Assembly: GCF_040024445.1 (NCBI RefSeq)
Contig: NZ_CP157276.1
Coordinates: forward strand, 3,472,001 to 3,536,000
Length of the DNA stretch: 64,000 nucleotides
Source of the DNA: Prescottella soli
Lineage (GTDB): Bacteria > Actinomycetota > Actinomycetes > Mycobacteriales > Mycobacteriaceae
Direction of reading: 5' to 3'
Shown here: in pieces, positions 1 through 64,000 of the stretch
Layout of the letters: each line of letters starts with the position of its first letter
How positions within the stretch are numbered: the first letter of the stretch is position 1
Translations under genes and position numbers: made by a program
The notes under the pieces: model-generated
What the model saw: the letters and a program-made list of their open reading frames with translations, nothing else
Databases searched by the model: none
What the model was told of the DNA's origin: nothing

Positions 1-960
1 CGACGGTCCGCGCACTCGAGCGGTCGGAGGGGGCGGAGTCGACCGGGGTGTCGGCCGCCGTGCGGATCGTCGCCGCGTTCGCGTGCTACCTGAGTCGGAT
101 GACGGGGCGGCGGGACGTGCTCGTGAACATCCCGGTCTCGGCCCGCACCACTGCGCTGCTTCGGCGGTCCGGTGGAATGACCGTCAACCTCCTGCCGCTG
201 CCGGTGGAGATCGCCGGTGACGACACCGTGGCGTCGCTCTCGAATCGGATCCAGCTCGAACTCGTTGCGGCGCTGCGACATCAGCGCTGCAACCGGGCCG
301 ACATCCTGCGTGACCTCGGTAGGGATCCGCCGGCGCCGATCGTGAACGTGATGTTCTTCCACCCGGAGATCGTGATGGGCGACCTCCGCACCGAGTTCCA
401 CATCCTCACCTCCGGTCCGGTCGACGACCTGCTGGTCAACGTCTACCAATCCGGAACGCCCGTACGGACGTTCGTCGACTTCCGGGCGAACCCGAACCGG
501 TACGGTGCGGGCGAGCAGCGGACCTACCATCGGCTGTTCGTGGACCTGGTCGAGGAGTTCGTGGCCGCCGATCCGCAGACGCCCCTCGGCGAACTACGCG
601 CGGCTGCATCGCCACCGTTCTCACACCCGGCCACGCGGACGCCCGCGCCCGCCGAGACCGGGGAGGCCGACGACTCCGATGCCGCCGCAGCACTGACTGA
701 GTCGGAGGCGGAGATCGAGCGGGCGATCGCCGACACGTTCGCGGCCGTGCTCGCCACCGGGCGGCCCGTCGGCCCCGAGGACAGCTTCTTCGACCTGGGC
801 GGCGACTCGCTGGTGGCGACGAAGGTGGTCGCCCGCCTGAACGCGACGCTCCGCGCGGCGCTGACCGTCCGCGACCTGTTCGAGAGGCCCACGGTGCGGC
901 GACTGGCGGGATTCGTCGAGTCGGCGCTCGGCGAGGACGGGTCGTGGGCGAGCGGGGTCG
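1..960 (+). other. NRPS module 0: C-terminal part of a condensation domain followed directly by a PCP
   Basis: Up to about 600 the protein reads as the C-terminal lobe of a condensation domain (YLSRMTG, NIPVSAR, then [10 protein letters not shown]). This resembles starter-type C domains more than the elongating C domains further on, which read GMFVNTL. A PCP follows at about 700-930, with GGDSL encoded near 801. No adenylation domain lies between them, so this carrier must be loaded by an A domain elsewhere, or the C-PCP pair is a transfer or starter unit. Confidence 0.8.
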
Positions 961-3900
961 CTCCGTCCGCGCCGACTCGCCGCGACCGGCCCGACCGGCT
1001 GCCGTTGTCGCCGGCGCAGCAGCGCATGTGGTTCGTCGACCAGCTCGACACGGCGTCCCCGGTGTACAACATCCCCTTCGCGGTGACCCTGACCGGAGAC
1101 CTCGACACCGACGCGCTCCGCGCGGCTCTCGCCGACGTCGTCGAGCGGCACGAGACGCTGCGGACGGTGTTCCCGTCGGATGCGCTCGGGCCGCACCAGG
1201 TTGTCGTCGATGCCCGGGACGCCGTGCCGGATCTTCGGCCCGTCGAGATCGACCGGGGGGACCTGTGGGACGCGGTGCTCGCCGAGGCCGCAGTGGGGTT
1301 CGACGTGAGCGCGCAGCTTCCGCTGCGCACCAGACTCTTTCGGACCGCACCCGACGAGCACGTGCTGGCCGTCGTCGCGCATCACATCGCTGCGGACGGG
1401 CAGTCGATGGTGCCGCTCGCGCGCGACGTCATGGTGGCGTACGCCGCGCGCCATGAGGGGCAGGCGCCGCGATGGGATCCGCTGCCGCTGCAGTACGCCG
1501 ACTACACGCTGTGGCAGCGGGACCTGCTCGGCGACCCGGCCGACACCGATTCGGTGTCCGCCCGTGGGCTGCGGTACTGGACAGCGCAACTGGCCGACCT
1601 ACCTCCGGTCATCTCGCTGCCGCTCGACCGCCCTCGCCCGCCCCTGATGTCGCCCGCCGGTGACACGGTCCCGTTCGTGATCGGCCCCGACGTCCACCGC
1701 AGCCTGGTCGATCTCGCCCGGACCCGCGACTGCACGTTGTTCATGGTGCTGCACACCGCATTCGCCGTGCTGCTCGCGCGACTCGGCGCCGGTCGCGACG
1801 TCGCGATCGGCACCCCGGTCGTCGGACGTGCCGCGCCCGAACTCGACGACCTGGTGGGGATGTTCGTCAACACCCTCGTCCTGCGCACCGACGTCGATCC
1901 CGGGGCGTCGTTCGTCGACGTGCTCGCCCACGTGCGCGAGACGGATCTGCAGGCGCTCGCCAACACCGAGCTGCCGTTCGAACGCCTCGTCGAGGCGTTC
2001 GCCACCGAACGCTCGCCCGCGCACGCCCCGCTCGTCCAGGTGCTCCTCGAGCTGCAGAACACCGAAACCACGTCGGTGGAACTTCCCGGCCTGGACGCCG
2101 AAGTGACCGAGGTGGATTCGCCCGTCGTCAAGTTCGAGATGCAGTTAAGTGTCCGCGAGCGCGTCGATCCGTCGGGCGAGCCTGCCGGTCTGTCGGCGGC
2201 CGTGCACTTCGCCACCGACCTGTTCGACCGCGACAGCGTCGTCCGGTTCGTCGAGCGGTTCTCCCGCATCCTGACAACGGTCGCGGCGAACGGTGATGCC
2301 GTCGTCGGCGACATCCGGGTCACCGACGACACGGAGCGCGCCCTGTCTGCGGCGCACGCCGACCGGGTGGGTGTCCCCGCGACGCTGCCGGACCGGCTGG
2401 CGCGGGTGTCGGCGCAGCGCCCGGACGCGATCGCGGTGGTCGCCGGGGTGGATCGGATGACGTATCGGACTCTCGCCGAACGGTCGAACCGGCTGTCGCG
2501 GTGGATGATCGATCGCGGAATCGGACCTGAGCGCCGCGTGGCGGTCGCAATGACACGGTCCGTGGATCTGCCGGTCGTGCTCGCAGCGGTGGTCGGCGCC
2601 GGCGCCGCGTACGTTCCGGTGGACGTGGACTACCCCGACGAGCGGATCTCGTTCGTGCTCGCTGATTCGTCGCCCGCGTGCGTGCTCGCCGACGCGGCAG
2701 GCGCGCGGCGGTTGTCGTCGGCGGCGCTCGAGATTCCGGTGGTGGATCTCGACGATCCGGCCGTCGCTGCCGACATCGCGTCGCGGTCACCCGATGCGGT
2801 TACCGACGCCGATCGTGCACCGCTGCAGCCCGATTCGATCACCTACGTGATCTACACGTCCGGTTCGACCGGGCGGCCGAAGGGTGTGGCGGTGCCGCAT
2901 CGGAGCGTCGTGACGTTGCTGGACCGTACGCTGCCGCTGTTCGGGTTCGATGCCTCGGACGTGTGGACGATGTTCCACTCGTACGCCTTCGACTTCGCGG
3001 TGTGGGAGCTGTGGGGTGGCCTGCTGCACGGTGGCACCGTCGTGCTCGTCGACCACGACACCGCACGATCTCCCCGGGACTTCCTGCAGCTCTTGCGCCG
3101 AGAGCGGGTGACCGTCCTCGACCAGACGCCGAGTGCGTTCCGGCAGCTGGCGGAGGCCGATCGGCAGTTCGCGGACGATGCCGCCGGGGACAAGCTCCCA
3201 GCGCTGCGGCATGTCGTCTTCGGTGGTGAGGTACTGGACCCGGCGAATCTGTCCGGGTGGTTCGAGCGGCACCCGGCGTCGTCTCCACGCATGACGAACA
3301 TGTACGGGATCACCGAGACTTGCGTCCACGTCACCCACGATCCGCTGGACCCCGAGGCGATCACGGGTGCCCCGGTCGGGTCGATCGGCACCCCCGTCCC
3401 GGGCCTGGCGGTGCGGGTCCTCGATTTGCGGCTGCACCCCGTGCCGCCCGGAGTGACGGGGGAGCTGTACGTCTCCGGTGCGCAGTTGTCGCGCGGGTAC
3501 CTCGACCGCCCCGGGCTCACTTCCGCCCGTTTCGTGGCCGACCCCTTCGACCCCGGCGGTCGCATGTACCGCACCGGAGACCTGGGCACATGGACGTCGG
3601 ACGGTACCCTCCGCTTCGCCGGGCGATCCGACCTCCAGGTGCAGATACGCGGATACCGGGTGGAACTGGGGGAGGTGGAGTCCGCGCTCACCGCGGCGCC
3701 GGGGGTGGCATCCGCCGTCGCGATCGCCGCCGAGGGCCCGGTCGGTACCCGGATCCTCGGCTACGTGGTGCCCGAATCCCCATCGGTCGATCCGGATGCC
3801 GTAAGAGATGCTGTGGCGCAACTGCTTCCGAGCTACATGGTGCCGTCGGCGGTCGTCGTCCTCGACCGGATGCCGACGACGGTCCACGGCAAACTCGACC

Positions 3901-6900
3901 GCGCCGCGCTACCGCCACCGGACGCGGAGGAGCGGCCGCGGGGCGCACCGGGAAACCCGATCGAGGAGGCGGTGGCCGCCACGGTCGGGGAGTTGCTGGG
4001 CCTCGACCACGTCGGCACCTCCGACGACTTCTTCGCGCTCGGCGGCAACTCGCTGGTCGCGGCGCAGCTGGCGGCGAGGATCGGCGAGGTGCTCGGCGTC
4101 GGGCTCGGCGTCCGGGACGTCTTCGACGAGCCCACCGTGGAGGGCCTCGCCCGTCGCGCCACCGCGAGCGGCGAAGCCGCGCGGCCCCCACTGGTCGCAC
4201 GGCGACGGCCGGAACGCATTCCGCTCTCGCCGTCGCAGCAACGCATCTGGTTCATCAACCAGTTCGACACCACCTCACCCACATACAACATCTCCTTGTC
4301 GGTCCGGCTGTCCGGTCGACTCGACGAGGACGCACTGCGCGCCGCACTCGCGGACGTCGTCGACCGGCACGAGTCCCTCCGCACGATCTATCCCCTCGAC
4401 GATGCGGGTCCGCGACAGGAGGTGCTGCCGGCCGGGCGGGAGGGCGCGGTCCTCGACGTCGTCGATGTCGAGGCCGAGTCCGAACTGCTGCCCCGGATGC
4501 GGGCCGTGATGGCCGGGGGATTCGACGTGACGGAACGGGTCCCGCTTCGGGCCTGCCTGTTCCGCCTCGGTGACGGCGAGCACGTCCTCACGGTGGTCCT
4601 CCACCACATCCTCGCGGACGGGTTCTCCCTCACCCCGCTGGCGCGCGACTTCGCCGCGGCGTACGTGGCGCGCCTCGGTGGTGCGCCCCCGGTGTGGCGG
4701 GCGCTCGACGTCCAGTACGCGGATTACGCGCTGTGGCAGCGCGACTGGCTCGGCGACACCGCGGATCCGGACGCGCCGTCGGCGCGGCAGCTGGCCTATT
4801 GGGCCGACACCCTGGCCGGGCTGCCGGAGGTGCTCGACTTGCCGACGGACCAGCCACGCCCGGACGTGCGCTCGCAGCGCGGCGGGCGCGTCGAGTTCGA
4901 GGTTCCGGCGGAGTTGCACGAGCGCCTAGTCCGCCTCGCTCGTGAGCGCGGCGCGAGCGTGTTCATGGTTGTGCACGCGGCGCTCGCGGTGCTGCTGGCC
5001 CGGCTCAGCGGAAGCGACGACATCGCGATCGGCACCCCGATCGCGGGCCGCGGCTCGGCGACGCTCGACGAGATGGTCGGCATGTTCGTCAACACGCTCG
5101 TGCTGCGCTGCGACGTCGGGGGGTGCTCGTTCGCGGGTCTGCTGGACCGGGTCCGCGACACCGATCTCGGTGCCTTCATGCACGCCGACGTTCCCTTCGA
5201 GCGGGTCGTGGAGGCCGTGGATCCGCCACGGTCGACGACGCATTCGCCGCTGTTCCAGGTGATGCTCGAGTTCCGCACGATCACCAGCCCCGCTCTCGAC
5301 CTTCCCGGCCTGCGGGTGCAGCCGTTCGAGCGGACCGACGAGGTGGCCGCCTTCGACCTGCAGCTCAATGTGGGCGAGGAGTTCGACGACGACGGCTCGG
5401 CCCAGGGGATGTCCGGCGGGCTGGTCTTCGCGACCGACCTGTTCGACGCGGCGACCGTCAGGCGGTTCGCCCGACGCTTCGTCCGGATCCTGCGGGCGGT
5501 GTCCTCGTCACCGGACGCCCTAGTCGCCGACATCGATGTCCTGGATCCGGAGGAGCGGCAGGCCCTGGTGCCCGTCCACGGCGCCGCGGGGACGGCACCA
5601 CGCGCCCTGGCGGACCTGCTGGTCGCTGCCGCCAACCGCGACCCGTTGCACCCCGCAATCCGCTACGACGGCTCCGACGTCACCTACGGCGAACTCGACC
5701 GGACATCGAACGTGCTGGCCCGCAGGATGATCGGCGCGGGCGTCGGACCCGGTGCGGTGGTGGCGCTGGGCATGGGGCGGTGCCCCGAGTTCCTCACCGG
5801 ACTGTGGGCGGTCGCGAAGACCGGTGCGGCGTTCGTGCCCGTGGATCCGGCGCACCCGCCCGACCGGATCGGGTTGATGCTCGCCGACTCCGGCGCCTCG
5901 CTGGGACTCACGGTCGAGGCATCACGCGGCTCGTTCCCCGACGGTCTTCCGTGGTGGGTGCTCGACGAGAACCCGTCCGCCGCCGGACCGGACGACCGCC
6001 CGATCCGGGACGGCGAACGGATCGCGCCGCTGAACCTGGACCACATTGCCTATCTCATCTACACGTCGGGTTCCACCGGAATCCCGAAGGGTGTCGCCGT
6101 CACACATCGCGGGCTCGCCTCGTTCACGGCCCTGCTCCACGACCGGTGCCGGACCACCCCGGACTCCCGGGTCCTCCAACTCGCGTCACCGAGTTTCGAC
6201 GCGTCGATCCTCGAACTGGTGCTGGCGTTCGGGGCGGGCGCGACGACGGTGATCGCGCCCGCTCCCGTCTACGGCGGCGAGGAACTACGCGAGCTGCTGA
6301 CATCCGAGCGGGTGACACACGCGTTCGTGACGCCGACCGCGTTGTCCGCCACCGACCCCGGCGGCCTCGATCACCTCGCGTGCGTGCTGACCGGCGGTGA
6401 GGCGTGCCCGTCGGACGTCGTCGAACGGTGGGCGTCCGACCGGACGATGCTCGACGCGTACGGCCCGACCGAGACGACCGTCGTCGGGACCTTGAGTGCG
6501 CCGCTGACACCAGGGGCCGCCGTGACGATCGGCGGACCGACTCCCGGATTTCATGCGCTGGTGCTCGATTCGCGACTGCATCCCGTCCCGGTCGGCACCC
6601 CGGGAGAGCTCTATCTCGCCGGACCGGCCCTCGCCCGCGGCTACCATCGGCGCCCGCCGCTCACCGCGTCCCGGTTCGTCGCCGACCCGAGCGGGACACC
6701 GGGCGAACGCATGTACCGCACCGGTGACCGGGTGCGGTGGACCGCCGCCGGGACACTCGAGTACGTCGGCCGCGTCGATCGGCAGATCAAGCTCCACGGG
6801 TACCGGATCGAACTCGGCGAGATCGAGGCGGTGCTGGCACAGCATCCCGACGTCGGCCAGGCCGCGGCCGACATCCGGCGCGTGGGCCGGATCGGGGAAC

Positions 6901-9900
6901 GGTTGGTGGCGTACGTCGTTCCGGCCGCGGGTGCCGACGTCGACACCGGGGACTTGCACGCCGCCGTCGCTGCGCGGCTGCCGTCGTACATGGTCCCCTC
7001 GCACATCACGGTGCTCCCGCGGATCCCGGTGACCGTGCACGGCAAGGTCGATCGCGTCAGGCTGCCGGAACCGGACTTCGGCACCGAGACGACGCAGAGC
7101 CGGGCGCCGGTCTCCGACGTCGAGCGCACCCTGACCCGGGTGTTCGCGGACGTGCTGGGGCTCGAGACCGTCGGCGTCGACGACTCGTTCTTCGACCTCG
7201 GCGGCGACAGCATCATGTCGATCCAACTGGTGGCGCGCGCGAAGACGGCCGGGCTGTCCGTCACCCCTCGGGACGTGTTCGACCGCCGTACCGTCGCGGC
7301 GCTGGCGGCGGTCGCGACCTCGGACGAGGAAGCGGCCGACACCCTTCCGGAACTCGACGGCGGCGGGGTGGGGGACGTACCGCTGACGCCGATCCTCGCG
7401 TGGCTGGTGCGGCGCGCGGGCGACCGGATCGACCGCTTCGCGCAGTCGGTGCTGCTGAACCTGCCCGCCGGCGTCCGAGAACAGGACCTCGTGGACGCCG
7501 TGCAGGCGGTCCTGGACCGGCACGACATGCTCCGTGCGCGGCTCGTCGGCGACGAATCCGGATGGCGGATGGAGGTTCTCCCGATCGGTGCGGTCGACGC
7601 CCGCGACGTCCTCACCCGGTCCGCGGTGCGCGGCTTCGGCGAGGACTTCGAGCGGCATGCGGCCGCCGAACTGGATGCGGCGGCCGACCGGTTGGATCCT
7701 GCGGCGGGCCGGATGGTTCGGCTCGTGTGGTTCGCCGGCCCGCACGGAACCGGGCGGCTGCTGCTCGTGATCCACCACAGCGTGGTCGACGGCGTGTCCT
7801 GGCGAGTGATCGTGCCCGACCTGGCCGCAGCGTGGGCCCAAGCCACGGAGGGGCGGACTCCCGTGCTGGAACCGGTCGGCACGTCGATGCGGCGGTGGGC
7901 GCACGCCCTCCGTGACGCCGTCCCCGCCAGGGCCGCCGAACTGCATTGGTGGAGGACCATCGTCGACGGTCCCGAGGCGCCCGTCGGGCGCGGCGCGCTC
8001 GATCCGGAGCGGGACGTGCACGCGACGACGGACGTGATCGACGTCGACGTGCCGTCCGCGGACACCGCGGCGCTGCTCACCGGACTGCCCGCCGCCGTCC
8101 ACGGCAACGCCCAGGACGTCCTGCTCACCGCACTCGCGATGGCCGTGGCCCGGTGGGACGCCGAACGCGACCGCGACGAGCGCCCCGCGCTGTTCGGAAT
8201 CGAGGGGCACGGGCGTGAGGAGGGGGCCGTCCCCGGCGCCGACCTGAGTCGAACGGTGGGGTGGTTCACCACGATTCATCCGGTACGGCCGGATCTCTCG
8301 CGGATCGACCTCGCCGACGCCTACGCCGGGGGGCGTGCCGCGGGAACCGCCGTCAAGCTCGTCAAGGAACACCTGCGGGCCGCCCCCGATCACGGGATCG
8401 GGTACGGACTGCTCACCGAACTCGACGGTGACGAGGGTCGGCGACTGCGAGCCGCGCCGCAGATCGTGCTGAACTACCTCGGACGTCTGTCCGTCGTGGA
8501 CGACCCTGCCGGGGAACCCACTCCGTGGATGCCGGTGTCGGCCGGCGGCCTCGGTGGCACACAGGACCCCGACATGCCGGTGACCGCCGCCGTCGACATC
8601 GCTGCGGGCGTGCGCACCGGATCCGGTGGTGCGACCCTGCAGGCGGCGTGGAGGTACGCGACGGGCGTGCTCGACAGCGCCGACGTCCGGCGCCTCGCCG
8701 ACCTGTGGCGGGACGCGCTGCGCGGACTTGCGGCCTACGCGCGCACCCCGGGTGCCGGCGGTCTCACGCCGTCGGACCTCGACCTGGTCCGCCTCGATCA
8801 GCGCGGGATCGACGCGCTCGAGGCGGATCGGCACGGCGTGGTCGACGTGTGGCCGGTGAGCCCGTTGCAGGCGGGGCTGCTGTTCCACGCCCACCTCGCG
8901 GCGGACGTTCCGGACGCCTACATGGTCCAGCTCGTGATCGAGTTGCGGGGCGAACCGGTGCGAGAACGCCTGCGGGACGCGGCCCGAACCCTGCTCGACC
9001 GGCACCCCAACCTGCGTGCCTGCTTCGTCGACGACGTCGACGGCGAGACCCTCCAGGTGATCGCGTCCGACGTGTCGATGCCGTGGCGCGAGGTCGACCT
9101 GTCGGACGGCGCGTCCGACGGCGTCGAGAGCCGGTGGCGGGACCTGCTGGCCGAGGACCGGGACCTGCGCTTCGCGATGGATCGGGCACCGCTGCTGCGG
9201 TTCACGCTCGCCCGCGTCGGCCCCGGCGCCTACCGGCTGCTGCTGACGCACCACCACATCCTGCTCGATGGCTGGTCGACACCGCTGCTGCTGCAACGAC
9301 TCCTGATGCTGTACGCCGCCGAGGGCGACGCGACGATCCTTCCTCCGGCCGGCGACTATCGCGACTACCTGGTGTGGCTGGCGGCGCGCGACCGGGACGC
9401 GTCGGTCGCAGCCTGGTGCCGCGCACTCGCCGGCGCCGAGGACCCGACGCTGCTCGCGGCACCGGACGCGGCGGAACGCGGTGGCGAATCCCGTGACGTG
9501 GAACTGGTCCTCGACGAGTCCGCCACCGCGGCGCTGACGAGGGCCGCGCGCGCCCACGGCGTCACCCCCAACACCGTTGTCCAGGTGGCGTGGGCGCTGG
9601 TGCTCGGGGTCCTCACCGGGCGAACGGATGTCGTGTTCGGTGCGACGGTGTCGGGCCGTCCCCCGGACGTACCCGGAATCGAGTCGGCGATCGGCCTCTT
9701 CATCAACACCCTGCCGGTGCGGGTGCGTCTGGATCCACGTGAAACCGTGGGGGAGTTGCTGCGCCGCGTCCAAGGCGAACAAGCGGCCCTGATGGACCAC
9801 CACGACGTCGGCCTCGCGGACATCCAACAGGCGGCCGGTCCCGGCGCGGTGTTCGACACCCTCACCGTGTTCGAGTCCTACCCGGTGGACCGGTCCGCGC

Positions 9901-12900
9901 TCGAACGCGACATCGATATCGCCGGGCTTTCCGTGGTCGCGGTCCGGGGGCTGGACGCCACCCACTATCCCTTGACCCTGCTGGCCGGGCTCACCGATCG
10001 GCTGCACGTGACGTTGAAGTACCGCACCGGCGCGTTCGATGCCGTCGGGATCGAATCGCTCCGTCAGCGACTGCAATTCGCACTTGCTCAGGTGAGCGCC
10101 CCTGAAGATCCGCCGATCGCGCGCATCGATCTGCTGTCGGCGCCCGAACGCGCGGCCGCTGTCGCGCGTGGCGGCGATCCGTCGTCGCCGCGAGTGCTGC
10201 CGCAGATCCTGGACTCCGGCGCCGCATCGAATCCGGACGGGTCCGCCGTCGATGCGGCCGACGCGCGGCTGACCTACCGGGACCTCGACGAGCAGTCGAA
10301 CCGGCTCGCGCGTGTGCTGATCGGCGCGGGAACCGGACCGGGTGACGTCGTGGCGTGCGCGCTGCCGCGCTCCGCGGCCTCGGTGCTCGCGGTGTGGGCG
10401 GTCGCGAAGACGGGGGCGGCGTTCGTCCCCGTCGATCCCACCTACCCGCGTGAGCGGATCGAGCACATGCTCACCGACTCCGGGGCGGTCGTCGGTCTGA
10501 CGTCGGCCGCGGCGCGGAAAGCGTTGCCGGACACCGTTGACTGGCTGTTCCCCGACGATCCGGGCGTCGACGGCAAGGCGCCGTCCGCGGCCGCGGTGAC
10601 CGATCGGGACCGGACCCGGCCGGTGCACGTGGACGACGTCGCGTACCTGATCTACACGTCGGGCTCGACGGGACGACCCAAGGGCGTCGCCGTCACCCAC
10701 CGCGGGCTGGCGAGCCTGCTGGACGAGCAGCACCGCCGGTATCCGGTCCCGAGGTCGGCGCGGTGCCTGCATATCTGCTCGCCGAGCTTCGATGTGGCGG
10801 TGCTCGAGTTGCTGCAGGCGTGCGCGGCCGGGGCGACCCTCGTCGTCGCGCCGCCGGACGTGTACGGCGGGACCGCGCTGGCCGACCTGTTCACCGCGCA
10901 GCGAATCACCCACGCCTGCATCACGCCCGCGGCGCTCGCCACCGTCGAACCGGATCACACGGGGACGCTGGACGTCCTCGTGGTCGCCGGCGACGCCGTC
11001 GGGTCGGAACTCGTCGCCGCGTGGGCACCCGGCCGGGTGATGCTCGACGGCTACGGGCCGACGGAGTCGACCGTGCTCACCACGATCAGCGAGCCGCTCG
11101 TGCCCGGAGCCGACATCCCGATCGGGACGCCGGTCCGCGGAACCGATCTGGTGGTGCTCGACGCCTTCCTGCGTCCCGTCCCGACCGGCGTGCCCGGGGA
11201 ACTGTACGTCGCGGGCGCGGGCACCGCCCGCGGCTACCACCGCCGGCCGGGGCTGACCGCGGCGCGCTTCGTCGCGGGTCCCGGCGGGGCGCCCGGCGAC
11301 CGCATGTACCGCACCGGGGACGTCGTGCGACGACGGGCGGACGGCGCGATGGACTATCTGGGGCGCAGCGACTTCCAGGTGAAGGTGCGCGGATTCCGCA
11401 TCGAGCTCGGCGAGATCGAGGCCGCGCTGGTGGCCCACCCGGCGGTGGCGCACGCGGTCGCCGCGGCTCGTCGGCGCGGAGGCGGTGGCGACCCGCTGCT
11501 GGTCGCCTACGTGGTGCCGGCGACGGACGACGGAGTCGACGGCGCGACGCTGACCGAGTTCGCGGCCCGGCGGCTGCCCGCGCACATGCTGCCCAACGCG
11601 ATCGTCGTCCTCGACGATCTCCCCCTCACCCCCGTCGGGAAGCTCGACCGCGACGCCCTGCCCGAGCCCGACTTCTCCTCGGCGGCGCCGAGATTCCGTG
11701 CCCCCAGCACGCCCGCCGAGAAGCGGGTCGCGGCCGTGTTCGCGGACGTCACCGGCGCCCCGCGGGTGGGAGTGGACGACAACTTCTTCGCACTCGGCGG
11801 CAATTCCCTCAGCGCGACAAGGGCGGTCGCGCGCATCAACCGCTCGCTCGGGTCCGGGATCGACGTGCGTGACCTGTTCGAGTGCGGAACGGCCGGACGG
11901 CTCGCGGCGCGGGCGGGGCGTGCCCGCGCCGAGTCCACCACGCGCCTGGGAACCGTCGTGCGGCCGGACCGGATACCGCTGTCGTGGGCGCAGGAACGGA
12001 TGTGGTTCATCGACCAGTTCGAGCCCACGTCGGCCACCTACAACGTGCCGATGGTGCTGCGACTGACGGGCACGCTCGACGCGGACGCACTGCAGGCCGC
12101 GGTCGTCGACGTGGTGACGCGGCAGGAATCGCTGCGGACGGTGTTCCCCCCGTCGCCGTCCGGGCCGTTCCAGGTGACCGTGGCGGCGCAGGACGTCGTG
12201 GGTGACCTCGCGGCCGAACCCGTGCGGGCCGCGGACCTCGACGCCCGGATCGGGGAGCTGATCGCGGCGGGATTCGACGTGGCACAGGGCGCCCCCATGC
12301 GTGTCCGGGTACTGCGGCTCGAACCGGACGTCCACGTCCTGGTGCTGGTGGTGCATCACATCGTCGCGGACGGCTTCTCGATCGGCCCGCTCGCCCGTGA
12401 CGTGGTGACCGCCTACTCGGCGCGCGTCTCCGGTCGTGCCCCGGACTGGGATCCGCTCCGCGTCCAGTACGCGGACTACGCGCTGTGGCAGCGGGAGGTT
12501 CTCGGCGATCCCGACGATCCGTCGTCGCTGGTCGCCCGCGAGGAGTCGCACTGGCTCGAGCGGTTGGCCGGTGCGCCGCCGGTGACGACGCTCCCGTTGG
12601 ATCGCCCGCGGGGTGCGCGGCGATCGACCCGCGGCGCACGCGTGCCGCTGCGGGTGGGTGAGGACGTGCGCCGCGCGCTGTCCGGGGTTGCCGCGCAGCA
12701 TGATTCGACGATCTTCATGGTGGTGCACGCGGCGCTGGCTGTCCTGCTGTCCAGGATCGGACAGGACCGCGACATCGTGGTGGGTACGCCCGTGGCCGGG
12801 CGCGGTGAGGCCGAACTCGACGACGTCGTCGGCATGTTCGTCAACACGCTGCCGCTGCGTACCGAGATCGATCCGGCGGCCCCGTTCGCGAGTGTCCTCG

Positions 12901-15900
12901 AGCGGGTCCGCGGCGTCGACGTCGACGCGTTCGCGCACGCGGACCTGCCGTTCGAGCGACTGATCGTCCGCTCCGGCGCCGCACGCAACACGTCCTACGC
13001 CCCGCTGTTCCAGGTGCTGCTCGAGTTCCGGAACGTCGACCGGCCCCGTGTGGAGCTACCGGGACTCACGGTCGAATCCGTCGACGTCGACACCGGGGAG
13101 GCGAAGTTCGACCTGCAGATCGGGATCGGCGAGCACGTCGACGAGGCCGGCGCCCCGGACGGGCTGTCCGGCGAAATCGTCTTCGCGACGGACGTGTTCG
13201 ACGACACCACCGTCACCGGTCTGGCCGCGATGCTGCCCCGGCTGCTCGCGACCGTCGCGTCCGATCCGTCGGTTCCGGTCGGCGACATCGAGCTGACCGA
13301 GGGATGGGTGCCGGCCGCGGAGCCCACCGCCGCCCGAGGCACCCTGGCCGAGATGTTCGCATCGGCGGCGGCCTCGACACCGGAGAGCGAGGCCGTCGTC
13401 GGCGGCGACGCGCGGCTCACCTACCGCGACCTCGACATGCGGTCGAACCGGTTGGCGCGCTGGCTGATCGAGCGAGGCATCGGTCCCGAATCGGTGGTGG
13501 CCGTCGCGATGGAGCGGTCCGTGGACCTGGTGACAGCCCTGGTCGCGGTCGTCCGGGCGGGCGCGGCGTACCTGCCCGTGGACCCCGGTTATCCCGTCGA
13601 ACGCATCGGATTCGTCCTCACGGACGCGCGGGCGGTGTGCGTCCTGACCGACGACGTCTCGGCGGGGCGGGTGGCCGATGCCGCCGGGGACGTGCCGGTC
13701 GTCCGACTCGACGCACCGGACACCCGGGATCGGATCGGCAGCCGCCCGGCGGGCCCCGTCGACGACCGCGAGCGCACCAGTCCGCTGCGCGCCGACTCAC
13801 CGGCGTACGTCATCTACACCTCCGGCTCGACCGGGCGGCCCAAGGGTGTCGTCGTCACACACCGCAACGTCGTCACGCTGCTCTCCGGCGCCCGCGACGT
13901 CCTCGGCTTCGACCGCAGCGACGTGTGGACGATGTTCCACTCCTACGCCTTCGACTTCGCGGTCTGGGAACTGTGGGGCGCCATCGCATTCGGCGGACGC
14001 GTCGTCGTCGTCGACCGCGACACCGCGCGGTCGCCGGACGACATGCTGGAGTTGCTGTGCGCCGAGTCGGTGACCCTGCTCAGCCAGACCCCGTCGGCGT
14101 TCTACCAACTGGCCCGCGCCGACGCCGGCACCGAACGCGATCTCGCGCTGCGCCGCGTGGTGTTCGGCGGCGAGGCACTCGACGCGACGCGGCTGGGCGA
14201 CTGGGTGGGTCGCCGCGGCGACGACCGACCCGAGCTGATCAACATGTTCGGGATCACCGAGACGTGCGTCCACGTGACCTGGCACCGGGTCGCCGCGGGG
14301 GAGGTCCGCGCCGCGGGCTCCGCCGGTTCGGTGATCGGTGCCGGCCTTCCCGGGATCGGACTGCGGGTCCTCGACGACCGACTGCACCCGGTGCCGGTGG
14401 GCATCGTCGGCGAGCTGTACGTGGCGGGTCCGCAGGTGGCGCGAGGCTACCGGCACCGTCCGGACCTGACCGCATCGCGGTTCGTGGCCGACCCGTTCGC
14501 GACCGCGCAGCGGATGTACCGCTCGGGCGACCGGGTCCGACGGACCGCGGACGGCGACCTCGAATACCTGGGGCGCAGCGACTTTCAGGTGCAGGTGCGG
14601 GGCTTCCGGGTGGAGCCGGGGGAGGTGGAGTCCGTACTGGTCTCGGTGCCGGGCATCGTGTCAGCGGTGATCCTGGCCCGGGACGAGTCCGCGGGCTCGT
14701 CCCGGCTGCTCGGGTACGTCGTCCCGGAGACGGGGGCGACGGTCACGGCCGAAACGGTGGTCGAGGCTGTCGCGCAGCGGTTGCCGCCGTACATGGTGCC
14801 GTCCGTGGTGACGGTGCTCGCGGAGTTCCCGCTGACGCCGAACGGCAAGATCGACCGCGGCGCGCTGCCGGACCCACGGGTCCGCGGTGGGCAGGGCCGC
14901 CCGCCCGCCACGGAAGTGGAGCGCATCCTCGCCGGGCTGTTCGCCGACGTGCTCGGCGCCCCGACCGTGGGGGTCGACGACTCGTTCTTCGGGCTCGGCG
15001 GCGATTCGATCATGTCCATCCAGCTGGTGTCACGCGCGAGGACCGCCGGGGTGGCGATCACGCCGCGGGACGTGTTCGAGTGCCGCACCGTCGCTCGACT
15101 CGCCGACGTGGCCGAACGGGTCGACGGGCACGGCGTCGAACCGCTGCCGGAACTGCCCGGCGGCGGCGTCGGTGACGTCGTGGCGACCCCTATCGTCTGC
15201 TGGCTCGCGGAGCGCTCCGGCGACTTCGGCCGGTACTCGCAGTCCGTGCTGCTGGACGTCCCGCCCGACCTCGGCCCCGATGCGCTGGCCGCGGGTGTCG
15301 GTGCGGTGCTCGACCGGCACGACATGTTGCGGGCGCTGTTGCGGCGCGACACGCGCTCCCGCACCGGATGGCGGGTGACGGTGCGGCCGCCCGGTGCGGT
15401 GGACGCCGAGTCCGTCACGCGGTCGGTCCCGGTCGAGGCGGTGCACGGCACGGACTTCACCGGGCCGGCGCGGCGTGAGCTGGACGCGGCTGCCGACCGA
15501 TTGGATCCGTTCTCCGGCAGCATGATCCAGTTCGTACGGTTCACCGCACCCGACGGCGTGCGGCTGCTCGCGGTCGCACACCACCTGGCGATCGACGGGG
15601 TGTCGTGGCGGATCCTCCTCGCGGACCTGGCGGTCGCGTGCACCCGGGCCGGCGCCGGAGAGGATCCGGCGCTCGCACCCGTCGGCACGTCGATGCGGAC
15701 GTGGGCGGACGGACTTGCGGCCGCCGCACGGAACCGGGGCGGCGAATTCGAGCTGTGGCGGTCCATGACCGAACCGGTGGGGCCGTGTCTCGGTGCACGA
15801 GAACTGGATCCGACCGTCGACGTCGGCACCACCACCGACCGGATCGAGGTCGACCTGTCGGCGGAGACCACCCGGGGGCTCATGACGACCGTGCCACGTG

Positions 15901-18900
15901 TCTTTCACGGCTCCGTCGATGACGGCCTGCTGAGCGCGCTCGCTCTCGCGGTGGTGCGGTGGCGCCGGGAACGCGGGATCCACGTCGACGCGATGTCGGT
16001 CGCGCTCGAGGGGCACGGACGCGAGGACCAGGTGCTGCCGGGAGCCGACCTGTCCCGGACCGTCGGATGGTTCACGTCGCTGTATCCCGTGCGGTTCGAC
16101 CTGTCCGGCATCGACGTCGATGGTGCGATGTCCGCCGACACGCCCGCGGGCGCCGTGGTGAAGGCCGTCAAGGAGACGATGCGCTCGATCCCCGACCACG
16201 GCATCGGGTTCGGCCTGCTCCGTTACCTGAACGACGACACCCGGCCCGAGCTCTCCGCGCGGGGGATGCCGGAGATCAGCTTCAACTACCTCGGCCGGTT
16301 CGATGCCGGTACCGGCGGAACGTGGCTTCCCGTGGACGATTCCGAGCTGCGCGGAGTGCTCGCACCGGACCTGTCGGCGACCGCGGTGATCGAGGTCAAC
16401 GCTGCCACGGTCCCCGGGCCGGACGGCCCGCGGATCACCGCGACGTGGGACTGCCCGCGCGGGATCCTCAGCCCAGGTGAGGTCGATCAGCTGGCGCACT
16501 GGTGGATTCGCGCCGCCGAGGCAATCGTCGAACACGCGCGCACCCCGGGTGCGGGCGGGCTGACGCCGTCGGATCTGGATCTTGTCGCGATGGAACAGGC
16601 GGCGATCGAGCGCCTGGAACACCGGTACCCCGAATTGTCGGACGTGTGGCCGCTGTCGCCGATGCAGCGCGGCATGCTGTTCCACGCGGAACTGTCGGCG
16701 GCCGAGGAGGGCGCCGCCGACGCCTACCTGGTGCAGTTGATCCTCACGCTCGACGGCGCCGCGGACGTGCCTCGATTGCGCCGCGCGGCAGCCACACTGC
16801 TCGACCGTCACCCGAACCTGCGGTCGGTATTCGTCCGCGAACCCGGGGGTGACGTCGTGCAGGTGGTGCCAGGTGTGGCCGACGTGCCGTGCACCGAGAT
16901 CGACCTCGCCGGGCTCGGCGAGGCCGATTCGACCGAGCGGTTCACCGAAGTGCTCGACGCCGATCGCGCGACACCCTTCGACGTCCGGCGCGCTCCGCTG
17001 GTGCGAATCATGCTGGTGCACATGCCCGGCGGCATCGAACGCCTCGTGATCACCAATCATCACGTGTTGTTCGACGGGTGGTCGACGCCGCTGCTGCTCG
17101 CGGAACTGTTCACGCTGTATGCCGCCGACGGCGACCCGTCCGCGCTGCCGCCCCCGGCCCCGTATCGCCGCTACCTGCAGTGGCTCACCGCGCGAGACCA
17201 GGCGACCGCGTTGCAGGCCTGGACGGACGCGCTGGCCGGCGTCGAGGACCCCACGCTCCTCACGACCGAGTCGGCGACGACGGACCGGTACACCGAGTCC
17301 CGCGATCTGACCTACCGACTCGACGCCACGACGACCGACCGGTTGCGCGACGTCGCCCGGGACCGGGGAGTCACGTTGAGCACCGTCGTGCAGGCCGCCT
17401 GGGGAATCGTGCTCGGCTTGTTGACGGGTCGCGACGACGTCGTGTTCGGGACGACCGTGTCCGGGCGCCCGCCGGACCTGCCGGGCGTCGAGACGGCCGT
17501 CGGCCTGTTCATCAACACCGTGCCGGTACGGATTCGCCTGAACCCGTACGAGAGCCTCGGCGAACTGCTCGACCGCACCCAGGCCGAGCAGTCGGCACTG
17601 CTCGACCACCACCACGTGGGCCTCGTAGACATCCAGCGGGCCGCCGGCCCGGGCGCGGCGTTCGACACGCTGACCGTGTTCGAGTCGTACCCGGTCCGCG
17701 GCGACGGCGGCGCCGGCAGGGAGGTGGGCGGACTCCGGATCGTCGGCGTCGAGGCCCGCGACTCCGCGCACTACCCGCTCAGTGTCGTCGCGTCCGCGCC
17801 CGACCGGCTGCGGGTGACGGTGAAGTTCCGCCCGGACCTGCTCGAGGAGGGGCGCGCGGCGGGCATCGCCGAACGCCTCCTGCGGGCCCTTCGGGCCCTC
17901 GCGGGCGAACCCGGGCGCCGTCTCGCCGCCCTGGACCTTCTCACCGACGTCGAGTGGCACGAATTCGTCCCGGTGGGTGCGGGTCCCGGGTCGTCGCCGC
18001 GCACACTCGCCGCGATCCTCGACACCGCCGCCGCATGGGACCCCGAGGCCCTCGCGCTCGTCGGCGACGGCCGTGAGGTGACCTACGGGGACCTCGACGC
18101 CAGGGCCAACCGGCTGGCCCGGCACCTAGCGGATCGGGGAATCGGCCCCGAATCGCTCGTGGTACTGGGGATTCCGCGATCGATCGAGTCCGTCCTCGCC
18201 GTGTGGGCGGTGGCCCGGACCGGGGCTGCGTTCGTTCCGGTCGACCCGGACTACCCACCCGAGCGGGTCGCGAACATGCTGGCGGATTGCGGCGCCGAGA
18301 TCGGCGTGACCACAAGCGAGTTCCGATCCCAATTCCCGGACTCGGTGCACTGGCTCGAGCTCGACGACCCGGACGTCGTGCGCGCGTGCGCGAGGCGGCC
18401 GTCCGGTCCGGTCACCGACAGCGACCGTACGGCGCCGCTCCGCATCGATCACCCCGCATACCTGATCTACACGTCAGGTTCCACGGGACGCCCCAAGGCG
18501 GTCACCATCACCCAACGTGGTCTCGCCAACTACGCGGACGCCCAGCGGGCACACAGCGGTGTCACGGCGGACGCACGCACCCTGCACTTCTCGTCCCCCA
18601 GCTTCGACGTCTCGCTCCTCGAGTACCTGCTGTGCTTCGCGGCCGGGGCGACGATGGTGATCGTTCCGCGCACCGTCTACGGCGGCACCGAACTGACCGC
18701 GGTGCTGCGGAAGCAGCGGGTCACCCACGCGTTCATCACCCCGGCCGCCATCGCGTCGGTCGATCCGTCGGGGCTCGACGACCTCTCGTGCGTCCTCGTC
18801 GGCGGCGAGTCGTGGCAACGCGAGCTCGTGACCGACTGGCTGCCGCAGTGCCGCGTCCTGAACGTGTACGGGCCCACCGAGACGACCATCGTCGTCAATA

Positions 18901-21900
18901 TCGAGGAGTACAGCGGGCAGCCGCGTCTGACGATGGGCGCGCCGATCCCGGGTGTCGCCGAGTTGGTGTTGGACGGGCGCCTGCAGCCGGTGCCGACCGG
19001 GGTCGAGGGCGACGTGTACATCGCGGGTCCGGGACTCGCCCGCGGCTACCACCGGCGTCCGGCGTTGACCGCTGGGCGCTTCGTCGCGAACCCGTTCGGC
19101 GCGCCCGGCGAACGCATGTACCGCACCGGTGACGTCGGTGCCTGGACCCCGGACGGCAAGCTCGAGTACCGGGGCCGCAGCGACTTCCAGGTCAAGGTCC
19201 GCGGCTTCCGCATCGAACTCGGAGAGATCGACGCGGTGCTCAGCGCGCACCCCGACGTGCGTTTCGCCGTGACGCTGGGTCGTCGGGGTCCCAGTGGCGA
19301 CACGGTGCTCGTCAGCTACGTCGCCGCGACCCCGGGCCGGGACATCACCGTCGACGGCCTGCGCGCGCGGCTCGCGGAACTCCTCCCCGAGTACATGGTT
19401 CCCGCGGCCGTCGAGGTCCTCGAGACCATACCGCTGACACCGGTTGGCAAGCTCGATCGTCGGGCGCTTCCCGAGCCTGAATTCGGCACTGCGGCACCGG
19501 TGTTCCGGGCGCCGACGAACCCGGTGGAAGAAGCCGTGACGGAGGTCTTCGCCGAGGTCCTCGGCGCCGACCGGGTCGGCACCGACGACAGCTTCTTCGA
19601 CCTGGGCGGCAACTCGCTGTCCGCGACACGCGCCGTCGCCCGTCTGGGCGAGTCCCTCGGCATCGATCTCGGTGTGCGGGCGCTGTTCGAGGCGCCCACG
19701 GCCGCCGCACTGGCCGAACGGATCGAGCACGAGGGCACCGGCCCGTCCGGACGGCCCGTCCTCGAGCCGACCGAACGCCCGCCACGGGTGCCGCTGTCCG
19801 CGGCACAGCAACGGATGTGGTTCATCAACCAGTTCGACCCGTCGTCGCCCGCCTACAACGTGCCGATCGCGGTCCGGCTGCGGGGAACCTTGGACACCGC
19901 GGCCCTGAGTGCCGCGGTGTACGACATAGTGTCCCGGCACGAGGCGTTGCGCACCGTCTTCCCGATCGACGGCGGTGGCCCGGTACAGGACGTGCGCGAG
20001 GCGGCCGACACGGGGATCGTCCTGGACCCGGTAGCCGTTGCGGCCGAATCCGATGTGTACGAGCGGGTGCGTAAGGTGACGACGGCGGGATTCGATGTGA
20101 CCGAACGCGTCCCGGTGCGGGTCGCGCTGTTCGCCCTCGGGCCGGACGATCATGTCCTGGTGCTCGTGGCCCACCACATCCTGATCGACGGATACTCGAC
20201 AGGACCGCTCGCGACGGACCTCGTGCGCGCCTACGCGGCACGGTCGGCGGGGCACCGGCCGGACTGGGCGCCGCTTCCGGTGCAGTACGCCGACTACACA
20301 CTGTGGCAACGGAATCTGCTCGGCGACGCCGACGACCCGCGATCGCTCCTCGCGCGCCAACTCGTGTACTGGACCCGGACCCTGTCCGGTGCCCCGGACC
20401 TGTTGGGGCTGCCCGCCGACCGGCCGCGTCCGATCCAGCAGTCGTTCCGCGGCGGGCGGGTCGACTTCGCGATCGACGCGGATCTGCACCGCCGGTTGCA
20501 GACGTTCGCCCGGACCCGGGGCACGAGCCTGTTCATGACCGTCCACGCGGGTCTCGCGGTCCTCCTCAGCCGACTCGGTGACACCGACGACATCGTGATC
20601 GGCACGCCGATCGCCGGGCGTGGGGAGCGGGTGCTCGACGATCTCGTCGGGATGTTCGTGGGAACGTTGGCGCTGCGCACGAGGATCGATGCACGGCTGT
20701 CGTTCTCGCAGCTTTCGGACCTCGTGCGTGACGTCGACCTGGGCGCGTTCGCGCACGCCGACGTGCCGTTCGAGCGGGTGGTCGAAGAACTCGACCCGGC
20801 GCGTTCGACGGCGTACTCGCCGCTGTTCCAGGTGGCGCTCGAGTTCCACGACGGCGCCGGCGCTCGACTCGAGCTGCCCGGGTTGACCTTCGAGGGACTG
20901 GCGCCGGGTGTCGAGGTGGTCAAGGAGGATCTCGAGTTCGTGTTGGCCGAGCAGTTCGACGAGTCCGGCGCACCCGCCGGCTTGGCGGGCGGCGTCGCCT
21001 TCGCGACCGACCTGTTCGATCCGGGTACCGTGCGCGGCTTCGCGGAACGCTTCGTCCGAATCCTCGAGTCGGCACTCGCCGATCCCGAGCGCGCCGTCGG
21101 CGATCTCGACATCCTCGCCGCCGGCGAGTTGGCCGGGCTCGCCCCCGCGCGGGGAGGGCCGGACGCGGATCCGGTCGTGCTGGCCGACCTGCTCGCGGAC
21201 GCGGCCCGCGACCCCGGCGCCGTGGCGGTCGCGCACGACGGCGCCGCGATGACGTACGGGGAACTCGACGAGCGCTCGAACAGGTTGGCGCGCTATCTGA
21301 TCGGCGCGGGAGCGGGACCCGAGTCGTTCGTGGCACTCGGCCTGTCCCGCTCGCCGGACTCGGTGCTGGCGGTGTGGTCGGTCGCGAAGACCGGCGCGGC
21401 GTTCGTGCCCGTCGACCCCGACTACCCGGCCCCGCGGATCTCGCGGATGCTGAGTGACTCGGGGGCGGCGCTCGGCGTGACGGTGCGTTCGCGCCGCGAC
21501 CGGCTGCCCGACGCGGTCGACTGGTCGGTGCTCGACGACCCTGCGACGGCCGCCGCGGTCGCCGCGACGTCGTCGGCCCCGATATCCGCGTCGGATCGTC
21601 TCCGTCCCGTGCACGCGGACCAGCCCGTCTACCTGATCTATACGTCCGGCTCGACCGGCATCCCGAAGGGCGTCGTCCTCACCCACCGCGGCCTCGCCGA
21701 CCTCGCCGTCGAGGAACGCGACCACCTGGCGGTGACCCCCGACGCCCGCACCCTGCACTTCGCGTCGCCGAGCTTCGACGCCTCGGTGTTCGAGACGGTG
21801 ATGGCGCTCAGTGCGGGCGCCACGATGGTCGTCGTCCCGACCGGCATCTACGGCGGCACAGAGCTCGGCTCGCTGCTCGAAACCGAGAGAGTGACACACG

Positions 21901-23699
21901 GATTCGTGACCCCTACCGCGCTCGCCTCGGTCGACCCGGTGGGTCAGGACTCGCTGCGCACGCTGGTCGTCGCCGGTGAGCCGTGTCCGCCGGAACTGGT
22001 GGCGCGCTGGGCGCCCGGCCGCACGATGCTCAATGCCTACGGCCCCACCGAGACGACGATCATGGCGAACATCAGCGCCCCGATGCACCCCGGCGAGCCG
22101 GTGACGTTCGGCGGCCCGATCCGCGGTACCACCGAACTCGTGCTGGACACGCGCCTGCATCCGGTGCCGCGAGGTGTGGTCGGGGAGCTGTACATCTCCG
22201 GGCCGGCGCTGGCGCGCGGGTACCACGCCCGCCCGGGACTCACCGCGTCCCGGTTCGTCGCGAACCCGTGGGGTCGTCACGGTGAACGGCTCTACCGCAC
22301 AGGCGATCTGGTGCGCTGGCGGTTCGACGGCACGCTCGAGTACATCGGCCGCAGCGACTTCCAGGTCAAGGTGCGCGGATTCCGGATCGAACCGGGGGAG
22401 ATCGACGCGGTGCTCACCGCCCAGCCGGGCGTCGGGTTCTCCGTGACCCTCGCCCGTCCGGGCCCGGCCGGCAACACGCTGCTGTGCTCGTACGTGCGCC
22501 CGGTCGAGAACACGGACGTCGATCCCGACGACCTCCGCCGCGTCGCCGCCCAGCACCTGCCCGCGTACATGGTGCCGGCCGCGGTCACTGTCCTGGACCG
22601 CATCCCGCTGACGCCGACCGGCAAGCTCGACCGCGACGCGCTGCCGGACCCGGGGTTCCTGGCCGCGTCCGCGGTGTTCCGGGAACCCGACGGCCCGGTC
22701 GAGTCGGCCGTGGTCCGGGCGTTCGCCGACGTCCTGGGCGTCGACCGGGTGGGCATGGACGACAGCTTCTTCGACCTCGGCGGCACCTCGTTGCTCGCGA
22801 CGAAGGTGGTGACGGACCTGCGTGTCCGGCTCGGTTCGACCGTTCCGTTGCAGGCACTGTTCCTCGATCCGACACCGGCCGGGCTGGCCGCACGGATCAC
22901 CGCGGTGGCGCCCGGCGGGATCGACGAGGCCCTGGCGGCCCGCATCACGCTGCGCGCGGGTGGCTCGGGACGGCCGCTGTTCTGCGTCCACCCCGGGATC
23001 GGTCTGTCGTGGGGCTACGGCGCTCTGCTGCGCCACCTGCCGACGGATCGCCCGGTGTTCGGGCTGCAGCTGCCGGCCATCGCGGGCGGACCCCGGTACG
23101 CGTCGATCGACGACCTCGCCGCCAGGTACGTCGACGAGATGGTGGCGGTCGCCCCGGACGGCCCGTACGACCTGCTCGGCTGGTCGCTCGGCGGTGTCCT
23201 CGCGCACGCGATGGGCGTCGAACTGCAGCGCCGCGGGCTCGCCGTCGCGACGCTCGCGGTCATGGACGCCTTCCCCGACGACGGCTCGGATCCCCTGCTG
23301 AGCCGCCTGGACCTGGTAGACCTGCTGCAGGGGCTCGGGCTCGACGTCGCGGCGACGCAGGACCTCACCTACGCGACCGCGGCTCGGATGTTCAACGACC
23401 ACTTCGGGATACCGGACGGCATCACCGCCGAGCACCTCGAACGCATCAGCGACGGCTACCTGAACTCCCGGCTGCTGGTACACCGGTTCGTCCCGGACGT
23501 GTTCGAGGGCGACCTGCTCGCGTTCCCCGCGGTCGGCGACCGGGACGGGGCGCGCCGGTCTCCGCAGGAATGGCGCCGGATCGTGACCGGCGGCATCGAC
23601 GAGTGTCCCGTCGACTGCGGCCACAACGACATGATCGAGCCCGAGTCGCTGGCCGTGATCGGCCCGGTGCTCGCCGCGTACCTCGAACGGGGCGGGTGA
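1..23699 (+). CDS. Non-ribosomal peptide synthetase, 3' part (six complete modules plus a partial first one, terminal thioesterase)
   Basis: The reading frame is open from base 3 of the window, so the gene starts upstream; 7898 residues are visible and end in TGA at 23697-23699. Domain order is partial C, PCP; C-A-PCP; C-A-PCP-E; C-A-PCP; C-A-PCP-E; C-A-PCP; C-A-PCP-TE. Every visible full C and E domain keeps HHxxxDG, every PCP keeps its GG(N/D/T)S phosphopantetheine site, every A domain keeps the YTSGSTG and GK(L/V/I)DR cores, and the TE has GWSLGG. It should build a peptide of at least six residues on carrier domains in the cytoplasm, with residues 2 and 4 of the visible chain made D, and release it with the TE. 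No MbtH-like gene, phosphopantetheinyl transferase or exporter is seen beside it; those may lie upstream. The product is unknown. The family call is secure; the peptide sequence is not. Confidence 0.97.
990..4185 (+). other. NRPS module 1: C(LCL)-A-PCP, predicted Thr-like
   Basis: The C domain (about 990-2330) has HHIAADG. The A domain (about 2370-3930) has [23 protein letters not shown] and [12 protein letters not shown]. Aligned by eye to GrsA this gives a pocket code of about DFWDVGMVHK, close to the threonine code DFWNIGMVHK. The PCP carries GGNSL near 4041. No epimerase follows. Confidence 0.8.
4200..8815 (+). other. NRPS module 2: C(LCL)-A-PCP-E
   Basis: The C domain (about 4205-5540) has HHILADG. 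The A domain (about 5600-7075) has [23 protein letters not shown] and [10 protein letters not shown], giving a hand-derived code of about DALFLGAVVK that I cannot assign beyond hydrophobic. The PCP reads GGDSI near 7200, the form usual before an epimerase. The E domain (about 7360-8800) has [10 protein letters not shown] and EGHGRE. Confidence 0.8.
8830..11925 (+). other. NRPS module 3: C(DCL)-A-PCP
   Basis: The C domain (about 8830-10150) opens with DVWPVSPLQ and has HHILLDGWS, the subtype that accepts a D-configured donor, as expected after an E domain. The A domain (about 10190-11680) has [23 protein letters not shown] and [10 protein letters not shown], code about DVLCVAGVLK, unassigned. 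The PCP has GGNSL near 11800. Confidence 0.8.
11955..16600 (+). other. NRPS module 4: C(LCL)-A-PCP-E, predicted Thr
   Basis: The C domain (about 11960-13300) has HHIVADG. The A domain (about 13335-14880) has [23 protein letters not shown] and [12 protein letters not shown], code about DFWSVGMVHK, a threonine-type pocket. The PCP has GGDSI. The E domain (about 15155-16590) has [10 protein letters not shown], so this residue should be released as the D (allo) form. Confidence 0.8.
16620..19735 (+). other. NRPS module 5: C(DCL)-A-PCP
   Basis: The C domain (about 16630-17950) has DVWPLSPMQ and [10 protein letters not shown]. The A domain (about 18000-19480) has [24 protein letters not shown] and [10 protein letters not shown], code about DVLFLGVIVK, unassigned. 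Its A3/A4 region departs from the siblings: RPKAV in place of RPKGV, and TQRG in place of THRG. The PCP has GGNSL. Confidence 0.78.
19760..23699 (+). other. NRPS module 6 (termination): C(LCL)-A-PCP-TE
   Basis: The C domain (about 19770-21115) has HHILIDG. The A domain (about 21170-22660) has [22 protein letters not shown] and [10 protein letters not shown], code about DAFFVAAIMK, unassigned. The PCP carries GGTSL near 22780. The type I thioesterase (about 22950-23690) has the nucleophile elbow GWSLGG and a late GHND His. Hydrolysis and cyclisation cannot be told apart from sequence alone. Confidence 0.8.
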
Positions 23700-23761
23700 C
23701 CTGCGGGGGCATGGTCGCCGATGCCGAGGAAACGAACGCAACCAGCAAAGGAGAAACGACA

Positions 23762-24247
23762 ATGTCCACCCTTCATTTCACGCAGAAGACCACCTCGACA
23801 CCCGAGCAGTACTTGGCCGCTCTCGTGGACTTCGGTCCCGGTCGTTCGAAGGTGTTCGGCAACAGCGACGACGACTACCTCGTCGTGCACCATCAGGGCA
23901 CCACCGACGCCGACGTCACGGAGGGCTCGGGTGGAATCTGGGAAACCCTGCACTACGACTGGTCCGATCCGCACCGTGTCGTCATGAAGACCACCGACTC
24001 CAACATCTGGGGCGGCGCCTCCGGCGACGTCTACACGCTGACCCCGATGCCCGACGGAACCACCGAAGTGGACGCCGTCGTGGTTCGTGAGGGCAAGAAC
24101 CTTCGGGGACGGGTCCTGGGCGCCGTGCTCGGGAGCGTCGGAAAGGGCGTCCTGAGAAAGGCATTCGTGAAGAGCGTCACGGCGGTCGAAGCCCAGAACG
24201 CTGACGGTGCGGGCGGTGCGGGCCCAGCGCCTCGAGAGGGGAGCTGA
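23762..24247 (+). CDS. SRPBCC-fold (polyketide cyclase/dehydrase-like) protein
   Basis: This 161-residue cytoplasmic protein starts at ATG 23762, behind AAAGGAG at about 23746. It has the look of an SRPBCC/START-like ligand-binding protein: alternating beta strands with many Trp, Asp and Gly, then a long C-terminal helix (about residues 115-145). It starts 62 nt after the NRPS stop on the same strand and could be co-transcribed. A role in handling the peptide product is possible but only suggested by position. It is equally likely to be a free-standing lipid-binding protein of unknown substrate. Confidence 0.7.
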   Translation: MSTLHFTQKTTSTPEQYLAALVDFGPGRSKVFGNSDDDYLVVHHQGTTDADVTEGSGGIWETLHYDWSDPHRVVMKTTDSNIWGGASGDVYTLTPMPDGTTEVDAVVVREGKNLRGRVLGAVLGSVGKGVLRKAFVKSVTAVEAQNADGAGGAGPAPREGS

Positions 24248-24338
24248 GCATCTCGATGAACGGCAACACCGTTCGATTGCATCCGGGGCGCGGTCCGCAG
24301 GAACTGCGTCGCGCCCCGATGGAAGGACAGGTGCGACC

Positions 24339-25235
24339 ATGAACTCGACCGACAGTCTCGGCTACGCCGTCTTCGTCAACGACGCACCCCCGCAGAACAA
24401 CGGGCTACTTCCCAACGGGGAGCCCAAGAGGTTCTCTCCCGTCGCCGCTACCCTCGTCTACGGAGCCGAGGACGCGGTTCTCACCGATCCCGGATTCACG
24501 ACGGATCATGTTCGGGCGCTCGGTGATTGGGTCGAGGGGAAGAGTCGGAACCTCACGGACATCTTCATCACCCACGGCCACGGCGATCACTGGTTCGCCG
24601 CCGAGATGCTGGCACGACGGTTCGGCGCGCGTGTCGTCGCCGGCCCGGGGACGATCGCGCAGATGCACGCCAACATCGCGGCCCGGCCGGTGGTGTGGGA
24701 CAAGGTGTACACGAACATCCCGCCGACCTCCGTCACGGCGGAGACGGTGCCGGGCAACCGCTTCGCTCTCGAGGGACACGATCTGGAGATCGTCGAGGTC
24801 GGCCATTCCGACACCGACGACACCAGCGTCCTGAACGTCCCCGACCTCGGGCTCGTCGTCGCCGGCGACGTGATCTACAACGGCGTCCACCAGTACCTCG
24901 GGGAAGGAGCGGTCGTCGGCGGCTTCGGTCCCTGGCGGGACGCGATCGACAAGGTCGAGGCGCTGGGGCCGCGGCGAATCGTGTGCGGACACCAGAACCG
25001 GGACCTCGACGACGACGCCGAGCGCACCATCGCGGCGACGCGGCGGTACCTCGACGACGCCGACGAGATGTTGCGAACCCAGACCACCGCCGTCGACTTC
25101 TTCGACGCGATGATCGATCGCTACCCCGACTACCTGGGGCGGACGGTGCTGTGGGCCGGAGCGAGCGCACTCTACGGCGTGCGTGAACACCCCGAAGGCG
25201 ACGTCGGCCGGATCCTGTCAGCCGGTTGGCTCTGA
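24339..25235 (+). CDS. MBL-fold metallo-hydrolase
   Basis: This 298-residue protein starts at ATG 24339, behind GGAAGGA at 24321. The metal-binding motif THGHGDHW sits near residues 86-93. Further ligands are GHSDTDD, the Asp in AGDVIY and the His in CGHQNRD, so a di-metal site is expected. Family members include lactonases, thioesterases and ring hydrolases, and the substrate cannot be read from sequence. Its gene follows the SRPBCC gene by 91 nt and its last 18 nt overlap the convergent acyl-CoA synthetase gene. A tailoring or editing hydrolase for the NRPS product is a possibility, not a conclusion. Confidence 0.85.
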   Translation: MNSTDSLGYAVFVNDAPPQNNGLLPNGEPKRFSPVAATLVYGAEDAVLTDPGFTTDHVRALGDWVEGKSRNLTDIFITHGHGDHWFAAEMLARRFGARVVAGPGTIAQMHANIAARPVVWDKVYTNIPPTSVTAETVPGNRFALEGHDLEIVEVGHSDTDDTSVLNVPDLGLVVAGDVIYNGVHQYLGEGAVVGGFGPWRDAIDKVEALGPRRIVCGHQNRDLDDDAERTIAATRRYLDDADEMLRTQTTAVDFFDAMIDRYPDYLGRTVLWAGASALYGVREHPEGDVGRILSAGWL

Positions 25236-26828
25236 GCGCCGCAGTTCGAACTTGAGCACCTTGCCGGTGGGGGTGCGCGGCAGGTCGAGGGGGAACACGA
25301 TCTCGTCGGGCACCTTGTAGCCGGCGAGCAGCGTGCGCGTGTGCGCGACGATCTCCTCGGCGGTCACCGATTGCCCCGGCTTCACGAGCACGAACGCCTT
25401 GGGGCGCTCGCCCCACTTCTCGTGCGGCACTCCCACCACGGCGACGTCGAGGACCGCGGGATGCGAGATGATCGCCTGCTCCACCTCGACGGTCGAGATG
25501 TTCTCGCCGCCCGAGATGATGATGTCCTTGGCGCGGTCCTTGAGCTGGATGTAGCCGTCGGCGTGCATGACGCCGAGGTCGCCGGTGTGGAACCAGCCGC
25601 CCGCGAACGCCTGCGCGGTCGCCTCGGGATCACGGAAGTAGCCCAGCATCACGTTGTTGCCCCGCAGGACGATCTCGCCCATCGTCTCGCCGTCGGCGGG
25701 CACGTCGACCATGTTCTCGTCGACGACGCGCGCGTTCTCGGCCTGCACCATGCCGACGCCCTGGCGGGAGATCAACGCGGCCCGCTCGTCGGGGGTGCGG
25801 TCGTTCCACGACTCCTGGTACTCGCAGATCGTGTACGGCCCGTACACCTCGGTGAGCCCGTAGACGTGCACGACGGTGATGCCGAGCGCCTCGAGCTGGC
25901 CGATGACGGTCGGCGACGGGGGAGCGCCGGCCGTGGTGATGCGCAGGGCATCGACGGGGTGAGCCCGGTCGGCGCCGGCGATGGTGGTGCAGACCGCCGG
26001 GGCGCCACACAGATTCGTGATGCCGAGGTCGTCGATCGCGTCCCAGACCGCGTCGGCGCGGACCGCCCGCAGGCACACGTGGGTGCCGGCGGCCGCGGTC
26101 ACCGCCCACGGGGTGCACCAGCCGTTGCAGTGGAACATCGGCAGTGTCCACAGGTACTTGGTGTTGCCGTCGAACCCGTTGTGGAACGTCTCGCCCAGCG
26201 AATTCAGGTAGGCGCCGCGGTGGGTGTACATGACGCCCTTGGGCTTTCCGGTGGTGCCGGACGTGTAGTTGATCGCGATGACTTGGTGTTCGTTGTCCAC
26301 GCCCCAGTGCAGCGGCTCCTCGGTGAGCCCGTCGCGGCTGCGGAGGAACTCGTCGTAGACGCCCGTGACCACACCGGCGGGGACGTCGGGGCGCGAGATC
26401 GTCGAGTCCGGTATCTCGATGATCTCGGCGACGCTGCCGACGTTCGCCCGCACGGTGCGCACCGAGTCCACCAACTCGGAGTCCACGAAGAGGATCTTCA
26501 CGCCGGCGTGATCGAGGATGTACTCGAGTTCGGGTCCGGCCAGGCGGGAGTTGAGCGCCACCAGCACGCCACCCGCGAGCGGCACCGCGAAGTGCGCCAT
26601 CAGCATCTCCGGGGTGTTGGGGCACAGGTACGCGACTCGGTCACCGGGTTCGATCCGCGACCGCAGGACCCGTGCGAGCTGCGCCGCCTCGTCCGCGAAC
26701 TCGCGGTAGGTGTAGCGGCGGTCCCCGTGGACGATCGCCGTCTTGTCGGGGAACACCGATGCCGAACGGTCCAGGAAGCGCAGCGGACTGAGCGGGGTGT
26801 GGTTCGCCGAGGCGGAAAGTTCGGGCAC
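25218..26828 (-). CDS. Acyl-CoA synthetase (fatty-acid/medium-chain acyl-CoA ligase, FadD-like)
   Basis: This 536-residue ANL-superfamily enzyme should form acyl-adenylate and then acyl-CoA. Visible motifs are the P-loop YTSGTTGKPKG, VYGLTEVYGP, the GWFHTGDLG motif, KDRAKDIIISGGENIS, and the C-terminal catalytic Lys in PTGKVLKFELR. I chose GTG at 26828 because GGAGG (26834-26838) stands 5 nt before it and the homologous N-terminus begins there; the longer frame upstream has no support. The substrate is probably a medium- or long-chain acid. It is divergent from the LuxR regulator at 27032, which may control it. Confidence 0.9.
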   Translation of the reverse strand: MPELSASANHTPLSPLRFLDRSASVFPDKTAIVHGDRRYTYREFADEAAQLARVLRSRIEPGDRVAYLCPNTPEMLMAHFAVPLAGGVLVALNSRLAGPELEYILDHAGVKILFVDSELVDSVRTVRANVGSVAEIIEIPDSTISRPDVPAGVVTGVYDEFLRSRDGLTEEPLHWGVDNEHQVIAINYTSGTTGKPKGVMYTHRGAYLNSLGETFHNGFDGNTKYLWTLPMFHCNGWCTPWAVTAAAGTHVCLRAVRADAVWDAIDDLGITNLCGAPAVCTTIAGADRAHPVDALRITTAGAPPSPTVIGQLEALGITVVHVYGLTEVYGPYTICEYQESWNDRTPDERAALISRQGVGMVQAENARVVDENMVDVPADGETMGEIVLRGNNVMLGYFRDPEATAQAFAGGWFHTGDLGVMHADGYIQLKDRAKDIIISGGENISTVEVEQAIISHPAVLDVAVVGVPHEKWGERPKAFVLVKPGQSVTAEEIVAHTRTLLAGYKVPDEIVFPLDLPRTPTGKVLKFELRRSEPTG

Positions 26829-27031
26829 GGGTACCTCCGTGGTGCTGGTGGTGACGAGACCCGGGCGGTGTGGCCTCGCCCGGTCTCCGGCATCGCTGTG
26901 ACGGGCGCTACAGCCCGTCGGAGCCGACGCTATGGGGTGCGGCGAGCGGGCCGCTACCCTCTGAAGTGGGTATCCGGGCGGGTGCCCGACGACCGTTTCC
27001 GACGAACCGACCGGGCCTTCCGAACGAACAG

Positions 27032-27883
27032 ATGACCGACACCCTGAGACCGAGCGACGAGGACGCGATCCGCGCCGAACTCCGGTACCTGCGCACCAGC
27101 ACGTCGCTACCGGTGCTGTTCGGCGGCATGGCGGACGGGCCAAGCATGCGGCTGTCCGGCTTCGTCGGGACCCGCGGCACGATGCTGCGCGACCTCGTGA
27201 TCGACACCGCGTGCGGCCTGGGCGGCCGGGTGATGGCCGAGCAGCGGCCCGGCGCGGTCCAGGACTACGCGAACTCGCGGCACATCACACACGACTACGA
27301 CCACGAGGTGGCCAGCGAGGGTATCGAGTCGCTGCTCGCGGCCCCCGTCGTGGTGCGCGGGACGACGCGCGCCGCGGTGTACGGAGGCCTGCGCACCAAC
27401 CTGCCGATCGGTGAGGTGACGGCCGAGGCGGTGATGCGGTCGGCGCGCAAGCTCGCCCGCGAGATCGAGATCCGCGACGAAGTGGACCGCCGGATCACGA
27501 TGATCGACAACGCGCGCACCGAACCGGTGGCCCACCGGGATCCGCGGGTGTCGGAGGGGATCACCGAGAGCTACCTGGCCTTGCGCTCGATCGCGGACCG
27601 GCTCGACGACGCCGCCCTCAGCGCCGAGGTGCAGGCCGTGGAACAGAAGTTGCGCGGCCTCACCACCGGGGGCTCGGCGCCGGCCAAGGTGTCGCTGTCG
27701 GCGCGGGAATTCGAGGTACTCGTCCACGTCGCGCTCGGCTGCCGGAACGCCGAGATCGGGCAGCGGCTGGGGCTGCGCCTCGACACGATCAAGAGCTACA
27801 TGCGCAACATCATGACCAAGCTCGACGTCCACGGCCGGCACGAGGCCGTCGTCGAGGCTCGGCGGCAGGGCCTCATTCCGTAG
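27032..27883 (+). CDS. LuxR-type transcriptional regulator with GAF-like sensor region
   Basis: This 283-residue protein has an N-terminal region (about residues 30-150) that looks like a GAF sensor (LLAAPVVVRGTTRAAVYGGLR). A C-terminal LuxR helix-turn-helix follows (about 220-283; LSAREFEVLVHVALGCRNAEIGQRLGL). The start ATG 27032 is preferred over longer in-frame starts because the upstream residues are low-complexity, but no strong ribosome site is seen. It is divergent from the acyl-CoA synthetase across about 200 nt, an arrangement common for a regulator and its target. The signal is unknown. Confidence 0.85.
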   Translation: MTDTLRPSDEDAIRAELRYLRTSTSLPVLFGGMADGPSMRLSGFVGTRGTMLRDLVIDTACGLGGRVMAEQRPGAVQDYANSRHITHDYDHEVASEGIESLLAAPVVVRGTTRAAVYGGLRTNLPIGEVTAEAVMRSARKLAREIEIRDEVDRRITMIDNARTEPVAHRDPRVSEGITESYLALRSIADRLDDAALSAEVQAVEQKLRGLTTGGSAPAKVSLSAREFEVLVHVALGCRNAEIGQRLGLRLDTIKSYMRNIMTKLDVHGRHEAVVEARRQGLIP

Positions 27884-29147
27884 CCACGTCCGATGCCGGT
27901 CCGCGTCGGGTCCTGTTGAGCACCAGTGCGATCAGGCAGGCCAGCGCTGTCGCCGCCGCGAACTCGGCAACCGCAGCCGATGTGCCCTGGTAGGTCATGA
28001 GGAGCCCCGCGGCGATCGCGGGCACGCCGGTCCCGACGTACGTGAGTGTGAAGAAGGCGGCGAGCACGGAGCCGCCGGCGTCGCGTGCCCGCGTCGCGAT
28101 CGCTGTACCGACCCGCTGCATTCCGCCCGCGAACGCGAAGCCGTGCCCGACGCCGACGGAGACGGCCACGACGAACAGCAACGGCAGACTGCGCAGCCGG
28201 TCGACGACGACCACGCCGACCATTCCGACGAACATCAGGCCGAGTCCGATCCGCTGCGCGACAACCGGATCCAGCCCGCGCATGCTCAGCTGGGACACCA
28301 CCGAACACGACATCACGAGGGCGGCCGTCCCGGCACCGATCAACAGGTTGGAGACGCCGAGCATCTCCGCGACCCACGACGGCACCACCGACTGGAACAG
28401 CCCCACGGCGGCCCAGGCGACAGCGGACGGGAAGGTCGCGCGCAGGAACACCGAGCGGATCTCGCGAGGGACGCGGGGCAGTTCGATCAGGCGGCCGCCG
28501 GTGGTCCGCGCCCCGCCGTCCGGCTTCGGCAGCACCATCAACGCGACGACGCCGGGGAGGAGGGCCACCGTGAAGAGCACGTAGGGGAGCACCGTCGGGT
28601 AGGGGAGGTACTCGGCGATCGCGCCCGCGAACAGCGGACCCAGCGCCGCACCCAGCGCGGTACTCGCGGTCGCCGCGCGCGCCGCGCGGACCGGGTTGCG
28701 CGCCGGGACGTGCTCGAGCAGCGCGGCCGTCCCGGCGGCCGAACAGGCGCCCACCGAGATTCCCTGCAGAATGCGCCCGGCGAACAGCCACGCCGTCGAA
28801 TCGGCGGTCGCGAGGACGGCCGCGCCGACGACTCCGGCGAGGAGCGCGATCATCAGGATCGGGCGTCGCCCGATCCGATCCGACAGCGGTCCGAACAGGA
28901 AGAGCGTCGGCACCAGGGCGGCCGCGTACACCGCGAAGATCGCCGTCTGCGTGACGGGGCTGAACCCGAATTCGGACCGGTAGACGCCGTACAACGCGGT
29001 CGGCATGTTCGTGCCCAGCAGCAGGATCGCCAGCACGTACCCGATGCCGTGGAAGTGGCGGGCCGGCCAGCGCCCGGTCGGCGCCTCGCGTACGCGGACG
29101 ACGTGATCGGCTGGAACTGGCTGCGGGCGGGTGACGGTCGGGCGCAC
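27873..29147 (-). CDS. MFS transporter (12-TM drug/metabolite exporter type)
   Basis: This 424-residue membrane protein has about twelve hydrophobic segments. The loop 2-3 signature FGPLSDRIGRRP places it in the major facilitator superfamily; the substrate is unknown. GTG at 29147 is supported as a leaderless start: TAGGAT on the minus strand (29155-29160) ends exactly 7 nt before it and there is no Shine-Dalgarno. That -10 box overlaps a 20-bp palindrome shared with the divergent GntR gene, so repression by that regulator is likely. The 3' end overlaps the convergent LuxR gene by 11 nt. Confidence 0.88.
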   Translation of the reverse strand: MRPTVTRPQPVPADHVVRVREAPTGRWPARHFHGIGYVLAILLLGTNMPTALYGVYRSEFGFSPVTQTAIFAVYAAALVPTLFLFGPLSDRIGRRPILMIALLAGVVGAAVLATADSTAWLFAGRILQGISVGACSAAGTAALLEHVPARNPVRAARAATASTALGAALGPLFAGAIAEYLPYPTVLPYVLFTVALLPGVVALMVLPKPDGGARTTGGRLIELPRVPREIRSVFLRATFPSAVAWAAVGLFQSVVPSWVAEMLGVSNLLIGAGTAALVMSCSVVSQLSMRGLDPVVAQRIGLGLMFVGMVGVVVVDRLRSLPLLFVVAVSVGVGHGFAFAGGMQRVGTAIATRARDAGGSVLAAFFTLTYVGTGVPAIAAGLLMTYQGTSAAVAEFAAATALACLIALVLNRTRRGPASDVATE

Positions 29148-29158
29148 GGACTACATCC

Positions 29159-29178
29159 TACGTAGGACGTCCTATGTA
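29159..29178. promoter_or_regulatory. Palindromic operator between MFS gene and gntR
   Basis: TACGTAGGACGTCCTATGTA is a 20-bp palindrome with a single mismatched pair. It lies in the 75-bp divergent region, overlaps the MFS -10 box (29155-29160, minus strand) and abuts a possible plus-strand -10 TAAGCT (29177-29182). The layout is typical of a FadR/GntR autoregulator that also represses its neighbour. Confidence 0.7.
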
Positions 29179-29222
29179 AGCTGGTGAGGGTGGGTATCGG
29201 CAGGTCGTGTGAGGATGAACCG

Positions 29223-29930
29223 GTGACGGTGGTGCAGAAGGAATCGGCGTACCAGCAGGCGCTGGACTGGATGCGCGCCCGGATCTCCTCGGGCGACTGG
29301 GCGGTGGGCGAGCGCATTCCCATCGAGCCGGAGCTGATGGAGTTGCTCGGCGTCGGGCGGAACACCCTCCGGGAGGCGATCAAGTGCCTGACATCGACCG
29401 GGATCCTCGAGATCCGGCGGGGCGCGGGCACCTTCGTGCGTGCCCGTACCGACATCGGTGGGCTGCTCACCCGGCAGGTCGCCGTCTCCGAGATGCTGCA
29501 CGTCTACGAAGTGCGTCGGGCCCTCGAGCTCGAGGCCGTGCGACTCGCGTGCGCCCGCCGCACCGACGACGACGTCCGCCGTCTGCGTGAGGCCCTGGAT
29601 CGGCGTAACGAGACCGGCCGCAGTGGGGACGGTGCCGCGTTCGCCGACGCCGATCTCGCCTTCCACGTCGCGGTGGTGGCCGCCGCCCACAACCCGGTCC
29701 TCGACGAACTGTTCGCCGGCATCTCCGAGCCGCTGCGGGCGACCTACGACTTCACCGACGGCGTGCACGAACCGGAACTCGGGGCGGCGCACCACCAGCA
29801 CGTCGTCGACGGGATCGAGCAGGGCGACGAGGTGCTCGCCGCGCGGGGCACGTGCGGCCATCTCGACCTGTTCGTCTCCGGGGTGCACGAACGCCGGGCC
29901 GATGCCGAAGGCTCGTCGCAATCCGGGTAG
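29223..29930 (+). CDS. GntR-family regulator, FadR (FCD) subfamily
   Basis: This 235-residue regulator has an N-terminal winged helix (about residues 5-70; IEPELMELLGVGRNTLREAIKCL, RRGAGTFVR). The C-terminal all-helical FCD ligand domain carries the metal-site residues (ADLAFHVAVVAAAHN, HHQHVVDGI). GTG 29223 follows GAGGA at 29211 with good spacing. An alternative in-frame GTG at 29190 stands 7 nt after TAAGCT and would be a leaderless start adding 11 residues; I cannot decide between them. It probably controls the divergent MFS exporter and itself. Confidence 0.88.
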   Translation: MTVVQKESAYQQALDWMRARISSGDWAVGERIPIEPELMELLGVGRNTLREAIKCLTSTGILEIRRGAGTFVRARTDIGGLLTRQVAVSEMLHVYEVRRALELEAVRLACARRTDDDVRRLREALDRRNETGRSGDGAAFADADLAFHVAVVAAAHNPVLDELFAGISEPLRATYDFTDGVHEPELGAAHHQHVVDGIEQGDEVLAARGTCGHLDLFVSGVHERRADAEGSSQSG

Positions 29931-29974
29931 AACTTCCCGAGAAGTTCATTTCGTGTTCGAAAGGTGTTCTCCGC

Positions 29975-30402
29975 GTGGCAATCTACCGTCTCGGTGACCT
30001 CGTTCCCGACATCCATCCCAGCGCGTTCGTGCATCCCGACGCCGTCGTCGTCGGTGCCCTGACGATAGGTGCGGAGGCGTCGATCCGGCCGTCGTCGGTG
30101 CGGGCTGCGTCGTGGGGCACAACGCGCACCTCGAGGGCGCGGTCGTCGAGGACGGGTGCCTGATCGGGTCGATGTCGACGTGCCTGCAGCGAGTGGTGGT
30201 GGGCACAGGCAGCCTCGTCGGCGCGGCGGCGCTGCTGACCGAGGGGACCGTCGTCCCGCCACGCTCCCGCGCGCTCGGTGCTCCGGCAACCGTTGCGCCG
30301 CACCCGAATCCGGATGCCTTTGGCGAGGAGATCCGGCGTGGTGTCGCGACCTACGTGGCCAATGCCGCCCGCTACCGCTCCGAGATGGAGCGGATCGGCT
30401 GA
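29975..30402 (+). pseudogene. Gamma-carbonic-anhydrase/hexapeptide-transferase-like gene, broken by internal deletion and frameshift
   Basis: GTG 29975 opens a frame reading IYRLGDLVPDIHP, then VHPDAVVVGALTIG, the start of a gamma-class carbonic-anhydrase-like left-handed beta-helix protein. At about 30082-30100 the frame is lost: it continues with unrelated residues to a stop at 30161-30163. The proper C-terminal part (VVGHNAHLEG, EDGCLIGS, LVGAAALLTEG) continues in another frame to TGA 30400-30402. Set against the family pattern, about 30-40 residues containing the first metal-ligand region are missing at the junction. The span is 428 nt, not a multiple of three. The gene is very probably inactive. 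Confidence 0.75.
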
Positions 30403-30642
30403 CGTCTCCGGTTGTCCGCCCAGACTCTGTCGGAGTAGGGTGTCGTCGTTCGTATCACGTGTTGCCCGCGCGGTTGCGGGATCGAGGAAGAGGAGGTGGG
30501 GCTAGTAATGAGTAGCCAACCTCCGAGTACCAGCTGAACTAGGACAATTCACACCATCCCGATGGGTGGTGCTCGACTGGTGTCCGCACGACGGGCGGCA
30601 TGTATTGCCGGCCGCGGACCTTCCTGAAAGCCGTATTCGCTC
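30403..30642 (+). promoter_or_regulatory. Structured 5' leader of corA
   Basis: The 240-nt gene-free stretch holds two hairpins: CCCGC/GCGGG (30465-30480), and a larger one with GGAGGT (30492-30497) against ACCTCC (30519-30524) and GGCTA (30500-30504) against TAGCC (30513-30517). CTAGT (30502-30506) could instead pair with ACTAG (30538-30542). A short ORF lies inside this switchable region. I could not match it to the M-box consensus. An untyped regulatory leader for the Mg2+ channel is my reading. Confidence 0.45.
30508..30537 (+). CDS. Possible 9-residue leader peptide (uORF) in the corA leader
   Basis: ATG 30508 opens MSSQPPSTS followed by TGA (30535-30537). AGGAGG at about 30491-30496 could serve as its ribosome site, although the spacing of about 11 nt is long. 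The peptide has two consecutive Pro codons. Its 5' ribosome site and 3' coding part form the two arms of the leader hairpin, so translating it would open that hairpin. Short Pro-containing leader ORFs control mgtA and mgtC in enterobacteria; equivalence here is inference. Confidence 0.3.
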   Translation: MSSQPPSTS

Positions 30643-31797
30643 ATGCGTGAGAAGCGCCCCATCCGCTCCATCCTGCCCCGGCGCGCCGCGGGGACCGCCG
30701 ACGATGTCGTCTCGCCGGAACACTCGATGGCTCCGCGACATCCGGGCCACGCGCCCGCGCCGCACCACAGCGCGGTGGAGTCGAGCGTGGTCAACAGTGC
30801 CGTCTACCGTGACGGTCGGCGCATCGCCTCGCCCGCCACGCTCGCCGAGGCGCTCGACAGCCTGCCGGACGCCTCGTCGATGGCGTGGATCGGTCTGTAC
30901 CGTCCCTCCGACGCCCAACTGCACGCTGCGGCAAAGCAGTTCGATCTCCACGAGCTCGCGGTCGAGGACGCGATCGTGGCGCACCAGCGCCCCAAGCTCG
31001 AGCGCTACGGCGACACCCTGTTCGTCGTGCTCCGTGCCGCGCGGTACCTCGACGAGTCGGAGACCGTCGACTTCGGCGAGCTGCACATCTTCTGCGGCCC
31101 CACATTCGTCCTCACCGTCCGGCACAGCGAGTCGCCGGACCTGTCGAACGTTCGAACGCGCATGGAGAGCGATCCCGAACTTCTCAAGCTCGGGCCCGAG
31201 GCGGTGCTCTACGCGATCCTCGACGCCGTCGTCGACGGCTACGCGCCGGTCGTCGCCGGCCTGCAGAACGACATCGACGAGATCGAGACCGAGGTGTTCA
31301 GCGGCGACCCGATGGTGTCGCGACGCATCTACGAACTCTCCCGCGAGGTCATCGAGTTCCAGCGCGCCACCAAGCCTCTGCTCGCCATGCTCCGGGCGCT
31401 GTCCGCCGGCTTCGACAAGTACAAGACCGACGAGGAACTGCAGAAGTACCTGCGCGACGTCACCGACCATGCGACCACCGTCGTCGAGCGCGTCGACGGG
31501 TTCCGGGACTTGCTCGCGAACATGCTGACGGTGAACGCGACGCTCGTGTCGCAGGCGCAGAACGAGGAGATGCGCAACCTTACGCAGGCCAGCTATGCGC
31601 AGAACGAGGAGATCAAGAAGATCTCGTCGTGGGCCGCAATCCTGTTCGCGCCCACCCTCATCGGCACCGTGTACGGCATGAACTTCGACAACATCCCGGA
31701 ACTGCACTGGGCGGGCGGCTACCCCTTCGCGCTGATCCTGATGTTCCTGACCTGCTTCAGCCTCTACACGATCTTCAAGAAGCGCGGCTGGCTGTAG
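30643..31797 (+). CDS. corA: Magnesium/cobalt transport protein CorA
   Basis: This 384-residue protein has a cytoplasmic N-terminal funnel domain and two C-terminal transmembrane segments. The pore signature YGMN is at residues 344-347, followed by a short loop, the second helix (FALILMFLTCFSLYTIF) and a basic C-terminus (KKRGWL). The length suits the CorA family, with an N-terminal extension of about 45 residues rich in Pro, His and Arg. The start codon has only a weak upstream GAAAG; ATG 30727 is an in-frame alternative. It should mediate Mg2+ influx across the plasma membrane and may be controlled by the structured leader in front of it. Confidence 0.93.
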   Translation: MREKRPIRSILPRRAAGTADDVVSPEHSMAPRHPGHAPAPHHSAVESSVVNSAVYRDGRRIASPATLAEALDSLPDASSMAWIGLYRPSDAQLHAAAKQFDLHELAVEDAIVAHQRPKLERYGDTLFVVLRAARYLDESETVDFGELHIFCGPTFVLTVRHSESPDLSNVRTRMESDPELLKLGPEAVLYAILDAVVDGYAPVVAGLQNDIDEIETEVFSGDPMVSRRIYELSREVIEFQRATKPLLAMLRALSAGFDKYKTDEELQKYLRDVTDHATTVVERVDGFRDLLANMLTVNATLVSQAQNEEMRNLTQASYAQNEEIKKISSWAAILFAPTLIGTVYGMNFDNIPELHWAGGYPFALILMFLTCFSLYTIFKKRGWL

Positions 31798-31825
31798 CGG
31801 GTGGCACCGGAACCGATCGGCCGGT

Positions 31826-31831
31826 TACAGT
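31826..31831 (+). promoter_or_regulatory. -10 box for leaderless transcript of the Cys leader peptide
   Basis: TACAGT is followed by exactly 7 nt and then GTG 31839, so transcription should start at or next to the start codon. The spacing matches other leaderless genes in the window. Confidence 0.6.
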
Positions 31832-31838
31832 CACCACT

Positions 31839-31937
31839 GTGACCGACCCTCGCGCGATCGACTCCGGTGAGCTGCTGACGCGGCGCCGCCACGTCGATTT
31901 CGCGCTGGTGTGCACGTCCGGTTGTCCGCGGTCCTGA
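31839..31937 (+). CDS. Cys-containing leader peptide (32 residues), likely cysteine-responsive attenuator
   Basis: GTG 31839 opens 32 codons ending LLTRRRHVDFALVCTSGCPRS. The LTRRRHVD block followed by clustered Cys near the C-terminus matches the family of actinobacterial leaderless Cys-rich leader peptides (Ms4527A/Ms4533A/Ms5788A type) that regulate sulfur genes in mycobacteria. Cys codons are 25 (31911) and 29 (31923). There is no Shine-Dalgarno and the TACAGT -10 box fits leaderless translation. The last codons, CGGTCCTG (31929-31936), are the exact complement of CAGGACCG (32003-32010), which holds the presumed ribosome site of the next gene. It is probably a regulatory ORF whose peptide has no function of its own. 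Confidence 0.7.
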   Translation: MTDPRAIDSGELLTRRRHVDFALVCTSGCPRS

Positions 31938-32010
31938 TCGACCCCGCCTCGCACGACAACCACCTCGCTGCGGCGTCCTCGCGCGCCCGGCGACGCACCC
32001 GACAGGACCG
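31929..32010 (+). promoter_or_regulatory. Candidate attenuator helix sequestering the osmC ribosome site
   Basis: CGGTCCTG (31929-31936, end of the leader ORF) and CAGGACCG (32003-32010) are perfect complements over 8 bp. The 3' arm includes AGGA, the only Shine-Dalgarno-like sequence before the osmC-like ATG at 32020. A ribosome paused on Cys codon 29 would cover the 5' arm and free the site. Confidence 0.5.
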
Positions 32011-32019
32011 GTACCTCCC

Positions 32020-32547
32020 ATGACCACTGCAGCAGTCACGCATCTCTCCGCGATCGTCGCCGCCACCGGCGACGCCGTCTCCGAGGACGCCACCAAGGCG
32101 CACGTCGTCTTCCGCGCGTCGGCGCAGGCCCACGACGCCGTCGCCAGCACCGTCAGGCTCGGCAAGTACTCCGTCGAGGTGGACGAGCCGCCGGCCCTCG
32201 GCGGCGAGAACACCGCACCCAACCCGGTCGAGTACTACCTGGCCTCGCTGCTGTCGTGCCACGTGGTGACGTACCGGTTCTGGGCCGAGCGCCTCGGCAT
32301 CCGGGTCGACGACATCAAGGCCCGCGCCGAGGGTGACCTCGACGTCCGCGGCTTCTTCGGGTTCGACGACGCCGTCCGCCCGGGATTCGGGGAGGTCCGT
32401 GTGGTCGTGACCATCACCGGGCCGGAATCGCGCGAGCGCTACCTGGAACTGCACGCGGCGGCCGAGGCGCACTGCCCGGTGCTGGACCTGACGCGCAATC
32501 CGACGCCGGTCGTCTCGGTGCTCGAAACCGTCGAGTCGAACGGCTGA
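32020..32547 (+). CDS. OsmC-family protein
   Basis: This 175-residue cytoplasmic protein has the OsmC/Ohr fold pattern: an N-terminal strand region, GGENTAPNPVEYYLASLLSCHV with the first conserved Cys on the central helix (about residue 84), and AEAHCPVLD with the second Cys near residue 149. Two conserved Cys suggest thiol-dependent peroxide reduction or sulfur handling; the exact substrate is not clear. It sits 82 nt downstream of the Cys leader ORF, which ties its expression to cysteine supply. ATG 32020 follows AGGACC at 32005. The gene ends just before a bidirectional hairpin. Confidence 0.85.
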   Translation: MTTAAVTHLSAIVAATGDAVSEDATKAHVVFRASAQAHDAVASTVRLGKYSVEVDEPPALGGENTAPNPVEYYLASLLSCHVVTYRFWAERLGIRVDDIKARAEGDLDVRGFFGFDDAVRPGFGEVRVVVTITGPESRERYLELHAAAEAHCPVLDLTRNPTPVVSVLETVESNG

Positions 32548-32553
32548 TCGACC

Positions 32554-32591
32554 GTCGGCGCTGTTCGTCGAAGCCGGCGAACAGCGCCGAC
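32554..32591. terminator. Hairpin terminator between convergent genes
   Basis: GTCGGCGCTGTTCG (32554-32567) and CGAACAGCGCCGAC (32578-32591) form a perfect 14-bp stem with a 10-nt loop. It lies between the convergent osmC-like and MocR genes. No T-tract follows, as is common in high-GC actinomycetes. Confidence 0.75.
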
Positions 32592-32603
32592 GTCCGTCCC
32601 GGC

Positions 32604-34022
32604 TCACGGGCGCGGCGGCAGGATCCGGCACAGCGCGGCGAGTGCCGGGGTGAGCGCGTGGTCCGACGGCGCCGCATAGCCGACGACCAGGCCGTCGAAG
32701 GCGGGTGCGGCGTCGGGGTGGCGGTAGCCCGCGAGTCCGTCGAGTGCAATTCCCTGCGCTGCAGCGGCTTCCACGGTCGATGCCTCGGTGCCGGGCGGCA
32801 GTCGCAGCACGGCGTGCAGTCCCGCGGCGATGCCCGTGGGTTCGATGTGCGGTGCATGCTCGGCGAGAGCAGCGGCCAGACTGTTACGGCGAGCCCGATA
32901 GCGCTGACGCATCTGCCGGACGTGCCGGTCGTAGGCCCCGGAGGCAATCAGATCGGCGAAGGTGAGTTGGTCGACCACGCCGGTCCACCGTTCGCGCCGG
33001 CCCTTGACCTCGAGGACGGCGTCGACCAGCGGTTCCGGCAGCACCATCCAGCCCAGGCGTAAGGCGGGCGAGAGACTCTTGCTGGCCGACCCGACGTAGA
33101 CGACGTGGTCGGGGTCGAGAGCCTGGACCGCGCCGACCGGTTCGCGGTCGTACCGGAACTCACCGTCGTAGTCGTCCTCGATCACCGTGCCGCCGTGCCG
33201 GCGTGCCCATTCCACCGCCGCGTGGCGGCGCACCGGGTCCAGCGGGCCACCGACCGGGAACTGGTGGGCCGGGGTGAGCAGTGCCGCGCGGACGTCGTCG
33301 TGGTCGTCCAGTTCCGATGTCCGGGAGCCGTGTTCGTCCAGGCCCAGCGGCACGATCCGGACACCCGCGGACGCCAGCAGAGCGCGGTGGAACGCCAGAC
33401 CGTACGCCTCGACCGCCAGCGTCCCGCGCAGCACGCCGCCGCCGAACAGCAGACGCAGGGCGTCGGAGAATCCGGCGCAGATCACGATGCGCTCGGGCTC
33501 GGCCCGCACACCCCGGGCGCGGGCGAGGTAGTGCGCGAGCGCGGTCCGCAACTCGAGTCGCCCCTGGGGGTCGCCGGGCCCGAAGGCGCTGTTGGGTGCG
33601 TTCGCGAGCGCGCGGCGGGTCGAGGTCGCCCATGCCTTCCTCGGGAAGGCGGAGGCGTCGGGCTGTCCCTGCAGGAGATTGTGCTCGGGCACGGCGGTCG
33701 CGGTGGTCGGTCTCCCGGGCGTGCGCGGCCGCGGGAGGGGCGCAGAGCGTTCCGCCACGCGGGTGCCCGAACCCTGCCGTGCGGTGAGCCAGCCCTCGGC
33801 GACCAGTTCGGAGTAGGTGGCGGCGACGGTGTTCCGTGCGATGCCGAGGTCGGCCGCGAGCGACCGATAGGGCGGAAGTGCGGTCCCCGCGGCGAGTCGG
33901 CCGTCCTGGATCGCGGTGCGCAGCGCCTCCGCGAGAGCTGCTCGGCGCGAACCGGTTCCGGTCAGCTCGAGGTGCAGGTCGGAGCCGAGCCGTTCGGCGA
34001 AATTGACCCATGATTTCGACAT
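32604..34022 (-). CDS. MocR/PdxR-type transcriptional regulator (GntR winged helix fused to aminotransferase domain)
   Basis: This 472-residue protein carries an N-terminal GntR winged helix (about residues 25-90; PPYRSLAADLGIARNTVAATYSELV, RQGSGTRV). A type I aminotransferase-like domain follows with DDYDGEFRYD and the PLP-binding Lys in GSASKSLSPALRLGW. Family members sense PLP or amines and often control vitamin B6 or amino-compound genes. It is divergent from the AhpD-like gene; 39 nt upstream of its start is a 20-bp palindrome that covers that gene's start codon. The target is likely the neighbour, but the ligand is unknown. Confidence 0.88.
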   Translation of the reverse strand: MSKSWVNFAERLGSDLHLELTGTGSRRAALAEALRTAIQDGRLAAGTALPPYRSLAADLGIARNTVAATYSELVAEGWLTARQGSGTRVAERSAPLPRPRTPGRPTTATAVPEHNLLQGQPDASAFPRKAWATSTRRALANAPNSAFGPGDPQGRLELRTALAHYLARARGVRAEPERIVICAGFSDALRLLFGGGVLRGTLAVEAYGLAFHRALLASAGVRIVPLGLDEHGSRTSELDDHDDVRAALLTPAHQFPVGGPLDPVRRHAAVEWARRHGGTVIEDDYDGEFRYDREPVGAVQALDPDHVVYVGSASKSLSPALRLGWMVLPEPLVDAVLEVKGRRERWTGVVDQLTFADLIASGAYDRHVRQMRQRYRARRNSLAAALAEHAPHIEPTGIAAGLHAVLRLPPGTEASTVEAAAAQGIALDGLAGYRHPDAAPAFDGLVVGYAAPSDHALTPALAALCRILPPRP

Positions 34023-34056
34023 CGGAATGCACCTCTCGGGTGGTCTATTCGCTCCC

Positions 34057-34080
34057 TACCGTAGTGGTCATGACTACTAC
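34057..34080. promoter_or_regulatory. Leaderless promoter and overlapping palindrome before the AhpD-like gene
   Basis: TACCGT (34057-34062) ends 7 nt before ATG 34070, a leaderless arrangement. GTAGTGGTCATGACTACTAC (34061-34080) is a 20-bp palindrome with one mismatched pair, centred on the start codon. It is the obvious candidate binding site for the divergent MocR protein. Confidence 0.55.
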
Positions 34081-34537
34081 TGCCGCCCCTCGACTCACCT
34101 TCGCCGACGCCGCCCCGAAGGCGTTCCGGGCCCTGCTCGGTCTCGACGCCGCGGCCCGCGAGGGCGTCGACCCGGCCCTGATCGAGCTGATCCAGATCCG
34201 CTCCTCCCAGCTCAACGGCTGTGCCTACTGCCTGCACATGCACGTGGGTGACGCGCGCGCGGCGGGCGAGGACGAGATGCGCCTGCACATGGTTGCGGTG
34301 TGGCGCGAGGCTCGGCACTTCTTCTCCGAGCGCGAACAGGCCGCGCTCGCGCTGACCGAGGCCGTGACGCTGATTGCAGGCGGAGTGCCGGATGCCGTGT
34401 ATGCCGAGGCCGCGGCGCACTTCGACGACACGGAGATCGCCCACGTCCTCGCGGTGATCTTCACGATCAACACCTGGAATCGGCTCGCTATCAGCACCGG
34501 TAAGGTCGCCGGCACCGACGAGCGTCGCCGACACTGA
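34070..34537 (+). CDS. Carboxymuconolactone decarboxylase/AhpD-family protein
   Basis: This 155-residue protein carries the AhpD-type active-site motif NGCAYCLHMHVGDA (CxxC, then H four residues on). That is typical of alkylhydroperoxidase-like proteins that reduce peroxides or serve as disulfide reductants. The ATG at 34070 has no ribosome site and is placed for leaderless translation; a longer in-frame start (34010) would run through the divergent promoter and is less likely. The genetic link to a MocR regulator recurs in actinobacteria, but the inducer is unknown. Confidence 0.88.
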   Translation: MTTTAAPRLTFADAAPKAFRALLGLDAAAREGVDPALIELIQIRSSQLNGCAYCLHMHVGDARAAGEDEMRLHMVAVWREARHFFSEREQAALALTEAVTLIAGGVPDAVYAEAAAHFDDTEIAHVLAVIFTINTWNRLAISTGKVAGTDERRRH

Positions 34538-34576
34538 TGCTGAAGCGCAGCGCGAAGACGGCGAACGGGTGCCACT

Positions 34577-35659
34577 ATGGACCCCGTGGATCTCCCGATC
34601 GCGCCACCCCTGCAACCGATGCTGGCCAAGGCCGCATCCGGAGTGCCCGAGCAACCCGCCGGTGAACCCGTGTGGTCGTACGAGCCGAAGTGGGACGGAT
34701 TCCGTGCCATCGTGTTCCGCGACGGTGACGACGTCGTGTTCGGGTCACGCGGCGGCAAGGACCTCGCGCGCTACTTCCCGGAGATGGTCGACGCGGTGCG
34801 CGCGGAGTTGCCGTCGCGGTGCGTCGTCGACGGCGAACTGGTGGTGCCGCGCGAGATCGGCGGACGCACCCGGCTGGACTGGGGTTCGCTGTCCGAGCGC
34901 ATCCATCCCGCCGACAGCCGGGTGAGGCTGCTCGCCGCCGAGACCCCGGCCCAGTTCATCGGGTTCGACCTGCTGGCGCTCGGGGACGACGACTTCACGA
35001 AGCGACCCTTCGCGGAGCGCCGGGCGGCATTGCTCGGTGCCGTGGGCGGCGGACCGAGCTGTCACGTCACCGCGGCCACCCTCGACGCGACGACCGCCGA
35101 ACGCTGGTTCGAGACGTTCGAGGGCGCCGGACTCGACGGTGTCGTCGCCAAGCGGCTCGACGGCCACTACCTGCCGAACAAGCGGGAGATGGTGAAGGTC
35201 AAGCACTCCCGGACGGCCGATGTCGTGGCGATCGGCTACCGGCCGCACAAGAGTCAGCCGGGCATCGGGTCGATCCTGCTGGGCCTGTACGACGACGGCG
35301 AGCTGCACATGGTCGGCGGAGCGTCGGCGTTCACCGCGAAGCGCCGCGTCGAACTGCTCGCCGAACTCGAACCGCTGCGGGTGGGGGACGACGTCGTCGC
35401 CGAGGGCGAGGCCACGCGGTGGCGGTCGAGTGCCGACCGCAGCTGGGTCCCCCTGCGCCCCGAACGGGTGCTCGAGGTCGCGTACGACCAGATGGAAGGC
35501 GGGCTCGGCGAACGCGGCAGCCAGGCGGGCGTCCGTTTCCGGCACGCCGCCCGGTTCCTGCGGTGGCGTCCCGACCGGGCGCCGGAGTCGTGCACGTTCG
35601 ACCAGCTCGAGGTCCCGCTGCGCTACGACCTCGCCGACGTCCTGACAGGAGAGCACTGA
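34577..35659 (+). CDS. ligC: ATP-dependent DNA ligase LigC
   Basis: This 360-residue enzyme carries the ligase core. The adenylated Lys is K38 in EPKWDGFR, followed by GSRGGKD, DGELVVP, FDLLAL, GLDGVVAKRLDG and KVKHSRTADV (motifs I-V). A C-terminal OB domain follows (about residues 235-350). It matches LigC in size and in its pairing with a PrimPol gene. It seals nicks in an NHEJ-like or gap-filling excision repair pathway. The stop codon stands 3 nt before the PrimPol start, so the two genes form an operon. No clear ribosome site precedes ATG 34577. Confidence 0.9.
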   Translation: MDPVDLPIAPPLQPMLAKAASGVPEQPAGEPVWSYEPKWDGFRAIVFRDGDDVVFGSRGGKDLARYFPEMVDAVRAELPSRCVVDGELVVPREIGGRTRLDWGSLSERIHPADSRVRLLAAETPAQFIGFDLLALGDDDFTKRPFAERRAALLGAVGGGPSCHVTAATLDATTAERWFETFEGAGLDGVVAKRLDGHYLPNKREMVKVKHSRTADVVAIGYRPHKSQPGIGSILLGLYDDGELHMVGGASAFTAKRRVELLAELEPLRVGDDVVAEGEATRWRSSADRSWVPLRPERVLEVAYDQMEGGLGERGSQAGVRFRHAARFLRWRPDRAPESCTFDQLEVPLRYDLADVLTGEH

Positions 35660-35662
35660 ATC

Positions 35663-36709
35663 ATGGCCACCACCAAGCGTTCTCCGGCAGAAGAACTCGA
35701 CGTCGACGGCGTCGCCGTCCGACTGTCCAACCCGGACAAGATCTACTACCCGCGGCTCGGCGCCGAGGGCGGCACCAAGCGACACCTCGTGGAGTACTAC
35801 CGCAAGGTCGCGACCGGTGGGGAGCTGCTGCGGGCGCTGCGGGACCGCCCGACACACATCCAGCGGTTCCCCGAAGGCGTCGAGGGCGAGGAGATCTACC
35901 AGAAGCGGGTGCCGGCCAAACGGCCCGAGCACGTCGGGGCGTGCCAGGTCACCTTCCCGTCGGGCCGCACGGCCGACGTGCTGCGGGTGCGCGGCGCCGC
36001 CGACATCGTGTGGGCCGCGAACCTCGGCACCGTCACCTTCCACCCGTGGGCTGTCCGCTGCCCCGACGTCGACCACCCCGACGAGCTGCGGATCGACCTC
36101 GACCCGCAACCCGGCACGGACTTCGGCGACGCCCGACGCGTCGCGCTCGACGTCCTGCACCCGCTGCTGGACGAACTGGGTCTGATCGGCTTCCCGAAGA
36201 CGTCGGGCGGCCGCGGCCTGCACGTCTACATCCGGATCGAGCAGCGGTGGGACTTCGTCGAGGTGCGCCGCGCCGGGATCGCGCTGTGCCGGGAGGTCGA
36301 GCGCCGCAGCGGTGACCGGGCCACGACCAAGTGGTGGAAGGAGGAGCGCGGCAAGCGCATCTTCCTCGACTTCAACCAGAACGCCCGGGACAAGACCATC
36401 GCTTCGGCGTACTCCGCCCGACGGACCCCGATTGCGACCGTCTCGACGCCGGTGACCTGGGCCGAACTGGAGTCCGTCGAACCGGACGACTTCACGATCG
36501 CGACGGTCCCGGCGCTGCTCGCGGGGCGCGGCGACCCGATGGCGACGCTCGACGACGTCGCGCATTCGCTCGACGGCCTGCTCGAGATGGCGGAGCGGGA
36601 CCTCGCCGCGGGCCTGGGCGATCTGCCGTATCCGCCGAACTATCCCAAGATGCCCGGCGAGCCCAAACGCGTGCAGCCGAGCCGCGACCGCGACCGGAAG
36701 GAAACCTAG
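35663..36709 (+). CDS. Stand-alone LigD-type polymerase/primase (PrimPolC)
   Basis: This 348-residue protein matches the archaeo-eukaryotic primase fold of the LigD polymerase domain. The divalent-metal motif DLDPQPG is near residues 144-150, SGGRGLHVYI carries the nucleotide-binding His, and FLDFNQNARDKTIA holds the third acidic position and substrate contacts. It fills short gaps with a preference for ribonucleotides, then LigC seals them. ATG 35663 follows CAGGAG in the ligC end. In mycobacteria the homologous pair is Rv3731/Rv3730c. Confidence 0.9.
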   Translation: MATTKRSPAEELDVDGVAVRLSNPDKIYYPRLGAEGGTKRHLVEYYRKVATGGELLRALRDRPTHIQRFPEGVEGEEIYQKRVPAKRPEHVGACQVTFPSGRTADVLRVRGAADIVWAANLGTVTFHPWAVRCPDVDHPDELRIDLDPQPGTDFGDARRVALDVLHPLLDELGLIGFPKTSGGRGLHVYIRIEQRWDFVEVRRAGIALCREVERRSGDRATTKWWKEERGKRIFLDFNQNARDKTIASAYSARRTPIATVSTPVTWAELESVEPDDFTIATVPALLAGRGDPMATLDDVAHSLDGLLEMAERDLAAGLGDLPYPPNYPKMPGEPKRVQPSRDRDRKET

Positions 36710-36836
36710 TCGGTCACTTGACCAGGGCGGATGTTCGCCGGACTCATCGCGTATGTCTGTTTCGCTCCGCGGCAGGCCCTTCCGGCCGTAGGCTGCGCCA
36801 ATCACAATGGTGTGGGGAGCGGGATCGGAGGCCGCC

Positions 36837-38078
36837 ATGACGATCCAGGTCGAGCGCGAGAGTGTGTCGCAGGTTGCGGCCCCCGCACGGATGCCGGCGG
36901 TGCCGGCGTATCCGTCGGCGCGCACCGAGATGCTGGTCGACCCCCGGTTCCTGCCCCTCGCGGACCGGTTCTTCTCGATGTACCGACACCCGCACAACGG
37001 CGGCGGCGCGCTGGTCGCGTACGTGCACGGCGAGAAGGTCCTCGACGTCTGGGCCGGGTACGCGGACCGGGAGCGTCGCTGGAACGGCGACACGGTCGCC
37101 CTGTCGTTCTCCACCGGCAAGGGTGTGGCCAGCACCGTCACGCACCGCCTGGCCGAGCGCGGCATCGTCGACTACGACGCCCCGGTCGCCGCGTACTGGC
37201 CCGAGTTCGCGGCCGCCGGCAAGGAGTCCATCACGATTCGCGACCTGCTGACCCACCGCACGGGTCTGCACAAGGTTCGCGGACTGGTGCCGGGCCGGCT
37301 CGGCCTCCTCGACTACGACACCGTGATCGACGCGCTCGCGGCGGCGGCGCCCGATCCGCGCCGGCAGCGCGGCCCCGGATACCATGCCGTCACGTACGGC
37401 TGGCTCGTCGCCGAGACGGTATCGCGCGCCACCGGCAAACCGTTCACGCAGGTCGTCCGCGAGGAGATCGCCGAACCCCTGGGTGTGGACGAGTTCTGGT
37501 ACCAGGTGCCGGCCGACCAGAAGCCACGGATCGCGAAGCTGTTCCCGCACATCAACCCCGGTGGACTCGACTGGCGGTTCACGTCCTCGGTGCTCGCCCA
37601 CATGGGCCCGTTGCGCGGGCTGGCGGAAGCCGCGATGCCCGACGGGTTCGACGAGCTCGTCCGCAATCCCGCCGTGCACGATGCGGTGATGCCCGGGTGG
37701 AACGGCGTGTTCAGCGCCCGGTCCCTCGCGCGCATGTACGCCGCCATCGCCAACGGCGGTGTCATCGACGGCACCCGGTTCCTGAAGCCCGAAACCCTCG
37801 AACAGATGGGCGCGGTGCAGACCCGCGACCGGGACTACGTGCTCGGTATCAAGCTCGCGTGGCGCCTCGGCTACCACCCGCCGATCCTGGCGAGCCGCGT
37901 CCAGCCGACGCGCGGACTCGGCCACTACGGGGTCGGAGGCTCCGGTGCGTACGCCGACCCGGAGACCGGCCTCGCGCTCGCGTTCGTGACGAACCGCCTC
38001 GGCAATGCCGTCACCGCACTAGGTGACCTGCGACTGGCTCGGCTCGGTGCCGAGGCCCAGGAGATCGTGCGTTCGTGA
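36837..38078 (+). CDS. Serine hydrolase of the class C beta-lactamase/esterase family (LipE-like)
   Basis: This 413-residue protein has the SxxK nucleophile motif in SFSTGKG (about residue 90), the second-motif Tyr in PGYHAVTYGW, and a GHYGVGGSGAYAD segment in the KTG/HxG position. It is probably a carboxylesterase. There is no clear signal peptide. ATG 36837 is chosen because GGAGG (36827-36831) precedes it by 5 nt; the ATG at 36807 has no such site. The dodecin gene follows by 13 nt and is probably in the same transcript. Confidence 0.85.
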   Translation: MTIQVERESVSQVAAPARMPAVPAYPSARTEMLVDPRFLPLADRFFSMYRHPHNGGGALVAYVHGEKVLDVWAGYADRERRWNGDTVALSFSTGKGVASTVTHRLAERGIVDYDAPVAAYWPEFAAAGKESITIRDLLTHRTGLHKVRGLVPGRLGLLDYDTVIDALAAAAPDPRRQRGPGYHAVTYGWLVAETVSRATGKPFTQVVREEIAEPLGVDEFWYQVPADQKPRIAKLFPHINPGGLDWRFTSSVLAHMGPLRGLAEAAMPDGFDELVRNPAVHDAVMPGWNGVFSARSLARMYAAIANGGVIDGTRFLKPETLEQMGAVQTRDRDYVLGIKLAWRLGYHPPILASRVQPTRGLGHYGVGGSGAYADPETGLALAFVTNRLGNAVTALGDLRLARLGAEAQEIVRS

Positions 38079-38091
38079 GGGAGGTCTGCCG

Positions 38092-38298
38092 ATGAGCAAC
38101 CACGTCTACCGGGTGATCAAGGTGGTGGGGTCGTCGACCGAGGGCGTCGACGCCGCGATCGCCAACGCCATCGACCGCGCGAGCCAGACGATGCACAACC
38201 TCGACTGGTTCGAGGTGGTCGAAACCCGCGGCCACATCGAGAATGGAACTGTCGCCCACACACAGGTGACGCTCGAGGTGGGGTTCCGGCTCGACTAG
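38092..38298 (+). CDS. Dodecin (flavin-binding small protein)
   Basis: This 68-residue protein (VYRVIKVVGSS, then a helix, then WFEVVETRGHI and AHTQVTLEVGFRLD) matches dodecins, which form dodecamers and store riboflavin/FMN or FAD. The conserved Trp near residue 39 stacks on the isoalloxazine ring in the family. GGAGGT stands at about 38080. Its placement just before fprB, an FAD enzyme, may be coincidental. Confidence 0.9.
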   Translation: MSNHVYRVIKVVGSSTEGVDAAIANAIDRASQTMHNLDWFEVVETRGHIENGTVAHTQVTLEVGFRLD

Positions 38299-38357
38299 GT
38301 CGGCGCACGGAAATCGTGGGCCGAAAGTCCCCTCGTGTACGGAACCTCGACCATAAC

Positions 38358-38373
38358 TGGAACACGTTATAGT
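38358..38373 (+). promoter_or_regulatory. fprB promoter with KstR-like operator
   Basis: TATAGT (38368-38373) is a good -10 box about 50 nt before the fprB start. TGGAACACGTTATA (38358-38371) fits the KstR consensus TnnAACnnGTTnnA at all eight fixed positions and overlaps the -10 box, as expected of a repressor site. Confidence 0.5.
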
Positions 38374-38424
38374 CTTGTCCGAGAACGACAGTCTCGGTCG
38401 GGTACTCACAGGTAGGGAAGAACT

Positions 38425-40110
38425 GTGGCTTATGTGATTACGCAGGCGTGCTGCAATGATGCCTCGTGTGTGGACGTCTGTCCCGTCAACTGCATTCATC
38501 CGACGCCGGACGAGCCGGAGTTTGCGACCACGGAGATGCTCTACATCGATCCGCAGACGTGCATCGACTGCGGCGCGTGCGTGGACGAGTGCCCGGTCGA
38601 CGCGATTTTCGGCGACAACGAGCTGAGCGAGGCCCACGCGGTCTACTCCGAGATCAACGCCGCCTACTTCGAGAAGCACCCGATCGGCCCCGACTGGCCG
38701 GAGCTCGCCGAGCCGCGTTCGCTCAGCGCCGACCTCGGTACGCTGCGCGTCGCGATCGTCGGTTCCGGGCCGGCCGCGTGCTACGCCGCGATCGAACTCA
38801 CCTCGCGCCCGCGGGTCGAGGTCGACATGTTCGACCGGCTGCCCACGCCCTACGGCCTGGTCCGCGCCGGTGTCGCCCCCGATCACCCCGGCACCAAGGG
38901 TGTGGCCGACGTCTTCCGCTCGGCGCTGAGCAAGCGCTCCGTGCAGTGCCACTTCAACGTCGAGATCGGTCAGCACGTCAGCCACGAGGAGCTCCTGCAG
39001 CACCACCACGCGGTCATCTACGCGGTCGGCGCCGCCAGCGACCGTCACCTCGGGGTTCCCGGCGAGGACCTGCCCGGCTCGCACGCCGCCACCGAGTTCG
39101 TGGCCTGGTACAACGGCCACCCCGACTACGCGGACCGCACGTTCGACCTCTCGGGTGAGCGCGCCGTCATCGTCGGCAACGGCAACGTCGCGCTCGACGT
39201 CGCCCGCATCCTCGTCACCGACCCCGACGAGCTCGCCAAGACCGACATCGCGCAGCACGCCGTCGACGCGCTGCGCAGCAGCAACATCCGCGAGGTCGTC
39301 ATCGTCGGCCGCCGCGGACCGGCCCAGGCCGCGTACACCAACCCCGAGCTGATCGCGCTCGGCCAGATGGCCGACGTCGACATCGTCGTCGATCCCGACG
39401 AGGCGATCCTCGACTCGGCCAGCCGGGCATGGATCGACGGCCCCGACTCGGAACCGTCCGAGAAGCTCAAGGTGCGTCAGGTCGAGGAGTTCGCCAAGCG
39501 AACCGCGACCGACGGCCGCAAGCGGATCGTGCTGCGCTACCTCGCGTCGCCCGAGGAGATCCTCGGCGGCGAGCGCGTCGAGGGCATCCGTCTCGTGCGC
39601 AACGAGCTCGTCGCCGACGAGTCGGGCAAGCTGAGCGCGCGCCCCACCGATCGCACCGAGACCTTCGAGACCGGTCTGGTGCTCCGCTCGATCGGCTACA
39701 AGGGCGTGCCCGTCGCCGACCTCCCGTTCGACGATCGTCGCGGTGTCATCCCGAACGAGAACGGTCGGGTCATCGATCCCGAGTCCGGTTCCCCGATCCC
39801 CGGCGTCTACGTCGCCGGCTGGATCAAGCGCGGGCCCACCGGTGTCATCGGCACCAACAAGCACTGCTCCGCGGCCACCGTGGACCTGCTGCTCTCCGAC
39901 TTCGCGAACGGCCTGCTCACGCAGCCCGGCCACGACGGGGAGCACCTCACGCAGCTGATCGGTGAGCGCCAGCCCGAGGTCATCGACTTCCAGGGCTGGC
40001 AGCGCATCGACAAGAAGGAGCGGGTGCTCGGCGCCGAGAACGGACGTCTGCGCACCAAGATCGTCGATCTCGCGGCGATGCTCGAAGCGGCCCGCGGCGA
40101 AGCGGGCTGA
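38425..40110 (+). CDS. fprB: Ferredoxin-fused NADPH-ferredoxin reductase FprB
   Basis: This 561-residue fusion has an N-terminal bacterial ferredoxin of about 65 residues with two Cys clusters (CCNDASCVDVCPVNC and CIDCGACVDECP). It is followed by an adrenodoxin-reductase-like flavoprotein with the FAD motif GSGPAACYAA, the NADPH motif GNGNVALDVAR, and the C-terminal FAD motif GWIKRGPTGVIGTN. It moves electrons from NADPH to iron-sulfur partners such as P450 or oxygenase systems. GTG 38425 follows AGGGAAG (38414). The KstR-like promoter site would link it to sterol catabolism. Confidence 0.93.
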   Translation: MAYVITQACCNDASCVDVCPVNCIHPTPDEPEFATTEMLYIDPQTCIDCGACVDECPVDAIFGDNELSEAHAVYSEINAAYFEKHPIGPDWPELAEPRSLSADLGTLRVAIVGSGPAACYAAIELTSRPRVEVDMFDRLPTPYGLVRAGVAPDHPGTKGVADVFRSALSKRSVQCHFNVEIGQHVSHEELLQHHHAVIYAVGAASDRHLGVPGEDLPGSHAATEFVAWYNGHPDYADRTFDLSGERAVIVGNGNVALDVARILVTDPDELAKTDIAQHAVDALRSSNIREVVIVGRRGPAQAAYTNPELIALGQMADVDIVVDPDEAILDSASRAWIDGPDSEPSEKLKVRQVEEFAKRTATDGRKRIVLRYLASPEEILGGERVEGIRLVRNELVADESGKLSARPTDRTETFETGLVLRSIGYKGVPVADLPFDDRRGVIPNENGRVIDPESGSPIPGVYVAGWIKRGPTGVIGTNKHCSAATVDLLLSDFANGLLTQPGHDGEHLTQLIGERQPEVIDFQGWQRIDKKERVLGAENGRLRTKIVDLAAMLEAARGEAG

Positions 40111-40220
40111 CGCACGTCACAGCGGGTCGAGGTTGTCGGTCGGCTGTCCAGTCTGTCTAATGGGACAAACGGGGCAGCTGCCCACTGCGGTGGGCACGCG
40201 CGTAGACAAGGGGTACGCAC

Positions 40221-41228
40221 ATGACCGACACATCGACCGCAGCCTCCGGCCGGGGTCGCCGCTGGTTCACCCGCGCCGCGGCACTCGTCGCCACCGCGAC
40301 CGCCGCGGGCGCGGTTCTGGCCGCTCCGGCGCAGGCCGCACCGCTCTTCGGAGGTGGTTCGGTGGAGATCCCGGACATCCAGGTGCCGACTCCGCAGTTG
40401 CAGCTCCCCGCCGGATTCCAGTTGCCACAGGTTCAGCTCCCGCCCGGATTCCAGTTGCCGCCGGAGGTCCAGGCGGTGCTGCCGGCCGGCTCGGTCGCGC
40501 CCGCGCTCGCGCCGATCGGCCCCGCGAACTTCTCGGCCCCCTCGCTGAACCCGGCGCCTGGCGAGGTAGTGGGCGTCGCGCAGCCGATCATCGTCGGCTT
40601 CAACGAGCCGATCGGGGATCGTGCGGTCGCCGAGCGCGCCATCCGCGTCACCACCGACCCGCCGGTCGCGGGCAGCTTCTACTGGATCAACGACAAGCAG
40701 GTCCGGTGGAAGCCCACCGAGTTCTGGCCGGCCGGCACCCGGGTCACCGTCGACGCCGGCGACTCGCACTCGACGTTCACGATCGGCGACGCGCTGGTGA
40801 CCTACGCCGACGACAACACCAAGCAGATCAGCGTCTTCCGCAACGGTGAGCTGGTCAAGACGATGCCGACGTCGCTCGGCAAGCCCGGCCACGAGACCCC
40901 CAACGGCACGTACATCGTGGGCGAGAAGTACCGCGACATGTACATGGACTCGTCGACCTACGGCGTGCCGATCGACGCCCCCGAGGGCTACCGGACGTAC
41001 GTCGAGTACGCGACGCGCATCTCCTACAGCGGCATCTTCGTCCACGCCGCCCCGTGGTCGGTCGCGGACCAGGGCCACACCGACGTCAGCCACGGCTGCC
41101 TCAACGTCAGTACCGAGGATGGCAAGTGGTTCTACGAGAACGCCAAGAAGGGTGACCCGGTGATCGTCGAGAACACCGCTGGCGGAATCCTGAGCGGCGC
41201 CGACGGCCTCGGCGACTGGAACCGCTGA
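40221..41228 (+). CDS. Secreted L,D-transpeptidase (YkuD family)
   Basis: This 335-residue protein has a Sec signal peptide (basic WFTR, hydrophobic stretch, cleavage after APAQA at about residue 33) and a Pro/Gln-rich repeat (QLPAGFQLPQ, QLPPGFQLPP) that may span the cell wall. An Ig-like domain (about 95-195) follows, then a YkuD catalytic domain with HAAPWSVADQGHTDVSHGCLNVS and catalytic Cys293. It should form 3-3 cross-links in peptidoglycan. AAGGGG at 40208 precedes ATG 40221. The transcript ends at a strong terminator. Confidence 0.93.
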   Translation: MTDTSTAASGRGRRWFTRAAALVATATAAGAVLAAPAQAAPLFGGGSVEIPDIQVPTPQLQLPAGFQLPQVQLPPGFQLPPEVQAVLPAGSVAPALAPIGPANFSAPSLNPAPGEVVGVAQPIIVGFNEPIGDRAVAERAIRVTTDPPVAGSFYWINDKQVRWKPTEFWPAGTRVTVDAGDSHSTFTIGDALVTYADDNTKQISVFRNGELVKTMPTSLGKPGHETPNGTYIVGEKYRDMYMDSSTYGVPIDAPEGYRTYVEYATRISYSGIFVHAAPWSVADQGHTDVSHGCLNVSTEDGKWFYENAKKGDPVIVENTAGGILSGADGLGDWNR

Positions 41229-41249
41229 CCTGCACTGAAGCGAGAACAC

Positions 41250-41290
41250 CGGCGCTGCGCGAGAACTATTCGCGTAGCGCCGTTTTCGTT
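41250..41290 (+). terminator. Rho-independent terminator after the L,D-transpeptidase gene
   Basis: CGGCGCTGCGCGA (41250-41262) pairs with TCGCGTAGCGCCG (41270-41282) with one mismatch and a 7-nt loop, followed by TTTTCGTT. Confidence 0.85.
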
Positions 41291-41373
41291 CCCGGACACT
41301 TCGACCCGAGACGTTCAGGCCACGTGTCGCGTGCATTCACCCGGCATTCGAAGTCGACGGTAACACTGCGGCG

Positions 41374-42306
41374 GTGAGATCGAGTCCGGAGAGAACCATC
41401 CCGCAGTCACCCGGCCGCGGCCTGTTCGGCCGCCCGTGGCGCGACTATGTGCTGTTCGTGGCCCTGGTCGGCCCCAACCTGGTGCTGCTGACCCTGTTCA
41501 CGTACCGACCGCTCGTGGACAACATCCGGCTCTCGTTCTTCGACTGGAACATCGCCGATCCGGTGGCGACCTTCATCGGTCTCGACAACTACCGGGAATG
41601 GTGGAGTCGCGACGACACGTGGCAGATCGTCACCAACACGGTGGTGTTCACCCTGGCGACGGTGGTCGGATCGATGGTGCTCGGTCTGGGCCTGGCGCTG
41701 CTGCTCGACCGCAAGCTCGTGGGGCGCAACCTCGTTCGATCGGCGATCTTCGCGCCGTTCGTGATCTCCGGGGCTGCGATCGGTGTGGCCTTCCAGTTCG
41801 TGTTCGACCCCAGGTTCGGGCTCGTCCAGGACCTCCTGCACCGCGTCGGCGTCACCTCGGTGCCGGACTTCTACCAGGAGCCCGGGTGGGCGCTGTTCAT
41901 GGTGACGGTCACCTACATGTGGAAGAACCTGGGCTACACCTTCGTCATCTACCTGGCCGCGCTGCAGGGCCTGCGCCCGGAGTTGTCGGAGGCGGCCGCG
42001 ATCGACGGCGCGAGCATGTGGACCCGCTTCCGTCGAGTCCTGTTGCCGCAGTTGCGACCCACCACCTTCTTCCTCTCGATCACCGTGATGCTCAACTCGC
42101 TGCAGGTGTTCGACATCATCAACGTCATGACGCGCGGCGGCCCGCTCGGGACCGGGACCACGACGATGGTCTACCAGGTCTACAACGAATCGTTCCGCAA
42201 CTTCCGGGCCGGCTACGGCGCGACGGTCGCGACGATCATGTTCTTGGTGCTGCTCGCCATCACCGTCTACCAGGTGCGAGTCATGGATCGGGGTGAGCAG
42301 GCGTGA
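41374..42306 (+). CDS. ugpA: ABC transporter permease UgpA (glycerol-3-phosphate/glycerophosphodiester uptake)
   Basis: This 310-residue inner-membrane permease has six predicted helices and the binding-protein-dependent EAA loop (SEAAAIDGASMWTRFRRVLLPQL). It pairs with UgpE. The stop overlaps the ugpE GTG by 4 nt, showing coupled translation. GTG 41374 has no ribosome site; TAACAC (41361-41366) sits 7 nt upstream and could give a leaderless start, though its last base is off consensus. The substrate class comes from the operon as a whole. Confidence 0.85.
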   Translation: MRSSPERTIPQSPGRGLFGRPWRDYVLFVALVGPNLVLLTLFTYRPLVDNIRLSFFDWNIADPVATFIGLDNYREWWSRDDTWQIVTNTVVFTLATVVGSMVLGLGLALLLDRKLVGRNLVRSAIFAPFVISGAAIGVAFQFVFDPRFGLVQDLLHRVGVTSVPDFYQEPGWALFMVTVTYMWKNLGYTFVIYLAALQGLRPELSEAAAIDGASMWTRFRRVLLPQLRPTTFFLSITVMLNSLQVFDIINVMTRGGPLGTGTTTMVYQVYNESFRNFRAGYGATVATIMFLVLLAITVYQVRVMDRGEQA

Positions 42307-43205
42307 CGGCCGTCGAACAGCGCTCCGTCGTCGGGGCGCTCCCCACAGAGATCGTCGCTCCCGACACGCGTGTGCAGCGCCGACGCGAGCGCATGCTGAA
42401 GGTGTTCGGCTACCTGGCGATGGCGTGTGCGCTGGTGATGGTGGCGCTGCCGCTGTACTGGATCGTCATGACGTCGTTCAAGGATCGGCCCGACATCTAC
42501 ACGCAGCCGGTCACGTGGTGGCCGAGTGCCTTCCACCCCGAGAACTACACCGAGGCGGTCACCTCGGTACCCTTCACCACGTTCCTGCGGAACTCGGTCA
42601 TCATCACGACGGCGCTGGCGGCGATCAAGTTCGTGCTCGGTGTCCTCAGCGCGTACGGGCTGGTGTTCCTGCGCTTCCCCGGCAAGAATGTCGTGTTCCT
42701 GACCATCATCGCGGCGCTCATGGTCCCGAACCAGATCACGGTGATCTCGAACTACGCGCTGGTCGCGGAGTGGGGATGGCGAAACACCTTCCAGGGCATC
42801 ATCATTCCCCTCGCCGGCGTCGCCTTCGGAACATTCCTGATGCGCAACCACTTCCTGTCGATCCCGGCGGAGATCATCGAGGCCGCCCGGATGGACGGCG
42901 CCGGGCACTTCCGGTTGCTGTGGCGGGTCGTGCTGCCGGTGTCGGGGCCGACGATGGTCGCCTTCGCGATCATCACGGTCGTCAACGAGTGGAACGAGTA
43001 CCTCTGGCCGTTCCTGATGTCCGACGACGCATCGGTGGCGCCGCTGCCGATCGGGCTGACCCAGTTGCAGAACAACGACGGTCTCACCAACTGGGGTCCG
43101 GTCATGGCCGGCACCGTGCTGACGATGCTGCCGATCCTCGTGATCTTCCTTCTCCTGCAACGACACATGATCAAGGGCCTCACCTCCGGTGCGGTCAAGG
43201 GCTGA
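42303..43205 (+). CDS. ugpE: ABC transporter permease UgpE
   Basis: This 300-residue permease has six helices and the EAA loop AEIIEAARMDGAGHFRLLWRVVLPVSGP. The family is sugar/phosphate-ester importers of the MalG/UgpE type. It overlaps ugpA and is followed after 33 nt by the binding protein gene. Confidence 0.88.
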   Translation: MTAVEQRSVVGALPTEIVAPDTRVQRRRERMLKVFGYLAMACALVMVALPLYWIVMTSFKDRPDIYTQPVTWWPSAFHPENYTEAVTSVPFTTFLRNSVIITTALAAIKFVLGVLSAYGLVFLRFPGKNVVFLTIIAALMVPNQITVISNYALVAEWGWRNTFQGIIIPLAGVAFGTFLMRNHFLSIPAEIIEAARMDGAGHFRLLWRVVLPVSGPTMVAFAIITVVNEWNEYLWPFLMSDDASVAPLPIGLTQLQNNDGLTNWGPVMAGTVLTMLPILVIFLLLQRHMIKGLTSGAVKG

Positions 43206-43238
43206 CTTTTCGAACCATGCATGAAAGGCACTGACGAA

Positions 43239-44570
43239 ATGGCACACATCAATCGCCGTGGCTTCCTCGGACTGACCGGGGCGCTCGCGGCAGGGGCCGC
43301 GCTGACCGCATGCGCAGGTTCGGGATCGGGCTCCGGTTCGTCGAGCTCGAGCGCGTCGAGCTCGGGTAGCTCGAACACGATCACGTTCTGGTCCAACCAT
43401 CCCGGCAAGTCCCAGGACGTCGAGCGGGAACTGATCAAGCGCTTCGAGGCGAAGTACCCCGATCTGAAGGTCGACCTGGTGGACGGCGGCAAGAACTACG
43501 AGGAGGTCTCGCAGAAGTTCAACGCCGCGCTCTCCGGTGGGGCACTGCCGGATGTGGTTGTGCTGTCCGATGTCTGGTGGTTCAACTACGCGCTGACCGG
43601 TGCGATCGAGCCGCTCGACCCGCTGTTCGGCGAGGTGGGTGTCAACGCGTCCGACTACGTCGACTCGCTGCTCGCCGACTACCTGTTCCAGGGCAAGCAC
43701 TTCGCGCTTCCGTACGCCCGCTCGACCCCGATCTTCTACTACAACAAGCAGATCTGGTCGCAGGCCGGGCTGCCCGACCGTGGCCCCGCGACGTGGCAGG
43801 AGTTCGACCAGTGGGGTCCTGAACTGCAGCGTGTCGTCGGTGACGGCAAGCTGGCGCACGGCTGGGGCAACGCCAAGAACTACCTGGGCTGGACCTACGA
43901 GGGCCCGATCTGGACCTTCGGCGGTGCGTACTCCGACCAGTGGACGCTCAAGTTCGACGACCCCAAGACGATCGAGGCCGGCAACTTCCTGCGCGACATG
44001 GTCTTCCAGAAGAAGTACGCGGCGGTGTCGAGCGACATCGCGAACGAGTTCGGCGCCGGGATCCTGGCCTCGACGATCGCGTCGACCGGAGACCTGTCGG
44101 GCATCAAGAAGTCCGCAGCCTTCGACTTCGGCACCGCGTTCCTGCCGACGTCGGACGGACGTCCGGGCTGCCCGACGGGTGGCGCCGGGCTCGCGATCCC
44201 GTCGCGCATCTCCGACGAGCGCAAGAAGAACGCACTGAAGTTCATCGAGTTCATCACCAATGCCGAGAACACGTCGTACTTCTCACAGAACGTCGGCTAC
44301 ATGCCGGTCCGCAAGTCCGCGGTGGAAGTGCCGTCGATGAAGGCGTTCCTGGACGCGAACCCCAACTCCCGCACGGCTGTCGAGCAGCTCGCACACACGC
44401 GGTCGCAGGACTACGCCCGCGTCTTCGTCCCGGGCGGCGACCAGATGATCGGCACCGGACTCGAGCAGATCGCGCTGCAGAACGCCGACGTGAAGTCGAC
44501 GTTCGCCTCGGTGGCAGCGCAGCTGCAGCAGACGATCGACCGGCAAATCGCCCCGAAGCTGCCCCAGTAG
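43239..44570 (+). CDS. ugpB: Extracellular solute-binding lipoprotein UgpB
   Basis: This 443-residue protein has a twin-arginine-like N-terminus (NRRGFLGL), a hydrophobic stretch and the lipobox LTAC, so it should be a lipid-anchored surface protein. A Gly/Ser linker of about 25 residues follows, then a type 1 periplasmic-binding fold (ITFWSNHPG, PDVVVLSDVWWF, GYMPVR). It captures glycerol-3-phosphate or glycerophosphodiesters and delivers them to UgpAE. ATG 43239 follows AAAGG (43224); ATG 43221 is in frame but would push the Arg pair away from the usual N-terminal position. Confidence 0.88.
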   Translation: MAHINRRGFLGLTGALAAGAALTACAGSGSGSGSSSSSASSSGSSNTITFWSNHPGKSQDVERELIKRFEAKYPDLKVDLVDGGKNYEEVSQKFNAALSGGALPDVVVLSDVWWFNYALTGAIEPLDPLFGEVGVNASDYVDSLLADYLFQGKHFALPYARSTPIFYYNKQIWSQAGLPDRGPATWQEFDQWGPELQRVVGDGKLAHGWGNAKNYLGWTYEGPIWTFGGAYSDQWTLKFDDPKTIEAGNFLRDMVFQKKYAAVSSDIANEFGAGILASTIASTGDLSGIKKSAAFDFGTAFLPTSDGRPGCPTGGAGLAIPSRISDERKKNALKFIEFITNAENTSYFSQNVGYMPVRKSAVEVPSMKAFLDANPNSRTAVEQLAHTRSQDYARVFVPGGDQMIGTGLEQIALQNADVKSTFASVAAQLQQTIDRQIAPKLPQ

Positions 44571-44591
44571 TAGAAACGCAGAAGGAAAACC

Positions 44592-45686
<1,095 letters not shown>

Positions 45687-45708
45687 CCGTTCCCGCATAA
45701 TCCGTGCC

Positions 45709-46035
45709 ATGACCGCGACGCGTTCGCTCCTGCTGTTCGTCCTGGCCGCGCTGTTCGAGATCGGCGGCGCCTGGCTGGTGTGGCAGGGCGTGCGCGAACA
45801 CCGCGGCTGGCTGTGGGTCGGCGCCGGGATGATCGCGCTCGGCGTCTACGGACTGGTGGCGACGATGCAGCCCGACGCCAACTTCGGGCGCATCCTCGCC
45901 GCGTACGGCGGTGTGTTCGTGGCGGGTTCGCTGCTGTGGGCGGTGGTGATGGACGGCTTCCGGCCCGACCGCTACGACATCATCGGTGCGCTGATCTGCC
46001 TGTGCGGTGTCGGCGTGATCATGTACGCGCGCTAG
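45709..46035 (+). CDS. YnfA/UPF0060-family small membrane protein
   Basis: This 108-residue protein has four hydrophobic segments and the family features [21 protein letters not shown] and [14 protein letters not shown]. YnfA proteins resemble small multidrug resistance transporters and have been linked to efflux. CATAAT (45696-45701) ends 7 nt before the ATG and no ribosome site is present, so leaderless expression independent of ugpC is likely. A palindrome follows its stop by 12 nt. Confidence 0.9.
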
Positions 46036-46047
46036 GCGGCTGCGCCG

Positions 46048-46093
46048 CCTGTGCGCCTTTTTGGCAGCTGGCCCTACCGAAAAGGCGCACAGG
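46048..46093. repeat. Large palindrome, copy 1, upstream of the AbiEi/DUF559 gene
   Basis: CCTGTGCGCCTTTT (46048-46061) and AAAAGGCGCACAGG (46080-46093) are perfect 14-bp inverted repeats with an 18-nt centre. It may terminate ynfA. The reverse complement of copy 2 at 47167-47220 reads nearly the same throughout, so the two are copies of one element in opposite orientation. Confidence 0.8.
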
Positions 46094-46155
46094 GGCTGTG
46101 GACAACTTCCCTGCCACGACCGGATCTTGTCGTGATCACCACGCACGCTCCGGTC

Positions 46156-47190
46156 ATGACTGCATTCGAGCACTCCGACCTCCAGCGCCTCGTGGACGCC
46201 CAGTGCGGGATGGTCACTCAACCTCAGGTCAAGGTGCTGGGCTACGGCCGTGGACGCGTCCGGCACCTACTGGACACAGGACGGTGGCGTCGCGTCCTTC
46301 AAGGCGTCTACGCCGTGACGAACGGCCCGCTGACCCGCGAGATGACGCTGTCGGCCGCACTGCTCTACGGCGGTGACCACGCGATGCTCAGCCATCGGAC
46401 CGCTGTCGAGGAATGGGGGATGTTCGAGGTCGACGAGACTGTGCCGGTTCACGTGACGGTGCCGTACGGCAAGTCGTCTCGGCCACAGGCGGCAACAGAG
46501 ACGCTGCCCGCGCGGGCGTCCACGCACCCCGTGCTCCGGCCCGGATCGCTCCTGCACCCCGGGGTCGTCGTGCATCGGTCGCGCGCGCATCGGCATATCG
46601 GCGTCGACGCGATGCGCCCGAGGACGTCGAAAGCGGACACCGCCCTGGATGTCGCGATCGCCGAGTCGAGCGCGCGACAGGCCTACGTATCGCTGATCAC
46701 GACCGTCACCAATTCGCGAATCCGGTTGGCCGACATTCGGCAACGGATGAACGAGCGGCGTCCACGCCGCTACCGTCGTGCACTCGACAGCGCAGTGGCG
46801 CTCCTCGCCGACGGTGTGCAGTCGGTGCTCGAGTACCACTACGCGGTCGACGTCGAACAGGCGCACGGGTTGCCGCCCGCGCGTCGCCAGGGCCCGGTGA
46901 TCGTGGACGGCCGCACGCTCTATGAGGACGTCGACTATTCCGGGTGCGGTGTACCGCTGATCGTTCGACTCGATGGCCGCTGGGCGCACTCGATGCGCGA
47001 GGTCCAGTTCCGGGACCGTCGGCGCGACAACGCCGCCGAACTCGCCGATCGCCCGCGGCTGGTATACGGGATGGACGAGGTCGGCGGCATGCCGTGTGTC
47101 GTTGCCCAGGAGGTCGAGTCGGTCCTCACCCGGGAGGGCTGGAGGCGCGACTACGCGGGGCGCTGTCGCGCCTGTGCGCCCTTTCGGTAG
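46156..47190 (+). CDS. AbiEi-like N-terminal winged helix plus DUF559 (Vsr-like endonuclease) domain protein
   Basis: This protein of about 344 residues looks like two parts. The N-terminal winged helix, followed by YGRGRVRHLLDTGRWRRVLQGVYAV, matches type IV toxin-antitoxin AbiEi-like proteins. The C-terminal part (YEDVDYSGCGVPLIVRLDGRWAH, then REVQFRDRRRDN) matches the DUF559/Vsr-like restriction-endonuclease fold, with the Asp and His/Arg residues kept. ATG 46156 is the likely start; GTG 46132 is possible. No AbiEii toxin partner is present. The last codons, including the stop, lie inside a palindromic repeat. The function is unknown; a defence or DNA-repair role is a guess. Confidence 0.65.
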   Translation: MTAFEHSDLQRLVDAQCGMVTQPQVKVLGYGRGRVRHLLDTGRWRRVLQGVYAVTNGPLTREMTLSAALLYGGDHAMLSHRTAVEEWGMFEVDETVPVHVTVPYGKSSRPQAATETLPARASTHPVLRPGSLLHPGVVVHRSRAHRHIGVDAMRPRTSKADTALDVAIAESSARQAYVSLITTVTNSRIRLADIRQRMNERRPRRYRRALDSAVALLADGVQSVLEYHYAVDVEQAHGLPPARRQGPVIVDGRTLYEDVDYSGCGVPLIVRLDGRWAHSMREVQFRDRRRDNAAELADRPRLVYGMDEVGGMPCVVAQEVESVLTREGWRRDYAGRCRACAPFR

Positions 47191-47220
47191 GGGCCGCTAC
47201 CAAAAAGGTGCACGGGCGCG
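47167..47220. repeat. Large palindrome, copy 2, overlapping the 3' end of the AbiEi/DUF559 gene
   Basis: CGCGCCTGTGCGCCCTTT (47167-47184) pairs with AAAAGGTGCACGGGCGCG (47203-47220) with three imperfect pairs. An inner GGTAG/CTACC stem (47186-47201) gives one long hairpin. It supplies the stop codon of the upstream gene and ends 6 nt before the M13 peptidase stop, so it can terminate both convergent genes. Confidence 0.8.
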
Positions 47221-47226
47221 AAGCGC

Positions 47227-49185
47227 CTACCAGATCTTGACGCGCTTCTCGGGCTCCAGGTACAGGGCGTCGCCCGGCTCGACCCCGAACGCCTCGTGGA
47301 AGCTGTCGAGGTTGCGGATCACGCCGTTGCAGCGGAACTCCGGCGGCGAGTGCGGATCGACGGCGAGCCGTCGGATCGCCTCCTCCTTGCGGGCCTTCGT
47401 CCGCCACACCTGCGCCCAGCCGAAGAAGACGCGCTGCAGACCGGTCAGCTCGTCGAGCACCGGCGCCGCGGTGCCCTCGGTAGCGATGCGGTACGCCTCG
47501 AGAGCGATCGAGAGCCCACCCAGATCGCCGATGTTCTCGCCGATCGTGAACTCGCCGTTGACGTGATGGCCCGGCAAGTCCTTGGGCTCGAAGTCGTTGT
47601 ACTGCTCGATGAGAGCCTTGGTGCGCTTGCCGAACTCGGTGCGGTCGTCGTCGGTCCACCAGTCGATCATGTTGCCGTCGCCGTCGTACTTGGCGCCCTG
47701 GTCGTCGAAACCGTGCCCGATCTCGTGCCCGATCACCGCGCCGATGCCACCGTAGTTGGCGGCGTCGTCGGCGTCGGCGTCGAAGAACGGCGGCTGCAGA
47801 ATCGCTGCGGGGAAGACGATCTCGTTCATCCCCGGGTTGTAGTACGCGTTGACGGTCTGCGGGGTCATGAACCACTCGTCGCGATCGACCGGGCCGCCCA
47901 GCTTCGCGATGTCGCGGTCGTGGTCGGCGGCGTAGCCGCTGCGGTAGTTGCCGACCAGATCGGCCGGGTCGACCTCCACGGCCGAATAGTCCCGCCACTT
48001 GTCCGGGTACCCGATCTTCGGGGCGAACTTCTCGAGCTTCGTGAGGGCGGCTTGCCGGGTCTCCGGGCTCATCCATTCGAGGTCGGAGATGTTGCGGCGG
48101 TACGCCTCCTGCAGATTCGCGACCAGCACCTGCATGCGCGCCTTGGACTCCGGCGGGAAGTGCCGCTCCACGTACAACTTGCCGACGGCCTCGCCGAGCA
48201 GGTCCTGCACCAGCGAGACGCCGCGCTTCCACCGCTCACGGTTCTCCTGCGTGCCACTGAGGGTCGTGCCGAAGAACGCGAAGTCCTCCGCGACGAGCGC
48301 CTCGGTCAGGTACGGCGCCCGCGAGTGCAGGATCCGCCACGTGGCCCAGGCCTTCCAGTCCTCGATCGGACGCGACGTCCACAGCTCGGTGAACGACTCG
48401 ACGAAGCTCGGCTGACGAACCACGATCTCGGCCAGCTGCTCAGGCGTGGCATGCAGGCCGGAAATCCAAGCAGCCCAGTCGAACCCGCCGCGGTTGGACT
48501 GCAGGTCGTCCAGCGTCACCAGGTTGTAGCTCAGCTCCGCGTCGCGGCGCTTGACGACGTCCCAGTGGCCAGCGGCGATCGCGGTCTCGAGGTCGAACAC
48601 GCGCTGCGCGTCGTACTCGACGCCGGCCAGCTCGAACATCTTCCGGATGTGCGTCAGGTACGCGTCGCGGATCTCGGCGTAGTTGTCCTCGCGGTAGTAC
48701 GACTCGTCGGGCAGGCCGATGCCGGACTGCGTGAAGTGCACCAGGTAGCGCCCCGAGTTCTTCGCGTCGGTGTCGACGTACTGTCCGACCGCACCGCCGA
48801 CGCCGGTGCGCTGCAGGCGCCCGACGATCCCGGCCAGCTCGCTCAGATCGGCCGCGTTCGCGACCGCCGACAGTTCCTCGGCGATCGGGGTCAGCCCGGC
48901 GGCCTCGGCGGCGTCGGCGTCCATGAAGCTCGAGTACAGGTCGCCGATCTTCTGCGCGTCCGTGCCGTGCGCCGCGCCGGACTCGGACGCCTCCTGGATG
49001 AGCGTCTTCACGTCCTCCTCGGCCTTGTCGTACAGCGTGCGGAACGCGCCGTCCACCGCGCGGTCGGCCGGGATCTCGTACTCGTCCAGCCACTTGCCGT
49101 TGACGTGCACGAACAGGTCGTCCTGCGGGCGCGTGCCCGCGTCGAGATAGGTCAGGTCGATGCCGGAATGCTGCGCAGTCGTCAT
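47227..49185 (-). CDS. M13-family zinc metallopeptidase (neprilysin-like, Zmp1/PepO type)
   Basis: This 652-residue enzyme has the gluzincin motif HEIGH at 487-491, the third zinc ligand in ENIGDLGG (Glu550), NAYYNPGMNEIVFPA, and the C-terminal VKIW typical of M13. No signal peptide is visible, as in mycobacterial Zmp1. ATG 49185 starts MTTAQHSGIDLTYLD, the conserved N-terminus. No ribosome site stands before it: an insertion element end begins within about 10 nt. An in-frame ATG at 49236 lies inside the element and directly abuts AAAGGAGG, too close to be a normal site. The enzyme is intact but its expression signals look disturbed. Confidence 0.9.
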   Translation of the reverse strand: MTTAQHSGIDLTYLDAGTRPQDDLFVHVNGKWLDEYEIPADRAVDGAFRTLYDKAEEDVKTLIQEASESGAAHGTDAQKIGDLYSSFMDADAAEAAGLTPIAEELSAVANAADLSELAGIVGRLQRTGVGGAVGQYVDTDAKNSGRYLVHFTQSGIGLPDESYYREDNYAEIRDAYLTHIRKMFELAGVEYDAQRVFDLETAIAAGHWDVVKRRDAELSYNLVTLDDLQSNRGGFDWAAWISGLHATPEQLAEIVVRQPSFVESFTELWTSRPIEDWKAWATWRILHSRAPYLTEALVAEDFAFFGTTLSGTQENRERWKRGVSLVQDLLGEAVGKLYVERHFPPESKARMQVLVANLQEAYRRNISDLEWMSPETRQAALTKLEKFAPKIGYPDKWRDYSAVEVDPADLVGNYRSGYAADHDRDIAKLGGPVDRDEWFMTPQTVNAYYNPGMNEIVFPAAILQPPFFDADADDAANYGGIGAVIGHEIGHGFDDQGAKYDGDGNMIDWWTDDDRTEFGKRTKALIEQYNDFEPKDLPGHHVNGEFTIGENIGDLGGLSIALEAYRIATEGTAAPVLDELTGLQRVFFGWAQVWRTKARKEEAIRRLAVDPHSPPEFRCNGVIRNLDSFHEAFGVEPGDALYLEPEKRVKIW

Positions 49186-49274
49186 CTGGTGTCTGGCGCG
49201 AATACTCCCTCGTCCGCGGGGGAGAAGATGCGCCATCCTCCTTTCTGTCGGTGGTGTCGGTTAGGTTGCCGTGC

Positions 49275-50429
49275 ATGGGGGAAGTCGTGCGGTACACATA
49301 CCGGTTGCGTCCCGGGATGCAGTCGGAACGTGCGCTGACCGACGAGTGGCATCGGTGCCGGTTCCTGTGGAATGAGGCTGTCCACCAACAGAAGTCGGGT
49401 GCCAGGCCGACATTCGGGCGATTGTCGAAGCTGTTGACGGCGGTGCGGTCCCACAATGCGTGGCTGCGGGACGGGTCGCAGGTGGCGCAGCAGCAGATGT
49501 TGCGGACCTACGCGCAAGCCTTGGACCAGTCGTTCACGGTGAAGGGTCGCGGTCGACCGGCGTTCAAGCCCCGTAAGGAGGCACTGTTGTCGCTGGAGTA
49601 CACGCGGCGCGGGTTCCGGATCCGTGACGGTCGTCTGGTGCTTCCGAAGGGAACATGCATTCCGGTGGTGTGGTCGCGGGAGTTGCCGTCGGAGCCGACA
49701 AGTGTCCGGATCACGCGGGATTCGCTCGGCCACTGGTATGCCTCGTTCGTCGTCCGCCGCGACGTCTCCTCCCTTCCGGAGGGTGCGGGTGGGATCGGTG
49801 TCGACTGGGGTGTGACCACCACCGCCACCACGACGGACAGCGAATTCGATCTTCCGTACCTTGGACACCGCAAGCGCTGCGCCGCCGAACTCGCGCGCGT
49901 GCAGCGGAAGATGGCCCGCCGCCACACAGGTAAGCGTGGCCCGCAGTCCAGGGGTTACGAGCGTGCGAAACGGGAGGCTGCGAAGCTGCACAAGAAGGCG
50001 GCCCGCCAGATCCAACACGACACCTGTGTGTGGGCGAAGAAGGTCGTCGAACGCCACGACCTGATTGCGGTGGAGGACTTCAAACCGGTCTTCCTCGCCA
50101 AATCCACAATGGCGCGTGAGGCCGCGGACGCGGCGATCGGCGCGGCGAAGCGGGAGTTGATCGACCGTGGTGTGCGGGCTGGCCGGAAGGTGGTGTTGGT
50201 GCAGCCCGCCTACACGACGATGACGTGTTCGGGGTGTTTCGCGAGAGCCAAGCAGCAACTCGGACTCGACGAACGAACCTTCCGATGCACGGCCTGCGGC
50301 TACACCGCGGGCCGGGATCGGAACGCCGCCGGGGTGATCCTGGCTGTGGCAGAACGCGGCCACACGAGTGTCGACGACGTCAGACAATCTGATCACCCCC
50401 TCCGGGCGGATGGTCCGGTTGCGGTCTGA
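49275..50429 (+). CDS. tnpB: TnpB, RNA-guided nuclease of an IS605-family element
   Basis: This 384-residue protein has the split RuvC nuclease: Asp in GIGVDWG, Glu in AVEDFKP and Asp in GRDRNAAGV. It also has the zinc-finger Cys pairs CSGC and CTAC. The N-terminal helix-turn-helix/wedge region reads YRLRPG, FLWNEAV and GRPAFKPRK. The length is normal for TnpB and no disruption is seen. ATG 49275 is a leaderless start, with TAGGTT (49262-49267) ending 7 nt before it. TnpB cuts DNA using a guide RNA from the element's right end and helps keep the element at its site. Confidence 0.9.
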   Translation: MGEVVRYTYRLRPGMQSERALTDEWHRCRFLWNEAVHQQKSGARPTFGRLSKLLTAVRSHNAWLRDGSQVAQQQMLRTYAQALDQSFTVKGRGRPAFKPRKEALLSLEYTRRGFRIRDGRLVLPKGTCIPVVWSRELPSEPTSVRITRDSLGHWYASFVVRRDVSSLPEGAGGIGVDWGVTTTATTTDSEFDLPYLGHRKRCAAELARVQRKMARRHTGKRGPQSRGYERAKREAAKLHKKAARQIQHDTCVWAKKVVERHDLIAVEDFKPVFLAKSTMAREAADAAIGAAKRELIDRGVRAGRKVVLVQPAYTTMTCSGCFARAKQQLGLDERTFRCTACGYTAGRDRNAAGVILAVAERGHTSVDDVRQSDHPLRADGPVAV

Positions 50430-50467
50430 GCTTGAAATCTCCCACCTTCAGGTTGGAGAAGCGTTAA
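50330..50467 (+). ncRNA. Candidate omega (reRNA) guide RNA at the right end of the tnpB element
   Basis: In this family the guide RNA overlaps the 3' end of tnpB and the right-end hairpin, and its guide is the flank just outside the element. The hairpin at 50439-50458 and the GCGTTAA end fit that plan. The 5' boundary is a guess; the guide would be read from about 50468. Confidence 0.35.
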
Positions 50468-51013
50468 CGCTCCATCTTTACACCGACTCAGACTCGGTCG
50501 CCGCGGCCGCGACCGCAACTCCTGTATCGACCATGCCGACGAACCTGACTGGGTCCTCCTCGCACACCCGCACATCCTGCCACGCCACACGCACCGTCTC
50601 CCCATGTCAGGGAACCAGTTGCATACCACTTGGGGTCGCCTTGAACAGGCGCATGTGAAATTGGGCCGGACGCGGAAAGCGCCAGACATCGATGCCGAGG
50701 TTGATCGCGGCGAGCATCCGGTCCGACTGCCGAGACGTGGCCATCAACCCGGCGTTGTCGAAGATGCCGTCGGTGTCGTTGCGGGCGTCGCGACCGTGGT
50801 GGTCGGTGCACGACGAGATCCAGTCCAAGCCCCGGCAGTCCTCGCGGATATCGCTACGGATCGAGTCGACGTCGAACCAGCACGGCCCCTGCGTCTCCTA
50901 GACCGCCATGACGCACCGCGGCGCCTGGTCGAGCACTGCGAGCGAGGTTCATCGTGGTCGAGCGGGCTCCGCTGTCTGGATGTCGGGTGTGAATCGCCTG
51001 TGGGGAAACGGGA
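50468..51013 (-). pseudogene. Gene-poor stretch with an unrecognised coding remnant
   Basis: There is no convincing gene in these 546 nt. On the minus strand, about 50607-50905 reads without stops as a protein-like segment (CWFDVDSIRSDIREDCRG, then DGIFDNAGLMATSRQSDRM, then GIDVWRFPRPAQFHMRLF) ending in a stop at 50607-50609. Its composition looks more like real protein than the other frames, but an in-frame TAG just upstream (about 50900) leaves no good start. I do not recognise the family. It may be the 3' remnant of a gene damaged near the insertion element, or chance. Confidence 0.3.
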
Positions 51014-51937
51014 TCAGAACAGTTGCGCGCTCGCGGCCGCGCGGATCAGCACCTGCCCGGACCCGTCGACCAGGCGGGATTCGATGAGCGCCAGTCGCCG
51101 TCCGGCTCGGACGACCTCCGCCTCGGCCCGGATGGCGGGGCCGTCGGTGGCGGGGGAGCGGACGAAGTCGATGCGCAGGTCCAGGATCCGGTACTGCTGG
51201 TCGACAGCGGTGAGGGTCTGTGCGACAAGGCCGTTGACGAGGTCCGTCGCCGTGATCAGGATGCCGCCCTGGATCGAACCCAGGTAGTTGCTCATCCAGT
51301 CCTGCGGTGCGAACGTCGCGGTGAGGCTGCCCCGTTCGACGTCGGTGAGGCGGACGTCGAGCAGGCCGGCGAGGGGGCCGCGTGCGATCCGCTCCGACGC
51401 GATGCCGTCGACGATGTCCAGGCCCGCCCGTCCGGCGAGTTCGTCCGGCGCCGCGCACGGTTCGGACGCGGGTACGGGGAGGCGTTCGCCGCTGAGCACC
51501 GCGTCGGCGTTCGCGCGGGGTCGCGTGACGAAGACACCACGCGACTGCAGGACCGCGACGGTGTTGCCGTTGCCGTCCTTCATGGCGCCGGCGGCGAGAC
51601 CGATTCCGGCGTCGAGGTCGAGGTCGACGACGTCACCGGTCGAGACGACAGTCCCGTGGGCCGGCATGGGCGCGGCCAGTGTCGCGGAGATCTGCGACAG
51701 CACCATGCCGGCGTCGGTGGGGATCGAGTTGCCCAGCGCGCCGCCGGGGCATGCGTCGGCCAGCACGCCGACCGAGCCGAGGATCGTCTGACCGCGGTGG
51801 TCGTGGAAACGGGCGCCGACTTCCTGCGCGAGCACGAGATGCCCGGGTCGGATCTCCCGCGCCCCGACTCCCATGAACAGGTTGAGCCGGTCGACCAGCT
51901 CGGGTGCAGTGCGCGGATCAGCGGCGGTATCGGTCAC
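51014..51937 (-). CDS. Double hot-dog thioesterase-like protein (PaaI-type), copy 1
   Basis: This 307-residue protein is made of two hot-dog-like halves. Each carries a core of the PaaI type (HDHRGQTILGSVGVLADACPGGAL and NYLGSIQGGILITATDLVNGLV, with the central helix that lines the active site). It probably hydrolyses acyl-CoA thioesters; the substrate is unknown. GTG 51937 starts 15 nt after the stop of a paralogue on the same strand, so the two are an operon. The start has no obvious ribosome site and may be translated by coupling. Confidence 0.7.
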   Translation of the reverse strand: MTDTAADPRTAPELVDRLNLFMGVGAREIRPGHLVLAQEVGARFHDHRGQTILGSVGVLADACPGGALGNSIPTDAGMVLSQISATLAAPMPAHGTVVSTGDVVDLDLDAGIGLAAGAMKDGNGNTVAVLQSRGVFVTRPRANADAVLSGERLPVPASEPCAAPDELAGRAGLDIVDGIASERIARGPLAGLLDVRLTDVERGSLTATFAPQDWMSNYLGSIQGGILITATDLVNGLVAQTLTAVDQQYRILDLRIDFVRSPATDGPAIRAEAEVVRAGRRLALIESRLVDGSGQVLIRAAASAQLF

Positions 51938-51952
51938 CGGACTTGTGTACCA

Positions 51953-52885
51953 CTACCGTCCGGCGCCGCCGAACGGCTGTCCCAGCTGGACGCTCGCCCG
52001 GACGGAAACCAGCAGGTGCCCGTCCGGCGCCGTCAGCCGCGTCTCGATCAGCGCGAGGCGGCGGCCGGCGCGCACCACTGCGGAGTTCACCCGGATCGGA
52101 GGGCCGTCGACGGCGGGCGAGCGGACGAGGTCGAGGTGGGCGTCGAGTGTCCGGAACGAACCGCCGGGCTCGGTGAGCGTCTGCGCGGCCAGGCCGGCCG
52201 CGAGATCGGCCACCGACAGCAGGACACCGCCCTGCACGGTGCCGATCGCGTTGCTCATCCACGCCTGCGGCGTCATCCGGGCGCTGACGGAGCCGCGCGT
52301 CGCGGCGTCGACCGTGAGATCCACGAGGCCGGCGAGCGGTCCGCGGCGCACGCCACCCGCCGCCATCGCCTCGACGATCGCCAGTCCCGGCATCGTCGCG
52401 AGTTCGTCGGCGGCCGTGACCGCCTCAGGTTCGGGGACGACGAGTTCGGCGGCCGGGCCGTAGTGCACCTCGGCCTGCGACGGCCGTGAGACGACGAAAC
52501 TGCGGGCCCGCAGGACCGCGGCGACCCGACCGTGCGGATCGCGGATGGTGATGCCGGTGCCCGCGTCGAGGTCGAGGTGGGCGGTCGACGCGGCCGCCGT
52601 GACGGCGCCGGTCGCGGGCAGCGGAGCCGCGGCCGTCGCGGTGAGCTGGGAGACCACGGTGCGACTGCCCGTCGGCACGGACGCGTAGAAGGCGCCGGCG
52701 CCGGCGACGGCGTCGTCGGCGACCACGCCCACCGATCCGAGCGTCGTCAGCCCGCGGTGGTCGTGGAATCGCGGGCCGACGGACTGCTCGAAGCTCGCCC
52801 CCGCCGCGTTCATCGAGAGGGTGCGCACACCCATCACGGTGTTGAGCGGGTCGATGCCGCGTGGCGTGACCGATACGGAAGTCAT
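51953..52885 (-). CDS. Double hot-dog thioesterase-like protein (PaaI-type), copy 2
   Basis: This 310-residue protein is clearly related to its downstream neighbour over the whole length (HDHRGLTTLGSVGVVADDA, SNAIGTVQGGVLLSVADLAAGL, VRAGRRLALIETRL). The pair arose by tandem duplication and may form a heteromer. ATG 52885 follows AGGAGG very closely (1 nt), an unusually short spacing. The most diverged region is the first half, which may reflect different acyl groups. Confidence 0.7.
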   Translation of the reverse strand: MTSVSVTPRGIDPLNTVMGVRTLSMNAAGASFEQSVGPRFHDHRGLTTLGSVGVVADDAVAGAGAFYASVPTGSRTVVSQLTATAAAPLPATGAVTAAASTAHLDLDAGTGITIRDPHGRVAAVLRARSFVVSRPSQAEVHYGPAAELVVPEPEAVTAADELATMPGLAIVEAMAAGGVRRGPLAGLVDLTVDAATRGSVSARMTPQAWMSNAIGTVQGGVLLSVADLAAGLAAQTLTEPGGSFRTLDAHLDLVRSPAVDGPPIRVNSAVVRAGRRLALIETRLTAPDGHLLVSVRASVQLGQPFGGAGR

Positions 52886-52929
52886 GCCTCCTGGCTAGCA
52901 GGTGGACACGATCCGCGGCGGCTCGGATC

Positions 52930-53694
52930 TCATCCGCCGAGACGCGCGTGCATCTCCCATACCAGGATCTCGGCACCGGTTTCGGTCGTGACGGTCTGGC
53001 CGCCGGATGCGCTCGCGCGGACCGCGTCTCCCTCGTACAGCGTCCCGACGCCCTCCATCTCGGCGGTGCCCTGCGCGACGAAGACGTGCACGAACGGGGC
53101 CTCCGGGATGCGCACCGGCTGCCCCGGCTGCAGGCGGGCAGCGTGCAGCGACGCGTACTTGTTCTTGATGCGGATCGCGGCGTGGTCCCGGTGCTGCGGC
53201 ATGCCCGACGCGACGGGCACCAGGCCGCCGGTCAGTAGTTCGGCGTCGATCTCCAGCTGCTCGTAGCCGGGGGTGATGCCGGCCTCGTCCGGGACGACCC
53301 ACATCTGGATGAAGTGGACGGGGTCGGTGTGCTCGTCGCCCTGCAGCTTCCACGAGTCGTTCTTCTCCGAGTGCAGGATCCCGGTGCCCGCGCTCATCCG
53401 CTGGGCGAGGCCCGGATAGATCACTCCGGAGTGTCCGATGGAGTCCTGGTGTACCAGCGAACCCCGCAGCACCCAGGTCACGATCTCCATGTCCTTGTGG
53501 GGGTGGGTGTCGAAGCCCTGGCCCGGCTGGACGATGTCGTCGTTGTTGACCAGCAGCAACCCGTGATGGGTGTTGTCAGGGTCGTAATGGTGGCCGAACG
53601 AGAACGAGTGCTTCGAGTCCAGCCACGGGATGCGGGTCTTCAAACGATCACCCGCACGGTGGACGTCGATGTGGGGAGTGGTGAGAGCTGGCAT
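52930..53694 (-). CDS. Pirin-family protein, copy 1 (bicupin)
   Basis: This 254-residue bicupin starts at ATG 53694 behind GAGGAGG. The N-terminal cupin has FGHHYDP, GFDTHPHKDMEIVTWVL and SAGTGILHSE, giving the His/His/His/Glu metal set of pirins. Pirins include quercetinases and redox-linked regulators, and the cellular role cannot be set from sequence. It is 213 nt downstream of a second pirin on the same strand, separated by a hairpin, so it is probably transcribed separately. Confidence 0.9.
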   Translation of the reverse strand: MPALTTPHIDVHRAGDRLKTRIPWLDSKHSFSFGHHYDPDNTHHGLLLVNNDDIVQPGQGFDTHPHKDMEIVTWVLRGSLVHQDSIGHSGVIYPGLAQRMSAGTGILHSEKNDSWKLQGDEHTDPVHFIQMWVVPDEAGITPGYEQLEIDAELLTGGLVPVASGMPQHRDHAAIRIKNKYASLHAARLQPGQPVRIPEAPFVHVFVAQGTAEMEGVGTLYEGDAVRASASGGQTVTTETGAEILVWEMHARLGG

Positions 53695-53848
53695 GCGGTC
53701 CTCCTCGGTGACGAGCGCGGATGGGGCTTCTCCGGTGCATTCGAGGCGTTTCGCGCTGTCCAGACACAAGGGTACGAAGTGCGGCCCGTCGGCGCCGAAT
53801 CAGCGGTGTCGGTTCGGTCTCGGAGTGTTCACGGACGAGTATCGGACC

Positions 53849-53884
53849 CGATCACCCGGGTCGGTCGCCCGACCCAGGTGATCG
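53849..53884. terminator. Hairpin terminator between the two pirin genes
   Basis: CGATCACCCGGGTCGG (53849-53864) pairs with CCGACCCAGGTGATCG (53869-53884) at 15 of 16 positions with a 4-nt loop. It lies just beyond the 3' end of pirin copy 2. No T-tract is present. Confidence 0.7.
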
Positions 53885-53907
53885 CTTGTCCAGCAACAGT
53901 ATTGATG

Positions 53908-54873
53908 TCAGTCGAGGGTTTCGTGGGCGGCGGGGATCGAGCCCAGGCGACCGGCCTGGAAGTCCTCGAACGCCTGCATGACCTCGGCCTTGGTGTTCAT
54001 GACGAACGGACCGGCCATCGCGACGGGTTCTCGGATGGGCTGCCCGCCGAGGATGAACACCTCGAACGACTCGGTGCGCGAGTCCTGGACGTCGGCGGCC
54101 GCGATCGTGATCGAATCGCCGCGACCGAGCACCGCGGTCTGGCCCGACGAGATCGGCCGGCGTTCCGCGCCGACGAAGCCCTCACCGGCGAGCACGTAGA
54201 CCAGCGCGTTGAAGTCGCGGTTCCACGGCAGTGTCACGCTCGCCCCCGGCGCGACGGTCGTGTGCGACAGCGCGATCGGGGTGTAGGTGGATCCGGGTCC
54301 GTGGTGACCGCCGATCTCGCCGGCGATCACGCGGATCAGCGCGCCACCGTCCGGGCTCGACACCAGTGCGACCTTGCTGCCCGTGATGTCCTGGTAGCGC
54401 GGCGCGGCCATCTTGTTGCTCTTGGGCAGGTTGACCCACAGCTGGACGCCGTGGAACAGCCCGCCGCTCATCACGAGGTGCTCGGGCGGGGCCTCGATGT
54501 GGAGGATGCCGCCACCCGCGGTCATCCACTGGGTGTCGCCGCCACCGATGATGCCGCCGCCGCCGTTCGAGTCCTGGTGCTCCATGATCCCGTCGATCAT
54601 GTAGGTCACGGTCTCGAAGCCGCGGTGCGGGTGCCACGGGGTGCCCTTGGGCTCGCCGGGCGCGTAGTCCACCTCGCCCATCTGGTCCATGTGGATGAAG
54701 GGGTCGAGGTGAGCGAGGTCGATGCCGGCGAAGGCGCGGCGTACCGGGAATCCCTCACCCTCGTACCCGACGGGGGCGGTGACCACTCCGCGCACCGGCC
54801 GGTCCACTGCAGACGGATTCACGGCCTCGAGGCGCGGCAGCGCGAGGATGTTGTCGACGGTCACGGCAGGCAT
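53908..54873 (-). CDS. Pirin-family protein, copy 2 (bicupin)
   Basis: This 321-residue protein starts at ATG 54873 (MPAVTVDNIL) behind AGGAG. The N-terminal cupin has GTPWHPHRGFETVTYMI and TAGGGILHIEAPPE, with the pirin metal ligands; the C-terminal cupin follows from about residue 195. It is only distantly related to copy 1. A MarR-type palindrome about 21 nt upstream suggests repression by a MarR-family protein, none of which is encoded in this window. The role is probably in electrophile or flavonoid stress, by family analogy. Confidence 0.9.
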   Translation of the reverse strand: MPAVTVDNILALPRLEAVNPSAVDRPVRGVVTAPVGYEGEGFPVRRAFAGIDLAHLDPFIHMDQMGEVDYAPGEPKGTPWHPHRGFETVTYMIDGIMEHQDSNGGGGIIGGGDTQWMTAGGGILHIEAPPEHLVMSGGLFHGVQLWVNLPKSNKMAAPRYQDITGSKVALVSSPDGGALIRVIAGEIGGHHGPGSTYTPIALSHTTVAPGASVTLPWNRDFNALVYVLAGEGFVGAERRPISSGQTAVLGRGDSITIAAADVQDSRTESFEVFILGGQPIREPVAMAGPFVMNTKAEVMQAFEDFQAGRLGSIPAAHETLD

Positions 54874-54893
54874 GTGGCGCTCCTGAGATCGGT

Positions 54894-54911
54894 TAGTTGA
54901 GTATTCAACTA
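54894..54911. promoter_or_regulatory. MarR-type palindromic operator before pirin copy 2
   Basis: TAGTTGAGTATTCAACTA is an 18-bp palindrome with one mismatched pair, AT-rich against its surroundings. It sits 21-38 nt before the start codon, where it would cover the promoter. Confidence 0.6.
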
Positions 54912-54975
54912 GTTCACCGTAGCTCAACGCACCGCGTGCGGAGTTATTCCCGGCCCGTCCGGGCGCCGTCGGGGA

Positions 54976-57531
54976 CTAGGTGTCGGATCCCGAACCGATC
55001 AGCCCCAGCCGCGACGCCGTCAGCAGCGCGTCGGCCCGGGAATGGACGCCGAGTTTGCGATACAGGCTGCGGAGCTGGGATTTCACGGTGTTCTGTGAGA
55101 CGAAGAGCCTGGCCGCGATCTCGGCGATCGACGGCGTCGACACCAGCGCGGCCAGCACGGCCGACTCGCGGTCGCTGATGTCGACCAGCTGGACCCGGTC
55201 CGGGAACACACCGTCGCCGTCGGCCGGCGCCGCCGCCCGCCACGCCTCCGGCAGCGCGACGCCCAGCTCCGACAGCTGCGCGATCCGCCCCGCGGGCAGC
55301 GAGGCGAAGGGGCGAACCATCCCGGTCTGCTCGAACAGCGCGATCGCCCGCCGCAACATCGTCTGCGCCCGCGCGTGGTGCGCCATATCCACGTTCGCGG
55401 CGGCCTGGATGAGTGCGGATTCCAAGCGGATGCGCGGGTACGGGCAGTCCGCGACCACCGGCTGCAAGCAGTCCGCGAGCGCAGCGGCGGGTTGGCCGCT
55501 CGACAACTCCATCCGCGCGTGGGCGATCGTGGTCCACGGGCCGCGTCCGCGGGCGTTCTCGAGCGTCATCCACGTCTCGTTGCCGCGGCCCAGCGCCAAG
55601 TGCAGATCGGCTTCGGTGGCCGCGAGTAGTTGCGCTGCGATCGACTCGGGAGTGCACCAGCGGTCGTACACCGCGACGTCGCGGTGCATGCGGTCGAGTC
55701 CCATCTCGGCGTGACGGCTGACGAGTGCCAGCTGGCAGTGCGCATACAACGCGAACGCCCACAACTCCTCGTCGTCGGGGAGATTGCCCAGCTCGGCGAG
55801 GGCCCGTCCGGCCAGGTCGAGCTCCATCCGGTCGATCGAGACCAGAGCGGACGCGACCAGTCCACCGACACGGATCGCCGGGGTAGCCCAGGACGCCGCG
55901 TCCTCTTGTCGTCGTTCCCTGTCGAGCCACGACTCGGCGTGCCCCAGTTCGCCGGTGAGGGCATAGTTCAGCGCCAGACCGGCGGCCGCGTTGCGCGCGA
56001 TGAAATCGATCCCGCCCGGACGACTGTTGTTGTAGGCGCGGCGGAATTCGGCCGACGCCCGGGCGATGTCGCCGTGCAGTTGGTGCGTGATGCCCCATTG
56101 CAGCCGAAGGAGCGGCAGGAAGGGCGCGACCTCGGTAGGCAGCGCGCTGAGGGCGCGATCGCCGAGCTCCGCCATCCGAATGCTCATCCGGGACGCCTGG
56201 GCGAAGTTGCCGGAGACCCGCAGGATCAGCGACTGCACGCTGCCGACCGCCAGTGCGTCGGCCAGATCGGCGGTGTTCAGGGGCTCCGCGGCGCTGATCT
56301 CGAGCGGCACCGGGTCGGCGATGTGAACTGCATCGGATCCGAACCGCAGGAACAGTTCTCGTCCGGCCCGGATCGACAGGTCGCCTGCCGCCGCCTCCTC
56401 GGGCAGCGCCATCAGGGTTTCCCGGACCAGGTGGAAGTGCCGGGACATCAGCTGCACCCAGTCGGCCTTGATGATCACGACCGCGAGGCCCCAGTCGTGC
56501 GCTTCGACGGCGTGCGCGAGCGCGGACGCCGGATCGCCGGAGTCGAGGAACCAGCGGGCCAGATCGCTCGATGCCCGCAGCGGTCCGTCCGGTGATGCCC
56601 GACGCACGTCGCGCATCAGGGACTCGCGAATCGGCGTCGGGTACTTCCACTCGTCGTCCTTGGGCCACGGCGACCGCACCAGCACACCCGCGGCCTCGAG
56701 TTCCCGGAGGTGCTGTGGCGCGTGGTCGTCGGTGAGCGTCTCGGCCGCCGCGGTGGTGACGGTCCGCGCCGCGGCGATCGTGAGCATGAACTCTCGGAGA
56801 TCGGTGAGGACCGGATCGCGCAGGATCTCTCGTTCGACGTAGCGGTCGATCGATCGCTCGAGTGCTTGACGGACCAGTTCGCGGTTCTGCGCGTAGTCGG
56901 TGCCGAAGGAACGTGCCACGGGCACCGCCGTCTGTACCAGCGGCGGGAAACCGCCGGTGGCGGCCTGCACCGTCTCCATCAGGCGCTGCGGCAGCGCGAC
57001 GCCGCGGGCGAGCAGCACCGCGCGCGACTCGTCTTGGGTGAACAACAGATCGGCGGGGGAGATCGTGACGTGATCGACGTCGAGCATGCCGAGGTCACCG
57101 AAGATCCGGGTGCTGCGCGTGGTGACCACCGCATGCACTCGAGCGTGTCGGTCCAGGAGTTCGAGGACGTGCGTCTCCGTCAACGGGTCGTCGAGCCGGT
57201 CGACGTCGTCGAGGATCAAGGTCACCGGACCCGAGGAGGCCCCGGCGGACTCGAGGGTGTCGTCGATTCGCCGGGAAACCGCGGCCCAGTAGTCCTCGCC
57301 TGCCGTGGACGGTGCGGGCGAATCGATCGTGACGACCGGCCCGGGCGGCGCCTGAGATGACGCGATCCACGTCGTCACGAGGCTCGTCTTGCCCGAGCCG
57401 CGCGGCCCGCGGACAACGGTCAGAGCGGGCAGCTCGGACAGGGCCGCGAACAGCCGCGGCCGGTCGAGCAGCGTCCGGTGGGCGTGCGCACTCCGACGCT
57501 CACGCTTTCCCGTCCCCGGTTCAGGCTCCAC
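54976..57531 (-). CDS. Large STAND-type LuxR transcriptional activator (MalT-like)
   Basis: This protein of about 851 residues has an N-terminal NTPase with Walker A RGPRGSGKTS and Walker B LILDDVDRL. A long helical TPR-like region follows (about residues 350-770), then a C-terminal LuxR helix-turn-helix (SDRESAVLAALVSTPSIAEIAARLFVSQNTVKSQLRSLYRKLG). GTG 57531 is chosen because GGGGAG precedes it by 7 nt and the upstream residues are low-complexity; GTG 57537 is also in frame. Such proteins activate nearby genes when a ligand and ATP are bound. The nearest candidates are the pirins downstream and the hydrolase upstream, but no evidence picks one. Confidence 0.85.
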   Translation of the reverse strand: MEPEPGTGKRERRSAHAHRTLLDRPRLFAALSELPALTVVRGPRGSGKTSLVTTWIASSQAPPGPVVTIDSPAPSTAGEDYWAAVSRRIDDTLESAGASSGPVTLILDDVDRLDDPLTETHVLELLDRHARVHAVVTTRSTRIFGDLGMLDVDHVTISPADLLFTQDESRAVLLARGVALPQRLMETVQAATGGFPPLVQTAVPVARSFGTDYAQNRELVRQALERSIDRYVEREILRDPVLTDLREFMLTIAAARTVTTAAAETLTDDHAPQHLRELEAAGVLVRSPWPKDDEWKYPTPIRESLMRDVRRASPDGPLRASSDLARWFLDSGDPASALAHAVEAHDWGLAVVIIKADWVQLMSRHFHLVRETLMALPEEAAAGDLSIRAGRELFLRFGSDAVHIADPVPLEISAAEPLNTADLADALAVGSVQSLILRVSGNFAQASRMSIRMAELGDRALSALPTEVAPFLPLLRLQWGITHQLHGDIARASAEFRRAYNNSRPGGIDFIARNAAAGLALNYALTGELGHAESWLDRERRQEDAASWATPAIRVGGLVASALVSIDRMELDLAGRALAELGNLPDDEELWAFALYAHCQLALVSRHAEMGLDRMHRDVAVYDRWCTPESIAAQLLAATEADLHLALGRGNETWMTLENARGRGPWTTIAHARMELSSGQPAAALADCLQPVVADCPYPRIRLESALIQAAANVDMAHHARAQTMLRRAIALFEQTGMVRPFASLPAGRIAQLSELGVALPEAWRAAAPADGDGVFPDRVQLVDISDRESAVLAALVSTPSIAEIAARLFVSQNTVKSQLRSLYRKLGVHSRADALLTASRLGLIGSGSDT

Positions 57532-57870
57532 AACCACACTCCCCAGACCCGCCGACACCGTCGGCGCACGCGGTACTGCCCCCGCGAAACCCTGACGTGC
57601 ACGTGGCCCTCGGGGCCACGTGCACGGACAGCACAGTGTGTCACAACGTGCCGGTCGCGGGAGAGGATTCGCGACCCCTGTTACGGGTGGTTCGGCGCCA
57701 CCTTCTCGGCGGCCACGTCGGTGAGGACGGCGCACCTTCGGTCGTCGACGGGTAGGGGTTCTGCGCGCGGTGGGCCACGAGTTCAGTTCAGGGACTGTGC
57801 TGAATCCGATGCGCTCGAAAGCGACGTGAGCGCACTACCGCACGCTCGCTCGGAGGCCGTCGCCCGGTGC
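57532..57870. promoter_or_regulatory. Intergenic region with a perfect 12-bp inverted repeat upstream of the STAND regulator
   Basis: In this 339-nt gap the clear structure is GTGCACGTGGCC (57597-57608) facing GGCCACGTGCAC (57614-57625) across a 5-nt loop, 66 nt before the regulator's start. It could be an operator or the terminator of the upstream hydrolase gene. I see no coding sequence here. Confidence 0.55.
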
Positions 57871-58767
57871 TCAACCGGCCATGGCGGGGGAGAAGGCGGA
57901 CGCACCGGTCGCACCGGTCGCACAGGTCGCGTAGTGGAGGCCGGCTCGGTCGACGAGCCGGACCACGGCGTCCGCCACCTCCGCGGCCTGGTCGAGGATC
58001 ACCGAGTGCCCGGCGTCGTGCAGGCGCACCAACTCCGCGGACGGCAGGGTGGCGGCGATCGCGACGGAGTGCTCGATAGGCGTCAGCAGATCGGCGGTGC
58101 CGCCGAGCACCAGCGACGGGATGTCGCCGAGCGCCGCGAGCGTACGGGATTCGTCGACCCCGGCGAGCGACCGCAGGAATCCGCACATCGTGACGACCGA
58201 TGTCCGGTTGTCGAGTGCGATCGTCGCGAGACGCTGCGTCAGCCCGGGCATGCGCCGGGCGCCGAACTCGATCGCCGAGACCAGCGGGTGTCGCAGGAAC
58301 CGACACAGGCCCGACCGGGTGATGTCGCTCGCGGCAGTGGAGAGCAGTCCGACGCCGACGATGCGCGAGCCGACCGTATGGGGATGCTGACGGAGGTAGG
58401 CGAGAACGGCCATTCCGCCCATCGAGTGACCGACCAGGACGACCGGTCCGGTCGGCACCACCGCGGTGATGACGGCGTCGAGGTCGTGGCCCAGCTGGTC
58501 GATCGTGTACGTGTGCGCGGGTGCGCTCCCCGACTCGCCGTGACCGCGGTGGTCGTAGAACACCATCCGCACCGCCGGTCCCCACTCGCGGCTCAGGTGC
58601 GAGCGCAGCCGCGCCCAGGAATGGGTGTGCAGGCAGTGCCCGTGCGCGAACACGACGGTCACCGGAGCGTCGGCGTCGCCGAACTCGCGGACGGCCAGGG
58701 CCACGCCGTCGTCGGTCTCGACCACGCGACGTCGGCCGCGCCGATCGGAGCGGAGAGTGGTGATCAT
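57871..58767 (-). CDS. Alpha/beta-hydrolase-fold protein
   Basis: This 298-residue protein starts at ATG 58767 behind GGGAGGG. It has the nucleophile elbow GHSMGG (about residue 120), the oxyanion region FAHGHCLHTHSW, YDHRGHGES, the acidic residue in GGTADLLTP and the catalytic His in HDAGHSVILD. It is a soluble esterase or peroxidase-like hydrolase of unknown substrate. The C-terminus ends in a short Ala/Thr/Gly tail. Confidence 0.88.
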   Translation of the reverse strand: MITTLRSDRRGRRRVVETDDGVALAVREFGDADAPVTVVFAHGHCLHTHSWARLRSHLSREWGPAVRMVFYDHRGHGESGSAPAHTYTIDQLGHDLDAVITAVVPTGPVVLVGHSMGGMAVLAYLRQHPHTVGSRIVGVGLLSTAASDITRSGLCRFLRHPLVSAIEFGARRMPGLTQRLATIALDNRTSVVTMCGFLRSLAGVDESRTLAALGDIPSLVLGGTADLLTPIEHSVAIAATLPSAELVRLHDAGHSVILDQAAEVADAVVRLVDRAGLHYATCATGATGASAFSPAMAG

Positions 58768-59048
58768 GACGCCCTCCCGAGGTCGAGACGAGGATGTGCT
58801 GTGGAGTCGCACACCTCAATCTCGTCTCGATCGGACACCGCGGCCAGCGCCCCCGGGAGTGGCGGCGGAACCCTGAGGGTGCCGGTTCAGCCACCCCGGG
58901 TGGCGGGACGCGTTTGCCGGTATCCGTGCGGGAGGGTCCGCTGCGGGAGGACAATCACGGGATAAGGCCGCCGCTGGTGCCTGCACCGGCGACGCGTCGA
59001 CCGCAGTACGACGAGAGCGCAAACGGAACTCGGCACCGGGAGGCTTTT

Positions 59049-59336
59049 GTGAACTACTTCGACGATGCACGTAAACCGGCCGCGTTTGCGCGGGAGCACC
59101 CGGGCGAGGCCATCGAGGACACCCGCAACTGGCCCGGCTACGCCCTGATCGGCGTCGCGATCGTGACCCTCGGCATGACCCTGGTCGCGGCCGGTTACGG
59201 CTTCCAGGGTTGGGCGTGGATCGCAGGGTCGATCTGCGCGCTCAGCCTGGTCCTGGGGACCACGCTGGTGCTCCACGAGCACCGTCGAGTCAAGCGGCTC
59301 GACGCTGCGGGCGTGCTGTACCCGTTCGGCCACTGA
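59049..59336 (+). CDS. Small two-helix membrane protein, UsfY-like
   Basis: This 95-residue protein starts at GTG 59049 behind GGGAGG (59038-59043). Two hydrophobic helices (about residues 32-52 and 58-76) follow WPGYALIG, and the segment EHRRVKRLDAAG comes after them. The WPGY...EHRRV pattern resembles mycobacterial UsfY, encoded upstream of the sigF locus and stress-induced. Similarity was judged by eye and is modest. No sigF or rsbW is nearby and I found no convincing SigF promoter upstream. Confidence 0.5.
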   Translation: MNYFDDARKPAAFAREHPGEAIEDTRNWPGYALIGVAIVTLGMTLVAAGYGFQGWAWIAGSICALSLVLGTTLVLHEHRRVKRLDAAGVLYPFGH

Positions 59337-59357
59337 CGGCGGTTGCGGTCCAACGGG

Positions 59358-59603
59358 TCACGTCGGTTGCCGCTGCGCCCAGTCCTTCTCGATCTCCGGG
59401 TAGCCCGCCGCGATCTCGTCGACGCGTGCGGGCGTCGCGGATTCGAGTTCGGCGCGGTGCCGCTGCGCCTCGGCGAGCGAACCGGTGAACCCGGTCGCGG
59501 TCGGCACCGGCGACGACTCGTCCGCTGTCGGTGCGTTCAGTTCGAGCGTGTGGACGATTCCGTCGAGTCGGCTCGCCACGAAGTGTCGCTTGTCCTCACT
59601 CAT
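59358..59603 (-). CDS. Small hypothetical protein (81 residues)
   Basis: ATG 59603 opens MSEDKRHFVASRLDGIVHTLEL, then LAEAQRHRAELES and EIAAGYPEIEKDW. It is acidic, mostly helical and soluble, with no recognised domain. It converges on the UsfY-like gene with a 21-nt gap. No good ribosome site is visible, so it is less certain than its neighbours, though the alternative frames are far less protein-like. Confidence 0.5.
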   Translation of the reverse strand: MSEDKRHFVASRLDGIVHTLELNAPTADESSPVPTATGFTGSLAEAQRHRAELESATPARVDEIAAGYPEIEKDWAQRQPT

Positions 59604-59740
59604 GAATCCATGAGACCACCGGACGGTCCGCGTGCATACCCCGAATGCCCGCCGACCGGCCCTTTGTCGGCGGCCGTCGGGTTTCGCAGCCCTCGTTTCG
59701 GGGAAGTCGTGGGACGTATCTGCTTCGGAGGAGGCGTCGG

Positions 59741-60463
59741 ATGAACGACAGCGAATCGAACGGGACTCGAGCCCTCGCACTGGTGACCGGCGCCTCGACC
59801 GGCATCGGGTACGAGCTGGCTCGCGGGCTCGCGGCCCGCCGCTACGACCTCGTGCTGGTGGCCGACGACGATGCGGTCCGTCCTGTGGCCGCCGAGTTCG
59901 CGCCGCAGGGGATCACCGCTCACGCGATCGAGGCGGACCTCGCGACCAATGTCGGGCTCGCCGAGGTCCGCCGCTCGCTGGACGCGCTGGAGCGACCCAT
60001 CGGGGTGGCCGCGCTCAACGCCGGCATCGGGGCCCACGGGCGCTTCCACCGGATGCCGATCGACGACGACCTGCGCATGATCGCGTTGAACGTGACCGCC
60101 ATGGTCCGGCTCGCGAAGTACGTCCTGCCGCCGATGGTCGACCGGGGCGACGGCCGGGTGCTGTTCACGTCCTCCTCGGCCGCTGCGATGCCGGGACCCC
60201 TCTGCGCCACCTACGCGGCGTCCACGGCGTTCGTGCAGTCCTTCGCGGAGGCGGTCCGCGACGAACTCGCCGGCACCGGAGTCGCGATCACGACGCTCAT
60301 GCCCGGCGCCACCGATACGGACTTCTTCGATCGCGCCGGCATGGAGAACACCGAGCTGGCTCGCGGACCCAAAGCCGATCCGGAGGACGTGGCCCAGCGG
60401 GGGCTCGAGGCGCTCTTCGCTGGGAAGGACTGCGTGGAGATCGGGGTGGCGCAGCGGGTGTGA
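59741..60463 (+). CDS. Short-chain dehydrogenase/reductase-like protein lacking the catalytic Lys
   Basis: This 240-residue SDR-fold protein starts at ATG 59741 behind GGAGGAGG (59727). The cofactor motif TGASTGIG is at residues 16-23, followed by NAGIG and the Ser of SSSAAA. The active-site motif reads YAAST in place of YxxxK: Tyr158 is kept but position 162 is Thr. Loss of this Lys normally cripples oxidoreductase activity, so it may be a binding protein or use an altered chemistry. Its context is isolated. Confidence 0.85.
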   Translation: MNDSESNGTRALALVTGASTGIGYELARGLAARRYDLVLVADDDAVRPVAAEFAPQGITAHAIEADLATNVGLAEVRRSLDALERPIGVAALNAGIGAHGRFHRMPIDDDLRMIALNVTAMVRLAKYVLPPMVDRGDGRVLFTSSSAAAMPGPLCATYAASTAFVQSFAEAVRDELAGTGVAITTLMPGATDTDFFDRAGMENTELARGPKADPEDVAQRGLEALFAGKDCVEIGVAQRV

Positions 60464-60561
60464 TGAGTTTTCGGGGCGCCGGTGGTCTGTATCGGTGCAA
60501 GCTTCCCGTGTGAGTACGGAAAGCCCACGCACTCACCGTCACTTCGAGTCAGGAGTAGCCC

Positions 60562-60966
60562 ATGTCCCGTCTGATCTTCGTGAACCTGCCGGTCGAGAAC
60601 ATCGCAGCCACCCGCGCGTTCTTCGGCGGCCTCGGTTTCGAGTTCAACGAACAGTTCTGCGACGAAAACTCCGCCTGCATGGCGATCAACGACTCGGCGT
60701 GGGTCATGCTGCTCCAGAAGGCCCGGTTCCGGGACTTCATCGAGGACGACATCTGCGACACCACGAAGAGCCGCGAACTGCTCACCTGCCTCTCCGCCGA
60801 CAGCCGCGAGGGCGTCGACGCCTTGGTCGACGCCGCGATCGCGGCCGGCGGCTCGAAGTGGATGGACCCGCAGGACCACGGCTTCATGTACCAGCGTTCG
60901 TTCCGTGACCTCGACAACCACGTGTGGGAGATCATGTGGATGGATCCGGCCGCCGCCGGGCAGTGA
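60562..60966 (+). CDS. VOC-superfamily (glyoxalase/bleomycin-resistance-like) protein
   Basis: This 134-residue protein has the beta-alpha-beta-beta-beta repeat pattern: FVNLPVENIAATRAFFGGLGFEFNEQF in the first half; GFMYQRSFRDLDNHVWEIMWMD in the second, with the C-terminal metal Glu. ATG 60562 follows CAGGAG. It converges on sigG with a 12-nt gap. VOC genes recur beside SigG-like genes in mycolata, which suggests a link to electrophile stress; the substrate is unknown. Confidence 0.88.
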   Translation: MSRLIFVNLPVENIAATRAFFGGLGFEFNEQFCDENSACMAINDSAWVMLLQKARFRDFIEDDICDTTKSRELLTCLSADSREGVDALVDAAIAAGGSKWMDPQDHGFMYQRSFRDLDNHVWEIMWMDPAAAGQ

Positions 60967-60978
60967 CCGCGGGGCCGG

Positions 60979-61965
60979 TCAGAGACGCTCGGGCAGGCCG
61001 AACCTGGTGAACAGGTCGGTGTCGAAGAAGCACGTGACGTGCGCGACCCCGCGCTCGGTGATGTCGAGGACGTGCAGCTGGAAGGGGCGGTGGACGCCGT
61101 CCTCTCCGCGCATGTACAGGCCGAGCGCGGGCTGGCCGTTGGCCGCCGCCGGCAGCAGGCGCATGTCGCCCGGGCCCTCGGACGGGCACTTCTCCTTGAC
61201 GAGGCGGGCGATGTCGGCGCCGCCCACATACCAGCCGACGAAGGGTGGCATCTCCCAGATCGCGTCGCGGGTGAACAGCTCGACGAGGCCGTCGATGTCG
61301 TACCGCTCGAACCCGTCAACGTATCGGTGCAGCAGTTCGCGGGTGGCCTCGGACTCGGGTTCGACGAGCGTGTCCGGCGTCGGAGTGGCCTCGGCCAGTT
61401 GCGCCCGGGCCCGCTGGAGCAGGCTGTTCACCGCGGCAGGCGTGGTGCCGAGCGCCTCGGCGACCTCGGCGGCCTTCCACTGCAACACGTCGCGCAGCAC
61501 CAGCACGGCACGCTGCCGTGCGGACAGGTGCTGCAGCGCCGCGACGAACGCCAGCCGCACCGACTCCCGGGCCCCGACGACCGTCGCGGGATCGTCCGCA
61601 CCCCGGCCGTCGCCCCACACCATCGAATCCGGAATCGGCTCGAGCCATGGCACCTCGCGGCGTTCGACCAGGTCGTCGGACGGATCGGAGCTGGGCGCAC
61701 CGAGGCCGGTCGGCAACGGACGGCGGGCGCGGCTCTCGAGCGCCGTCAGGCACGTGTTGGTGGCGATCCGATGCAGCCAGGTGCGGATCGACGAGCGTCC
61801 GTCGAACTTCGGGTAACCGCGCCACGCGCGCACGAAGGTCTCCTGCAGCAGATCCTCGGCGTCGTGGATCGATCCGGTCATGCGGTAGCAGTGCGCAAGT
61901 AGTTCGCGCCGGTAAGGATCTGCCGCGGTGAGGAATTCGTCGTCCAGGCTCTGGCCTACGGTCAT
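60979..61965 (-). CDS. sigG: RNA polymerase sigma factor SigG (ECF type with SnoaL-like C-terminal domain)
   Basis: This 328-residue protein has sigma region 2 (about residues 15-85; HCYRMTGSIHDAEDLLQETFVRAWR), region 4 (about 140-195; LSARQRAVLVLRDVLQWKAAEVAEALGTT) and a C-terminal SnoaL/NTF2-like domain (about 210-328). That domain replaces an anti-sigma factor in this ECF class. ATG 61965 is leaderless: TACAGT (61973-61978, minus strand) ends 7 nt before it. The nearby monoacylglycerol lipase at 63463 recalls the Mtb order Rv0182c (sigG)-Rv0183. Confidence 0.85.
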   Translation of the reverse strand: MTVGQSLDDEFLTAADPYRRELLAHCYRMTGSIHDAEDLLQETFVRAWRGYPKFDGRSSIRTWLHRIATNTCLTALESRARRPLPTGLGAPSSDPSDDLVERREVPWLEPIPDSMVWGDGRGADDPATVVGARESVRLAFVAALQHLSARQRAVLVLRDVLQWKAAEVAEALGTTPAAVNSLLQRARAQLAEATPTPDTLVEPESEATRELLHRYVDGFERYDIDGLVELFTRDAIWEMPPFVGWYVGGADIARLVKEKCPSEGPGDMRLLPAAANGQPALGLYMRGEDGVHRPFQLHVLDITERGVAHVTCFFDTDLFTRFGLPERL

Positions 61966-62130
61966 GCCCCGCACTGTAGTTGCGGACGCCGACAAGTGGA
62001 GGGGGAGGAAGCGGGCGAGGGGCGGGCGGGTGCGTTACTCCCACCCGAGGGTGCCTGTCGGAGCGTCCGATCCCGGCCGAGGATCGAAGACGTGGGACGG
62101 CCGACCGCGCCTCCCGGTGAGGAGACCGGC

Positions 62131-62745
62131 ATGTACGGGAATGTCTGCACTACAACACGAATCGGTGAGATGTCGGCCGCCCGCGCCAGGGAGGCATTGG
62201 AGGAGTGGGTGCCACGCGCCGTCGCGGGTGAGCGGGAGGCGCGCGAACGGGTGGTCGCCGTGGTCTATCCACTGGTGCGGCGTTACTGCTTCGCGCGGCT
62301 GGGACGCGGCGCGCTGCAGGCGGTGGCCGAGGACGTCGCCCATGAGGTGTGTGTGGCACTGATGACGGCCCTGCCCCGATACCGGGATCAGGGCTCGTCG
62401 TTCCTGACCTACGTGTACGCGATCGCCGGGCACAAGGTGGTCGACGCCCGCCGCGCCGCCGGCCGGGCGTGCGCGCCGCTCGAGGACGCCGGCGACGTGG
62501 CCTGCCCGGATGCGGGTCCGGAGGAACGCGCGATCGAGGTGGAGTCCGGCGAGCAGGCGCGGGAACTCGTCGCATCCCTGCCTCCGCGCTATCGCGAGAT
62601 CGTGGTGATGCGGCTGGTGTGGGGGATGTCGGCCGCGGAGACCGCCGACGCGCTCGGCACCACCCCCGGTGCGGTCCGGATCGCGCAGCACCGCGCGCTC
62701 GGCAGATTGCGGATGCGACTGCGTCCGGCGTCGGATGCCGCCTGA
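62131..62745 (+). CDS. ECF-type sigma factor, SigD-like
   Basis: This 204-residue sigma factor starts at ATG 62131 behind GGTGAGGAG. Region 2 (AVAEDVAHEVCVALMTALPRYRDQGSSFLTYVYAIAGHKVVDARRAAGR, about residues 65-115) and region 4 (SLPPRYREIVVMRLVWGMSAAETADALGTTPGAVRIAQHRAL, about 150-195) closely follow mycobacterial SigD. It is divergent from sigG across 165 nt. No anti-sigma gene follows; instead the FHA-HTH gene converges on it with a 3-nt gap. Confidence 0.85.
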   Translation: MYGNVCTTTRIGEMSAARAREALEEWVPRAVAGEREARERVVAVVYPLVRRYCFARLGRGALQAVAEDVAHEVCVALMTALPRYRDQGSSFLTYVYAIAGHKVVDARRAAGRACAPLEDAGDVACPDAGPEERAIEVESGEQARELVASLPPRYREIVVMRLVWGMSAAETADALGTTPGAVRIAQHRALGRLRMRLRPASDAA

Positions 62746-62748
62746 CGG

Positions 62749-63369
62749 CTACAGGTCGTGCTCGGTGATCACGCCGCTGTGCAGCGCCTTCTCGACCAGC
62801 CGCAACCGCTTCTGGTTCTGTGGAAGCTTCTCGACGCCGAATTTCGCGAACAGTGTCCGCAGATGCGTCTTGACCGCGTCGACGCTGAGGAACACCTCGT
62901 CCGCGATCTCCTGATTCGACGCGGGGTTCGCGAATGTCGCGTTGTGCTTGTAGGGCCGGCACAGCGCGACCAGGATCGAGCGTTGCGTCGCCGTCAGCGA
63001 ACGGACCGTCGGCATCTGGGCCGCCACCCGGGTGGGCTCGCCGCCCTGCCCGGACAGGTCGCGGAACACGAACGCCGAGCTGCCGATCCGGATGCTGTCG
63101 CCGTTGCGCAGTCGGCGTCGGCCCGAGATCCGTTCGCCGTTGACGAAGGTGCCGTTGCGTGAGAGACCGTCGTCGGCGATGGTCCAGTCGGTGCCGATCC
63201 ACTCGATCGTGGCGTGCAGGCGGGAGACCTCCGGGTCCGACATCAGCGCGACGTCGGCGTCGGGGGAGCGGCCGACCGTCACCCGTGGTGTGTCGACGGA
63301 CAGCGTCAACTCGCGCGGGCACCCCGTCTGGTCGGTGTACCGCAGGTAGGGGGCTTCCGTGATGCTCAT
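62749..63369 (-). CDS. FHA-domain protein with C-terminal HTH
   Basis: This 206-residue protein has a forkhead-associated domain (about residues 25-105; VTVGRSPDADVALMSDPEVSRLHATI and DDGLSRNGTFVNGERI), which binds phosphothreonine. A C-terminal helix-turn-helix-like region follows (LTATQRSILVALCRP, SNQEIADEVFLSVDAVKTHLRTLFAKFGV), similar to LuxR-type DNA-binding domains. It would link Ser/Thr kinase signals to transcription; a partner kinase is not in the window. ATG 63369 follows AGGAG. Confidence 0.85.
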   Translation of the reverse strand: MSITEAPYLRYTDQTGCPRELTLSVDTPRVTVGRSPDADVALMSDPEVSRLHATIEWIGTDWTIADDGLSRNGTFVNGERISGRRRLRNGDSIRIGSSAFVFRDLSGQGGEPTRVAAQMPTVRSLTATQRSILVALCRPYKHNATFANPASNQEIADEVFLSVDAVKTHLRTLFAKFGVEKLPQNQKRLRLVEKALHSGVITEHDL

Positions 63370-63449
63370 TGCCGCTCCTGTGGGGACACCTTCATCGTGC
63401 CGCCCGCACATCGCGCTGACAAGCGCCCGCACAATGCCGTCGATCGACC

Positions 63450-63455
63450 TAGACT
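63450..63455 (+). promoter_or_regulatory. -10 box for the leaderless monoacylglycerol lipase gene
   Basis: TAGACT ends 7 nt before GTG 63463, and no ribosome site is present. Confidence 0.6.
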
Positions 63456-63462
63456 CGCATTC

Positions 63463-64000
63463 GTGCAGCACACAGAGTCGGAGTTCACCGGGGTGCACGG
63501 CACCCGCATCGCGTACGACGTATGGCGACCGGACGGTGCGCCGACCGGTGTCCTGCTGCTCGCGCACGGCCTCGGCGAGCACGCCCGCCGGTACGACCAC
63601 GTCGTCGAGCGTCTCCTCGAGCTCGGACTGGTGGTGTACGCGCCGGATCATCGGGGCCACGGCCGCTCGGGCGGCAAGCGGATCGAACTGCGCGACTGGT
63701 CCGAGTTCATCGACGACCTGCATCAACTGTCGGCGATCGCGATCACCGAGAATCCGGGCCTGCAGCGGTTCCTGCTGGGGCACAGCATGGGCGGCGCGAT
63801 CGCGCTGACCTACGCGCTGGACCATCCGGACGAACTCGCGGGCCTGATCCTGTCGGCGCCGGCGGTCGTGGTCGCGGGCGGCAAGCCCAAGTTCGTGATC
63901 GAGATCGGCAAGATCATCGGACGCGTCGCGCCGGGCGTCCCCGTCGAGACCCTCGACGCCAAGGACGTCTCCCGCGACCCTGCTGTGGTCGCGGCGTACG
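63463..64000 (+). CDS. Monoacylglycerol lipase (alpha/beta hydrolase), 5' part
   Basis: GTG 63463 opens QHTESEFTGVHGTRIAYDVW and continues in frame to the window end (179 residues seen; the family is about 280). It has the oxyanion segment AHGLGEHARRYDHV, PDHRGHGRSGG and the nucleophile elbow GHSMGG, all typical of bacterial monoacylglycerol lipases such as mycobacterial Rv0183. The catalytic Asp and His should lie beyond the window. It releases fatty acids from monoacylglycerols. It is divergent from the FHA gene across 93 nt. Confidence 0.9.
   Translation, partial: MQHTESEFTGVHGTRIAYDVWRPDGAPTGVLLLAHGLGEHARRYDHVVERLLELGLVVYAPDHRGHGRSGGKRIELRDWSEFIDDLHQLSAIAITENPGLQRFLLGHSMGGAIALTYALDHPDELAGLILSAPAVVVAGGKPKFVIEIGKIIGRVAPGVPVETLDAKDVSRDPAVVAAY

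Follow-up and report, generated by a model that had tools for sequence, protein, structure and literature searches.

A probable leaderless cysteine attenuator upstream of an osmC-family gene in Prescottella soli and related actinobacteria

Introduction

Canestrari et al. 2020 (Mol Microbiol 114:93) reportedly found that a structure masking the ribosome site is blocked when ribosomes stall on the leader. Leaderless polycysteine attenuators have been reported in mycobacteria, as cited in the excerpted text of PMC9031893, PMC9094748 and PMC13236596. In Streptomyces lividans, promoters of the TAnnnT type are described and 17% of transcripts are leaderless, and among the leaders in the same source is one with a lone regulatory Trp codon (PMC8079986, in excerpt). 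Here we describe a short ORF with two separated Cys codons that lies upstream of an osmC-family gene in Prescottella soli, together with its conservation, its neighbors and its predicted pairing with the osmC Shine-Dalgarno (SD) region.

Results

The leader ORF and its locus

The window is the whole stretch of DNA that was analysed (64,000 nt of contig NZ_CP157276.1), and the genome that carries it comprises 5.48 Mb in a single contig. The locus is bounded upstream by corA and downstream by a convergent PdxR-type gene, and has the following features, numbered from the first position of the window:

31826..31831, + strand: -10 element TACAGT (TANNNT type), assigned from sequence
31839..31937, + strand: leader ORF, 32 codons, with a GTG start (the presumed transcription start) and stop codon TGA at 31935-31937
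31881..31901, + strand: conserved peptide core RRRHVDF (codons 15-21)
31911..31913, + strand: Cys25 codon TGC (TGC or TGT depending on lineage)
31923..31925, + strand: Cys29 codon TGT, the probable sensor codon
31929..31936, + strand: 5' arm CGGTCCTG, comprising the end of codon 31, codon 32 and the first two bases of the stop codon
31938..32019, + strand: C-rich spacer, 82 nt (41 C, 21 G)
32003..32010, + strand: 3' arm CAGGACCG with an SD-like AGGA (32004-32007), the exact reverse complement of the 5' arm
32020..32547, + strand: osmC-family gene, 175 aa, ATG at 32020, the presumed regulated gene

The leader ORF, which encodes (V/M)TDPRAIDSGELLTRRRHVDFALVCTSGCPRS up to its stop codon and is absent from the existing annotation, is separated from TACAGT by the 7 nt CACCACT. 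The initial annotation had placed here, from the letters alone, a 32-codon ORF ending VCTSGCPRS and beginning 7 nt after TACAGT, and all of its coordinates check; the perfect complementarity that it described between 31929-31936 and 32003-32010 is likewise exact, and includes the AGGA located 12 nt upstream of the osmC ATG. Its assignment of the downstream gene as osmC-like is borne out by a match to PF02566 (73.3 bits; gathering cut-off 27.5), and with the OsmC-related (seleno)protein family NF041052 the product scores 86.7 bits, under the cut-off of 95. A scan of 31700-32200 found no Rfam family at gathering score, and a sub-threshold viral match in that interval (22.2 bits, gathering score 55) was dismissed. 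No intrinsic terminator was found at the leader and spacer, and a generic sigma-70 scan requiring a -35 element found no promoter. Elsewhere in the window, positions 48-23696 (+ strand) form an open frame of 7883 aa, whose parts 48-6047 and 15000-23696 carry condensation, adenylation and carrier domains of the NRPS type, with a thioesterase near the end of the second of these parts.

Conservation of the leader among osmC loci

Orthologues of osmC were found in 11 of the 14 genomes of the genus, that of the window included; across the family, sampled from a larger group, 137 of 401 genomes have one. The upstream 450 nt were read at 130 of these 137 loci, seven weak or partial matches being left out, and were scanned for ORFs 12-60 codons long whose start lies 6-7 nt behind a TANNNT box, irrespective of Cys content or motif. 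Such an ORF is present at 52 of the 130 loci (again counting the window); each of the 52 carries two or more Cys within its final 14 residues, and the core RR(R)-[HTYV]-[VI]-D is common to 51. By group, the leader is found at 11/11 loci in g1 (Prescottella), 17/18 in g23, 19/19 in g6, 2/2 in g21 and 2/5 in g27. The single g13 match (1/1) is a polycysteine ORF unrelated to the osmC leader, and in the seven other groups the motif-free scan found a short ORF after TANNNT at none of 74 osmC loci. One of these 74, a g17 locus that the scan missed (L063, the same as L198), does carry a leader; it starts with ATG and has only one Cys, reading VSTSGC and so having Ser at the place of Cys25. Position, spacing and peptide are kept in five genus-level groups, plus g17 with its one Cys.

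Among the 51 leaders the -10 box is TACAGT in 27, TATTGT in 13 and another sequence in 11, and the spacer between box and start, with start sites inferred from sequence, is 7 nt in 48 leaders and 6 nt in three. The distance from the leader stop to the osmC start is 41-117 nt (47 loci at which the start codon was found). The three congeners that have no osmC also have no leader, with best matches of 21.9-22.8 bits vs 65.1-74.7 bits in the other eleven. Of the 3727 ATG or GTG within the window, only 7 follow a TANNNT box at this distance of 6-7 nt; since the leader has such a box at 51 of 130 osmC loci, it is more than a chance occurrence. Conservation of the short ORF upstream of osmC in relatives, a check named in the initial annotation, is thus seen at 51/130 loci and at all 11 in Prescottella, and the comparative evidence indicates that the leader ORF is real, conserved and functional. 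In another genus, a different Cys-rich short ORF, reading RCC...DCCRRHCCR at its end, starts 286 nt ahead of the osmC orthologue (G070:C110, L094).

Peptide sequence and Cys codons

The 51 osmC leaders were chosen by the pattern V-[TM]...[VI]-C-[TAS]-x-x-C (those of g27 by a string of their own), and not by the core. In the 44 that are non-redundant, RRR and D are invariant and their codons vary synonymously, and pN/pS over ten core codons is 0.29. Judged by this comparison, selection acts at the peptide level.

The Cys residues are arranged non-contiguously, as CTSGC in the window and as CTCGC or CTCSC in some congeners, with one to three Cys near the end of the peptide. Where the arrangement is C-x3-C, the second Cys is TGT (UGU) in 49 of 49 leaders, which stem from few lineages and are hence non-independent, and the first is mixed. 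The literal last Cys is TGT in 46 of all 51 osmC leaders, and also in 15 of the 17 leaders checked (of 26) from other actinobacterial families. In the window TGT is the minor Cys codon: the 32 genes predicted there heuristically use it for 27 of their 138 Cys. Fixation of UGU at the second Cys could serve either pairing or slow wobble decoding.

Genes that accompany the leader

In several groups, osmC is followed by metY, which encodes O-acetylhomoserine sulfhydrylase (the copy at L216 matches TIGR01326 with 591 bits). A same-strand metY lies directly after osmC at all 15 g23 leader loci whose downstream side could be read (excluding L061, cut off by its contig end, and L127, left unextended), at all four of the g6 loci that were extended (of 19), and at the one g17 locus; at the g27 leader locus L225 it is 291 nt downstream. 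It does not follow osmC at the 11 Prescottella loci, the window included, or at the two g21 loci, where osmC stands alone, and the g13 locus has no metY. Among 17 sampled loci without the leader, metY is present at three (L275-L277; g18 and g27) and absent at 14, so that outside g18 and g27 it is found at 0/14. At one Rhodococcus locus (L210) the leader precedes a metY-like ORF, and no osmC was found. The kinship to mycobacterial cysteine leaders proposed in the initial annotation finds support in the short ORF, in the Cys codons near the stop, and in the order osmC then metY in g23 and g6.

Two published observations touch on these genes. In R. qingshengii IGTS8, the excerpted text of PMC8557817 describes a MetY (peg3888; no Cys, one Met) that rises on dibenzothiophene without sulfate by log2 2.9-3.1, or about 8-fold. 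IGTS8 has two MetY (PMC9426449, in excerpt). In the R. qingshengii genome searched, neither of the two copies contains Cys and each contains 2 Met with the initiator included, so that the induced MetY could not be assigned to the one linked to the leader. An induced OsmC-like protein of R. erythropolis MI2 was not taken as the product of this gene, since its authors find no orthologue in other R. erythropolis strains (PMC5157978, as excerpted).

Related leaders occur elsewhere. In the genome of the window, one precedes a gene of the nitrite/sulfite reductase family, some of the gene assignments being under NCBIfam cut-offs, and two leaders exceed the cut-off of NF042934. A leader ending LTRRRAVDLCRLGGCCCPCC at its stop codon (L170, G000:C1:1985525-1985581, + strand) lies before a DUF4395 gene with a sulfurtransferase-like gene next in line, and one ending SRRHVDLCRTSSGMCTR (L169, G000:C1:2363964-2364011, - strand) lies before a 211-aa ORF weakly similar to NtaA/DmoA monooxygenases. 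Across the collection, a scan whose pattern contains the core, so that recurrence before other genes is not unbiased, found 56 loci, of which 30 have osmC downstream; these 30 include Pseudonocardia thermophila, where osmC is followed by metY. Downstream genes were inspected at 14 of the 26 non-rhodococcal leader loci, and comprise by profile SfnG and an MsnO8-family oxidoreductase (both over cut-off), and further an SsuD-like monooxygenase, LLM genes, FMN reductases and a transporter of the dicarboxylate/amino-acid type. At one distant leader (L227) the downstream gene resembles, by eye, a response regulator rather than a sulfur gene. Nine Saccharothrix leaders (L220, L221, L226, L228, L230, L232, L233, L235 and L236) read ELLTRRRHIDFGRR and have one Cys; because a G-rich, SD-like stretch lies directly before their start, they are apparently not leaderless. 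At L220 and L235, the two examined downstream, a transporter-like ORF follows. Judged by this genomic company, the likely signal is sulfur or cysteine status.

Predicted pairing with the osmC ribosome site

Taken alone, the 8-nt arms are marginal, with a duplex energy that gives P = 0.06 vs shuffled 5' arms. When the free RNA is folded to 15 nt inside osmC, the 5' arm is predicted to pair with the SD region with a probability of 0.85. With 40 nt of osmC included in the fold, the predicted probability that the SD core of the window RNA is unpaired is 0.06 in the free RNA and 0.57 with Cys29 in the ribosomal A site; with Cys25 in the A site the value is 0.00, and occupancy of the stop codon frees the SD about equally (0.54). 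The pattern persists when the fold extends to 15 or 80 nt inside osmC, and is absent when it ends just before the osmC ATG (0.39 to 0.44). In a local model of the window the corresponding change is from 0.01 to 0.57, and shuffled 5' arms match the window's change in 2/60 cases. The proposal of the initial annotation that a ribosome at Cys29 would sit over the 5' arm and so expose the SD is therefore reproduced in the models of the window provided that the fold takes in at least 15 nt of osmC, and fails in the fold that ends before the ATG.

The arms, whose presence in relatives the initial annotation had also named as a check, are perfect in 2 of the 11 Prescottella genomes, and a third has them with one G-U (by eye). 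In the two sister species that keep the arms (one with the G-U), the predicted SD-unpaired values are 0.44 to 0.50 and 0.49 to 0.38, and another SD stretch in the first of them changes from 0.22 to 0.38. By the local model, a rise of more than 0.1 is predicted in 1/11 Prescottella, 2/17 g23, 0/2 g27 and 15/19 g6 loci; no clear switch is predicted in the other ten Prescottella or in most of g23.

Thirteen g6 genomes, with leaders ending VCTSSCS or ICTSSCS, have a different and stronger predicted pairing, of TCCTGTTCG with CGAACAGGA at the SD. In these, codons 28-30 are frozen as TCC TGT TCG, codons 26-27 vary synonymously, and the predicted SD release is 0.24-0.51 in each. Exchange of arms among 20 representatives gave -13.8 kcal/mol for cognate vs -12.0 kcal/mol for swapped arms (permutation P 0.00085, a value inflated by relatedness), and only 6 of the 20 beat shuffled arms at the 5% level. 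Three tests of SD exposure across lineages (two on 49 leaders, one on 20 representatives) do not support a general masking mechanism. Since a switch is predicted in the window and the 13 g6 genomes, with few rises elsewhere and an inflated swap test, masking is plausible for the window genome and for a second lineage, and only conjectural as the general mode across lineages; the exact base pairing first proposed is restricted to the window genome and the species closest to it.

Discussion

Because the ORF is conserved, its peptide is under selection, a UGU codon is fixed and metY and other sulfur genes keep it company, we propose, as the likeliest reading of 31826-32020, a leaderless cysteine attenuator acting on osmC, and hold this as probable rather than certain. 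Transcription would start at the GTG of the 32-codon ORF, and ribosomes would load directly on it. When cysteinyl-tRNA is plentiful, ribosomes would reach the stop codon, after which the 3' end of the leader would pair with the osmC SD region and translation would be low; when it is scarce, a ribosome would pause with UGU codon 29 in the A site, covering the 5' arm and leaving the osmC site free. In this scheme we infer the leaderless transcription, the sensing of Cys-tRNA, the direction of the response and, where no masking helix is predicted, masking as against another form of coupling.

A leader that senses Cys-tRNA might instead act on transcription, with the position of the leader ribosome setting Rho-dependent termination in the spacer. 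The spacer is C-rich (41 C and 21 G of 82 nt) and without an intrinsic terminator, the leader is kept in most lineages without a predicted masking switch, and Rho has been proposed for mycobacterial cys leaders (PMC1262725, in excerpt). However, a ribosome paused at codon 29 would leave the spacer naked, so that starvation would favor termination by Rho, opposite to the response expected of a sulfur gene, and a fitting SD-masking helix is predicted in the window and in 13 g6 genomes; we regard this alternative as unlikely. Translational coupling or simple reinitiation at osmC by ribosomes that finish the leader, with no sensing involved, would suit the closeness of the two frames (41-117 nt at 47 loci), but 82 nt is long for reinitiation, the distance varies, and the fixed UGU, the Cys conservation and the association with sulfur genes would go unexplained, all of which makes it highly improbable. 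That the ORF is a chance frame has the least to recommend it, with a probability close to negligible: it does lie in phase inside a longer open frame (30885-31937), whereas its conservation, its spacing, the pattern of its codons and its lack in congeners that have no osmC all speak otherwise.

The core itself poses a different alternative, in which RRR-x-[VI]-D would be an arrest motif in the ribosome tunnel. The leader would then sense through its nascent peptide, with one slow UGU as a possible aid, and would not be a simple codon-run attenuator. Consistent with this are the invariance of RRR and D amid synonymous variation (pN/pS 0.29), the location of the core 8-14 residues upstream of Cys29, its recurrence before different genes in other actinobacterial orders (biased, the search pattern having contained it), the single Cys retained in L198, and the UGU fixed at the second Cys of the C-x3-C leaders. 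Cys29 is itself nearly invariant, though, which fits plain tRNA sensing, and we think the arrest reading doubtful, if less so than termination by Rho. Slightly better placed, and still tentative, is a two-part sensor, in which the invariant RRR-x-[VI]-D nascent chain would prime a pause in the tunnel and a single wobble-read UGU about nine residues on would suffice to report cysteinyl-tRNA, the same cassette serving many sulfur genes, osmC included, across actinobacterial orders.

OsmC-family genes are usually filed under peroxide or osmotic stress. If the cysteine attenuator is real, it would place an OsmC-family gene within cysteine-controlled sulfur assimilation beside metY, and would mean that cysteine leaders need no polycysteine run; under the two-part sensor, the way in which osmC is regulated would bring to light its role in sulfur metabolism. 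Why these leaders share peptide sequence beyond their Cys codons is a question raised by the fixed UGU and the Arg-rich core.

Comparison with known systems

Among the matches listed for literature on OsmC with cysteine leaders or sulfur, and on cysteine attenuation, there was no report of an osmC leader. The cys leaders of actinobacteria in a 2005 comparative study resemble the one described here in being Cys-containing leaders that have no terminators; they differ in having Cys runs near the stop and in preceding cys and cbs operons rather than osmC (PMC1262725, in its excerpted parts). The Rhodobacterales cysS leader uORFC-8-2 is also a Cys-codon leader before a cysteine-related gene, but has tandem Cys codons, mostly UGC, and an intrinsic terminator inferred by its authors (PMC8632094, as excerpted).

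Two NCBIfam leader families also stand close to it. With the Ms4527A-type polycysteine leaders (NF042936, leader_Ms4527A), the osmC leader has in common a short Cys-containing ORF that is apparently leaderless, an Arg-rich core and, in the relatives where metY follows osmC, a position before a sulfur gene. Unlike these, it has no Cys run (CTSGC, with one to three Cys near the end), its target is osmC (with metY in relatives), UGU is fixed at the second Cys and the masking helix is unconserved. With the "putative leader peptide" family NF042934 (cis_reg_atten), it shares a core of the RRRHVD type. The window leader scores 20.9 bits against NF042936 (cut-off 45) and 15.4 bits against NF042934 (cut-off 27), and because it falls under both cut-offs, its sequence marks it as a relative and variant of these families rather than a member. 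The novelty of the system most likely lies in its target, osmC, and in the use of only one to three non-contiguous Cys.
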